Shown piece after piece: positions 1 through 64,000 of a stretch of DNA of 64,000 nt. Every line of letters begins with the position of its first letter. The first letter of the stretch is position 1. The notes under the pieces are model-generated. The model did not search any database and was not told where the DNA came from. It was given only the letters and a program-made list of their open reading frames with translations. Location of the stretch: the NCBI GenBank assembly GCA_026874595.1, contig CM049307.1, positions 36,746,862 to 36,810,861 on the forward strand. Reading direction: 5' to 3'. The position numbers were made by a program, and so were the translations under genes. The DNA comes from Sipunculus nudus (Eukaryota > Annelida > Sipuncula > Golfingiida > Sipunculidae).

Positions 1-536
1 AATCATTCATTAACATCTTCCCAATTTTCTTAAAATTAAGTACATCTAAAAACTTCTCTTTTGAATTACAAATTAATCATGAAAAAATTCATTTATCAAA
101 AGCTAATGTCTCTGTGCTGAGGAAAACACTCAGTATTATAATCATTACTTTATTTTAGTATTTACAGGGTTAACTGACTGAAGTTTGACCTTCTCTTGAG
201 CTCACCTTGAGATGGAAGCATGCCACCAGTGGTAGTTTCTTGAGCGTGAGTTGCTTGGTGCTCTCCTGATAACTTAAACAACTACTGCATTTGATTTTAG
301 CAGAGCTGCCCAAGTGCTCAGGCTGGGTAAACCTGTGTAATGGAAAATAGTTCAGGTATACTCAAAGGTAATTTTATCAGATAACCTTGAGTAAATGTAG
401 TTGGAGACACTCATGTGCATGGTGACTTTTTATATCTATTCTGTTATCCTTGTGATAGCCTTGTCATAATGTATATTTTGACACACACATCACCAAGTTA
501 GTTATTAATAAATACTCCATTCCCCAAGAAAAAGAA
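1..536. other. Intron sequence, no gene seen
   Basis: AT-rich sequence without coding signal on either strand. It probably belongs to a USP22 intron, because the next USP22 exons (minus strand) must lie further left. Confidence 0.5.
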
Positions 537-1828
537 CACAAGTGACCCTTGGGTCATGACACTCAGCTGACTGACGTGTTGACAATATGTCCTTGCACAG
601 GCAACTAATTAAGATACTGTAGGTGGCATCATTGTTCATGCATCTTAGGTCAAGTTCATCAAGACCCATAAGCACACCATATTTGATGACAATCCATCAC
701 GCTGTTCCTGAAGAATCTGGTAATTTGTGTGTATTTTGCATTTTTCTGGGGAGCTCAAACATGGACTGTAATGCAGAGAATATAGGTCACCATGACTTAA
801 TATCAGGTTTCTGAGGAGAAATTTTGAGGAACTCTCAGGATGTCAAGTAAGACGATTCTAGGTCCAATGGTTATGATTTGTGCCTTGCTTTAGTATCAAA
901 TTTTCAATTATTCTTGGGGGGGATGGGGTTACTTATAGGCCCCATAGCTTGGAGAATATGGGTAACCGAGAACTAATTTCAGGTTTCAAGGAAGACTTTT
1001 TATGGACCTCCCTGACTGTCAAGTTAGAAGATTCTAGGTACAGTGGTTATGAGTTGTGCCCTGTTAACAGATGACCACATCTTTAAAGGTCTCAAAAACA
1101 GAGAGAAAAATTGTAAAAAATAAAAAAAAAATACAAATGGCACCACAAATCTGCAGAAATTGATGAAACACTTTATGATCAATATCCATGCAAAGATCAT
1201 GGTGATCAATCCATTAGTTGTTCAGATACTTGAGCTTTTGTATCAAATTTCCAATATTCTTGGGGGTACTTCCAAGCCCCATAGCTCAGAGGTTTTGGGT
1301 AACAGAGACCTAATTTTAGGTTTCCAAGAACACTTTTATGGGCCTCCCTGCATGTCAACATATAAGATTCTAGGTCCAGTGGTTACGATTTGTGCCCTGT
1401 TAACACATGGAGGCATCTTTTTAGTTGTCGAAAATAGAGAAAAAAAATCATAAAAAATTGAAAACATACGGGTGGCGCCACTGATCTGCAGAAACTGATG
1501 AAATACTCCATGATCAATATCCATTCAAAGAATCATGGTGATCAATGCATTAGTTATTCAGACACTGGAGCTTTTGTATCAAATTTTCAATTATTCTGGG
1601 GGGTACTTCTGAGCCCCATAGCCAAGAGGATATGGCTTATAGGGACCTTATTTCAGGTTTCCAAAGAGATTTTTCATGGACCTCCCCGTTTGTCTAGTTA
1701 GAAGATTCCAGGATCAGTGGTTACCACCTGTGCCTGGTTAACGGATGTTGGACGGACAGACAGACAGACGCTGGACAAAGGGTGATCGCTATAGCTCAGA
1801 TGACTTTCAGTCAGCTGAGCTAAAAACT
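537..1828 (+). mobile_element. Pearl/Helentron-like element, family A, copy A1
   Basis: The head near 537-572 is a variant of the family A head (ACAAG.GACCC.TGGGTCA followed by CTCAGCTGA). The body has tandem core units of roughly 300 bp: the phrase around GATTCTAGGTCCAGTGGTTA recurs near 850, 1030, 1370 and 1700, and TGATCAATATCCAT recurs near 1178 and 1512. A GACGGACAGACAGACAGACG microsatellite at about 1750 is followed by a hairpin tail, GCTCAGATGACT / AGTCAGCTGAGC, and CTAAAAA. Head, core repeats, tetranucleotide run and hairpin tail are the layout known for bivalve pearl and Helentron-derived non-autonomous elements. The class assignment is inference; the repeat structure is seen directly. 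Confidence 0.65.
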
Positions 1829-3366
1829 TAATACCTCAATGAAATGTTCTAGGCACAGCATTTTAATTGCTTTCAGTGTTGACTGTGGCAGTCTCTGTTT
1901 CTCTGTGTGTTAAAGAAGGTTCTGATGTTGTCTCACCATTGATTTTGTAACATAATACTTTAAATTTACGGGATAGGGGTGTTCACCCTATATCAAACCC
2001 CAAACCAGCAGCAAAATTTGATCACTTTTGGTCTAGCCTCTGCCTTTTTGACCTGCCACACTTTGGTGGCCTTACCAGAAGTTAAAACTTCAATTGGTAT
2101 AGCTCTAATAGTTATTGAGGCCTCCAGAACTCCAGAATCACGACAAACCAATAGCACAGAATTGGGGTACCTAAGGCCTGTTGTAGATGTTGAAGTTGGG
2201 TAATATCAATATAAACCATGGTTGTTCCTAGTGTAGTAGTGTCAGACTGACCTTTTTAAGCAGTTAACTAGTGAGGTAGGTTCTTCATTGACAAAGCTCC
2301 CTTCAGAGTACCCTGTAAATATAACCACCAAAAGCACAGCGTGAATATATGACATGATTACAGATAGAGTACGTCATTTTCACCCACTGTTTGCACTTGA
2401 GGTATCCTAGCTGCTTACTACATATATTCAGCATATAAGTATACTTTGATAGTAAAATGCATAGTCAGCACACTTGATCAAATTACTGAAGGTTTATATT
2501 TTTATATTTTAGTCAAATGCTGTGTCATGCTTTATGAATAGCAAATTAGGTCAAAACTGTCCAATCTTAAGATTATGGTGGTAGACTTTCTACTGTGATG
2601 TTTAATACTAATAACATTTTACTTCTGCAATTTTTATTTTTAATGTTTTATTTCAAGATGATACATTATAAAGAAAACTTTGAACTGTTATTTTCCTGTC
2701 TCTAATTATTGTACTGTCCTTGGAGTGGGTTGTAAATTTGAGGAAATAGTCTAAACAAGGGACCCATGGGTCACAGCGCTCAGCTGAAGTTTGAAATTTT
2801 TACAAATGCAAAATATTCTATTGTAATGTTTTTCATTTATATAAGAATATGAGAAGCTAAGAGGAAAGGGGCCCTCCTACTTGGTTATAGTAAAGTTCTA
2901 AATATATGATTGCAAACTAATACTCTGACAAGACTGTCATGAAGAAAAACAGTAAAAGTTTTGAGATACTGTGATGCATATGAAAATTTACAGATGGCAA
3001 GTGGACAGAATGGACTTATACCTTTATTTCACTTTCAAGGGAATAATGCATTTAAGATTATATATAAGCTTATTTTTTAGCATACCCACTTTTTCCATTA
3101 AAAGTTTTTATCTGAATCATTTTTTTATTTACAAGTTTTATAAATTTTTAATAAAAAAAACTGAAAATACAAGTTAAAATATTAGAATTGTTGCAAAAGT
3201 TGCAATCATTATATATCAAGAGTAAAAAAACTGAAATATAAATTAAAATATTAGAATTGTTGCAATCATTACACATCCAGGGTGTAGCTCATATTGGGTC
3301 ATATTATGCATACACATATATTTTACTATTTTTAAATCACAAATGTTTAAACAGAATTTAAAAGAA

Positions 3367-5571
3367 AACAAGGCCTACAGGCCTAATGCGAACCTGTGCA
3401 TTGGGAAATACACCAGGTATAATGCTTCAATGCTGGACCATTACTTCTAATGTATATGAAAAATGCAAGTATTAAACATTTTGAATAAGAAACAATTACA
3501 CAAACATCACTGCTGAAATTCTGGCATGGGTGCACCCAACATAAAAATGACTGTAGCTGGGACCACCAGTCTTGTATACAACAAAGCTATCAGAGATATA
3601 TACATATGCCCAATTTTAGACTGATATATCAAACCCCTCCAGAAGCAGGGAAACACACTGTGCAAAAATTATTGTAAGTGGCACCACCAGTCTTGTATAT
3701 GACAAAGCTATTCGATATGTATATATATATGCCCAATTTCAGGCTGATATATCAAATTCCTCTGTAGAAATAAGCAGGCATATACACTGTGCAAAAGTCA
3801 TTGTAGGTGGCGACACCTATCTTGTGAGCGAGAAAGCCATCAAAGACACATAGACAGGTCAAAATATTAGGCCAATACATCAAACTTACCTTGAGTCTGA
3901 TTCATGGGGCTGAACAGGCTTAGGTGAGAAAGGCTGTTGCCCCGAGTGAACTGTGACAAATTGCTTTCTCAGGCTACTGCACTTAGTGAACTCATGACCT
4001 GCACCTGGCTAGACTGAGTGAACTTTTGACCTGTACCTGGCTGCACTGAGTGAACTCTTGACCTGTAGCATAATCTGACACAGCTGGCAGTCTGCCAAAG
4101 CTATAAATAGAATGCAGCTACTGCACGGAGTAAACTCCTGACCCATACCTGGTTGCACTGAGTGAACTCTTGACCTGTTGCCTAATCTGATACAGTTGGC
4201 AGTCTGCCAAAGCCATAAATAGATCCAGACTGACCTCTAGCCTGTTGCCAAATCTGAAATAGTAGCCACACCATTGCATAAGCTCATGCAGGGGCCCTGC
4301 CTTGAGGGGCTTAACACCCATGAAGTGATCACATGGTGCCAATGAGGTGTTCACATGTCACCCATGAGGTGATCACATGCCTTGTGCTTGGCTGCACTGA
4401 TTGAACTCTTGACCTATATCTGGCTGCACTGAATGAACTCTTGATCTGTTGCCAAATCTGAAACAGTTGCCAGTTTCTCAACCTATTTAAAGATACGGAT
4501 TCAATCTTGGCCTGTTGGTATATCTGTTTACACATACTGAAAGACTTTGGCTAAAATTTTTATTATTATTCATATTCATAAACTTTTTATCAAAATATCC
4601 AGAATAATAAAAGATGACCAATGACCCCCGTACAAAAAAAGGTTAATGGAGGTGGCGCCACCAATACCTGAATTTCATATATGACTCATGTGACCAACAC
4701 TGGCAAACTCATATGGGAAAATACAGCAAAATGGCTAAGTTAAGCTTCCCATAACTCAGCCAAAATCACTGAACCAAAACCATTTGAACAAACTTGAATT
4801 ATCAACATCTAAGGATAATTAATGTGTGAGATTTTAGAATTTGGCCGAGTGGTTTTTGAGGAGAAGATCTTTGTAGCCACTGAGCTAAAATGGGCTGTTA
4901 CAGCATATGACTAAATTCAGCTTCCCATAACTCAGCCAAAAGTCACTGAACTGAGACCATTTGAACAAACTTCAGAAAGCACTACCCTAGAATCATTTCT
5001 GTGCGATATTAAACTATTTGGACATATGGTTTCAGAGAAGAAGTTTTTTGTAGCCATCAGTATGATACAGGCACTGATGACCCCCGTACAAAAAAGGCCG
5101 ATGCAGGTGTCGCCACCAATTTCTAAATTTCAGATATGTCTCATGTAAACAACATTGGCATAAAATTTGGTGATGATAGCTCCAGCCATTTCTGAGATTG
5201 TAATTTTAGTATGCTTTTTTGGACACAACTTCCTGCAACTCGGCCAAAAATCTCTGAACTTAAACCATTCGGACAAACTTGAGAAAGATTGTTCCAGGGA
5301 TCATTTCTGTGAAATATTGGACAATTTGGCTGAACAGTTTGGGAGAAGAAGATTTTTAAAGCTTTTTAAGCTTTTTCCCTATAAAATCTAAGGAAAAGGC
5401 AGTTAGCCAAAAAATAAGCAAAATCTGATATAGTTTTTTAGATGACTAATTTTTTGCATAAAATTTCATGATGCTACTTCTTGCCGTTTTCAAGATAGTA
5501 TGGGTTAATGTACAGACAACGGACGCTGGACGACGCCACACCATCACATAAGCTCACAGGTTCGCTAAAAA
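3367..5571 (+). mobile_element. Pearl/Helentron-like element, family B, copy B1
   Basis: The head is AACAAGGCCTACAGGCCT followed by AATGCGAACCTGTGCA. The tail near 5530-5571 reads CATAAGCTCACAGGTTCGC then TAAAAA. GCGAACCTGTG in the head is the inverse of CACAGGTTCGC in the tail, giving subterminal inverted repeats. The core has imperfect tandem units: three of about 130 bp at 3540-3880 (CACCAGTCTTGTATA...) and several at 3950-4500 around CTGCACTGAGTGAACTCTTGACCTG. The palindrome GGTGGCGCCACC occurs at about 4652, with a variant near 5105. No transposase frame is present, so it is non-autonomous. Confidence 0.6.
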
Positions 5572-5726
5572 TGCCACAACATGGCATCTACAAGATTATT
5601 CCTTGAATCACTATTAAAAAGTTTTGCACAATGGAGTTCTCAGTACATGCTTAATTTTATTCACTGAAATAAAATAAAAGATTCAGTAAATTGGATAAAA
5701 TAAAACATCTTTTCAAATAAAGTATA

Positions 5727-5904
5727 CACACTGTTGGTTGAATGAGGGACAAACAATATCATTGTGCTAATTACTATCTCAGATTTAATTTATTACTGGA
5801 ATTTATAGTCAATTTCACACTGTTGGTTGAATGAGGGACAAACAATATCATTGTGCTAATTACTATCTCAGATTTAATTTATTACTGGAATTTATAGTCA
5901 ATTT
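5727..5904 (+). repeat. Exact 89-bp tandem duplication
   Basis: Copies 5727-5815 and 5816-5904 are identical as read, from CACACTGTTGGTTGAATG to TATAGTCAATTT. A third start (CACA) follows at 5905 and then diverges. A very recent duplication or an assembly artefact would look like this. Confidence 0.9.
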
Positions 5905-6137
5905 CACATGTGGTGAAGTTTTTACTCTTCTGAAGTAAGGAATTACTTATCTGATGAACATCCACACTTTCATAGCAATACACCACTTTGTGGACACAAT
6001 TAAATGTGCACTTTAATCATTGTAACCCTGGTGGTACAATACAAAATTTAAAATGTAGCATAGCCTAGAATAAGAATGAATCAAATACAGAAAATAAAAA
6101 CATTAACAATAATCATCTTGTTTATGCACCATCTGGT

Positions 6138-6150
6138 GGGGGGGGGGGGG
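6138..6150 (+). repeat. Poly-G tract (13 G)
   Basis: Homopolymer G run inside the family A2 region. Similar G runs occur elsewhere in the window, several of them in family A sequence. Confidence 0.9.
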
Positions 6151-7567
6151 AGTGCAGGGCAGAGAGGAAGCCTGCTGGTAGTGGCCAAGCTGAGCCAAGG
6201 CAAGCTGCCTGGGGTGGGTTACATAATGTAAGTGAAGGCTGTACTACTAGGTGGGCTAGATGTAAACAACACTTGACATGGTGTATGAAAACTTGAATAA
6301 ATGCTACCCTTTTCAATCAATTCCTTTGGAATTTCAGGTTTTAATAGATTAAATCCTTATGTATATATGCTGTGAAAATTAAATCAACAGTGCTTACAAG
6401 GAAAAACGTGCCATTGCCAAAGTTGGACAAAATTTAAGGTATTGATTTTTTATTTATGCTAATAACTTGAAAAAAATTTGCAAAATTCAGATCTAATTTT
6501 GGGTAAACAATTGAATCTTGATTAAATAAAGTTATATCCCTGAAAAAAAGTCTGTAGCTTCAGCAATTCTCATGTAAGGTGAGTAAATATATTTCCTGAT
6601 GTTTTTTAAAATTGCATTATATTTTGGCCCATAACTTCAAAATAAGACCCAACACTGACCTAATTTTTTGTATATTCATAGAAAATGTATGGAAGAATAT
6701 GAATACTAAATATGATCAAAAACAGATCAGTGGTTTTGATATTAGGCAGCCTTGAAGTGTAACAATGGTTTTTTTCATGGAAAACGGAGGTTTTTCCTTA
6801 ATATCTCGAAGGAACGAAGTCCTAATGACCCAATTTTCAGTATGGTAGGAAATTTTGGGGACAACTAATGATATGCAAAATTTTGGAATCGTAGGTCCAA
6901 TGGTTTTAAAATGTGCCCGGCCGGACGGACGATGGACAAAGGACCATGACTATAGCTCAGATGACTTATAGTCAGCTCAGCTAAAAATGACTGATCAGTC
7001 ACTATCAGGAGTGTACCATAACAGTTATTTGTGGCTGCAAGTCTGGCTCAACAATGACAAATCAGTCATAACCAGATGAGTGAGAGTTGCCTCTTATTGC
7101 AATATTTAAATTCAGTAAAAGCCCAGTGGAGAGCAAAGTCTTATAAGAACTGGGGAAACTGCTGACAGACTTTGCAATAATGTACTTTCACAACAGAAAT
7201 CAGAGGTAAGAAGTACCTGTCCAAAATGAAGGGACCTTGAAAATGTATATTCTATTTTGGTTAACCAATTCAACTAAAGCCAAAAGGCCAACACTTGTAA
7301 AGCATTATATGTCAGAGTACAGCATGTCTGCTTTTGTATAAGACTATGATATGCATTTCCTCATAGCCCTGTCCCAGCTTGGCTATATTTTTTATCTACA
7401 TCAACCATATCATACATTATGATACATCTTGTAAACTGTTAGACTGGTGTTTCCTCCTGATACAAAGGGATATTACTAATATTTTGAAATAAAACAAGAA
7501 CCTGTTTCATGCATGAAAACCTTTCTGTACATAATGGAAAAGCAAATAACGATTATATGAAGTTTAC

Positions 7568-7647
7568 CTGAATGTTGCACTGAATGCAGGGGTGGGCCCA
7601 GATCCAGTGATATGTCCCAGAATGGGTCAATGGTAGTTGATACATTA
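7568..7647 (-). CDS. USP22: USP22 exon 8
   Basis: Encodes [16 protein letters not shown] and then a divergent [10 protein letters not shown] stretch where human has a variable loop. The acceptor is a poly-pyrimidine tract with CAG at 7648-7650; the donor is CAG|GTAAAC. It starts by completing an AAT codon from exon 7 and ends one base into a codon. Confidence 0.92.
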
Positions 7648-10600
7648 CTGAAAAAAAAAATGAAAAAAATACACAGCAGTGATAACATGTGTGGACTATG
7701 CCACATAATCACATGCCTTTATCCTGTCTTAGCAATATCAGTCATCAAATGAGGTGAAACAAGAAACAACACAAGGTTCTGGTTCAAAGTATATAAGTTC
7801 ATTTATAATGTTCTGAGGCTCCTAAGAAATTGTCTACATAGTCCTGGTTTGCAACACAGTCTCCCTAACAAAGTGACATCAGACATATTTTCTAATTAAT
7901 GAATGTTATGGTTTATTATTTCAAGATAACTTCTTCAAGTTCAATACCAAACATTGTTGCACTGAATATGATAATGTAGTTCCATGAAGGGTATTGTATA
8001 GTTTTTTGTAAACAACTTATATTTATATGATATAACAAGAGCCCCATAAACGTGCATAATACTGTTATACGCCTGTCGTGTATCTGGTGACCTTGGACCT
8101 CATTAAATATGCATGAATTTTGAGATGGTAATTCAGGTGAGAAACTCTATTGGTAAATATATATAATGAGTTTAATGAAAATCCATAGGATATTTGGTGA
8201 GTCAACAAGGTGCCTCCAAAGTGTGGTGATCTCCGACCTCCTTAAATAGGCATGTACTTTGCTGGAAACATACTTAGGTGAGATATTTTACTGATTAACA
8301 TTTCTGATGATTTTTTTTCAAATAGTTCATATTCTTTGTAAGTTATCGCAGCGATACCACAAAGTAGCCTTGTGACCAGTGACCTTATAAAATAAGTGTG
8401 GATGTTGCCGATATTTGAACTCAGGCGAGATAATCTGTTGGTAAGTAGTTATGGCAAGTTTCGTGAAAATCCATCAAAGATATCACAGTGACACTAAAAG
8501 TTAACGGCTAGTGGGTATACAATAATACTCTGGTCATATAACGGGCATATATAAAAGTTATAAACAGTCACATATAAATAGCTCACTGTATCAAGAAAAC
8601 AATTGTAAAAGTCCATAGATAATATCTGTAATCTTATATTAATTATGACTGTAATTTCAAAGACTAGTAAATATATGTTATTTTATTGCTTACTTGCACT
8701 GCTGGCAGGTGACATCAGACTGCAAACCTCCAGTGAAGATTTGATCTATGATACAGTTACAGTAGTGTGGGTTGTGGCTGGATATACCATTTGTACCTAC
8801 AATGTAATTTACATATATATATAATACAGGTCATACCATGGGAAAACAAATACTAAAAACTAATGCAATGCTCCACAGCGACTGAAAACTTACATTTCAA
8901 ATGCAAAATATTTTTTGTACAATGGAAGAAGAACTGTATTTTTTTGTGTAACAGATTGGTAGCGTGAGCCATGTCTGTTGTTCAAAAGTGTTCAGAATAA
9001 AGCAATATAATCCTGCCTATTGTTCAAGCACATGTATTCCAATAGTGAACATCAGTTTATTCAGACACAGTGGTGGACCTATGGCTAGTCATCAGTTTGT
9101 AAGCAGTGCCTGAGGTGGCTGAGTAATTCCACTCTGGCATGGCAGTGTGCCTCATTCGCTGCGAGGAAGTCATAGTGGTGTGTTGTGGTCTGCTGTCCCT
9201 GCATCTTCCTTGCTCTTTTTCCTTCCAGCCAGCAGGGTCTCTTTCTCAACCACTATACACCAGAGACAGCACACCCCATTTGGCCACAGTTGTCAGCAAG
9301 GGACTCTCATCAGTGCACACAAATGTTGGCAAGCTTCAATATACAGTCATCTTTGAACCATAGACTGTAGACGCTAGTGGCATAGTGGGAAGTGCAGGTG
9401 ACAGGATGCTGGTAATGGTTGAGCCAAGGTACGTGAATCTGTATGTGAGATGGACCATCTCAGATGGTACCTAGATCTTCCCTGACATGGATCTTTGGTT
9501 GGATCTCACCATAATCAGGTGAGGCCAGTGTTGCATTGTCCAAAAGAGAAGCTTTCTGATGAAGACCTGTCAAAGCTTCTTCTTAGCTGTCAGACAGAAC
9601 AGGCTGAAGAGCTTTCAATCACTCCTTGTGGGCAGATGATATCATCTTCTGAATGTTGATAAGCATAAATCAACAGCAGTGAGAAGGAAATGTAAAAAAT
9701 TTGCTGCTTCACTCTGCTTCGTAATTCAAATGTCTCAGAAGCTGAGCAGTTCATCTTGTCATTGAAGGAAATAAAAATTCTGAGCTATTTCAAGGGCAGC
9801 CAATCCTACAAGCAGCTACAGCAAAATTCTCTCTTTACTGCTCTTTAACCAAAATGTGAGTTATGGCAAATGAAGTAAGCAACCATCTGGGGATCAAGTT
9901 AAAACCACTCAAGCATACTGTGGTTGGCTCTTTTTTGTGAGGTTAAAATTTCAGGAAATCCTCTTTGCAGTGTTTCATGAGGGTTTGATTTTTGTTATCT
10001 CACCAAATAAGGTAACTTATTTTTGTGAATTATTGATATGCTTGTTAAAGTCTTGACTATTTGAGAAGTAGCCTGGGAACATTGAATGTGTTGAGATTAT
10101 GGTTCATTATAGACAGTGATTTACAGTTAACATGCATAAAAGGTATTGTTAATTTTTAATAATATAAAACTTTTGCCTTGTGACACAAGAGGCATTAATG
10201 TTGTTAATGAGATGCCTATGAGACTATAGTATAAACGAATGTTCACAATGATTCCTGTTTAGCAAAAATCACAAATTTGAAACCCTCAAAAACAAGTAAA
10301 ATACTGACAGGTCAGGGCCCTACAAAAGGCCCACAGACTTCCAATGTGGGCTGAGTGATGCATTAAAAAAAAACATAATAAAGGATCTGATTACATGCAG
10401 CGATGGAGGAAACTGACCCAAAACAGTACTGAAACATCTGAACCAAGATGTTAAGATCTGAATCAGTGATAGTTGTGTTTGAAGGTTTAGGAGTGGAGTA
10501 CCCCAAGCAACAGAGGCATAATTACATCTGATATATTTATAAACTGTAAGCCTGGTCAGTATATGAATCAGTAGGATGGTGATGTGACCTTGACCTTATG

Positions 10601-13600
10601 ACCCAAAAATTGACGGGGATCTTCCCCTCTTGTTAAGTGATCCAAAAGTGAAAGATTTTGGATGAAACATTTACAATGCCTCCACAATCTTTAACAGATG
10701 TGGGAAATGTGACCTTGACCTATGACCCCAAAATCAAAAGGAATCTTACATTAGTGGTGGGCCATATAGGTCAAGATTGAAATCCATATGTCAATCCAAA
10801 CTGGAGTTATCATCCAGAAATGAATTTTGAACAGATGGCTCTGTGACCTTAACCTTAGACCTTATGACCCAAAAATTGACAGGGATGTTGGCTGGTGAGC
10901 TTTATGTGCAAGATGGAATTTCTGGTATGCAAAGTTTTGAAAGATGTATGTCATGTGACCTTGAACTTTGACCTCATGGTCCCAAAATCAAGAGGGTTCT
11001 TGCTTTAGTGGTGGGGTATATATAATATAAGTTTGAAATCGATTTGTCAATCCAAACTGGAGTTATCATCCAGAAAAGAATTGTGGTCAGACAACCAGAC
11101 AGACAGACAGGGCGATATTACAGGGCACCCTCTTATTCAAGTGAGACCCTCAAATTAAAAGAGCCTGCCACAGTATATCTTTCCACAAAGTTTAACAAAA
11201 GAGCTAAGACAGAAGCTCGAAAAGTGGTTCAAGCAGCCCTGACTTCCAGCACCTGAAGACTTCTTGGGGAATGGATTCTTCCCCTTGTCTTTTTATACTT
11301 TTCAGATCATTTATGGTTTTGCCCAGGTCCTATACTGTTGGTTCAGCGTCTAGATCCTCCAATATCTAAAGGCCTCTGATGGCAAAAGGGCTTCATGGGA
11401 GAGATAAGAGATGTGTCCTCTGGAGCAGAGTACTAAGTAGTGTCCAACCCATCTCCCAACCTGCTTCTCCTGGTCCACCATTGTTGGTTCAGCATCTAGA
11501 TCCTCCAATATCTGCAGGCCTTTGATGACAAAAGGGCTTCATGAGAGAGATAAAGAGATGTGTCCTCTGGAGCAGAGTACTAAGTAGTGTCCAACCCATC
11601 TCCCAACCTGCTTCTCCTGGTCCACCATTGTTGGTTCAGCATCTAGATCCTCCAATATCTGCAGGCCTTTGATGGCAAAAGGGCTTCATGAGAGATAAGA
11701 GATGTGTCCTCTGGAGCAGAGTACTAAATAGTGTGCAACCCATCTCCCAACCTGCTTCTCCTGGTCCACCATTGTTGGTTTAGCATCTAGATCCTCCAAT
11801 ATCTGCAGGCCTTTGATGGCAAAAGGGCTTCATGAGAGAGATAAGAGATGTGTCCTCTTGAGCAGAGTACTAAGTAGTGTCCAACCCATCTCCCAACCTG
11901 CTTCTCCTGGTCCACCATTGTTGGTTCAGCATCTAGATCCTCCAATATCTGCAGGCCTTTGATGGCAAAAGGGCTTCATGAGAGAGATAAGAGATGTGTC
12001 CTCTGGAGCAGAGTACTAAGTAGTGTCCAACCCATCTCCCAACCTGCTTCTCCTGGTCCACCTTTGTTGGTTTAGCATCTAGATCCTCCAATATCTGCAG
12101 GCATTTGATGGCAAAAGGGCTTCATGAGAGAGATATGAGATGTGTCCTCTGGAGCAGAGTACTTAGTAGTGTCCAACACATCTCCCAACCTGCTTCTCCT
12201 GGTCCACCACTGTTGGTTCAGCATCTAGATCCTCCAATATCTGCAGGCCTTTGATGGCAAAAGGGCTTCATGAGAGAGATAAGAGATGTGTCCTCTGGAG
12301 CAGAGTACTAAGTAGTGTCCAACCCATCTCCCAACCTGCTTCTCCTGGTCCTACATTATTGGTTCAGCATCTAGATCCTCCAATATCTGCAGGCCTTTGA
12401 TGAAAAAAGGGCTTCACGAGAGAGATAAGAGATGTGTCCTCTGGAGCAGAGCAGTAAGTAGTGTCTGACTCATCTCCATTCCTGCTGTCTCCTGGTCCAC
12501 CAAGCACCTCAAAGGTTTGAAGTCGTCGGTAGCATCAGGGCTTCATGAGAGAGAGGAGAGTTGTGTCTTCTGAAGTATAGCACTAAGTAATGTCCAACCC
12601 ATCTCCCAACCTGCTTCTCCTGGTCTTTGATGACTTCCCCTGTCTTGCTCTTCATTGGGGATGGGAGCTGTTCGTACCATGCTGGGCCAAGCTGCAGGTG
12701 GCTCTCAATGCCACTCTTCCTCAAAGATCACTCTGGCTTGGATCTGCCAAAGTTTGGTAAGTGCGGCTCTCTTTAATTTGATCACTGGTTCACTTGCAGT
12801 GATATTTGCCTCAAACCTATCAGTGTTCTCTTTTTTCTTGCCATATGTTGTTATGGTGGCTTTGTTGATGTACTAAGGAAGGAGCCCTATCCTTTATTAG
12901 CACTCTGGAACTGGATCTTTGGAATAGTTTCTATGATTAATTCCTCAAACTCTGTTCTTCTCAGGGTACATAGTCTTGATGGTGTTGTGTTCGCTGTGGA
13001 AGGTGTTACTTAGTTCCTCCACTCTCGACTCAATATCTAGCTCCTTGATGATCTGCAAGTCTTTGATGGCAGGGCTTCATGACAGATGTGTCCTATGGAG
13101 TAGAGGACTAGGTAATCCAAACCTTGGACTTGAGTACTCAGTATGAAATACCTGGACTTGAGTACTCTTTTCAGCCCTAGTAGTAATGGTGGCACATTTT
13201 TTCTCATTCTCATGGGATTCTACCAAGTATTTATGGGGTATTATAACAGTGCCTTACCTTTACAGTGTCTGTGTAAAACATCTAGGGCAGCAATGAGGAA
13301 TTCATGAGCATCTTGTTGTTCATAGCCCGCTAGGTGGCGTGCATGTGTCCACACCAGATGCAGCAGGCGGTATGGTGTATGAGGTGTGCGCACTCCTGAA
13401 TAAAACTGAGAAATCATATATAAAACATTAGTTCCTGAATAAAACTGCAAAACTGTATTTAAGTTATTAGTAAACAAGGCCTACAGGCGTCATGCGAACC
13501 TGTGCAAAGTTTGGGAGTATGAATGTTTATTTTTAAAATTTAATACTGATCCTCTCATGTCCTGCATATCTACCTTAGTCATTATGATTTCAGCCAAATG

Positions 13601-16600
13601 GACGTTTCGGACCTGCATGTTTCGGACTAGGACATTTCAAACTATAATGTATCAGTCACAATATTTCTGATATGTTCTTTTATCCAGGGAGGAATACTGG
13701 GACAGATGAATGGACAATTTGGCTGCATGGTTTCGGAGAAGAACATTTAAAATGTTTTTTTAGCTTTTTCCCTAAAAATCCAAGTTCCTCTTTTAGCCTT
13801 GGTATTGAGTCACACCTATTCATGCATCTTGGCAATGGAGGCTAAGCTTTCCCCCAGGTCAAGGGTACCTAATGTCCCACATGTAACCGCACCACTGACT
13901 CTTACAGACTGAAACTTACCACTGGCTCTAACAGACTGAAACTTGACCAGTTGGCAAATCTGAAATGGTTGGCAGTCTGCCAGAGTTATTTATAGATACA
14001 GAGCGTAATTTGACCTTTTGTAAACTCTGACACAGTTAGCAGGTTCTAGACGTCTAGATGGTGTGTCTAGACACATCTTCTAGACATCTAGACTGTATCT
14101 GGACAACAGGCAGAGCCTGGTCGGTTGCCATGGTGATGTCTGGACTTTACCTGAGTGCACTGATTGACCTCTTCACTTGACATGTTGAAACTTGCCATGC
14201 TGCTAAATCTGTTTTAAAACACTGAAAGCCTTTTTCAACTGGCTACACTGCTTTTTTATAGCTGCGTTTACCGAAACTATTCTTATAAAACTGACAGAAC
14301 AATACCATAGAACAATTCTTGTAAAGTTTTAACCAATCAGCTTAACAGTTTCTTAAAAAAAACAGTTTATAAGCTAGAAGAGTCTAAACTTACATTTTTG
14401 CTTGTAAAAAAAAAACAGATCAATGTACGTGGCGCCACCAAAACCTCAATTTCAGATAAGACACGTGTGTGTGACAAACATTGGCATAAAATTTGGTGAT
14501 GACAGCTCCAGCTGTTTCTGAGATTTTAAGTTTAATATGCTTTTTTGCACAGATGATAAAGTTAAACCTCCTGTAACTCAGCCAAAAATCACAGAACTGG
14601 AGCCATTCAAACAAGTTTGCGAGAGATTGTTCTGGGGATCATTTCTGTGAAATATTGGACAATCTGGCTGGAAAGTTTCTGAGGAGAAGATTTTTATATA
14701 TTTTTTAACTTTTCCTGTATAAAATCTAAGAAAATCACTGAATCAAACCCATTTGAACAAATTTGAATTATCAACATCTCAGGATCATTCATGTGTGAGA
14801 TTTAAGAATTTGACCCAGTGTTTTTGGAAAGAAGTTCTTTGTAGCCATTGAGCAGAAATGGGCTGCTATAACATTTGACTTTATTCAGCTTCCCATAACT
14901 CCGCCAAAAGTCATTGAACAGAGACCATTTGAACAAACATAAGAAAGCACTACCATAGGAGCATTTTTGTGCAATATTAAAAAATTTGGCTTTACGCTTT
15001 CAGAGAAGAAGTTTTTTGTAGTCCTCTGTATGCTTCAGGCACCGTTCACAGCTGTACAAAAAGACCAATGCAGGTGGCGCCACCAATACCTCAATTTCAG
15101 ATATGACTGAAGTGACCAACATTAACATAAAATTTGATGATGATAGTTCCAGCAGTTTTTGAGATTGTAATTTTAGCATGCAAATGACTTAGTTCAACTT
15201 CCTGTAACTCAGTCAAAAATCACCGAACTGGAACCATTTGAACAAATTTGAGTAAGATTGTTCCATTGAACATTTCTGTGAAATACTGGACAATCTGGCT
15301 GGACAGTTTCAGAGAAGAAGATTTTAAGGTTTTTAAGCTCTCTATAAAATCTAAATTAATGCAGATACCCAATAATAATAAGCTCTATAGCACCAAGTTT
15401 CACACTGGACTAATTCTGACATGTAATTTGGAGCTGCTAGCTCCGACGGTTTCTGACTTACAGCCATGGATGGCGGACAGCCAACACTGGACGGTGGACG
15501 GACACAGCCACGCCATCGCATAAGCTCACAGGTTCGCTAAAAATATTATTGACATAAGAATATAAGAAATGTGACCCTTGAAAACCCTGAATATTACTAT
15601 AAACATTGAAATGTGTTGATTTTAGTGTTCCAGCAAACGATGGGGTACAGGAAACACAGACAGTGGCCACGTTTTATTTATGTGTAATAGTGAAATCATG
15701 GTAATACATATGGAAATCAAAATGGGATTCAAAACTTGTACCAAAATAACAGGAAAGACAGGCTGCTTCTTTTCCATTCATATTTCTTGAGTGGCAATGC
15801 ATGCACCACTGATACAGATACAGATCTATTACATATTTCATAACTACTTGTAAGTCAGAGAAAATAAAATTCAATAAAAAGAATTTTTCCCCTGCTAGTG
15901 ATGTCTAACTGATTCCTATACAAGTACAAAAGGAATTAATTAACACCTAAATGATAAATATAGAAAAAGTAGTGAGCTTTTACCTCTTGGAAGAGGCGAG
16001 ACATTTCACATACAAGACACTGTTGCGATTCTTTGAGCATTTGGCAGTTGTGGCGGTCGGCTAGGAAATAATCTCGCAGCAGTGGGGTATGTGTTAGTGC
16101 CTGAACTATACAGTTCATGAAACATGTGTTGCCCAAATTTATCAGGCCCCTGAGACCTGCAATGTAATAATATTATTAGTACACCATGTTCTAAATAGTA
16201 AAATGCAAAATGAAATGAAGTTGGTTGTTCAATTCCATAATTAACCATTAATGATAATATTTTCTTCCACACATGCTTATTCAAACCTTTCATCCAACCA
16301 TAAAAAGTTATATGAACGAAAAGAGTCTTACTGTAAGGACAGTACATATGGCATGAGTTCTATAGTATTATATCATATAACTTTATCTATTACTTATTAA
16401 AGCAAAAGCTTGCAAAGTTGACACCTGTCAGGACCTATTGGGTGTCACCATATTTTTTTTTATTTCTAAAGCCTTGTATTGTGGTGTTAAATTCCATAAA
16501 CCTTTAGATTCTAGCAGATTCTACAGCTAATGCAAAAAAGCATGGGGACAAGTAATCATGGTACACTCTTAAGTTGTCAGCATTCCTGAAACATCAGGTA

Positions 16601-19600
16601 ACATTAGTTTTAGAAGTATATAGGTGGACAGTAATGGTACATTGTTTGACAGAAGTGGTATATATCAATTGTGAAAGTACCAGTAACCTTGTAGGACAAT
16701 GTTTGACAGAAATGGCACATACCAACTGTGGATATATCAGAAAATGTGCACTGTATGTTTGACAACAATGGTATTTACAAACTGTGGAAATACCAGTAAA
16801 TCTGTCGTATAATGTCTGACAGCTATGGTACACGTCAATTTCGGAAGTAACAGTAATTGTGTATTGCAATATGTGACAGTAGTGGGTAATACCTATTGTG
16901 GAGGTACCAGTAACTTTGTAGCACAATAATGGACAGACACAGTACATATCTATTATGGATATACCTGTAAATTGTAGTACAATGTTTGACAGAAGTGGTA
17001 TATACTACAGTGAAACTCCCCTAAGCCGGACACTCAAGGGACTGGAAGATTATGTCCGTATTTGTGAGTTGTCTTGTTTAGAGGAGTTTGACATATTTCG
17101 TCAATTCATCATTGAATGTGTCTGATATCCTATGTTTTCATTAAATGTACGCCTAATTTGAAATAGGCTACATAAATTTGATTTAAATCATTTTCAAAAC
17201 AGCTTAAATATGCACTTGCAATTTATAAAATATAATTATTTAAAAAAAAAGAAAGTAATACTGGCTAGGCCTCACAAACTAATCTTGGCAGTTTCACTTC
17301 TACGTACCATGCTTCATCTTCTAAGCAAGCGGCAGTTCATGGATGGGTTGCACTTGGCATATTGTAGATTGATTATTGACAGCATCCGTGCATGATTATT
17401 TGTTAAAGGATATAGTCTTTTTTTTTTACTTTTTTTTTTGAGGTAACCTCGGCTGAGGTTCGAACTCACAATCTCCTGGCTTTGAGTCCTGCGCTCTACC
17501 CCTGAGCCACAGAAGCCAGTAAAGGATATAGTCTTTACCACGCATTCCCCATAACAAAGTACAAACAAACTATAATTACAGCTTCACGGGCCGGAAGCCT
17601 ATCCCAAGCACGAACGGTTGTTTTTGATGGTGCCCTTGTCGAATGAAAAGCTGTTTCAGTTTGAAAGCTTATTTTTTTCCAAACTGACCTGCAAATCTTA
17701 ATTTAATAATGACTTTGTTATTAACACATTTCAATACTGCATATTTACATATAACATTTACAATGGTTGACCAAATTACCCTTGTCCTCGGGCTGTCGCT
17801 TTGACCAAAACAGGCCATATGAGGTCATGACCCAGCAAATATATGAACAAAAAATAACTCACGATGTCTGTCCGCTTTAGAGGGTCGTAATATGTAATGG
17901 ATATACTGGCCGGACGGGAAAGTTTGTCCTTGGTCCGAGATAGTGAGTTGTCTGCTTTTCTGAGTTTATGTTAAACATAATATAGAGGCAAAAGTGAAGG
18001 GACTGAGGTTTAGTGTCCACATTAGTGAGTTGTCCACCTTACTGAATTGTCCGCAAGTAGGAGTTTCACTGTATTTGTGAAAGTACCAGTAATTTTGTAT
18101 TACAATATTTGACAGAAGTGGTACATACCAGTTTTTGTGGTACCAGTGACTTTGTTGGACAATGTTTAACAGAAAAGGTACATACCAATCATGGAGGTAC
18201 CAGTAATATTTAAGTATAATGTCTGACAGAAATGTCACATACCAATTGTAGAGGTACCAAAAACCTTGTATTAGAATGTTTGACAAATGTGGTACATACC
18301 AATTGTGGAGTACCAGTAAATTTGTAGTACAATGTTTGACAGAAGTTGTACATACCAATTGTGGATGTACCAGTTCTTAGTAGTACAATGTTTGATGAAA
18401 GTGGTACATATCAATGGTTGAGGTACCAGTACCCCTGTAGTATGTTTGACAGAAGTGGTACATACCAATTGTGGAGGTACTAGTAACTTTGTAGTATGTT
18501 TGACAAAAGTGGTACATACCAATTGTGGAGGTACCAGTAACTTTGTAGTATGTTTGACAAAAGTGGTACATACCAATTGTGGAGGTACCAGTAACTTTGC
18601 GTCTCTTTGGATGTTGCTGTAACAGCTCTAGCTCCCCACCAGTCGGTTCCCACTGCTGGAACAGCACACGGATACCTGCAAAACAGTCACATATTCATTT
18701 ATCAACTTGATTAAAATTCATAGCAGATATTTTTCAAATAAAGAACTAAAACATGACAGTTATACCTGCAAAACACTTGCAAAATCTCTAACCAATATCA
18801 ACCCATTAACCACAGCAACTTCATCAAATACAGAAAGTGAACAGCAAGCAAATATTATTGTATTACGAGGAGTTAAATGCTGATATACAGAACTTGTACA
18901 GCAATGTACACTTAAAGATAACTACGGACAAAACAGTCACCTTGGTTTTCATGATCCATCTGATAACTATATGACACTGTTTAGAAACAGAATCACTTTA
19001 CATTCACAACTGAAAAGTTGAGAGTGCCTACTACTATAATGATTTGTTTTCTTTATAAAGCTAATCATATTTAAACTAAGGCCCCCTTAACAAACTTATT
19101 TATATGTGAAAATCAAGAACTGGAAGGTGGACCCAGTGTTCTTCGACTTAATCTGACAATTTGGTTCATGGCTATGTACTCACAGCTTGGATCATGGTCC
19201 CTGGCTTCATATTAAACCATCCTTTCAAGATGGAAAGATGCTTATGATCATCATGTACTATAAATCACAGTTTGGTATGTTAAAGTACATATTTGTTAAA
19301 GAATTGTTTCCTACTTAATCTGCATTAGTGGAGGTGTATACTTCACTCTGATGAACAACTCAGTAAGTGGTCCATATAATTTACCACAGATAACTCACCG
19401 AGCGACTTGGCTGATAATTCCCTTTGTTCTTTTGCTATGTCCTCTAATTCTCCATCATAAATATAGTCTCCACAGGAGAAACAAAACACAGCACCATATG
19501 TAAGATCAACGGCTGAAATAAAATTATTACATAATCAGGGTTTGGTAATCTGCACCTCTAGTTCTTCATCTATGATACAAAGATTAAGTTCTTTTGTTGA

Positions 19601-22089
19601 CAAAAATATGTGTTGCCCAAAACAGACCATTTATTTAAATATCTCCAAGTTTCTCTGATCAGTAAACTGAAAAAAAAAAATGCATGGGCAATATAGGATT
19701 AACTCCTCAAGCTCATAAAGAATATGCAGCTAAAGACCTTTGGCAATTTATATGAAAATGATTAACCTGCTCACTAATGATAGGTATCTGAAGCTGTAAT
19801 TAAGAAAGTATAAGAAACACTGTATAAAGTCATTAAATGACTCTAGTGTAGGTGAAACAGGTATGAATTAGATGGCCTCGAGTCTAGTGTCTTAATATTC
19901 AATGCACAAGTAGATATAAAAATTGGATACTGCTATATCTATAGGCTTAAAATGTGACTGAATCAGACTCAAGCAAGCAGTTTCAAAAGATGTCAATATA
20001 AAGATATTATTTATATATTTTTTATATTTCAAACAACCAATCCTTTGTACTGCCACACACAAGAGACACAGACCTACCCAGATTATGGCCTTTATCCTTG
20101 GTATGTTCCTGAATATGCCCTGGCTGCCCCAGTCCATGACAGCCTATGAATACACAGTGCATGCAGGCATGTAGACGAGGTTGATAGTCTCCGCACGGGA
20201 AGCAGATACAAGACCGAGCCTGGAAAAAAAAAAGAGGACAATATTTCTTGAATCAATGACTTTGCAATTCTATTAACACAAATGCTGATCTTAAAGTGTT
20301 ATTCTGCAATTTTGCAGCATAAAAAAATTTGAATTTGTGCTTGGGGCTGTTTTTGCTAAACAATCATGTCAGCATAATAAGCATCAACTAACCCCTCCCA
20401 CTAGTTTTTACTGACATTTTTAACAGATGATTATTCTCCATTACAAAAATATTTATAATTTAATAAGGTGTTTAATTTTATTACATACATTATGCCCAAA
20501 TTTATTAACATATTAATGAAAAATAAACAAATTCTACATAGTGTATATACCATGTATTTAATATATATGACAAAAATTATGAGGTAGGTCTGGCTATATA
20601 TTTTAGAGACTCTGGCATCCTTTTTCATGCATTGGAATCTATTTCTCTTTCATACTTTTCAAGTTCTGGCATTCCTTGGTGATAATTTTTGAAACAATCT
20701 TATTTGATTGACCAAGTGGCCTTTAATTTTCCTAAAATTATTTTTTTTTTTAGTTTTACTGAAGTTAGTATTTTTTTTAATTTGTTTTTATTTGCAATTT
20801 TTTTTTGCAATTTTCATAATTCTGTAAATTTTTTCAGCAATGTTTGATCAATATTTAATAATTCTTTTTTGCAGTTCTCTATTATCTGGATTTGGGTTCA
20901 GTCAACACATATTTACAGTCTTGATTTTGTAACTGTTGACTAAAGCTTGGAGCTATAGGCCATACATGTACTGTTTGTCCTAAATTAAGTTTTGTCCATG
21001 TTTTGACAGAACTTTGTCATGGCAACAACTAGCTATTTGCTCCTTTACCATCCAGATATAATTTACCCAATGATCTGTTCAGAGAGTAACCTTATTAAAT
21101 TTTCTCTGATCCATACCAGTCATAAAAACCATGCCAGTAAAAATGGGAGTTCAACTAGTGCAAGCAGTATTGATGAAGTATGACAAATATCCGAGTCACT
21201 GGTGTGACTGAAACATTTATTGATCTGACACATGCATCAAGACTGAGATTGTCTCAATTTTTGTTTAAACAAAAAAGGTAACCAGAAAATACTGCAGTAA
21301 AAAAAAGTTCCAACAAATGAAGGGACTAGATATAACAATCACTTTGTTGGTCAGGACCACTTGTGAAAATGTATCCAGTTCTTTTGGCTTTGCTAATCTA
21401 CATTCCACAAAACTGAACTGGTATTATACAATACTTTTTATTAGATCAACTGGACATACTCTCTTTGATACGCCTTGGATAAACATTGCTGTGTTACCAT
21501 AATACCATCCTGTTTAAATATACATATAAAAGCCAATTACTGGGATATCTGGGTATGACTCATATTGAACATGAAGTGACTTGAAAATCTGAAAGTCCTG
21601 TTGTGACTGTGACACGATAAGAATTGACAGACACTTTACTGAAGGCAATGGACTGCAGATCCTGTTTAACTATTTGCATTTTCAGTGTTCCAACGGAAAA
21701 CAGCTTTATAAATTGTCGCCACAATATCAAACTCCGCAGAGTTACTGGACCACTGAAGCTCCTTTCAAAATAACATTAACGTCATGATATGGAATGTGTA
21801 TTTCAAAACCATTCAATAACCATTTCTGCTTTGCATTGTCTTTATACCAGCTGTTATCAGCTATCAATACATAAGCTCTTGGCTATGTGTGACACTTAAT
21901 CGTTCTAGTGCCCTGGGTTATCTGTCACCCGGCTTTTGTGGTGACTCTCTTTTGGCCGCAACGGCTCACCTTTCTTTTCCTGCCACTGGCGGTTGAACAA
22001 GCGACGAACCGGGAAAAAATAATTCGAAAAGGGTCAGTTCCGTTTGTTGTTTTAAAAGCGTGCAAATGTGCACAACCCTTGGCGTTCAT
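7568..22089 (-). CDS. USP22: USP22-type ubiquitin-specific protease, 5' eight exons (C-terminus off window)
   Basis: Orthologue of USP22, the deubiquitinase of the SAGA co-activator, which removes ubiquitin from histone H2B and H2A in the nucleus. Exons, 5' to 3': 22089-21970, 20219-20078, 19512-19399, 18675-18574, 16156-15984, 13405-13258, 8796-8694, 7647-7568; all junctions keep frame. About 327 residues are visible against 525 in human. Residues about 6-104 form the ZnF-UBP domain with [26 protein letters not shown] and [10 protein letters not shown]. The catalytic domain begins with [13 protein letters not shown] (Cys171 is the nucleophile, human Cys185), followed by the CLVCEM segment, [47 protein letters not shown] and [14 protein letters not shown]. 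The catalytic His and Asp lie in exons beyond position 1. I found none of them in 1-7567. Introns are crowded with repeats. USP51 and USP27X are vertebrate retro-copies, so USP22 is the better name. Confidence 0.95.
7648..8693 (-). other. USP22 intron 7 with degenerate tandem repeat
   Basis: Between 8034 and about 8530 an AACAAG-headed sequence holds about three diverged units of roughly 150 bp, each with a phrase like GTGACCTTGGACCTC..TTAAATA.GCATG and CAGGTGAGA.A.T.T. This is probably a third pearl-like family. The rest has no recognisable content. Confidence 0.45.
8694..8796 (-). CDS. USP22: USP22 exon 7
   Basis: Encodes [20 protein letters not shown] then [13 protein letters not shown], with the zinc-coordinating cysteines of the USP fingers subdomain (CNC...CQQC). 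Acceptor TGTAG|GTACAA; donor CAA|GTAAGC. Confidence 0.95.
9060..9700 (-). mobile_element. LINE fragment, reverse-transcriptase C-terminal part
   Basis: On the minus strand a decayed frame reads [11 protein letters not shown] near 9405-9460; this matches the FTYLGSTI box that follows the reverse-transcriptase palm in many invertebrate LINEs. Upstream (9620-9660) are remnants resembling the DD-containing box (EDDII or, in another frame, [17 protein letters not shown]). Stops and frame changes show that it is dead. It has the same orientation as the LINE fragment at 12.5-13.1 kb, so both may be parts of one insertion. Confidence 0.55.
9701..10559 (-). other. USP22 intron 6, no gene seen
   Basis: AT-rich sequence between the LINE fragment and the TGACCT-rich repeat. 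I see no exon or recognisable repeat in it. Confidence 0.4.
10560..11140 (+). repeat. TGACCT-rich tandem repeat with CAGA microsatellite end
   Basis: Two imperfect units of about 290 bp. Each has GTGACCTTGACCT, a TTATGACCC or TATGACCCC phrase, CCCAAAAATTGAC(A/G)GGG or CCCAAAATCA, and CAATCCAAACTGGAGTTATCATCCAGAAA (from about 10793 and 11049). It ends in CAGACAGACAGACAG near 11098. TGACCT half-sites recur, for example GTGACCTTGAACTTTGACCT at about 10957. The layout again resembles pearl-type elements. Confidence 0.6.
11280..12620 (-). repeat. 146-bp satellite derived from a LINE
   Basis: About nine tandem units. The anchor phrase GTTCAGC(A/G)TCTAGATCCTCC starts near 11341, 11487, 11634, 11778, 11924, 12070, 12216 and 12362, a period of 144-147 bp; the last unit decays by about 12620. 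Read on the minus strand each unit has [15 protein letters not shown] and then SHEAL, the DQEKQ..RWVEHY.ELYS motif found just before the reverse-transcriptase domain of many invertebrate LINEs. The unit therefore arose from a LINE coding segment adjacent at 12.5-13.1 kb. Further decayed pieces of the same unit occur at 13015-13110. Confidence 0.85.
12500..13080 (-). mobile_element. Decayed LINE ORF2 fragment
   Basis: Minus-strand remnants in shifting frames: [15 protein letters not shown], then [13 protein letters not shown] (12780-12850), then [20 protein letters not shown] and GHYLVLYF (about 12575-12660). These match, in the right order, the linker between endonuclease and reverse transcriptase in LINE ORF2 proteins. 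It overlaps the 3' end of the 146-bp satellite, which amplified its last part. Confidence 0.6.
13258..13405 (-). CDS. USP22: USP22 exon 6
   Basis: Encodes [20 protein letters not shown], then [20 protein letters not shown] and [10 protein letters not shown]. The acceptor is CTCAG|TTTTATTCAGG; a second AG ten bases later would break the frame and lose FYS, which human USP22 also has. Donor AAAG|GTAAGG. Confidence 0.95.
13472..15543 (+). mobile_element. Family B element, copy B2
   Basis: Head AACAAGGCCTACAGGCGTCA plus TGCGAACCTGTGCA; tail GCATAAGCTCACAGGTTCGC plus TAAAAA at 15514-15543, preceded by GGACGGTGGACGGACAC. The body contains a run of CTAGACGTCTAGA palindromes at 14048-14095 and the GGCGCCACC palindrome at about 14432 and 15073. 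It matches copy B3 at 48.1-49.46 kb over long stretches. The head lies only about 66 bp from USP22 exon 6. Confidence 0.65.
15544..15983 (-). other. USP22 intron 5, remainder
   Basis: No recognisable content between the end of element B2 and exon 5. Confidence 0.4.
15984..16156 (-). CDS. USP22: USP22 exon 5 (catalytic Cys box)
   Basis: Encodes [20 protein letters not shown], then [17 protein letters not shown] and [12 protein letters not shown]. The Cys of GNTCF is the nucleophile of the thiol protease. Acceptor TTGCAG|GTCTC; donor GAG|GTAAAA. Phase 1 in, phase 0 out. Confidence 0.97.
16574..17007 (-). repeat. Splice-donor minisatellite, distal half
   Basis: About seven diverged units of 54-60 bp around TTTGACAGAAGTGGTA..TA.CAA.TGTGGA..TACCAGTAA (plus-strand view). 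They are the same repeat as 18073-18600, separated from it by the transposon at 17008-18071. More diverged than the units next to exon 4. Confidence 0.85.
17008..18071. mobile_element. TA-target terminal-inverted-repeat transposon (Tc1/mariner-pogo type)
   Basis: Left end CAGTGAAACTCCCCTAAGCC; right end, as inverse complement, CAGTGAAACTCCTACTTGCG. TA flanks both sides (17006-17007 and 18072-18073), the target duplication of the Tc1/mariner/pogo group. Removing the element and one TA rejoins a normal minisatellite unit (GGTATATACTA + TTTGTGAAAGTACC), which confirms both borders. About 1064 bp, no intact transposase frame, so non-autonomous. It contains a SINE at 17421-17519. Confidence 0.85.
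17404..17536 (-). mobile_element. Short tRNA-derived SINE with 17-bp target duplication
   Basis: The body, 17421-17519, reads on the minus strand as a tRNA-like head with box A (TGGCTCAGGGGTAGAGC) and box B (GAGTTCGAACCTC), then an A-rich tail. It is flanked by perfect 17-bp direct repeats, TAAAGGATATAGTCTTT, at 17404-17420 and 17520-17536. The two ends of the tRNA-like part do not pair into an acceptor stem, so it is not a working tRNA gene. Pol III promoter plus A tail plus target duplication is the mark of LINE-driven retroposition. Confidence 0.85.
18073..18600 (-). repeat. Splice-donor minisatellite, proximal half, fused to USP22 exon 4
   Basis: About ten units. Near the exon the period is exactly 54 bp (junctions at 18574, 18520, 18466, about 18412). 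Each good unit, read on the minus strand, carries the last exon 4 codons (KVTGTSTIG) and the donor CAATTG|GTATGT, then ACCACTTTTGTCAAACATAC. The unit nearest the exon is the real splice site. At least six units keep the exact CAATTG/GTATGT junction, and the first units keep an open frame. The array grew from the exon end into the intron. Confidence 0.9.
18574..18675 (-). CDS. USP22: USP22 exon 4
   Basis: Encodes [20 protein letters not shown], then [14 protein letters not shown], the linker between zinc finger and catalytic domain (human WEPTKRELELLKHNPKRRKI). Acceptor TTTGCAG|GTATCC; donor CAATTG|GTATGT. The last 27 coding bases are the first unit of the intronic minisatellite. Confidence 0.95.
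18676..19398 (-). other. USP22 intron 3
   Basis: AT-rich, no recognisable repeat or exon. Confidence 0.5.
19399..19512 (-). CDS. USP22: USP22 exon 3
   Basis: Encodes [20 protein letters not shown], then [18 protein letters not shown], the end of the ZnF-UBP domain (human CFLCQDYIYD). Acceptor TTTCAG|CCG; donor CTCG|GTGAGT. Confidence 0.95.
20078..20219 (-). CDS. USP22: USP22 exon 2
   Basis: Encodes [20 protein letters not shown], then [20 protein letters not shown] and KDKGHNL, with the Cys/His zinc ligands of the ZnF-UBP domain. The loop GLGQPG differs from human TKK. Acceptor TTCCAG|GCTCGG; donor CTGG|GTAGGT. Confidence 0.95.
20220..21969 (-). other. USP22 intron 1
   Basis: 1.75 kb, AT-rich. 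No tandem repeat or transposon end recognised and no exon seen. Confidence 0.5.
21970..22089 (-). CDS. USP22: USP22 exon 1 (coding)
   Basis: 40 codons starting [15 protein letters not shown] and ending SGRKRK. The ATG at 22089-22087 is chosen because an in-frame TGA lies 12 codons upstream, with only GTG between; human USP22 has the matching GCSHLGSFK and RKRK|AKSC junction. Donor AAAG|GTGAGC. The first zinc ligands (C6, H8) are here. Confidence 0.88.
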
Positions 22090-22300
22090 TTTCCCCGTGG
22101 GGGTGGGGTGCGCCTTCGACACTCAGTGCATCTCTGTCGGTCATTCACATGTTCCCAGCTTTCAGTCGGAAACAACAAAGTGACTGCGCAGGTACAGCCT
22201 CGCCGACGCTCCTCGCGCAGGGATTCCCCATCTGCTTCCGGTGCTGCCAGGGAATTCCCAAAGGGGGGAAACCCGTGTTGAGGAGAAGGGCAGGTGGGCA
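22090..22300. promoter_or_regulatory. CpG-rich divergent promoter region USP22/DHRS7B
   Basis: A local rise in CpG and GC (GTGACTGCGCAGG, CTCGCCGACGCTCCTCGCGC) in otherwise AT-rich DNA, directly upstream of the USP22 ATG and 1.0-1.2 kb upstream of the DHRS7B ATG. Probably the start-site region of USP22 and possibly of a DHRS7B 5'-UTR exon. No TATA box is seen at a defined place. Confidence 0.5.
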
Positions 22301-23055
22301 GAGTTCCTGCAGTTTGATGTTACCAAAGTTAAATTTATTGATGGACTGATTAATAAAAATCATGATCCATCGTGTGCCGTTCTTTTGTCACCATTTAAAT
22401 AATTATTATCTTCAAACCATTCATACAAAATTGGTTAACACTAACATTATTGGGACAGTATAAGTAATTAATATTATCAATAACGTGCTCAACCTAAAGT
22501 AAATGAAATAAAACTAAATAAGGACGTTTGAATTTTAAAGGCTGGTGTAATTTTAATAAATGTTAATTCAATTTTTTAATGAAATATTTTTAATTGTATA
22601 TATTTGTTGGAACATAATTATGATTGCTTTGAGTCTTTTGTGATAAACTAATTAATATTTTTTTTCTAAAATGCAAATATATATATATATAATTAACAGT
22701 TGAGATTATAAAAGACTGTGACAAATTTTGTTTTATATCTTGTTTTAGGCATATGACCATTAAACTACTAAGTATATGTGAAATGTACATCAAGTCATGT
22801 AAAAAATGGGAGATTAATGATGATTCATGGGATATATTGAAATGATTTTTATGATATATATGTAGTTACGGGGAAGAATTAAGTTAATGATCAGTCAATG
22901 GAGCTTAAAAAAGGTTTATTATTCTGATTATATTTCAATAAGTATTTACCATAATGATTCACTAAATATATGTGAATTGACTAAATATATTTTGTGAATA
23001 AACATGAATATGACCTTAATGTAAATATGTCTTGTGTGTAAGGGTACATGTCAAA

Positions 23056-23099
<44 letters not shown>

Positions 23100-23299
23100 A
23101 TCACTATCTACAGAAATTCTGTTGTAAATAGTCAAATAAAAACATAATCACAAATACAAATTTCTACTTTTTCAAATATTTTTTTTCAAAATTGAAATTT
23201 ATAAAATAAAACTTTCATTGTCTTACACACACACACACACAAAAGTCTGATATATTTTGTAACCACCCACACATTTTATTTTGAGCTGGTGTTTCACAG
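22301..23299. other. Intergenic or DHRS7B 5' intron, with microsatellites
   Basis: AT-rich. Holds (TA)n at about 23062-23094 and (AC)n at about 23225-23242. No coding signal. Confidence 0.5.
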
Positions 23300-23447
23300 A
23301 TGATGGCTGGAGGACTGGTTGTGACTGCTGGGGGCTCGGCTGTTGTGCTGCTGATGCTGATGAGATGGCTGATGACCAGCAGGAAGAAGACTGTGATTAG
23401 GGATAAGGTTGTTCTTATTACAGGGGCCAGTTCTGGTCTGGGAGAAG
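23300..23447 (+). CDS. DHRS7B: DHRS7B exon 1 (coding)
   Basis: Membrane anchor and TGASSGLG cofactor motif. Donor GAAG|GTACAT. Confidence 0.9.
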
Positions 23448-26400
23448 GTACATTATGAACTGCAGAAACTCACATACAGTTTTAAAATTGATCTGAATTC
23501 ATCTTACAGTTCAAATAAGCTGAATGTTAAATTTGATTTAGCTTCTCCCTGGTAGGGATCCAAAGGAAGGCTTGTAGGGGTTGAAGTTGGTTTATTTCTA
23601 TATTGATATTAGAGGCAATTTTTTTTTTGGGGGGGGGGGGGGGTGGTTCATTAGGTCTCCTACAATGTTAAACCATCAACAAAAATCTTTGTACTTTTTC
23701 TATTCTTTCATCGTCCATGTTTAAGTTAGATTTTGAAATAGGCTGGTTTGCCAAGACTGCCCTTTTGCCAGAGTAATAGGCACACGTGACAGATTTGACA
23801 ATAATTTTTAAGATTGTACATCACAGAGCCTATTCTTCTCTATTCCCAAGTTGCCATTGGGAATTATCCTGGTGATTACAGATTTCTAATTATTGCTGAG
23901 ATTTCAGTGTCAGGATATTCCATTATTTTTAATTTCTGTTGGTGATTTTTTACCAATAGCAAGTGAAGACTATTCTTGTCCAGCATATTACTTGTGACTA
24001 TACAAATGATTCAAACATATGTCATTTTGATCAATGTCATAAAGTAAGGTAATACCAGGTAATTAATAATTGAGAGTGAAATATGTTTTAATTTGCAGCT
24101 TTAGCACATTTATTTTACCAAAGAGGGGCAAAGATCATCCTTTGTGCTAGAAGGGTTTCTGAGTTGGAGCGAGTGAAACAGGACTTGCTGAACAATAAAA
24201 AAGTAAGTAATAAACCACCAAACCTTGTGAATATGAAGGTCTGTGGAGGTAACGGGCTGGGTATGGGAATATATTGTTTAAAGGCCACAATTTGTTGGAA
24301 CTGTTTCATAAAAATGTAATAATAAATTGGAATGATTCCAAACAGGTAAGCTTATACCCAAGGTTTGCAGGTGGTCTTGATTTTCTCTTTTTTAGTAGGC
24401 ATTGAATTTTGACTGTAATGTTTTCAGATGCATGTACTTATCTACCAGTCTATACATGTATCTATCTGTTATGAGTTTGTACTTCTAAAGCAAGGATTTC
24501 TTTTCCGGTATACATGTATCTATAAAACACAAAACATCTAAATTGATAACTTGTACATGAGCAGCAAAAAAATTGTATCCACATCTCAAACAAGCTCTGA
24601 AATCATGTCAGTTGACCTGTGTTCATATTTTTCATAATGTTTAAAAAATAAATGTTGATATGCAGCAGTATCAGCTATCTTAATCTTTTTTTATACCTTA
24701 GGCTTGGTGATGGGTTATATTAATTTTTCCACAATGGAAAATGTCTTCTGCCTTGGTTAGAAATCACATTTGCTCTTTCTCTTTGAGGAGGAAAATCCAC
24801 ATGAGCCAAGGATTGTCCAGCTAGACCTGGCTAATTATGAGAGCGTCATTGCAAAGGCAGAGGAGGCTTTGGGTTTCTATGGCAACATAGATATACTTGT
24901 CAACAATGCAGGCATCAGTTACCGTGGTGAAACCATGGAAACCAAACTGGAAGTGGATCAGAGGCTAATGCTAGTTAATTTCTTTGGACAAGTGGCCTTG
25001 ACTAAAGGTGTGTAGGTGATAATAATACTAAATGTACAAAAATGTATATAATATGAATCTACAAATATAAAATTGCAGTTTAATCGAAAACTCCTTTTTG
25101 GTTTGGATGGCTGACCAGGAAAATAGAGCTTGTTTATAGTTTATAAAAATTGTTACCGGTATAAATATTTTTAGGAGCTACACTTGTCATATCCGTTACT
25201 CTTTTTTCATCACCTGGTGAAAATACTTTTAAAAACCCTGTATCATACTCAATTGACTATTCACATGTTTGAAGGCTTATATGCTGAAAGAAATATGCAA
25301 GAAATATATGCCATTTGTGTTTAAGCACAAGTAATGCACAATCTCTGCAGTTAGTAGCATTAATGACCAAAATATTGAAAACCTGAGGAGATGTAAGCTA
25401 TAGCTCCCTGAAGTTGTTTAAAAGTTTCACTATTAGTAAAATTTGAATTACAAAAAGTTGATAATTTTACATCAGTTTGACTCTTTCACATTTTTTCTCA
25501 CAAGATTTTTTTCACTTTTTGTCAGTTAAGAGTGGCAGCACACAGTGAAGTGTTGAGAAATGCCTGTGAAGTATATATTTGTATTGCCATGATCTACAAA
25601 AGCGGCAGTAACAGATGTATCAGTGAAAGAACCACTGTTCAGGGCTGCATAGGGAAAACAGAGAGAAATATGTGTACAGAGAAAACAGCTATGTAACAGT
25701 TCTCTGGGCAACTTGTATTTTAGGGTTCACAAATTATATCTTATTGCTGGTTCATATTTCCAGAATCTATGTGGAATCTGAATTACCTTGGCCAAGAGGT
25801 GGGGTTATGTTTTATCCAGCGTTGGTTTGTCCGTCTGTTAGAAAAATAACTAAAAAAATTATCAACAGATTTTGATTAAAAATTTTCAGGGTAGCTCAGC
25901 AATGATACAAGAAACAAATGATTAAATTTTGGGGGTAATCCAGATCACCATCTGGATCTAGGAATTATTTTAAGGAATAATATGGGGCCATATAGGGGTA
26001 TGAGCTGCCTTGGTGGAAGTCTGCGCTCTCTGAGAGCAAATTTCTAGTAGATATCATTTTAAAGCTTGTTTGACTTTTTAGCAGGGCAATTTTATTGTCA
26101 GTGTTGGTATTTCAGCAATCTTACCATCCATGGTTCAGCGAGGTGGTGGCCATGTTGTTGGTGTCAGCAGTATGCAAGGAAAACTGGCCATTCCATTTCG
26201 CTCTGCATGTAAGTAGAACTAGCAGAAAATGCTTGTTTATAAGTTCCAAGTACAGTGTAATGCTTGAACATGCCTCAATGCATTATGCATAAAGGCTGTT
26301 TGAAGTTTTACAGCGATTTGAAAAAATAAATACAGAAAACCAACTCAATATAAAATTCCGTATACTCAAGATATAATTAAATATAAATCATTACAGTAAA

Positions 26401-29381
26401 AATGCAAAATTACAATCACCAACAGGACCTTGATAAAGTGGTAATATTTTTAAGTGGTTGTCTAAACAAGGTTTTATATTAAGAGCAAAGAAGAATCAGG
26501 ACCATGAACAAGTAGTCATTATTTTGTGGTAGTCACTAAACAGGTGGTCTTTAGGCAAGGTTTTACTGTATAATTCTTCTACGATAGCTAATCCTTTGGT
26601 AGTTTTATTCAAGCACAGCTTTGCAGCTAGCTATTAAAAAAATTCAGGCATGACAGAGGATTTTCAGTGTCATCTTGTGTAAGCCATACTATTTGGGTAA
26701 CCTTATGATGGTCCAGGTTATGATTTCCCTGTTACAGATGCTGCTTCAAAACATGCCTTTCAAGCATTCCTGGATTCTTTGAGAGCAGAGACAGCTGACC
26801 AGGGGGTCCATGTCCTGGTGGTCAGTCCTGCCTACATACAGACCAACCTGTCACTGAATGCTGTCACAGGATCAGGGGAAAAGTATGGAGGCAAGTATTT
26901 AAAAGAAGTTTAAAACAGGCACACAGGGGTAGGGATGAGTGTAGTATTATTAATGTATTATTGTATCCCCAGACAAAGTCGGGGGATACTATGTTTTCAT
27001 ACCGGTCCCCCCGCCGCCGCATATGAATCTTGTTGGCGTGATAACTCAAAAAATATTTCACGGATCTTTACCAAACTTGGTATATGTTTAGATATGGGTG
27101 AGTGGACGACGCCTATTTAAAATGAGGTCATGACTAGGAGAGTGTCCTTGACCTTGAATAGGTCCAATTTTGGGGAAAATCACACAAATTCTTAAATATC
27201 TCAAGAAATCTTGCATGGATTGATCCCAAAATCAAGTTGATGGAAGATCATGGATAGGGTTGTCATGTTCCAGAAACTGGGGGCGCCACCTGTTATTCTT
27301 TACTTGTTTTTGTGCCATTTAATACCCCCAAAATTGCTCCTTGACAGTACTGTGAGCATTATAAGTCAAAAATTAATGGATAGATTTCTTTTATATTATG
27401 CATATACATAGATATGGGTTATGGGATGATGTTTATTTAAATTGGGGTCATGACCTTTTCTATGAGAGTGGCTTTGACCTTGAATATTGCCATATATGGT
27501 AAAATCACACAAAATCATTAATTTCTCAATAAGGGATGCATGGATTGGTCCAAAATCAACTTGACCAAAGATCTTGGATAGTAATGTCATGTACCAGAAA
27601 CAGGTGGCGCCACCTGTTATTCTTTTACTTGTTTTCATGCCGTTTAATACCCCCATCATTGCCACTTAACAGTACTGTGAGCATTATAAGTCAAAAACTA
27701 ATGAACAGATTTCTTTCATATTATGCATATACACAGACATGGGTTATGGGATGTTGTATATATATATTGGGGTCATGACCTTTCCTTTTAGAGTGGACTT
27801 GACCTTGAATATTGCCATATATGGTGAAAATTACACAAAATCATTAATATCTCAATAAGGGATGCATGGATTGGTCCAAAAATCAACTTGATCGAAGATC
27901 TTGGATAGTATTGTCATGTGCCAGTAACAGGTGGCACCACCTGTTATTCTTTCACTCGTTTTCGTGCCATTTAAGACCCCATCATTGCCACTTACTAGTA
28001 CTGTGAGCATTGTAAGTCAAAAACTAACAGACAGATTTCTTTCATATTATGCATATACATAGATATGGGTTATGGGATGATGTTTATTTAAATTGGGGTC
28101 ATGACCTTTCCTTTTAGAGTGGCCTTGACCTTGAATATTCCCATATATGGTGAAAATCACACAAAATCATTAATATCTCAATAAGGGATGCATTGATTGG
28201 TCCAAAAATCAACTTGACCGAAAATCTTGGGTAGTGTTGTCATGTACCAGAAAAAGGTGGCGCCACCTGTTATTCTTTTACTTGTTTTTGTGCCGTTTAA
28301 TACCCCATCATTGCCACTTGACAGTACTGTGAGCATTATAAGTCAAAAACTTATGGACAGATTTCTTTCATATTATGCATATACATAGACATGGATTAGG
28401 GGATGATGTGTATTGAAATTGGGGTCATTACCTTTTCTATAAGAGTGACCTTTTCTATGAGTGTGGTCTGATATTAATTGTTGCTGAAGATAGGGGGCCT
28501 ATTCTTAAAGGGGGGGATTAACTGTCTGGGAATACTATGGCACCTGCGGTGCCAAGAAATGTCTAGTTGTTCATTATATTCTCATAGACTTTGATAGTCT
28601 GTAATTAAACTACTCATTGGATATAAATGCCAGAAGGCGCATTGTATTACTGTATAAATTGCATTGTTATTAATGGGACATGATTATACAAAATCTACAA
28701 AAATGTCATAAATATCTTATGATTCTCTAGAAGTGAGAATAAAATACATTAATATAGGTTACAAATTTTGCTTTAGTCTATTTAAAAGTGTAATTTGATA
28801 CCTGCTTTTTTTAGTAAATAATAACAGTCTCAAAAGTATTCATGGTAATACAGTGTCCTAAGTGTTAAGATTCTTTAAATCTTCTGCTTCTTCACTGATT
28901 CCCAGAAAAACAGATTGTAGAAAACCTGTTGTCTTCTTTATTATGAGCACTTTAACAGAGAAAGATCTTTCTTTATTTGAGTATGAAGTGCACAATATGG
29001 AGGTGATAGAATTCAATTGCATCAGAAAACAGGTCCATAGATTTGAATTGAGTTTTGAAGCACAGCATACCCTGTTGTTAAATGTAGGTTATACGAATAT
29101 ACTTAATCCAAGATACTGTATATTTAAAGAGCCCATATTTGCTGTTTCATTTATCATCATTTATTTCAGTGATGGATTCAACCACAGCCAGTGGGATGAG
29201 TCCGCAATATGTGGCCAGACAGATTGTCCACGCTGTTGAGACGAACCAAAATGATGTCATCCTTGCACCATTCACGCACAAACTTGCCATGTATATACGT
29301 ACAATATGCCCCTCACTGTACTTTTGGCTTATGATGAAAAGGGCAAAAAAGCAAAGGGCAGAGATGAAAAAAGCCAGCTAG
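23300..29381 (+). CDS. DHRS7B: DHRS7B-like short-chain dehydrogenase/reductase, complete
   Basis: Six exons: 23300-23447, 24099-24202, 24788-25007, 26116-26208, 26738-26890, 29170-29381; together 930 nt, 309 residues (human 325). N-terminal hydrophobic anchor (residues about 3-25, [18 protein letters not shown]), then the Rossmann NAD(P)-binding motif [23 protein letters not shown], the NNAG motif in [14 protein letters not shown], the catalytic serine in [13 protein letters not shown] and the YAASK active-site Tyr/Lys, then [15 protein letters not shown]. Family knowledge: DHRS7B (PexRAP) reduces 1-acyl-dihydroxyacetone phosphate in ether-lipid synthesis at ER and peroxisome membranes. The substrate here is inferred. 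All junctions keep frame; intron 5 uses a GC donor. The nearest upstream start is ATGATG at 23300; a TTTCACAG just before it leaves open a spliced 5'-UTR exon. Confidence 0.93.
23448..24098 (+). other. DHRS7B intron 1
   Basis: Contains a 15-G run at 23629-23643 after a T tract. Otherwise plain AT-rich sequence. Confidence 0.6.
24099..24202 (+). CDS. DHRS7B: DHRS7B exon 2
   Basis: Encodes (A)[18 protein letters not shown] and [16 protein letters not shown]. Acceptor TTTGCAG|CT, donor AAA|GTAAGT. Confidence 0.92.
24788..25007 (+). CDS. DHRS7B: DHRS7B exon 3
   Basis: Encodes [34 protein letters not shown] and [12 protein letters not shown]. Acceptor CTTTGAG|GAG (the next GAG three bases on is an in-frame alternative), donor AAAG|GTGTGT. 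Confidence 0.92.
25008..26115 (+). other. DHRS7B intron 3
   Basis: 1.1 kb, AT-rich. No exon or recognisable repeat. Confidence 0.5.
26116..26208 (+). CDS. DHRS7B: DHRS7B exon 4
   Basis: Encodes [20 protein letters not shown] and [11 protein letters not shown], with the catalytic serine. Acceptor TTTCAG|CA, donor GCAT|GTAAGT. Confidence 0.93.
26738..26890 (+). CDS. DHRS7B: DHRS7B exon 5, followed by a GC donor
   Basis: Encodes [20 protein letters not shown] and [20 protein letters not shown]. The reading continues correctly only if the exon ends GGAG|GCAAGT, giving [11 protein letters not shown] as in human YG-VMDTTTAQG. The nearby GT (GGCAA|GTATTT) shifts the frame. Confidence 0.92.
26960..28565 (+). 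repeat. 326-bp tandem array in DHRS7B intron 5
   Basis: Four to five units; the phrase CGCCACCTGTTATTCTTT (one copy has CACCACC) places TGTTAT at about 27291, 27615, 27942 and 28268. The array opens with a hairpin (GTATCCCC..GGGGATAC, 26963-26987) and closes near CTGTCTGGGAATACTATGG. Each unit carries GGTGGCGCCACC or a variant, GGTCATGACC or a close form, and TTGACCTTGAA. The ends and tandem core again suggest a pearl-like non-autonomous element. Confidence 0.85.
28566..29169 (+). other. DHRS7B intron 5, 3' part
   Basis: Unique-looking AT-rich sequence with no coding signal matching the family. The branch and pyrimidine region CATCATTTATTTCAG precedes exon 6. Confidence 0.5.
29170..29381 (+). 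CDS. DHRS7B: DHRS7B exon 6 (C-terminus)
   Basis: Encodes [20 protein letters not shown], then [20 protein letters not shown] and [21 protein letters not shown] with TAG at 29379-29381. The basic C-terminal tail matches human RARKERKSKNS in kind. Confidence 0.93.
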
Positions 29382-32289
29382 ACCTTGCTAGCCTGTCTCA
29401 TATACAATGTACCTAAATCAGAAATGTACACTATATAATTTCCATCACAAATTCAACTGATACATTTATCTATAAATTAGTTAAATCGACTGTATCATTC
29501 ATACCATTTGAATTCATGAGGTGTATAGAGTACTTCAATGAAAAGGCACACAACCGGGACAAAAAGATGAACATTAAGTGTACTGTGCAGAGTGAAGGCA
29601 AATTTTTATCCCTTGCAAAACCATCACAATTGTTTGACTGTATAATGATTTGCATGTTATTTTTGGGAAGACATTATCTTGAAAGAAGTTTCCTCACCTC
29701 AATTTTATATACACTTAATTTTGTGAGAATATCGGGACCAGTAATGTAAGCAACTCTTATTTGATTTAATGAAGTTAATTATGTATTGGTATACCTTAGA
29801 TCTGTTGTAATGTTAATGTCCTCAAATATGAGCAATCATGAACTAGTCTGTTTAGGAACAGACAGGGGAAAGCGTATCAGAGTCCATACTGACCAAGAAC
29901 AATAAACAATCACTCCACATTTGATAATAACAGAATATTTACAAAGTTTATGTTTAGCGTGACTCATTCTCTGAACAAAACTTGCAGGACAAGTTCAAAT
30001 AAAGTCTTTTTGTACAAAGTCTATTCTCAAATTATTTTGAGTGAATGGATAATAGAACCATATTATACCCTAACCATTCATTGTCAGAGAACAAAATGGG
30101 TCCAGAAAGGCAGTTTGTGTTTCTTACTGTCCAGTTGTGTTCACATGGATCAGTGGTTGGACATATCATAATTTAACACTGACAACTATAGGTCAATAAA
30201 AATATCCTTTATTTTTCTCTAATTAGAATAGAAAAATATTTACAGACAGAGAAAATACATTACAGTGGTATATTTATCTGACAATCTTTCACGCCCCCAA
30301 TCTCTGCATCATAGCCATCACCTGGATTATTTCTTGATGTCTGTGATTACAGATGAGATTTTATATTGTTATTATTTTGTCTGAACATGTGACTAATCTT
30401 TGCGTTTTTATCAACTCTGTTACCTGTGTATATACTGCTGGTGCTTCCATGCAGAGGTGAGCAAACCATGACGAAGGATGTTTTGTACTGTATCAGATAA
30501 ATTTTGAGTAGCAAATTTATCTTCTTTAAGAAAATTTATAGATATATGATAAAAAATACTGAGTTTAAATTAAAATATTTCTGAGAAATATTAAATGTAC
30601 TGGAAAGTTTTATATGAAAAAGGTTTTTCTTAATTTCTGAAGAAAATACCTTGCAACATTTGTACCAAGTCAATAAATATATGCAGGTATTTGTATTTTA
30701 TCACACACTTGTGTTCATATGCAGAAAGAACACAAAAAATCAAGAAATATAATAAACTTCAATATATATATGTTGTATTTTTTCTTCACTTAAATATGCC
30801 ATATACAGTTCCCCAGGCAGTAATCATAGCCCATACATTTATAATTGTCCTTTCCTATTCCAGTGAAATATGATAAAAACAAAAAAAAACTCAGACTGAT
30901 CTAATTAGGATTACCTCCAGTAATATATGACTGGCTTTGACTTGAGTCTATTTTCTTAGGGACTTGTACTCAGAGATCAGGTCTAGGAAAATCAGGTCAT
31001 GCTATCTCGAGTCCATTAGAAAAATAAAAGCTCTGAACTGCTAATAGAAAAGTCACAAAAGGCTATAAATATATTAACAAGTTTTAGCTCTGCATCAGGA
31101 GATGAATGTAAAAATACTAGTGGTGTGCTGATTAATTAATCAAGTTGATGATTGGTCATTTTCTTTCAAAATCAAATCAATTGCATTTTTGCATAATTTA
31201 TTGAAATTATTTTAATTGATTGAAATTGATTATGCATGCACACCCAAAGAATCTAGTCCTGTCAGAGATATAGGAACACACAAAGTAAAGCATCAAAACA
31301 GAACGACCAACAATCCTTCAACGGCAAGTCGACCTTGGATGCTGGTTGATTGATCATAATAAATACTGATATACATGTCACACTCTTTACTGGGGTCAAT
31401 ATTTTGGGTACTAGCTAGTACACATCAGATTAGAAGGTACTATAGAAAGTACTATAGATATAAAATATTGATAAACAATTATCGGTCGTTCTTATTTTCC
31501 AGTTGTTGATCATGATTTTAACACTGATTCCTACCGCTAGTAATTTCACATTCAAGTAAAAGGCATGAGTACAAATTAACATGAAACCCATCTCTAATAA
31601 ATAATCTCTAATTTATCTGTCTCAATTTCTTTTAATAAAGATGTTTGTATTTGACTTTGATTTGACTCGGGTTCCAGATGACTGGACTCGAAGAAGGTGG
31701 ACTTACAGTAAACTAGAAACTGAAGGATTTGGACTCAATTGGCCTGGACTCAGACTTGCACTCTGACTCCGATAGTGAGGACTCGGTTGCAACACTGATT
31801 TCCATTTTCACCGCATACCAAATTGTGTCCTTATTAATTTTATATCAATTAATTTTATATCAATATTTACAGGTATCTTATTTTAGTTATAGGGACTTGA
31901 CCTTTTGCTCCCTGATCAAAGAATGATAGTAAAGTTTGTCATCAGATTCTCATAACTAATCACATAATTTTAATAATTTTATGTACAATTAGTTATTAAA
32001 GTCCCCCATGTCCGAGTCCATGGTCATTGACCATTTTGTTGGAAGAGCTGTAGGGAATCCCTTTTAACTTTATTCTGATGATATACCCCTCAAATCTGAT
32101 GAATATTCCTTTTTTTTTTATTCAATTTCAGATCTATTTCATCGATACTGTCCTTTAGCTGATTTTTGGTGATCTTATTCTGTCTGTTTAGCAATAATTA
32201 TGTTACAGTAGGCCTACCCACTTTGGATTGGGTTGTTATTTAGTTTGCAGAACTGACAACAGGTGGCTGCACCTGCCAGGAATATAGAA
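29382..32289 (+). other. DHRS7B 3' region and intergenic DNA
   Basis: Possible polyadenylation signals AATAAA at 29901 and about 30194. At 31113-31240 is a copy of a repeat (GGTGTGCTGATTAATTAATC..GATGATTGGTCATTTT) that also occurs at 48010-48110. At 31650-31790 a degenerate GACTCGGACTTG-type simple repeat is present. No gene is seen. Confidence 0.5.
29901..29906 (+). terminator. Candidate poly(A) signal of DHRS7B
   Basis: First AATAAA after the stop codon, about 520 bases downstream. Position alone supports it; other AATAAA copies follow. Confidence 0.35.
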
Positions 32290-33788
32290 AACAAGGGACC
32301 CATGAGTCATGGCGCTCAGCTGATTGTGATTGGACTATAAATGTATCACCATTGTGATACTTTATTTAGTCGACAAACCTTATGAATATCATGGACATGT
32401 AAGGTTATTTTAAAGGAATATAATGTAATATGTGAGTAAATGATGTATGAAATAACCTAACTGATGGATTAATATGGAGTAAATATAGTGGTTTATTTTT
32501 TATTTATTTGGGAGCTGTTGAAAATAGGGATATATTTGAGCAAATATGAATGCAATGACAGTACACTAAGCAGTGGTAGAATGATGATAAGGCTATTTGC
32601 TGAAGGATCTATAGTGTATGGAAGTCAGCAAGATTTCAATTTGACAGGTATAATGTTATGATTAACTATGCTGAAGAGGAGATTTATGAATTGTGACTGT
32701 ATGGCATGATATCTCTTAGGTCTTGACAAGGTACATTATATTGATGCCCACCATGTCTACATATTACACAATATTGACATAATTTCTGGCATGTATATAG
32801 GTAACAAATAGTTATACAATATATAAAAATATGAATATATCTGATTCATCTTGTTCTTGTTTACTGAGGCTGACATTGGGATGGGGTTCGGAGAAGGAAA
32901 CAGTGTGGGCAGCAAGGAGGGTCGGATGTAGAGAGAAAAGGAGATAGAGAGAGAGGGACGGAGCATTCAACAGTACTTAAACACCTGGAAGGTTAAAATC
33001 TAAAATATTATGAAATGTAGATAAAGTCTGAGAGAAAGAGGTAATCTAGACCATGGTTGGTTGATATGATTGAAGAAACTGTTGCAAATAATATTTTAAG
33101 ATCTGACCATGCGTTTCCATTGGATACCTTTCTGACAGGCTGTTGACAGTTCAACATTTTACACATTTGTCTAGATCCAATTTTGTTAATAAACTTTTTT
33201 TTCTATTTAATGATATGTATACAGTTGCTATGAAGTCCCCACTCCACAGGTGGAAGGACATGATATGGGGGGGGGGGGTGTTATGATGGGAGTTACAACG
33301 CCTCTGTCTCTCTGTATATATTTTCTTCAAATTATTAAATTTTAAGCTATAGCAATAGAACTATTGTTCACAGTGCCAAGGAGCAAGGGCTTATTGGGGT
33401 GGGGGAAGGGGATGGTGGGAGTTACAATACCCTTGCATATACGTACAGGATATGAAATTTAATTAATCAGTGCTTACAGGAAAAAAAAAAGTTTATTCAT
33501 AATTATTAAATATTTAAAACAGGCAGAAAGCTAGAGAAACAAAGCAAATCATTTTAATTCCCATTCTTCTGAGCCAGGAAACTATGAACAAGTTTTACAT
33601 AAATTCCTTTTTTCATAACATCATTTTTTTCCAGGTTTGAAAATGTAACTATACATTTAGAGTATAATATGTATTTGTGAATATTTCAGTTGATTCACAT
33701 TTCTTAATTGCATCAACATATATATCTGATAAATCAGGTTTATAGTACCTGTCAACAGAATGGGGTGGAGGGAGGAAGGGAGGCATAG

Positions 33789-33795
<7 letters not shown>

Positions 33796-33847
<52 letters not shown>
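33796..33847 (+). repeat. (GA)n microsatellite
   Basis: Pure GA run followed by imperfect GA-rich sequence to about 33892. It creates spurious RERERE or SLSLSL frames. A related (GA)n sits at 49618-49646 in the homologous element. Confidence 0.95.
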
Positions 33848-33849
<2 letters not shown>

Positions 33850-35001
33850 AGACTGGCAGAGAAAGAGAGAAAGGGAGAGAGAGAGAGGAGAAAGGCTCTC
33901 TGGTAATTACTGCCTGACCCAGCCTGACCCAGACACTCACAGAAGCAGTAGGCAAGGAGTGAAGGTGTTATGTAACAGCCTAGAACACTGTTAACCAATG
34001 ACTTGATGTAAACATTCAAGACATGGTGCTATAAATATGGGTCACTGGGCTCAGCTGAAGTTGACTTTGAAGGTAAAAATCGAAAATAATATCAAATGGA
34101 GATCAAGTCTAAGAGGAAAAGGTAATATATGCCATGGCTGGTTGACATGATTGGTTTGTATTGATGAGTAAGAAATTGTTGCAAATAATATTTTGTGATC
34201 AAACCATGCATTCTCTAATGTCAAAATTGAAGCCTGTGAGCAGTTTGTGAACATAAGATATATATTATTACCATGATCATTGGCTGGCTTTTTGATAAAC
34301 TGTTGACAGTTCAGTGGTTTATACATTTGCTCAATTGGATCTATTTTACATAATATATATTATTAAATATATGTATTTTTTATTTTATAAAATATATACA
34401 GTTGAAATATAACTGATGTCCCCAGTCCCCAGATGCAAGGACCTAGTAGTAGTGGTGGTGGTGGGGGGGGGGGGGGAGGGCTGGAATGATGGGAGTTACA
34501 ACATCTCTGTATTAATATAGTGTATATACATATAGGATTTCCACTTAATTCAACAATACTTACAGGATTAAATAGTTCATTCACAATTACATAATATTTA
34601 AAAAAGGCCAGACAGACTGTTAGACAAAGCTGATAATATATTTTAATATTTTAAAGTTTTTCATCTGCAATATTACACATCTGAATACATAAGTTGCTTT
34701 TAAATTTTAGACTTTAATAGCTTAAATCCATACACATACAGCATATGAGAGTTATTTCAACAGTGCTTAAAGGAAAAATTTCATAATAAATATAAATATT
34801 TAATGATAATTGAGAGATGATGGACAGACAGAACTGATCACTTTATGTTCCATTCTCCTGGGGCAAGAATATGTTTCAATTAGATCTTAATATTTTCTAA
34901 TCCAATTATTTTTCAAATTAAAAAAAATTGTACACATTTGCAATAATAACTAATGTCCCAGTGCAAAGGTGACGGTGAGGTGCAAAGGATCAATGACAGC
35001 C

Positions 35002-35025
35002 GGGGGGGGGGGGGGGGGGGGGGGG
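35002..35025 (+). repeat. Poly-G tract (24 G)
   Basis: Longest G homopolymer of the window, within element A3. Further runs: 34463-34476 and 35285-35299. Confidence 0.9.
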
Positions 35026-36949
35026 ATTTTAACAACACTTTTGCATATACATTCAGGGCAAACAAAGCCTGATCTCCAATTCTGCTGAGGCTCGAAAATA
35101 ATAAACAAAATTGTATTAGATCCTCATTTTTTTATTTTAAGTTTAATTTATATACATTTCCAATATAACATATATTTCTGAATATAAACGTTGATTCATA
35201 ATTCTAAATTGCATCATCATAAATCTCAATCTTGTCATCATATAACACCACATCATGCATACAAATGTATATTTATATATTCATGGGGGGGGGGGGGGGA
35301 TATGAGAACAATTGTACACCTGTCACAGCAGGGGATCTCCCCCAGTGACTGTAACAAATCAAGAACCCTGGCATAGCTGACTTCCAGTGACCTGGAGTGG
35401 CCTACCTGCATCTGGAACAAAGCAAGTGACTACAATAGAGCCTCAAGATAGAAATTCAATATCTAGCCTAATTTTCAACCTTTTATTTTCAAATTTCAGA
35501 TTTAAACAAATTAAATACTTATGTTTACATGCTGTGAAAATTAAATCAACAGTACTCACACGAAAAAAACATGCCTTGGTCAAAGTTGGGTAAAATTTAA
35601 GGTACTGATTTTATGTTTATGCTAATAACTTATAAAATTTACAAAATACAGATCTAATTTTGGGTATACAATTGAATCTTAATTAAACAAAGTTATAAAA
35701 AATTCTCTAGCTTCAATAATTTCATGAAACTTCAATATTTTTCCTGATTTTTTAAGTCCATTATGTTTGGGCCCATAACTTAAAACAATTGCACAATACT
35801 GACATCATTTCTGGCATGTGCATAGCAAATGTATAGAAAAATATGTTTATTATATATGATCAAAGTCAGATCAGTGGTTTGATATTAGGCAGTCCTGAAG
35901 TGAAACAATGGGTTTTTAATGGAAAAATGGAGTTTTTCATTAATATCTCAAAGGAATTAAGTCCTAGTGACCAAATTCTTGGCATGGTAGGGAATTTTGG
36001 AGACATCTAACTGTTCGTCAAATTAAAGGAACTTAGAGCTGAAGCTGGAAAATTAAAGCTTGATGTAAACAATACGTGACATGGTGCTTGAAAACTTGAA
36101 TAAAATCTACAGTTTTTGATCTACTGGTTTATAACTGTTTGTCAAATTAAAGGAACTTAGAGCTGAAGCTGGGGAGCTGAGCTCTAGCAAACTGCATAAC
36201 ACTAGCTTGATGTAAACTTGATGTGACATGGTGCTTGAAAACTTGAATAAAATCAACAGGATTTGATCAACTGGTTTCAAATTTTTGATGTTAACAGTTG
36301 AAATGCTAATAAAAACATGCTTTGAAAATTAAATCCACAGCAGTTACAGGAAAAAAAACATGCCATTGTCAAAGTTAGGCAAAATTTAAGGTACCAATTT
36401 TTTATTTTTGCTTATATTTTAAAAAAATTTAAGATTTTGTTCTAATTTTTGGTATACAATTTAATTTTGATTAATAAAAGTTATATTACTGGAAAAAAGT
36501 GCCTAGCTTTAACAAGTTTTGTGTTAAGTGATCAAATTTCTTTCCTGATTATTTACAAAATGCATTATGTTTGGGCCCATAACTTTTTTAAATTCTAGAA
36601 TACAGACCTAATTTCTGGCATGTACATAGGAACTATATTGAGGATTATTTATGGTAAATATAAGGAAAAACAGATGAGTGGTTTTGATATTAGGCAGTCT
36701 TGAAGTGTGAAAATAGGTTTTTAATAAAAAATTGAGGTTTTTCCTTAATTTCTCAAAGTAACGAAGTCACAAAGACCCAATTTTCAGCTTGGTAGGAGAT
36801 CTTGGGGCCATCTAACATTAAGCCAAATTTTGGATTCCTAGGTCTTACGGTTTCAAAACGTGCCACATCTACGGACGGACGGACGGACGGACGATGGACA
36901 ATGGACCATGACTATGGCTCAGATGACTTATAGTCAGCTGAGCAAAAAA

Positions 36950-39900
36950 TCTGCATGGTACCAAGATAATGTATGATACTCATATTTGGATTTTTTTGCT
37001 AAAATCTGACAGGTTACATTTCATCTCATGTAATAAAATCTCATGTAAGTATCCTGTACCCCCATCCCTGCCCCCTTACTGTATACCCATTTATAAAGCA
37101 AACTTGTATTAAGTTTACATGAACACATTTGTACTGTAACTGAGATACAGCATTTTCAAGTTAATCTTGGAATAAAATGCATGCAAGTTCACAAAATATA
37201 ATAGCAATATGAGTCAAGTGGTTCCAGATTAGTTTAAATATGAACTTAAGCTGTAAAGTCCAGGTAAAATATTAACTTTTCCTCATCACAACTACAGGGG
37301 ACGGGGGGGGGGGGGGGGGGGGGCATTACCAGAATGATGATAGTTTGCAAGTCTGAATTTCTGCAAGATGCTGCCAGTCAATACAACATTGGTAGGAGAA
37401 AAATATAAATTTTTTCCATATATATGCAGATCCAATGATTTATTTATGAAGTGCATACTGGTAGTGATATATATTAAACTGCTTTCATGTGCAGGTGTAT
37501 CGAGCATGAACTATGAGACCTTCCAAGTACAACTCTAGGAATTTCTAGGGGCCCCATATTTGTCCCTTCTCCTTAAAAATTTTCATATGGATTGCCCCAT
37601 AAGCTATGAAACAGGGAAAACATGATTCCCTTTTATGAATAGAGCCCCCCCTCCAAGTCTTGGAAAAAAAAACAGAGTTATTTGTTAAGACTTCCAATGT
37701 ACAGACAGATATCACTCAGTCAAATACAAAATATACAATAGCTACAGAGAATCTGTTTATTCATCATATAAACATAACAGTTATGAACATATTGAGCATG
37801 TGGTTCAAATTAAATGCGAAGCTTTTTAAAGCTGGAAACAAAAGGTATACATTACACTTCACACATACATGTACCATGGCTGGTATGTTGTGTGAACAAT
37901 CCCAAAGTCAGACAAACTATGAGGGTTTAAGGTCCAGACCCCTGGTTTCACCAGATACACACAAGTGTTGAAATTAAAGCTTTCAGTATATCAAATGACA
38001 GATATGACATAATTACCCTGCAAGTCTTTTCAATTAGCCAGCTGTCTCTGTCATCATATTCACTTAAATAGAGAACATTTTTTTGAACAAATTAATATTG
38101 CAGTACTTTATTGAGTTACTCATACATGCTAACCTCTTTTTACTCCTTTTTTCATCGTAATGCAAATCAAGTGAAATGAACCTAATTAAAATAAATACAT
38201 ACTCAATGACAATACATCAATCACAAAAGTCTGCGTGTATATAATCCTAACATAAAGTGACCTAACCTTAGCTTGTTACGCTAGACTGGCCAAGTTGGTA
38301 AGCACTAAATTAACAGCTCTCAGTCAATGAACTAGTAATATTATAGAATTTGCCTTAAGACTGGAGTAAATTGCCTGTATACAACACGTTAAATCAAACA
38401 CAGCTCCAGGCAAACCAACTGTTAAAATGGACGATGAGATGGTAGATAGCGCCACCTGTCCCTGCCTAGCTGAACTGAGATCATATTACTTTGATGTTGG
38501 CGATATTTGGGTCTTTCCTTGGATTTCCTCGCAAAAAAAAACATAGTCATTGCTAGCTTTTTTCCAAAGAGTGAAATACTTTTATGCAAATGAGTGGGAA
38601 TTGTCCACTCCCTCAACAGCCTTGTTACAAGTATGAAAATATCAGAAACTAAATGTAATCAGACGATGGTCCTCAGAGGGCCCCGCAGAGTGAATTGGTG
38701 TAGAGTGAAACTTGTCCAATCATCCCTGTGAAATGCAGAAAGATGAAACATTTTCTTAGAAATACGATTTTGGCTCTGGTGGCCATATTGAATTTTTGGC
38801 AGGTTTGAAATTCAATAGGAAGGAGCTCTCCTAGGCACCAATCGTCCCTGTGGATTTGAGAAAGATCCATCGTATTCTCTTTGGGATGTCGTGCACAAAA
38901 GAAAGCGTCACTGACAGATGGACAACACAGTGATCAGTATAGGACATACTTTTTCAAAGCGGGGCCCTAATTAATCAACTTCACTTGACAGGCCATTAAT
39001 TTGAGCAACTAAAAAAAGTTTCCTTTTTTATAAGTATGCAACATCTTTCAAGGTACTGAATTACGTTTGATTTTACATATTTCATAGTTAATGTCAAATT
39101 AACTCATGGCCTTACTGGTCTATTGTAACTTCTGTCATTGTATAGAAATGAACCATGAGTGGGTTCTTACACCTCCTTGTCTCTGTTCACATATGTATCT
39201 GCTCATGAATTTGCAGGATTTTCTAACATCACTGGGTTTACAATTTATGATATCTAGAAAGAGCCCCTGTCCAATGACAGCAAACATACTTGTTTTGATT
39301 TTAGACACTTTGTGTCATTAATCTACCTCATAGAAAACAAAAATATGGCACTTCCAACATAAATGGAAACATACACTGCTCACTGTAGTATATTTAACAA
39401 ATAATACAGATTCTTAAACTTGGTGCTGAACCATCCCTTCTGCCAACCATTTGTTAAGAACTTTTCCCTTTTAGTTTTATTATCTGGAAGACTTCGTACT
39501 GTTATAAGGATAATATTCAGATGTTGAGAACTTCCTACTCAATGTCTCTGACACCAGCACGTTCACCTGGATTTTCCAATTTCCCCCCAACTGTTAGTTA
39601 TTTCTACTCATCATTCTGAAGACTGGTATTCAATAAGTTATTCTTCAGGAAATGGGTAGGATTTTTTCATTAGTTTTATCTGGTTTCTCACAGGTATGTT
39701 ACCCATGCCATGTCATGCATGTAAATTTACATAATAATTTATGGTAACCTTTATTATTTAATTAATGTATGTAATGGTTCTTAAAACAGTTCACATGATT
39801 CTTTATAAATAAAGGCTTTGTGACTGGATGTGGAAGACAGGTTCCTGCTTTATGTGATTGTATCAATTATTACACTGAAGTTTTCTTGTGGAATTTTCTC

Positions 39901-40593
39901 CAGACTAATGTTAACCTGATTATTGCACATGAATCCTTTAACCAGTCACTACTAGGGATGAAGATCCTGTTAGAGAGGACCCGATCCTTACACACATTGT
40001 CATCTAGATGCATGATCCTTCAATAGGGCCTGCTAATCACTCAACCAAACACTGATTCTAGTCATTCTACAAACACATCATAAACAGGTACAGAGTTGCA
40101 TATGGTCCATACTCTGCTAATATTTGAATCAAAACTTGTCATAAAATGTCACCAGTTTGTTTAACAATTAACCGACAGTTTGATTGACACCAGAAAGCTG
40201 AACACAGCATATCATAACCATCAATATCTATCAGGTGTACTGTAAAAATACCCATGTTAGACAAACTGATCTTCTGAAATCTCTTCTCTTCCATGTCTGT
40301 ATGACATGACTGAATGTTTCTATGTTATCATTCATGTTGTTACAAGCATCACTATTCAATAAATGTGTTCACTATCCAGCACAAACAGGGTTTTTCAAGA
40401 AGTAATGTTCAAGATCACCAAACTAAATAAATGCTTGCTATAAAGATTACATCCTTTGTGTAATAAAAACTGAATGCGTTGCAGTTGAGGATGCTTTGTT
40501 TCATGCAAATAAAAGGATATCTGTAAAGTCTTTGTGCAAAGTAATGAAAGCAAACATTTTCTTGAACACTCAATCTGCATAAGGTCATGGTCG
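36950..40593. other. Intergenic DNA and probable TMEM11 3' UTR side
   Basis: Holds a 21-G run at 37303-37323 and a GCGCCACCTG remnant at about 38449. 38650-38960 may be another old repeat. From about 39000 to 40593 the sequence looks unique and may include the TMEM11 3' UTR; no poly(A) site could be chosen. No other coding exon was recognised. Confidence 0.4.
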
Positions 40594-41104
40594 TCATTGT
40601 TTACACCACATATATATTTTCCAACTACAATATGAGGCAGCTAAAAGTGATATAGACGTGTGGAGTATTTTCCTGTAGAAATCGTCTTTCCTTACTAGAA
40701 CGATGGGCGAGCTGGACGACAAAGAATCAAGTGGTAGACTTTGAAGTTTACGAGAGTCACTCTCAACCTGGTACTTGCAGCATGGGTCAAACTGCCAGGA
40801 CACGGTGTACACGCCAGTGCATACAACACTTATAAATCCCATCGGGAAATACACATGACCTTTTTCTGGCCAAGCAATGCCAGTGACCAAGCTGCCAAGA
40901 CCAGACAAAACAGCTGTTTTGTGTAAGCAGTTACCCACTGAGATCCATCGAGCAGTTTCGTCGCCAAGTTTGACGGGTTCAATTATTATTGTCTGGACCT
41001 CTGACTCCAGCGCCCTCTCCAATTCATTCTCGAAATCCTCTGAGGAGCTGTCATTCTCGTATATTTCTCTGATAACAGCATACTCAGCTGGTTCACTAGT
41101 GGGC
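40594..41104 (-). CDS. TMEM11: TMEM11 exon 2
   Basis: All but the first five codons. Acceptor TTTCAG|GCCCACTAG; stop TGA at 40596-40594 after MWCKQ. Confidence 0.95.
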
Positions 41105-42299
41105 CTGAAAGTAAATAAAAATAAAATCAAATGAAAGACAAAATCCTGAAATCTGCTATATGGCTAAAAAAGGTTAGATTTAGAAACCTGCAGATATGTA
41201 TTGATTAAATGTAAGTTATTAGGATCATTTCAAACACTTTTGACTTGTTATTAAAAAAAATAATATTAGTTTAATATATCATTTTGCGATACAGTGCCAT
41301 CATGAATTTTGTTGAAATCACATTTGTAACTGACCAACTTCAACCAAAGATTGCAATTCAGAACACGTGTCCTGTGATAAAACAGGACCCTTCATTTGCA
41401 AATACACAAAGTCAAAGATGATTACATTGGACTGAATATTTATTGTAATTTGCATGCGCAGATGACTTGTCTCCCTTAATAATGACAGTTTATTTGGGTG
41501 TGGTGGTCTCCAGATCTTTTTTGTTCTATAATCAAATTTGTTTGTAGCCAGTACTGAACATTTTTTGTGCAAATATGCATATGTTCTTGAGATAATACAG
41601 ATCCCTAGGAATTATGTCGTTTCTTTATTATCACACACTCCACACACTCAGGGCTTATGAAAATTCATTGAAATGGAAGTCTAAAGGTACTTACCAGTAC
41701 ATTACCTGTAGCTGGTGTATCTATGATTATGAAACAGGGGTCCTAGTGCAAGCAGTATTTTTATAACCATTTTATTTGACCTATCATTCTCTGGAAAATC
41801 ATGCTCTCTAAAAAGAATGTTTCCAGTTTTGTTTACAAGGTAAGTGAATTTTAAGCCACCTGAATGGCTACCTTCAAGACTACTGAATATATAATTTACC
41901 ATTACATACATACACTATTAAACATATATATATATATTTGTTCCTATGCAGCTGTTTATGTTGACTAATGTTTACTTTGTTTATTTATTATTTTTATAAA
42001 TAATAATTTGCTATACCTTGAAAATAATTGCATGATTCTGTTTTTCATGTGAAGTATATTTCTTGGACCTGGAACCCAAGGGTTTGGGTAGGGATACTCC
42101 TTGTCTGAAGGTTCTATAAATTCATTGCTTTTACTCCAGGAAAGGGTTAAGTTTTTGGTAAATCTAGTTTGGCTGCCAAAATGTATGGACATGGTAAAAT
42201 GTGGCTCTGACCCATTACTGACAGACAATACCAAAACACCCACCGACAGGAACATGCTACTGAGCACATAAGAAAAAGAATCTATATATATAATATATA

Positions 42300-42337
<38 letters not shown>

Positions 42338-43128
42338 TATATTGTTACAGGTGCCCTTTTTATTGTGTGCAGCGGTCTTGCATGTGTTTCTTTTGTTGTG
42401 TGCAGGGGTGCTCCAAGCGTTGTTGACATTTAGTTCGTGTCTATGCGTAGCACATGTTGTAGCAGCCTCACCTGGCTGGATGTTGCAGGCTCGGTTTAAT
42501 CCGTCTGTTTATTATGTTAGGTTCTTTAGATTGTTCGAGAAATGGAAGGTTCTCAGCTGGAGGTGAGAAGTTATAAAAAAGGGGCTGTGTTTTAGAGCCA
42601 GGAGGTGAGAGAATATTCAAGCGGACACAGAAGCGTGTATGTCAGTTTGTGGGACCTATTTCAATAAGTGTAGCAATTATAGATTTTCTTCACATTTTCT
42701 TCTGGATTTTTGACAAATCTTATTTGGTCTTCAGTTTACTTTCGGGATTGTTAGAAGAGCTTTACATTGGACTGTTATTCTCCGAGAGAATTTTTGTGGA
42801 CTGTTCGTCCAGCTTATACATTTTAAAGAACTTGTCGCTGTGACAGTGGTGGTATCCAGGTACTGTGCACTTTGTTTATTAGGCTGTGTGATTATATTGA
42901 TTTGCTGTTATACTGTTGTTGTACAGTGTAATTGTATTGATTTAGTGTTTTGTAATGTTAGGGTTGTTTTAAGAATCAATTATAGTTATTTGTTAACAAA
43001 AAACCACTGGAATCTTTATTCATTCCCCTAGACATTTCACGCTAGTGTTACAGAATCTGATTTTTTTTGTCTCCTTGACAAAATTTATGTTCATCACACA
43101 TACGTGATCTGTTGATTTAAGGTTCTGT

Positions 43129-43216
<88 letters not shown>

Positions 43217-45382
43217 CGTAAATAACACCTTTCTGCCTGTCTTAGACAGGCAAACAAGCATGGAAAGGCAATTTTTCATTTTGTACTAATCTGATGGTCC
43301 ACACATCACAAATGATAATAATACACAAAAACAAAACTTAAACTTAAAAACCTCCAGCTACCCTGGTATGCTGTTATGGCTTTGCAGTGCTGATGAAATA
43401 ATAGAACTCCATGATGTGCAAAGCAGCAGAGCAATAATAGAGCCAAGTAACGGTCTAAACCCAAGCAGCATTCTTACCCCATAAGGAAATACATTATTAG
43501 CCAATTTTTTATGTTACACCAGCCTATATTCAATTACAAGGTACAAAACAAAAGGATTGCTTGGTGTCACCATAAGGAAGCTACAATATTAACAACACAG
43601 GGTTACTGTTCTGCAGAAATGTCAAAACGGGAATGACTGACTGAAAGTGGAAAGTCAAAATTACCATATTGAAAAAATTCCCTTGGTAAGATGAATACAT
43701 GATATTTTGATAAAGAAATTATGTATTCTTAATTATGCTTTTAGATATGAAGCAGTTACAGGCTATTTTTAACAAAAAATAAATTGATAAAAAAATCAAA
43801 AATTTTTATCATTAAAATTTATTAAGTGAAGTAGAAAAAGATGATAATTGTAAAAATATTAGGAGATATCTGTACGTGTTTAAGATGGTGTTATAATTAA
43901 AAGGACACTTGTTTGCTAGAAGGGAGGTATATCATGTGTTGTAAAAATTAAAATTTGCTTTGAATTGTAATATCTTCAAACTAACAACACAGTTGTCATT
44001 CAATAGATAGATGTGATAAGAGGTTATTCTGTGGATTCCAAAATGTGCATACATTCATCAGTGATCAAAGGAACTAATATCTGAATATAGATTTTAAAGC
44101 TTAAATGAAGCAAGGTAGTTTGACAATACTCAGAACTTGCATGGGTACTGAGGGGTATAGATGCACAGAGAGGCAGTTCTGGCTGGCCTGTTTTATCAAT
44201 AAAACTTGATCTCAGACTCTGGTGACTGTGGAAGGTATCACGTCTCCAAACACATTGGAGATATTTAAGGATCTAATTAATAACAAATGAGCACAAAGGT
44301 AGGGAAAACTATTAACAGGTTTAAAGTATCTCATTAATGACAACACAACCCATGAACAATTTAAAAGACATCAGTGTTTTTTTTTCATGCTGCATGTTGG
44401 CTGGAAAAACCAGTATATATCAGCATTAAATTTTGATAAATTCAAATATTTCTGTGTTAAAATCTACTATTTATATGTGTGAGTGTGTGTGAGGTGTATG
44501 AAGGGATGCTCCTCCCTTCTGAGTTCAGACTCAAATGGACCCCCCCCCCCCCCCCCCCCCCGAGATTCCATAACCAATGGAAGGTTTAACAAAATTGGTC
44601 AATTGATCCTTCAGTACTATAATGTAGCAAACTAGGGTGTAGGGGTATTTACAACATGTATCTGAAGTCAGAAGTTGGCAAACTGCTCGTTGATTCTTGA
44701 GGACTGCATGGTGACATTAGGATTGACATATCCAGCTCACTCTTGCCCCCAGTGTGCCCCATAGGAGGGGTGCCTGCCCACCTCCCCCCTATTAAAGATT
44801 GTAACCATGACAACTGATATTTATCAGAGTGGCTAATACATATATATGACAAGCACATTGGTATTAATATTAAACTATAATACAACATATTTATTGTCAC
44901 TATGGTTAAGTGACCATATTGTGTTTTTTACTTTTGAGTTTATTTGAATTATGAATATGATGCCCCAAAGCCAGGGTCAGATGCTAAATTAGCATGTTCA
45001 TGCACCAAACACGTGATCACAGACACTGTTAACCCTATAAAAATGTGAATCAACAATATGACATTCATCGTATTTATATATTTAGCAATGCCCCGTGACT
45101 GCCAAGATAAAAACCCCGTCTATTCCACTATTTATCAGTGTATATGTGGTCCGTGAGAGTAGTCATGACAGCGACAAATCAAAACGATGTTTCAATGACA
45201 ATGAATGAAAGAATGAACAAACGGGTTATCCACAGGCGGGCAAGAAGTGAACAAACTTGCCAGTTCAAACAAACAATCTGTACTCTTATATTACAACAAT
45301 CAACATATTTCGCTGTTAATAATATGTGCGAACTTGGCGCAAGAACTTTAATAATTTTCAATTCTTACCGCTCTGCGGTCAT
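40594..45382 (-). CDS. TMEM11: TMEM11 (mitochondrial inner-membrane morphology protein), complete
   Basis: Two coding exons, 45382-45369 and 41104-40594, 525 nt, 174 residues (human 192). It starts MTAERPTSEPAEYAVIREIY. Diagnostic segments: IIIEPVKLGDETARWISVGN, CLHKTAVLSG, SWQFDPCCKYQVE, SSPIVLVRKDDFYRK; human TMEM11 has GDETARWITVGNCLHKTAVLAG, SWQFDPCCKYQVE and VLVRKDD. Two hydrophobic segments are seen, around residues 67-105 and near the C-terminus (LHTSISLLAASYC). Family knowledge: TMEM11 (PMI in Drosophila) controls cristae shape with the MICOS complex and also acts on mitochondrial outer-membrane mitophagy receptors. The splice CG|G CCC gives a continuous frame; the intron carries a solo LTR. 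The N-terminus is shorter than in human. Confidence 0.93.
41105..42301 (-). other. TMEM11 intron, 3' part
   Basis: AT-rich, with short (AT)n near 41922 and 42283. No recognisable exon or complete repeat. Confidence 0.5.
42302..42334. repeat. (AT)n microsatellite, left of LTR
   Basis: About 33 bp of AT. Together with (AT)n at 43133-43215 it flanks the candidate LTR and looks like one microsatellite split by insertion. Confidence 0.85.
42343..43132 (+). mobile_element. Candidate solo LTR inserted in an (AT)n tract
   Basis: Starts TGTTACAG and ends CTGTAACA: TG...CA with 8-bp inverted ends. It has TTATAAAAAAGGGG near 42571, placed as an LTR TATA box, preceded by GAGAAATGGAAGGTTCTC. ATAT on both sides is compatible with a 4-bp target duplication, but the microsatellite makes this unprovable. 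No retroviral-type coding region is present. A gypsy-type origin is likely but inferred; a DNA element with short TIRs is the alternative. Confidence 0.55.
43133..43215. repeat. (AT)n microsatellite
   Basis: About 83 bp of uninterrupted AT, the longest AT run of the window; probably highly variable. Confidence 0.97.
43216..45368 (-). other. TMEM11 intron, 5' part
   Basis: AT-rich; 22-C run at 44540-44561. No exon recognised. Confidence 0.5.
45369..45382 (-). CDS. TMEM11: TMEM11 exon 1 (14 coding bases)
   Basis: ATGACCGCAGAGCG|GTAAGA: codes MTAE and two bases of Arg, completed by the first G of exon 2. Chosen because the donor is a good consensus, the frame joins correctly and the ATG lies at the edge of a GC-rich leader (45383-45550). 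Confidence 0.75.
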
Positions 45383-45550
45383 TGTGACGCTGCAAGGCCG
45401 CCCGAGAAGACCGTGAGAAATATACCACCAGCTAGAACAGTTTCTCCTACCCAGGGACGGCGTTTCCATCGCATTCACTCCACGTGCTTCCCGCCAACCT
45501 GTCCTTCCCTCGTTCCTTGTTACTTCTTTCGGTTACCAAAGGAGAAAAAG
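45383..45550 (-). promoter_or_regulatory. TMEM11 5' UTR/promoter region
   Basis: GC- and CpG-richer than its surroundings (CGGGCGGCC, CACGTG, GGCGGG). It lies directly upstream of the TMEM11 start on the minus strand. Start site not determinable. Confidence 0.5.
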
Positions 45551-45559
45551 TGACCCTGA

Positions 45560-46619
45560 AATTTAAATTTAAGTGCCAGAAGTGCTTCACAGAACTTAAA
45601 TGCATAAACTGCAGAATTTAATTAAACAACATTGCTTAACTTACCTCTCTTTTCTCGATAGGCCTACATTCATTATTTGGCCAAGAAACTGGCCGGGCAA
45701 AGAAACACATGAATAATATTCCAGAAGCTATATGAAATCAACTTTCTTTATTAAAGGTTAATTGCTTTTTACAGAACAGGTCACTATACACGAGAATGTC
45801 AAATATAATTTAGTTCTGTTAGACCCGCTGGAGCTTCTATATACACAGGAATGCTCTTTCTTAGGCCTACATATACGAGTCCTTTCATTACAGAGAAAAT
45901 GTTACTTTGAGGAATTGAATTTGCTCTTGTATGTTAATTATTCAAAATTGGTCCATCAAAGCAGTATTACCTAATATTATGGGAACTTGAGAAAGACGGA
46001 ACAAAAATCAGTGACTCTGATATTCTTATTGGAGAATGGTGTACCAAGTATGACAGTTAAATATGGCTGTGCAATTTGTGCAATAAAGACATAAGCATAT
46101 CATCAATGGGAAAGTTAGCTCCGATTCATCATGACAATTAAGATAGAGGAACATGTCACTGTGTTTAGCACTTACCAAAAAAGTTAGAAGTATGATTTTT
46201 TTTCAAACCTGTAGGGAGTATTCGGCACAAAAGATGATACACAAGAAAAAAAGGGAGAGCAGAAGTCCGTTAAAATTGGGTTTCCTTTGGAGCTGAACAT
46301 GATCTGCCGTTGGCTTTGTCAGAGGACATTAATGAACTTTCTAGGACAATGTTTAGTGATTCTATAAGATTGCTAAAAACGTTTCAAAATCAACTTATTT
46401 GATTTCAAACGGAACAGGTATAGTCATAAGCATAAAAAATTGGTTCACAGGATAAACACAGCAAAATTTTCTATATTTTGATTGATAAAAGTTATAAATT
46501 ATAGGGAAAAAGGTTCCTTCACATATTAGTGAAGTATTTTGATGAAGTGAATGGTAGAGAGAGAACAGAATTCCATAAAGGCATATTGGTGAACACAGGA
46601 ACAGCAAACACTATAGTAT
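45560..46619. other. Intergenic, nothing recognised
   Basis: AT-rich, only short frames. Confidence 0.5.
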
Positions 46620-47615
46620 ACCGTGCATGGTAGCTTCAAAACAGCATTTGAAGAAGATGAGATACCACCCAGATAGCATGCAAACAAGGGACCCATGTGG
46701 GACCATTATGTACAAACCCATGGGTCCCATATGGGCTAACCCAGTGGGCACCCGTGACTTTTTGCTCCCGGGTCCAATGTTGGCTAGGACGTGGGGCCAA
46801 CATGGGTATACATGTGGGCCCATGGAGGGTACCAGGTGGGGCCTGTATATGGGGCCCACGAATGGCTACCAATGGGCTAAACAGGGGCAGACACAAGGGT
46901 CCTTGGAGGGTTTGTCACTACATGCAAACAAGGGACCCTTGAGGTACATGTCCATGGGCCCCATATGGGCTAACCCCGTGGGCACCCGTGACTTTTTGCT
47001 CCCGGGTCCAATGTTGGCTAGGTCGTGGGGCCAACATGGGTACACATGTGGGCCCATGGAGGGTACCAGGCGGGGTCTGTATATGGGGCCCACGAATGGC
47101 TACCAATGGGCTAAACAGGGGCAGACACATGGGTCCTTGGAGGGTTTGTCACTACATGCAAACAAGGGACCCTTGTGGTACATGTCAATGGGCCCCATAG
47201 GGGCTAACCCCGTGGGCACCCGTGACTTTTTGCTCCCGGGTCCAATGTTGGCTAGGACGTGGGGCCAACATGGGTACACATGTGGGCCCATGGAGGGTAC
47301 CAGGCGGGGTCTGTATATGGGGCCCACGAATGGCTACCAATGGGCTAAACAGGGGAAAACACGTGGGGCCTTGGATGGTTTGTCACTACATGCAAACAAG
47401 GGACCCATGTGGTACATGTCCATGGCCCCATATGGACTAACCCCGTGAGCACCTGTGACTTTTTGCTCCCGGGTCCAATGTTGGCTAGGACTTTGGGCCA
47501 ACATGTGTACACATGTGGGCCCATGGAGGGTAACAGGCGGGGTCTGTATATGGGGCCCAAGAATTGCTACCAATGGGCTAAACAGGAGCAGACACAAGGG
47601 TCCTTGTTGATATAA
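46620..47615. repeat. 234-bp GC-rich satellite (about 4 units)
   Basis: The phrase GACTTTTTGCTCCCGGGTCC starts at 46756, 46990, 47224 and 47457, so the period is 233-234 bp. Units are rich in GGGCCCAT. Because 234 is 78 codons, open frames run through several units on both strands: 273 codons on the plus strand at 46627-47448, and shorter ones in other frames. Openness on both strands argues for a repeat without stop codons rather than a protein gene. The same GGGCCCAT-type words end each unit of the repeat at 55-57 kb. Confidence 0.85.
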
Positions 47616-47849
47616 ATAAAGTTGGATTAAATCAATACAGGATTATTTAAATTGATTTTTTTAAAATCATATATAAGTGAATTTTTACCAGCCCTAGATA
47701 ATACAATATGTGTTTTGGACAATTTTTCTTTGTTCTTGAAAGCATGAGCATGATTTATTCGTTCAAGAATAATATGTACAAACTTGCCACTTTATCTTAC
47801 ATGAATGGTACAACTGGTCACAAAATCTAACACAAGGCATTCTCCATGG

Positions 47850-47995
47850 CAAGGATGGTGGCGTGCGGTAATCTGTTAGGGGGGCGGAAACAGGGGGACC
47901 TGGACAGGCCACTACAACTCGCTCTCATAGCCACTCGGGATTGAACCCGGGTCACCAGGTGCCAGCACGGAACGGTTACCGTTTTACCACTTTTC
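47850..47995 (-). mobile_element. Probable tRNA-derived SINE
   Basis: Read on the minus strand from about 47990: GTGGTAAAACGGTAACC (box A-like), then GACCCGGGTTCAATCCC with a perfect box B, then GAGTGGCTATGAGAGCGAG and a unique body. No target duplication was identified. A tRNA pseudogene is the alternative. Confidence 0.5.
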
Positions 47996-48009
47996 TGTTT
48001 TCACTGTGT

Positions 48010-48110
48010 AATACAGTGGTGTTCCGATTAATCGATTGATGACTGGTCTTTTTTTCCAAAATTAATTAATCGATTGCATTTTGCATAATCGAGTAATATG
48101 ATTGGTTGGG
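48010..48110 (+). repeat. Dispersed repeat, second copy at 31113-31240
   Basis: GTGGTGTTCCGATTAATCGA..GATGACTGGTCTTTTT..TTAATCGATTGCATTTTGCATAAT; the copy at 31.1 kb has the same order of words. Class unknown. Confidence 0.55.
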
Positions 48111-49457
48111 AGTATGAATGGAGGTTTATTTTTTAAATTTAATATTGTTCCTCTTATGTCCTGCATATCTACCTTCGTCATTATGATTTCAGCAAAATGG
48201 ACGTTTCAGACCTGCATTTTTCGGCCTAAGACATAATAAAACTAGGATGTATCAGTCAGGATATTTCGGATATGTTTTCTTTTCTTTTTTTGCCAGGGAT
48301 GATTATTGGGACGGATGAACGCGCAATTTGGCAGCATGGTTTCGGACAAGAACATTTTTAAATGTTTAGCCAAGAAATAAGCAAATCCCGCTGGAATTTT
48401 TTAGATGACTAATTTTTTTGCAAAAAAAATAAATTGTTATGCTAGCTCCTGCCCTTTTTGAGATATCTATGACGCACGACGGACAATGGCACACCATCGC
48501 ATAAGCTGACAGATTTGCTATAAATGCAAACCAAGTTTTTTTTTCAAAGAGTTGAAAGATATAGTTCCACTAGTTCTAATCTGGGCATTCTGCGTCTAGA
48601 CGATGTGTCTAGACGTTTAGACGATGTGTCTAGAGGTGTAGATTTTCTAGACACCAAACAGAGCCAGGTCAGTTGCCATGGTGATGTCTGGACCTAACCT
48701 GGTTGAACTGAGTGACCTCCTGACTTGGCCTGTTGAAACTTGGCATGTCAAATCTGTTTTCAAACACTGAAAGCCTTTTCCAATTGGCTACACTGGCAAA
48801 AGCTGCATTTACCCAATCTATTCTTATAAAACTGACAGAACCCTACCATTGAATAATTCTTGTAAAGTTTAAACCAATCAGCTTAACAGTTTCATCATAA
48901 AACTGCATAGGCTAGAAGAGTCTATAATTACATTTTTGCTTGTAAAAAAGGTCAATGTTAGTGGCGCCACCAATACCTCAATTTAAGATATGACCTATGT
49001 GATAAAACATTTGCATAAAATCTGGTGATGCTAGCTCCAGAAGTTACTGAGATCATTTTCATTTTAGTGTGCGTTTTTGGACAGATGACTAAGTTTAACC
49101 TCCTGTAACTCGGCCAAAAATCTCCGAACTGGAACCATTCGAACAAACTTGAAAGAGATTGTTCCAGGGATAATATCTATTGAATATTGGACAATTTGCT
49201 TGGACAGTTTCGGAGAAGAAGATTTTTAAATCTTTTTTAGCGTTTTCCCTATAAAATCTAAGAAAATACAGTTAGAAAAAAAAATTAAACAAAATCCGAT
49301 AGAGTTTTTCAGGTGACTGATTATTTGCAAAAAAAAAATGATGCTAGCTCCTGCCATTTTTGAGATAGCTATGGTTAACGTACAGACGACGCACGACACA
49401 AGACGCACTTACGCACGACGGCGCATCATCACATAAGCTCGCAGGTTGGCTAAAAAT
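48105..49457 (+). mobile_element. Family B element, copy B3 (5' truncated)
   Basis: Matches B2: GGGAGTATGAATG...TCCTGCATATCTACCTT.GTCATTATG, the CTAGACGATGTGTCTAGACG block at 48595, and GTGGCGCCACCAATACCTC at 48960. Two tails: about 48490-48535 (CATCGCATAAGCTGACAGAT) and 49425-49457 (CACATAAGCTCGCAGGTTGG + CTAAAAA). The head is missing. Confidence 0.6.
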
Positions 49458-49599
49458 TGAAAATTTTTATTTTCAAATAAACATAAGCTAAATCTGATAA
49501 GTATACATGTATATTGTACTCACTGTGTAAAACATTAATATTTTGGCCTCTTATCGTTAATAATGCAATCATGAAAAAAAAATTATGAGCTTAAGATAA

Positions 49600-49615
49600 G
49601 TTTGGATAGAGGGAG

Positions 49616-49651
<36 letters not shown>

Positions 49652-52600
49652 GGGGGGGGTATTAAACAATGCATATAGGAAAAGAGTTGATTAAACAAAG
49701 AAGATGGACAGATGGCACTGGTCCCTTTATGTCACATACTGCTGAGGCAAGAACATAATATGTTTCAATTATATCCTTTTTTTATTACACTGATTTTTTT
49801 TCTCATTTAATAAATCCTTATATATTTGCTATTATACTAATAGGCCAGTCCACAGGTGCAGGTGCTCAATGGCAAGAGGAAGGGCAACAGGCAACAGTAC
49901 TTACGGGAGGAAATGTTTATTCATAATTGTAACAAATTTAAAAAAGACAGAGAGGTGGAAAAACAAAGCCAATCACTTTATTTTATCTTATGCTTAGGCA
50001 GGAAAATAATGAAAAAATATTTGAATAAGATCCTCATTCTTTTCATCACATCAATCTTTTTTTTTTCAAGTTTATAAATATTATACATTTGCAATATATC
50101 ATATATAAATCTGAATATATAAGTTGATTTACAATTCTAAATAGCATCTTCATTTATCCCAAATTTTGTCCAAAAACAACACATTATACATTCACATGTA
50201 TTATTTTTTTACCACTAATAATATATGTATTTTATAAATTTGCAAATCAATAAATATCTGAAAATTTAACTTGATATAGAATTTACAATTTTAAATTGCA
50301 CCTTCATTAATCCATAATTTGGCTCATATATTATCATATTACGTATCCTGTTGGATTTAATTTTATTTTAATATGTCAAAATTATTAAAAAGGGAATTAA
50401 TTTATTTAGAGTATTTCATTATGTCCAGAAAACCAAGTGAGCTTTACATTTCAATGTAATTTCTGTGTCAATTAAAGAAGAATTCAAACGATAGGTTTCA
50501 CATTACATTTGGTGCCGGAGGGGGGGTTGATATGAAAATTAATGTACACTTGTTACAGCAGGGGATGTCCCAAGTGACCCATTACGAATCAGGTAAGCAG
50601 AGAGAGATGCATTGAATGCCCTCCAGTGACCAAAGTGGGCTGCATGACAATGCAATTGATACAAAAAGAGCCTCTAAAAAATATTTCAATAACTAGCTTA
50701 ATTTTGCCATTACACACTTAAGTCTTTCTTGCAAACCCTTCGTACGGCTGCGTGGCAGAACAACGTTAACCAAGTTGGAACGATCATGTTAGTTAAGCTT
50801 GATTGAGCGCGGTTTGCTTCTGGATTGGCGTACAAAACAGTGTCCGATCTAGAGCACGGGAGGTATAGGGCTATTTCCGATCGTGTATATTTTAACGCAG
50901 CTCCCCCCCCCCCCATATTTATTACGTATTATGCAAATTAAATTTATTTGATAATAGCCAGTTATTCTACTTGTAATGATGGACCGCTTACTTTTGAAAA
51001 CATTCAAAATAATATCAGCGAGGTTTGTAATATTCTCCATGAGGTGTCCGAAAATGTCCGGCTTTCATATGGTCCTGCCGAGATCAGTTTCGGAATCAAC
51101 CTCCACGGTGGGTCACGGACTATAGCGACATTCTTGACATCGCGTGGATAAATCCTCTACAGGCAATCCTAAGGCCGAAGGCGGAAAAAGCCGACCTATT
51201 TAAATCTCTTTGTTAAAATGGCTGCGAACATGTGACTATGAGGTTTTGATTTTGAAAATTCAGAATGAAATAAGCTAATTTGGATATTTGATCGCCATAT
51301 ACCTATGCTTGCAGCATCGCATTTGTGAGCACTGGAATTGTTGCACATGCACGGACTATTTCCCGCTATGAAACCACATGAATGAAACTACACTCGCATG
51401 CGCGTAGTGTACTATGAATCTCTGATTGGTTCTCTTTCTAGGGCTGCTGGGCGATCGCAGCTAATCGCATGGAAGCCCGGTAGGTCGTCTTATGCAAATA
51501 AACTCTTTAAACAAATATACACACAATGAAAATGCTAAAAATTGCGATAGGCACCTGTGTTATTTGTGGCCAATGCCGCGTTATACCGCTATTCTAAGGG
51601 CTACGAATCGTTTGATGCAAAAAAAAAAAAAAAAAAAATTCTAAAATGATGTTCATCAGTATATACCTACGTTTGATATATTTGTTTATATTAGTTTGTT
51701 ATTTTTCCTTGCATTTGTTTACATTTCTAAGGGGTAAACTTTTAATTAATTTGATATATATGATTAAATTCCCGACTGGTATAGTTTCACCATATTTTAC
51801 ATATTGTGTTTTTTTTTAAATGTGTTTCTGAGGTTTTTTTCGATGATTGACAACAGATAGATCCTATCTTAAAGATATTTTAAGTGATATTTTAAAGAAA
51901 AAGACTGTTTGCTTATTTTTCTTGATTTCTGACTGGGTGGCTCTGATGAACCCTGATATTGCTAACATGTGCGTTTGTATTTCGAATTGTATATTACATG
52001 GCTATTTTTATTTGCCTGAACTTTCCTTTACTTGTTGTTAGCATTTTATTGCCACCGACCATATAACAAGTGTCCTATACCGGTTATTATAAACTTTCAA
52101 GTTAAGTAAGAAAAATAGATTGATTAGTTTTACAAAAATGTTTAAATTGATAAAAGTTTAAAAAGAAAAAATCTTGATTTTTTAAAAGTTTTTCACTGGC
52201 CCTACAAGAAAATAATGAGGATATCCTGTAGATACTGGGAATACTTTATTTGCACTACTCATTGTAAAAGGGAACATATAGTTCCTATCTATTCATGTCA
52301 TCATTTGCAAAATTTATATGGAAAAATGGCGGTTTTTATATCTTTAATGTTTGAATTATATTATTTTTTTTTATTTTTTCCCTTCTCCTTCCCATCACTG
52401 TCCATTTCTTTGTTCGAGATACTTTTTATTAAATATGTAAGGCCTTATAATTAAGAAAGGGCTCACAACTTCAAGAAATTACACAATACTGACTTATTTC
52501 TGGTATGTACATGGCAAATATATAGAGAAATATTTATATCAAATATGATCAATATCAGATCAGAAGTTTTGATGATCTTGAAAGTTAAGAACTGGCTTTA

Positions 52601-52822
52601 AATGGAAAATTTAATTTTTACCTAAATATTTAAAAGGAACGAAGTTGAGCGACCCAATTTTCGGTATGGTAGGGTTTTTTTTGGAGGAAATCTTACCATA
52701 TGCCGCATTTCGGATTCATATGTCCAACGGTTACAAAAAATACCCTACTAACGGACGGACGCCCGGACGACGGACAATGGACATGGCTATAGCTCAGATG
52801 ACTTTTAGTCAGCTGAGCTCAA
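49600..52822 (+). mobile_element. Family A element pieces, copy A4, interrupted
   Basis: 49600-50705 matches A3: (GA)n and a G run, then ATTCATAATT and CACTTTATTTTA blocks, and GTTACAGCAGGGGATGTCCC, where A3 has GTCACAGCAGGGGATCTCCC. 52470-52822 is a family A end with ACGGACGGACGCCCGGACGA, GCTCAGATGACTTTTAGTCA and GCTGAGC. The stretch 50.72-52.2 kb between them is unrelated. One element split by other DNA, or two fragments. Confidence 0.45.
50720..51490. promoter_or_regulatory. Isolated CpG-rich, promoter-like stretch
   Basis: Contains CGCATGCGCG (NRF1-like, about 51397), GATTGG (inverted CCAAT, 51423), ATGCAAAT (octamer, 51492) and several CpG clusters. No convincing open exon was tied to it. 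It could be an orphan promoter or part of an unknown element; weak call. Confidence 0.25.
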
Positions 52823-53011
52823 CATATAATTATCCCAAGACTGAACGGAAATTTTCAAAGCAAATAAATCACTCTGAACATAATATTAAGGACTTCATAC
52901 TTTATTGGTGGTTCACCAGAATGTTAATTACAAACATTATTTAGAATTACAAAATAACATGGATAATATACATCTGAAACTTGAAAGTACTATATCTACC
53001 AAGGGATTATT
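51491..53011. other. Intergenic, with poly-A tract and family A tail
   Basis: About 20 A at 51620-51639. AT-rich; the last part includes the A4 tail. No gene recognised. Confidence 0.45.
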
Positions 53012-53272
53012 CTACGCTTTTCTATGGTCCTTTATATATGTGCCACATCCCATCTGAAAATTGTTTTTTTTTCTTTTAACAAGAAATTCACCATTCATCA
53101 ATTTAGGCTCCACTTTGACCTTTTTAAACTTAACAGCACATAAATAATCCTTCTTTCGCAAAAAAAAGGGATTCTTGAAAGATAGAATAATTCCTGGTAT
53201 CAATAAATCTTCCATAAAAAGATTCGAAATATATGTCCGTAAAATCTGAGTTTCTGGTGTGACTTTCACCTA
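53012..53272 (-). CDS. Unrecognised exon-like reading frame
   Basis: An open frame of about 86 codons ending in TAG at 53014-53012, starting VKVTPETQILRTYISNLFME after an AG (ATAG|GTGAAAG). The composition is protein-like: hydrophobic PGIILSFKNPFF and basic KFKKVKVEPKLMNGEFLVKR. No family recognised. A possible first exon is MAKSRSQGRWF (54379-54347) in the CpG-rich region at 54.3-54.66 kb; TTT|GTATTC there is a phase-0 donor. It may equally be a chance frame in AT-rich DNA. Confidence 0.3.
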
Positions 53273-54299
53273 TTCCAACTTGTGCTTCTATCCTTTGAAT
53301 ACATATAATGAGTGCATTAATGGAGTAAATTTTATATTGAACTAATCAATTGTTCAGAACATAGGATCCAGATCCATTGTTATTTTGCTTGCCTGGACAT
53401 TCCCTGCAGTGTTCTCCAAAATGACAATATGTATGGGCTTGAATAAGAAGTTGGGTTGAGTTCTCTCCAGGGTTTTTTTTCATGTGTGTTTTCCCATATA
53501 TCTAAAGCAGAAAACTATGTTTTAATATTTTTAAATACTTAACTTACAATAGGAACATAAAAAAAACTAACATAAAAAAAATATTATCAACTTTGAATAT
53601 TTTTCATTAAAAAAATCCATTTTAATACTATTAAACGATGTGGACTAAATTTTCCCTGTTGTCTGTGGATCTAAAAAAAAAACACAAACCATAGCATGCA
53701 TACTATACAAAGACACATGATATCAGGTGTCAGATTTACTAGAATTCTCTGCATGAACTGCTCTAAACCAAACTATTTTCAAAATATATTAATAATATAA
53801 AATAATTTAATTAGCATATTGATTTTTTTTTATTATAGGGAACTTAATATGAAACTTCCTATTACTGTAGGTAAAAAAAAGAAAAGAAACTGAAACCCTA
53901 ATGGATAATTTTTTTTAAATATGGTCATGATGTTACAAATTCTGAATAATAACCAGCCCAATATAGGTAATAACCTTAAAAAATGTGTAAATAATACATG
54001 ATAATGCATGATATATAGAGTAAAAAAGGCAACATGACAGCCTATACGTACATCTGCAAAAAAAAGTATTTACATATACTTCTTTATACTTACAGTTACA
54101 GTGACATTGTTATTTGTATAAAAAAATATTAAATTTTAAAATTTACATGACAATCTTTAACAATATCACTAACACTAAGTAATAGATAAACCGTGTGAAA
54201 ATGTAACATTATTGATTCATTTAAAGAGCATGACGTGATTATTCATGGTCATATGGCATAGTTTGTCAGTAATCCATGGCTCACCATAGCAATTTATTT

Positions 54300-54665
54300 G
54301 CGTCTTGCAAGCCCTCCGTCTTCGGACACCGAACATCCCGGAATACAAACCAGCGTCCTTGAGACCTTGACTTAGCCATTTTGGCTGACGACAATTCCGC
54401 AACTCGCTGCGCTTAACCGTTTATCAAACACTGTAGAAAAAGCGTACTCCAGTAATATTGTATCCTCTGTGAAAATGAAGTCTATAGAACGTAGAAACTA
54501 TAAAATTATGAACTTCTTAACGAAACTTAGTGTTCCACATGCCGAAATATCCCCGCCTGACAGTCCCGCCCAGCAGACGACATGACTATACTGCACTCCT
54601 TCTTATCACTACGCGGGCCCACACGCAGCGTGACGTCAAAGAGACCGCGGATTACGCTACACGAA
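54300..54665 (-). promoter_or_regulatory. CpG-rich candidate promoter with a CRE site
   Basis: GC-rich island in AT-rich DNA, with a full CRE palindrome TGACGTCA at 54631-54638, CGCGGGCCC and CCGCGG. On the minus strand AAAATGGCTAAGTCAAGG gives a possible start (ATG 54379-54377). It may belong to the unrecognised frame at 53012-53272. Confidence 0.4.
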
Positions 54666-54959
54666 ATAGTTCTTTCGTTGTAAGCAAATTATGTCGTCAG
54701 ACTGTGTGCACGTTATATTCATCAATTTAAATTGCTAGAAATTGCACAGTATAAAGAAACGGTCAAGATATAAATCTGACATTTTGAAGATTAGTTAAGG
54801 GTTTCCTGAAAATATGAGATATATTAAAACCTGATATTCAATTTAAGTTGTTCTTATTAAGTTAAATAAATATGAGATTCATTTGAAATAAAAATATAAA
54901 TAAACTAAAAATTAAATTATTTTATTAATATTTTATAATATTTATTTATCTGATTATAT

Positions 54960-57160
54960 TCATAATATTCATCATGTTACCATAGTTTCCTATATGTTAC
55001 TATGGGGTCTTACTCCTAGCTGTGTTTTTCCTAGAGGCATTGAAAATTAACTATAATACCCCAAATATATTACTTATTAATTTCCTATATTTTACTGTAA
55101 CCCCTATAGGTTACTAAAGATGTATATAGTAAACTATAGGATATTTTGGCTGGGTAAATACGGACTTTATATGGTTATTATCCAGAAACGTGATGTTTAT
55201 ATGGGTATTACATCGACAATCCTGGAGGGACCCTTGTGACTAAACCCACCTTTCTCCCTCGACCTAATCTTATTTCAGAAGTAAATCCTGCGATGAGTTT
55301 AAATAGACAAATACATGAAAATACGTCACGTAGAACAATTTCGCAGTTTAATAATTACTTTTCAAAGATTTAATAATATATTATTGTTGTTTATTTTATG
55401 TAACCAAACGAACATGCCACGTGGGGCCCGCCATGGGCCCACATGGGGAACAATGCAGGACAAACTGGACAATGTCCTCATGGGCCCCATGTGGGCACTA
55501 CCTACATGCACTAGTACTGTTCTATATTATGTTATATTAATGATAGTTATTTTAATATAAACTATAGCTTTACTTTATGCTTACATAAAATGATATTAAA
55601 GGAAACTACAAACTAATATATGCTTTGAAAATTGACAAAAATACTCCACGTTACTAAAGTTTCTCATATGTGACTATAGACTCCTGCAGTTAATTAAGAA
55701 TTTTATTTAGGTATTGAAAATTGACTATAATATTCATCATTTTACCATAGTTTCCTATATGTTACTATGGGGTCCTATTCCAAGCTGTGATTTTCATGGA
55801 GGCATTGAAAATTGACTATATACCCCAAATATTACTACTTCGTTTCCTATATTTTTCTGTAACCCCTATAGGTTACTATACATGTAAATAGTAAACTATA
55901 GGATATTTTGGCTGGGTAAATACAGACTTTATATGTTTATTATCCAGAAACGTGATGTTTATACTGGTATTACATAGGCTAGCCTGGAGGGACCCTTGTG
56001 AATTAGCCCGTGTGGCTCCCTCGACCTAATCTCAGTTGAGAAGTAAATCTTGTGATGAGTTTAAATAGATAAAAAAAAAAACATGAACATACGTCACGTA
56101 GAACAATTTCGCAGTTAATTAATTACTTCTCAAAGATTTAATAATAAATCATTGTTTTTATAATTTTTTTTTAAACAAATACGAAGATGCCACATGGGAC
56201 CAGCCATGGGCCCACATGTGGAACAATGCAGGACAATCTGGACAATGCCCTCATGGCCCCATGTGGGCACTACCTGTGTCCGCCCATATTCAATAATATG
56301 AATTGGAAATAAATTATTTTATTGATATTTATAACAAAAAAATTATTTATCTGATTATTTTCTAATAATATTCTAAATTATGTTATATAAACTGATATTA
56401 ATGGAAACTACAAACTAATATATGCTTTGAAAATTGACAATAAATACTTCACGTGACAAAAGTTTCCTTTTTGTGACTACAGACTCCTACATTTAATTAA
56501 GATTTTTCTATAGGTATTGAAAATTGACCATAATATTCATCGTGTTACCTTAGTTTCCCATATGTTACTATGGGGTCCTATTTCTAGCTGTGATTTTCCT
56601 AGAGGCATTGAAAATTGACTATAATGCCCAAAATACTACTAATTAGTTTCCTATATTTTTATATAAACCCCTATAGGTTACTATACATGTAAATTTTAAA
56701 CTACAGGATATTTTGGCTGGGTAAATACAGACATTATATGGTTATTTTCCAGAAACGTGATGTTTATACTGGTATTACATGGGCTAGCCTGGCAGGACCC
56801 TTGTGACTTAACCACGAGGCTCCCACGATCTAATCTCAGTTCAGAAGTAAATCATATGATGAGTTTAAATAGACAAAAACATGAAAATACGTCACGGAGA
56901 ACAATTTCGCAGTTAATTAAATACATATCAAAGATTTAATAATATATCATTGTTTTTTATTTTATGTTACAAATACGAACATGCCACATGGGACCCGCCA
57001 TGGGCCCACATGTGGAACAATGTAGGACAATCTGGACAATGCCCTCATGGGCCCCATGTGGGTACTACTTGTTTCCGCCCATGCCCATGTCTGCCCATGT
57101 GAAGCCCATATATACCCACGTGGGCCCCTCGTATACGTGCTATCAGGGCATGGCCTCATA
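54960..57160. repeat. Threefold tandem repeat of about 0.8 kb
   Basis: ATATTTTGGCTGGGTAAATA occurs at 55141, 55903 and 56708, a period of about 762 and 805 bp. Each unit has TTTCCTATATGTTACTATGG, CCTGG(A/C)(G/A)GGACCCTTGTGA, AATACGTCACGTAGAACAAT-like words and a GGGCCCAC..TGTGG / CATGGGCCCCATGTGGG end. The end words are shared with the 234-bp satellite. No protein signal. Confidence 0.8.
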
Positions 57161-59589
57161 GCCTATACTCCGCGTGCTGAGCGATTTCCTGATGTTAGGA
57201 AAGGAAAAAAACATTGGAGTTATACTTATTGCTCAAATAAATAACAAATTTGGTCAAAACTTTCTTGATTTGGGAGGATGCAGCCTTCATCATAATGTAG
57301 GGTCTATGCAATATAGCAAGTTTTTTAGAAGAGACTTGAGAAACAGGCCCGTAGGCTGACTGCTGAGTGGGAGGGTTCGATTTCACTGATGGTGGAACAT
57401 TTCAGTTCCAAAAAAAGTGCATTGACATCCATTCTATTTCAGATTTGAATAGGAAACAACCATATTCATTGTCAAACTCACACCTAATGCAGTCATCCGA
57501 TATTCTCCGGTAGCTGTTCATTCCAGTGATTATCACGTTAACTGACAGTTAAATGAGGTTGCTTGAACTTGATATACATTCAAAGCAGATAACTTGAAAA
57601 TTAACATTCTTGGAAGAAATGAACCGGGTATTGTTTGGTGTCAAAGAGGACACTGTTTGCTGTTTCTAGCTATACTCGAAATTTGCATAAATTAAAAAAA
57701 AAATGACCAGAAGGCGAGGCAGTTAGAAGCTGAAAGAGTCAGAATTATATAAACATTCTTTGACAAATGAATAGAACTGGGCCGGAGCTGGAACTTTAAG
57801 GGATCAATTAAGATCCAGGGCACTTCTGCGAGTTCCGAATAAAAACAAACTATTTAGGTATATATACATTATACTGTATGATAAATGAAATGTGTAAACT
57901 GAACTATTTAGGGGGTGTATAGCCTAAAGCTGACCAAAAAAAAAAACGATCAAAGTAACTTAAAGAGCCTCGGTGAATGAAATCCATATTAATATTAAAC
58001 ATATTAAATGATAATTATGTCATTCGTCAGTCCCTTCATGCAGGCAACGGGCACACAGCAGGTGTGCTCCACTTCGACATATATCTATAGCAAATCGCGA
58101 GCTTGCCCTCCAGTACACTGTGGAGGTGGCCTGTTCCCTGATCTGGATTTCGCATAAATTATATAGTATTACCCCTTGAAAACTCCCATACCTGACCAGT
58201 GTTTTTGGGTAACTGCCTTAGAATTTTAGAACCAATAGCTTAAATCCATGTTTTCATGGTATTTTAAAATTAAATCAACTGTGCTTACAATTAAGAAAAC
58301 AATATGCGATAGTCAAAGTATAGGATGAATTTTATGGTAGTGATTTTACATTTGTTGATTACTTTAAAAATACATTAAATTTCTGACCTGATCTCCGGTG
58401 TATACTTAAATCTAAATTAACTGTATAGTTATTTTCTGGATGAACTGAGCTCCAGCTAAAGCGCTTAACATATTCATTTAGTAAAAAGATTCTCGACTAA
58501 ACACATGATCCAGTCTATAAATTTTTCTATTTACTCAATACTGACTTAATTTTCCTCATATACATCGAACATATAATGAAAAGCTCTGTGCCTTTAACTG
58601 CCTTAATCAGAACAATACAAGCTAAACATTTTTATATAAGGCGGTTTGAATTGTTATAATAGGTTTTGAATGCAAACTGGTTTAGTTTAATTTTTCAAAG
58701 GAACAAAGCACACTGACCTAGTTTCCGGTTTGGTAGAATTTCTGTACATCGTACTGTATGTAAAATTTCAAATCCGTAGGTAACGATGTAAAAATATGCT
58801 AATCTAACGGGCAGGCAAACTGCTAATAGGACGACTACAGACAGTGGATCATCGCCAGATAGTCTTCTGAACTAACGAAGCAATATGCAAGGCCCTCCTT
58901 TTATTTAACAACACCAACAAATGGAAAAGTTCCATAAGCTCATTTATAAATTTCTATATATTTTAACTTTTTGTTTGGTTTCTTCCTTTATTTATTATTC
59001 TTATGGAATCAAGCTTGGTTTGATCCCATGGCACGTATACCCCCTGTGCTCTATTGACAAAGTGGCCTTAGTTAGCCTACACCCGTTGGCCCGGAAACAA
59101 GAGGGTGCTACTGCCCTCTTTGCATGAGAGGGGCAATCAACAATTTGTTCTTTATCCCCTCTCACACGGCAACAAACATCCAGTTCTGGACTATAATCAG
59201 AATCAAGCAGTGAACGGGTTATTTAAAGCTTGTTTTGGAGGTGAAAACAAGTACATTTTGAACTGTACTTGCAATCTACATCCCTGACAGAGCTAAAGAA
59301 AAGAGGCCGCTATAAACAATATTTATAAAGAAATGTAGTCTTTCCTTGTGGGGACATGCATGGAACCGGACAGAAGGGGTTAAACATAAAGTTCTGTATA
59401 ATTTTCCCAGATTAAAGCATATCTGTATTTGCCAGGTGGAACTCAGATGCTCAGCGGGGGGGGGGGGGGGGGGGGTTCGTCCGAACCCACCGAACCCCCC
59501 CCCCCAGCCTTCGGGCCTGCAGAAATTTGTGTTGATATTTTTGCCTTTTCAAGAATAGGACTGGCCCCAGGGGAGAATTTTATAATATG
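57161..59589. other. Intergenic, with old family A remnant and G/C hairpin
   Basis: 58240-58875 is a diverged family A body and tail. At 59456-59505, 20 G are followed by TTCGTCCGAACCCACCGAAC and 11 C, a strong hairpin-forming block. No gene recognised. Confidence 0.45.
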
Positions 59590-60755
59590 CAAAGATTGTT
59601 TGAGGTAAAAATCTGAAACTTCATCGCTTTGTCAGAACCCGTTGGCTCAGTATATTTTGTATGGAGATTTGAAGAACAGTGGGATAGTTTAAAAAATTCT
59701 TCAGAAACTTACACAAGAAACATCTAGGTGTATGCATAAAAATAACCAAGAACATCAAAGAAAGGATATTTGGAAAGGAAAAAACATAAAACACTGCAAA
59801 CAAGCTCGTTATAGGTTGATAACAAGAACACCTCTGAACGTCTTGCTATACACAACAGATTTCCGTGGGAAAGGATACAGCACACATATTGAAAGTGTCC
59901 AGCATGTCTCAGGGAATAAGTTTCCATTGCAACTAGGGAGTCTTGTGTCACTGTAACTAAACAACTGTTTGGAATTTGCCAATAGATGATCATCAGCTGT
60001 TAGAAGTGAGGATATTGCATCCAGATGCGCAAAGATCAGCTCATAGACTGAAAGCAGTTGTTTGGCCGGCGACCCAGCTCTCTGAGGTTGACAAAGACCT
60101 GGATATTGACAGAGTTGTCTCTGAATGGAGAGCATACACAATGACAGAGAGTCTGTAATGTCTTCAGCTGATACGACTGCAGGACACTGGATTAAAGTGT
60201 TGTCAAGTACATATTTAAATAGTAATTGCAAGCGTCCACATCTGGAGAAAGTATAGTCAAGAGTTGCTTGTCTTTCGCTTATGGGGATGCTGTATATACA
60301 GAAAAAAGTTTCTCACAGTATGCAAACATTCTCCACAATCAGAGAAATTCTATGAGTAGAGATGTAGTGATTAGTCGACTGCCTGTAAAATCTGTTATGA
60401 ACTGGAGACTGACAATGTGACGATTGATGGTTCTCTCTACAAATCTGCACAGAATACAAAGTCAGTTTATGAATATATGTCCTGTCGAGCCTCGGGAAAA
60501 TAAGAGAGAGAATGCAAAAGAGACAGGGAAAAGGGGGGAAAAAAGCATTTCATGGCAGAATTGACTAAGACAATGCAGGGAGAAAAGGATAAGTGGCAAA
60601 CAAAAAAGAAGGGAAAGAAGCAATAAGAAAACAGGAAGAGGCATCCGTTTTGTACAAAGAATCCCAGAAACTGATGTTACAAACACAAAAAATTATGGAA
60701 GATGCCCAGAAAAAAAAGCATAAGCTGCAAAGAGATGGCAAACGCGAATAACGCT
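59590..60755 (+). pseudogene. Decayed hAT-like transposase, C-terminal half
   Basis: Plus-strand fragments in several frames keep the order of a hAT-related protein family common in mollusc genomes: FVRTRWLSI near 59625, EEQWDSLKNSSE, LPIDDHQLLEVRILHPDAQR (59970), KDLDIDRVVSEWRAYTMTES (60090), the dimerisation segment with FAYGDAV..KSFSQYANIL and RNSMSRDVV (60255-60370; family form HGNADVERGFS), then a charged coiled-coil tail with ESQKLMLQTQKIMEDAQKKK (60660-60720). Many stops and frameshifts; clearly dead. The N-terminal zinc-binding and DDE part is not present. Confidence 0.65.
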
Positions 60756-60998
60756 AAATTAAATTAAAGATTGTTAAGAAGACTATAGCAACAGATACAT
60801 ATATATAGATATGAGAACTGGTGCTAAAAGCAGAACAGTTTGCTCATGAAATGCTTTTTTTGCATGACTTAAAGTCAGAAAAAAATCATGAATAAATTCT
60901 TCATGAGTAGCTGTGAGATGTCCTATAACATCCTTATATTTAAATTAAATATCTTTATATTAATATTTGTATCTTTATATACTTGAGGCACAATGTTG

Positions 60999-61595
60999 GC
61001 AGTAATATAGCCCAATTTAATCGGACTCCATTTTATTAGGCCTTGCCATATATTGAGTCCGATATAGCCATACAGTTAAGAGTTTTTACAATATAGGCCA
61101 CGGAAGATGCAACGGATCCATTGCATCTTCTTTGACTGTCTGTTTACTGCCAAACGACAAGACACCGGATTAATATTGTAACACCAATAAGTATGGTTTT
61201 TATGGTTTAGAAAGACACTAAAATTAAACTTGGATCATCATTTTTAAACATTTATTGACCTTTTTACCGGAGGCATGTCAGCGAGTTTAGTAGGGACAGA
61301 GAAGAACAGTGGAACAGGCGCACTTGATGACCTCACTGATAGCCTCGCTGACTCGAGTGATTGACAGCTAAAACGTTGTTACATTTTGTTTCAACCGGCC
61401 CTGCTCTGAAGAGCGACCGCTGGCACGGGGTAATAAACACCTGTTGACACTGGTTACACGGGCCTCAGGTGGTGTGGAGTGTCTGAATGTAGTCTGAGGC
61501 TTACGTTGTAGAAACTCTCACGGACTAGCTATCGGACTCAATATATGGCAGGGCCTAATAATATTAAGTGCGATTAAATCGGGCTAGCAGTAATA
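60999..61595. mobile_element. 579-bp TIR element (MITE) with 9-bp target duplication
   Basis: Target duplications GCAGTAATA at 60999-61007 and 61587-61595. The element 61008-61586 has long inverted ends of about 55 bp: TAGCCCAATTTAATCGGACT on the left against TAGCCCGATTTAATCGCACT on the right (inverted), continuing to GCCATATATTGAGTCCGATA in both. No coding frame. A 9-bp duplication fits Mutator-type (or Merlin-type) elements; the superfamily is not certain. Confidence 0.85.
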
Positions 61596-62049
61596 TAGTT
61601 CGATCAGTTCAGTCCAGCACTGCAAGAATGTGATATTGCCCCCAAAGGAGGAATGGATTATGGAATAAAACGCTGTCTTCCTGTCTTTCTCACAGAGAAA
61701 TTAGATACCTAAATAAATATGTCGTTACTCTTACTTTAGAACAATTGTTAAATGTATTGAATATTAACTGGTATTATTCACAATCAATCAATCTGTAGTT
61801 ACCAAGGGCGATACCAGAGGACGCCACATGACAGACGATGACTTTTTCAGTGCGTTCGGTAAGATTTTAGCTTAGTTTCTTGGATAACTAAGACTAAAAC
61901 CTATGGTGGTCGCCATGTTACTGGAACGTGTACAATTTTGAAAAACTATATGCAAAAAATACTTTTTATAACATTAAATAAGAAGGGATGAATATTTTCC
62001 CATTATATTGTCAAATTTTCTTCATTAATATTTTTACCTAAAGTTTTCA

Positions 62050-62229
62050 AATTTCACCGGGTTTTAGTCCCGCAGAGGTCAACATCCGGCAGCGTGGAGC
62101 GAATGAAAACAAGCCCTGTGTTGTTTGATTCACGCTCCCAGACGCGACACCTGCACGACAGACGTTCAGCCACTCCAGATTCACGTCACCCTGTCTTATT
62201 CCCTCTGAATATACCAAGCAGTAGTCAAA
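62050..62229 (+). promoter_or_regulatory. Promoter/5' UTR of the gene at 62230
   Basis: CpG-richer stretch (CCGGCAGCGTGGAGCG, CAGACGCGACACC) directly upstream of the ATG. Confidence 0.45.
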
Positions 62230-62280
62230 ATGAGTGACAAGGAACAGATTATCGAACAGGAGGCCAAGAAGCAGCGGACG
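62230..62280 (+). CDS. 5' coding exon of an unrecognised gene
   Basis: ATG with AAAA before it (good start context), 17 codons MSDKEQIIEQEAKKQRT, then ACG|GTAGGC, a plausible phase-0 donor. A short, charged, helix-prone N-terminus. I cannot name the family and no second exon was identified before 64000. It does not match the N-termini of NATD1 or MAP2K3, the next genes in the human block. Confidence 0.55.
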
Positions 62281-64000
62281 GTAGGCCTGTTATTACTATT
62301 AGTGTTAATTAAGCTGTTACCAATCCAGAGGGTGCAAGTGATGTGAGTGCGTGCCAACCAGCTACCAGGGTGAACTAAGTGAGGGGGAGCCACACCCACT
62401 AATGTCCCGCACACCCTTAACAGCACGGCCACATCATGTCACTCGAGTAGTGTGAAGTTCTTGCACACGTGTGGTTTATTAAACATAACAGAATTAATAC
62501 TAATATTCAGTATGGTGTATTGATCAGAATTTGTCATTTATGACTGATAGTTTATAATAGTAGTAGTACTTTATAATAATAATAATATAGTATATTTTGC
62601 TATTTATATTGTTAAATCAATAGGAAAATGACATAAACAATATAAGTTATTACTAATATCAGTACTGATTATAGAATAAGATGAGCATTTTATTTTCAGA
62701 GGCCCATCTTGTTAATAATATGACCAAAAGATGGCAGCACAAGGATTTTTTTTAGTGGTTTCACTTTAATTGTTTAAAATCACACATTTTAGATGACTTC
62801 TCTCACAGCTATTACATAATATATGGCTGCATATATACCCCCTCTGTCCTCCAGCAGTGGGTATATGCTACAGTTTTGGTCCATCTCTTTACTTTAGCCA
62901 CTGCTGGTTTTGGCATGGTTTGCTTGGTTTCACCACCAGGAGCTGACACAGGGCCAAGAAATTATTATTGTTATTCTCTTTCAACATGAACTTAATATAT
63001 ATATATATATTATGGGAAGAAGTATCTTTGAAACTGTAAATGTGACCTGTAGGGACACTGGTTTTTAGTTTTAAATTTAGTAAACTTCTGTTTTCAAGTT
63101 CATGGATTCTGTTTTTTACATTTTCTGTTAAATGCAAATGCAGCAGTTCCTTTCTTGATTGGACGCCTATGGGATATTGTCAAAGTTTCCCTACATTGCA
63201 GGTGTCACTTTATCTGATTTAGGGACATATGCGGATGGGGATGATTACTGTATGGAGATACATTCAACAATTAAAACAAAAGAACCATATACCAATAGGT
63301 ATATCAAATAAAATGTTTTTATTTCAATAATGTATGAAGTAAAATATTTATATGGATATTTAACTCAAGAATGCAGATTATTTCACATCATGATTAAAAG
63401 TTTTTGAAGTGCTGGTTCATTTATAAATACAAAATTAAATAAATGATGGATCATGAGTATAATTTCATAAAAATAGTAACTATTTACTAAAAAAAAAATT
63501 TAATTTTATTCAATTCAATGTTATATTTATGATAATCCTTAATTATTTATAGTTTTGAATAAAAATTTGTATAAATAAATTTGAATTAAAGTAATCCCAT
63601 AGGCCTCTGGTTTGTTCAAACTTACATGATAGGAGAATATTTGGAATAATGGCCATGGGTATCATTAAAATATTGCATTAATTTTAATTTTCAGTGAATA
63701 ATTAAATTATGCCAAGCTCCTTCCACATCACATTATTTAGAATCCTGCTGCCTCTGAAGAGTAAATTTGTCTGTCAAAAGAGTTTGGTCTCTGAATACCC
63801 ATTATTTATGGTTCATGGAAAATCATTCATATTGATACACCTCAAACTTAATATAGGAACAAAATTAATTTTCAACATGAGAATTTTATCCCATCATTGA
63901 AAATATGACCAGATGTCTCAAATTCAGTGCAGTGATTTTGTCAGATTGAAATTCCCCTGACTGGGCCTCACATCAGGTGGACATTCCATATGGCAGAAAT
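62281..64000 (+). other. Presumed intron 1 of the gene at 62230
   Basis: AT-rich, with short (TA)n at about 62994-63011. No second exon recognised. Confidence 0.4.

Follow-up and report, generated by a model that had tools for sequence, protein, structure and literature searches.

A minisatellite spanning the exon 4/intron 4 boundary of USP22 repeats the splice donor in Sipunculus nudus

Tandem repeats that span an exon-intron boundary have been named "mirages" in amphioxus, and the accessible text of the report that uses this name describes donor as well as acceptor cases with units of 10-160 bp (PMC3087553). The same text describes haplotypes of a globin mirage with 6 and 3 units, homogenisation of units inside clusters that is absent at the cluster boundaries, and RT-PCR results suggesting that regular splicing is undisturbed, with the copied signals considered as sites that could serve cryptically (PMC3087553). 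Further lancelet mirages are described in a paper on PGBD5, the available sections of which state that aberrant mRNAs are not generated (PMC3902484). Mirages in troponin C and PGBD5 are cited in that paper, and the original Adh3 paper is cited here through both reports (PMC3087553; PMC3902484). In human genes located in segmental duplications, variable internal tandem repeats occur at exon-intron boundaries; according to the accessible part of that study, 27 tandem-repeat intron modifications at such boundaries, with alternative splicing, were kept, and minisatellites in this position can change how a transcript is spliced and bring cryptic sites into use (PMC2812944). For potato, the available portion of the literature describes intron gain by boundary duplication, and the available portion of a Conus paper yielded nothing on boundary minisatellites. 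The array that we describe here, in USP22, is a boundary-spanning minisatellite, of a kind already known but rarely described.

The window, that is, the whole stretch of DNA that was analysed, comprises 64,000 bases (G000:C2:36746862-36810861) of a 1.43-Gb genome. Its minus strand carries a gene that we identified as USP22 (Ubp8/nonstop family), with eight exons placed within the window, from 22089-21970 to 7647-7568, and further exons at the window edge and outside it. The joined product of the eight exons scored above the cut-offs for both zf-UBP (PF02148) and UCH (PF00443) in a profile search, and it matched 796 animal USP22 proteins at E<=0.001, of which 120 are listed. Among these 120, the closest protein is 80% identical to the joined product, and the best named relatives belong to Owenia (an annelid), Liolophura (a mollusc), Lineus (a nemertean), and Priapulus (a priapulid), with Branchiostoma much further down. 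A search of the genome with a full-length relative gave 17 matches, 11 of which are exons at this locus and 6 of which are relatives elsewhere, with 30-61% identity. Exon 4 is preceded by the acceptor TTTTGCAG and ends at 18574 with CAAAGTTACTGGTACCTCCACAATTG/GTATGT (a slash marks the splice junction), and its joining to exon 5 gives a 21-residue stretch that reads as USP22 sequence. Elsewhere in the window, positions 40597-41163 of the minus strand hold an open frame which we take to resemble TMEM11. In the assembly as a whole, we found 11 COX1-family matches (on C60, C61, C62, C66, C72, C74, C75, C89 (two), C123, and, as a short match, C5); the two that were translated (C60 and C123) look by eye like bacterial oxidases. 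Bacterial cobionts may therefore be present in the assembly, and none of the 11 matches, two of them translated, was recognised as mitochondrial COX1.

The exon 4/intron 4 boundary lies within a tandem array. As a first-pass annotation of this DNA had proposed, the repeat unit consists of the end of exon 4 (its last 26 bases), the donor, and about 27 intron bases. Tandem Repeats Finder reported the exon-proximal part of this array with a period of 54 and 9.4 copies. The annotation had confined the array to 18073..18675; the array there is real, but it extends beyond these limits and continues past a DNA transposon (Table 1). When the transposon was removed and the flanks were joined by script, one unbroken array of 16 units resulted, the consensus of which includes the last 26 bases of exon 4 exactly. 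A 29-base unit probe with <=3 mismatches matched 6 times in the window, always inside the array (mean of 0 in 100 shuffles), and a whole-genome search with 89 bases of the array returned at least 13 matches, all of them in USP22 intron 4 and its exon end. Because all of these unit matches fall at this locus and the exon residues match animal USP22, exon 4 is the likely source of the array. Judged from its sequence and from these matches, which are a minimum count, the array is built from the gene's own junction, without an origin in a dispersed repeat. The reverse order of events, in which an array already present as a dispersed satellite or mobile element overran the exon end and replaced the original coding sequence, would sit well with the 6,792 of 64,000 bases of the window that are tandem repeats, but it is disfavoured by the restriction of unit matches to this locus and by the conservation of the exon end, and we consider it very improbable.

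Table 1. Positions of the features discussed, in window coordinates (a slash marks the splice junction).
Feature	Position	Strand	Details
USP22 exon 4	18574..18675	-	102 bases; placed by junctions and homology; supplies its last 26 bases to repeat unit 1 as the exonic part
Donor GT of exon 4, presumed normal donor	18572..18573	-	TTG/GTATGT; last exon base 18574
USP22 exon 5	15984..16156	-	acceptor side joined by exon 4
USP22 exon 6	13258..13405	-	
Exon-proximal minisatellite part	18075..18599	-	units 1-9 and part of unit 10
Exon-distal minisatellite part	16643..17005	-	rest of unit 10 and units 11-16
Two possible extra in-frame 18-residue blocks	18466..18573	-	donors 18574 to 18520 to 18466; residues of donor-straddling codons included
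In-frame TAA closing the frame	18377..18379	-	stop at 18379; preceding donor 18412 is AT, without GT
DNA transposon in unit 10	17008..18071	+	terminal inverted repeats of 14 nt including TA; TA at 17006-17007 and 18072-18073
Insert of about 100 bp nested in the transposon	17421..17520		between two AAAGGATATAGTCTTT copies at 17405-17420 and 17521-17536
Second USP22 boundary duplication	13406..13444	-	exon 6 acceptor CAG/TTTTATTCAGGA; copy 39 nt upstream, open frame, +13 residues

The units differ in age and regularity with their distance from the exon. The first three spacings, counted from the exon, are 54 bp and all others are 56-57 bp, so that the exact 54-bp period previously noted holds close to exon 4 and is lost among the older units. 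Units 1-3 are 93-96% alike and units 4-16 are 54-89% alike among themselves; GT is retained in 12 of the 16 units, and the exon's own 9-mer is present in 8 of 15 scored donors (the interrupted unit 10 was left out). Near-identical copies are where repeat errors come easiest, and units 1-3 could in principle be an assembly artefact, with the array inflated or collapsed and the exon-near copies unreal. The individual differences among the other units, the presence of a transposon inside the array, and the location of the locus on a 98-Mb contig all argue against such an error, which we regard as very unlikely.

The transposon that interrupts unit 10 has relatives spread over the genome, with at least 85 matches (40 of 3,011 candidates scored). 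Both exact ends were recovered in 5 of 11 scanned loci, representing 4 distinct copies that measure 971-989 bp, three of which have TA on both sides. The nested insert is flanked by a 16-bp target duplication, and the other transposon matches listed break off near it and pick up again behind it. It appears tRNA-like by eye, and ARAGORN called no tRNA on it. Since the rejoined flanks form a continuous 16-unit array and the insert lies inside the transposon, the array is the oldest of the three, followed by the transposon and then by the insert.

The donors at 18574, 18520, and 18466 carry one and the same 9-mer, lie exactly 54 bp apart, and are separated by open frame, in agreement with the first-pass annotation on all three points. 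The use of the second or third donor could therefore add 18 or 36 residues to the protein. The residues previously written out for the +18 block proved correct, and the second block differs from the first by a G to S change. That each more distal donor would add another 18 residues had also been proposed; this stands for the donors at 18520 and 18466 and ends there, as the next donor, 18412, reads AT and the frame is closed at 18379. Reading in frame from exon 4 through the array gives 73 residues, as written out, before this stop, and donor 18356 and further donors sit past it. The ladder thus has three rungs (0, +18, and +36). Sharing a 9-mer, the three donors also share a score, which is 6.3 compared with 6.2-11.3 across the eight USP22 donors scored, and the unit 9 donor at 18129, past the stop, reaches 7.9, above the 6.3 of the real donor (all scores use approximate frequencies). 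When identical donors compete, some test systems are said to prefer the intron-proximal one, although our literature search gave no paper on this.

The older part of the array looks like the product of neutral decay. In the 13 older units, substitutions were counted at 63 of 337 sites in the exon-like part, 60 of 373 sites in the intron-like part, and 5 of 26 sites in the GT. By codon position, the counts were 18/117, 21/104, and 24/116, with no excess of changes at third positions in these units, and neither donor nor frame shows signs of having been selected. In units 1-3, the 54-bp spacing and the open frame would be compatible with selection as well; against this, a run of nine intronic codons has roughly a two-in-three chance of containing no stop. 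In all 120 listed homologues of the 796, the exon end ...[IV]G is followed directly by LRGL or by a similar motif (LQGL, LLGL), with no inserted block at the exon 4 end, and because none of the 120 is more than 80% identical, none is the product of S. nudus and the comparison is uninformative about its transcripts. No retrocopies recording past splicing were present among the 17 genome matches to the full-length relative. Hairpins are not convincing as a cause of donor choice or repeat growth: the RNA of exon 4 with three units gave a z of -1.21 (21 of 200 shuffles were as good), and single units folded as DNA gave z values of -0.88 and -0.47, with -1.92 for the plus strand (8 of 200 shuffles as good).

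USP22 contains a second boundary duplication, at the acceptor of exon 6 (Table 1). FQE is joined directly to FYSG-like residues in 112 of 112 homologues examined at this junction (120 listed). Exact 15-base copies at most 600 bases upstream accompany 121 of 3,444 AG sites on this strand of the window, and the exon 6 duplication is therefore not exceptional in so repeat-rich a stretch. The exon 4 acceptor has a 14-base copy at about -90, which is likewise within control levels (27 of 300 at >=14).

Another splice junction within an array was found in a dynein heavy-chain gene. An intron whose ends were placed by eye, at C9:46725381-46727533, consists almost entirely of a 58-bp array (locus L058 together with L085, G000:C9 about 46725610-46727545), the unit of which carries the acceptor junction TAG/GAATGCTT with about 12 bases of the exon. 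We counted about 34 copies of this junction, 26 in L058 at <=5 mismatches per 17-base probe and 8 in L085 at <=4 mismatches; the last L058 copy is the real acceptor, 14 of the 34 are exact to the probe, and others read GTGAG/AATTC. In a survey of 75 boundaries, made up of 15 USP22 ends and the 60 ends of those 30 dynein matches, out of 84, that had loci, 5 scored >=20, as did 10 of 300 intronic controls; the ends of matches give splice sites only approximately, USP22 was picked for its array, and we claim no enrichment over introns. A further 12 boundaries came from 10 of 30 kinase loci; none reached 20, the best scoring 10. Seven dynein cases scoring >=14 were inspected, with junctions placed by eye, and only L058 clearly spans its acceptor; L055, L073, and L081 appear to lie within introns, the cases of L071 (where the match contains stops) and L072 are weak, and a 92-bp array at 1273-1539 of L067 lies in a dynein intron with about 10 bases left between its end and the acceptor AG. 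Outside USP22, 1 of 72 boundaries (L058) is thus clearly spanned by an array, on inspection of scores >=14. The simple reading of these observations is that arrays are common in this genome and that splice junctions are not spared. A bolder reading is that the splicing machinery of this lineage tolerates or exploits arrays of boundary copies as a recurring gene structure, and that USP22 alleles differ in how many in-frame 54-bp blocks adjoin exon 4, so that a chromatin deubiquitinase would come in graded linker lengths with exon 6 adding a 13-residue option; we think this improbable.

These results bear on whether the repeated donors form a working set of alternatives, through which USP22 would be made with 0, 1, or 2 blocks and the linker that separates the zinc finger from the catalytic domain would be tuned to a length that depends on the allele. 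Such a function would draw on the three equal donors with their exact 54-bp spacing and open frame, on the alignment of the exon end to a gapped stretch between these two domains of a solved Ubp8-family chain, and on the second in-frame boundary duplication at exon 6. However, the older donors and frames have decayed neutrally, the fourth donor is dead and followed by a stop in frame, all 120 listed homologues lack such a block, and the accessible texts on amphioxus report mirages without disturbance of splicing (PMC3087553; PMC3902484). We therefore consider a working ladder unlikely. The array could lengthen the protein in 18-residue steps, and nothing in the sequence indicates that the extra donors are used or are kept up by selection.

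We consider it likely that the array is a neutral minisatellite derived from the gene's own splice junction and that the normal donor at 18574 is the one mainly used. The minisatellite would have been born by tandem duplication of the exon 4/intron 4 junction, an origin suggested by a unit that combines exon end, donor, and intron and by the match of that exon end to conserved animal sequence. From there, it would have expanded until some 16 units lay about 57 apart and been split by the transposon, and the units beside the exon would have been renewed in 54-bp steps, an order that we read from the sequence. The older units would then drift neutrally, with unit 1 preserved by selection acting on the protein. 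If amphioxus mirages are a guide, nearly all transcripts are most likely spliced at donor 18574. Slippage to 18520 or 18466 would yield small amounts of protein in which the linker from the zinc finger to the catalytic domain is 18 or 36 residues longer, and donors past 18412, if used, would lead to a premature stop. Counting against this explanation, the scores of the three in-frame donors are equal and fairly low, and the unit 9 donor scores higher. The preference for intron-proximal sites among identical donors, mentioned above, and the splicing changes linked to human boundary minisatellites (PMC2812944) also count against it.

Minisatellites at splice junctions are a natural test of how a site is chosen among identical copies. 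Like the amphioxus mirages, as the accessible text presents them, the USP22 array has a unit that holds exonic and intronic bases together with a splice signal, its unit length falls in the 10-160 bp range, and some of its units are homogenised (PMC3087553; PMC3902484). It differs from them in its host, which to judge from the named relatives of the protein (Owenia, Liolophura, Lineus, and Priapulus) is probably no cephalochordate, and in the three 54-bp spacings and open frame at the exon. The direction of homogenisation also differs, since units at the cluster boundary escape it in amphioxus BflGb6, according to the available sections, whereas the units on the exon side are the most alike in USP22. 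Haplotype variation and regular splicing are reported for the amphioxus mirages in the same accessible text, and the USP22 array is known from the sequence of one assembly. With the human cases it shares the position of minisatellites at exon-intron boundaries, but those cases, in the part of the study available, are recent paralogues with transcript evidence (PMC2812944), whereas USP22 is one conserved gene known from sequence. In the available accounts of intron gain by boundary duplication, a new intron arose, and none is seen at the USP22 array; the two are alike in that splice signals are carried along across the intron-exon boundary. Our literature search found splice-junction minisatellites in amphioxus and in recent human paralogues, and here one lies in a conserved chromatin gene of another animal. 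Together with a dynein intron that holds about 34 acceptor copies, the USP22 array suggests that such minisatellites may occur more widely than the amphioxus reports imply.
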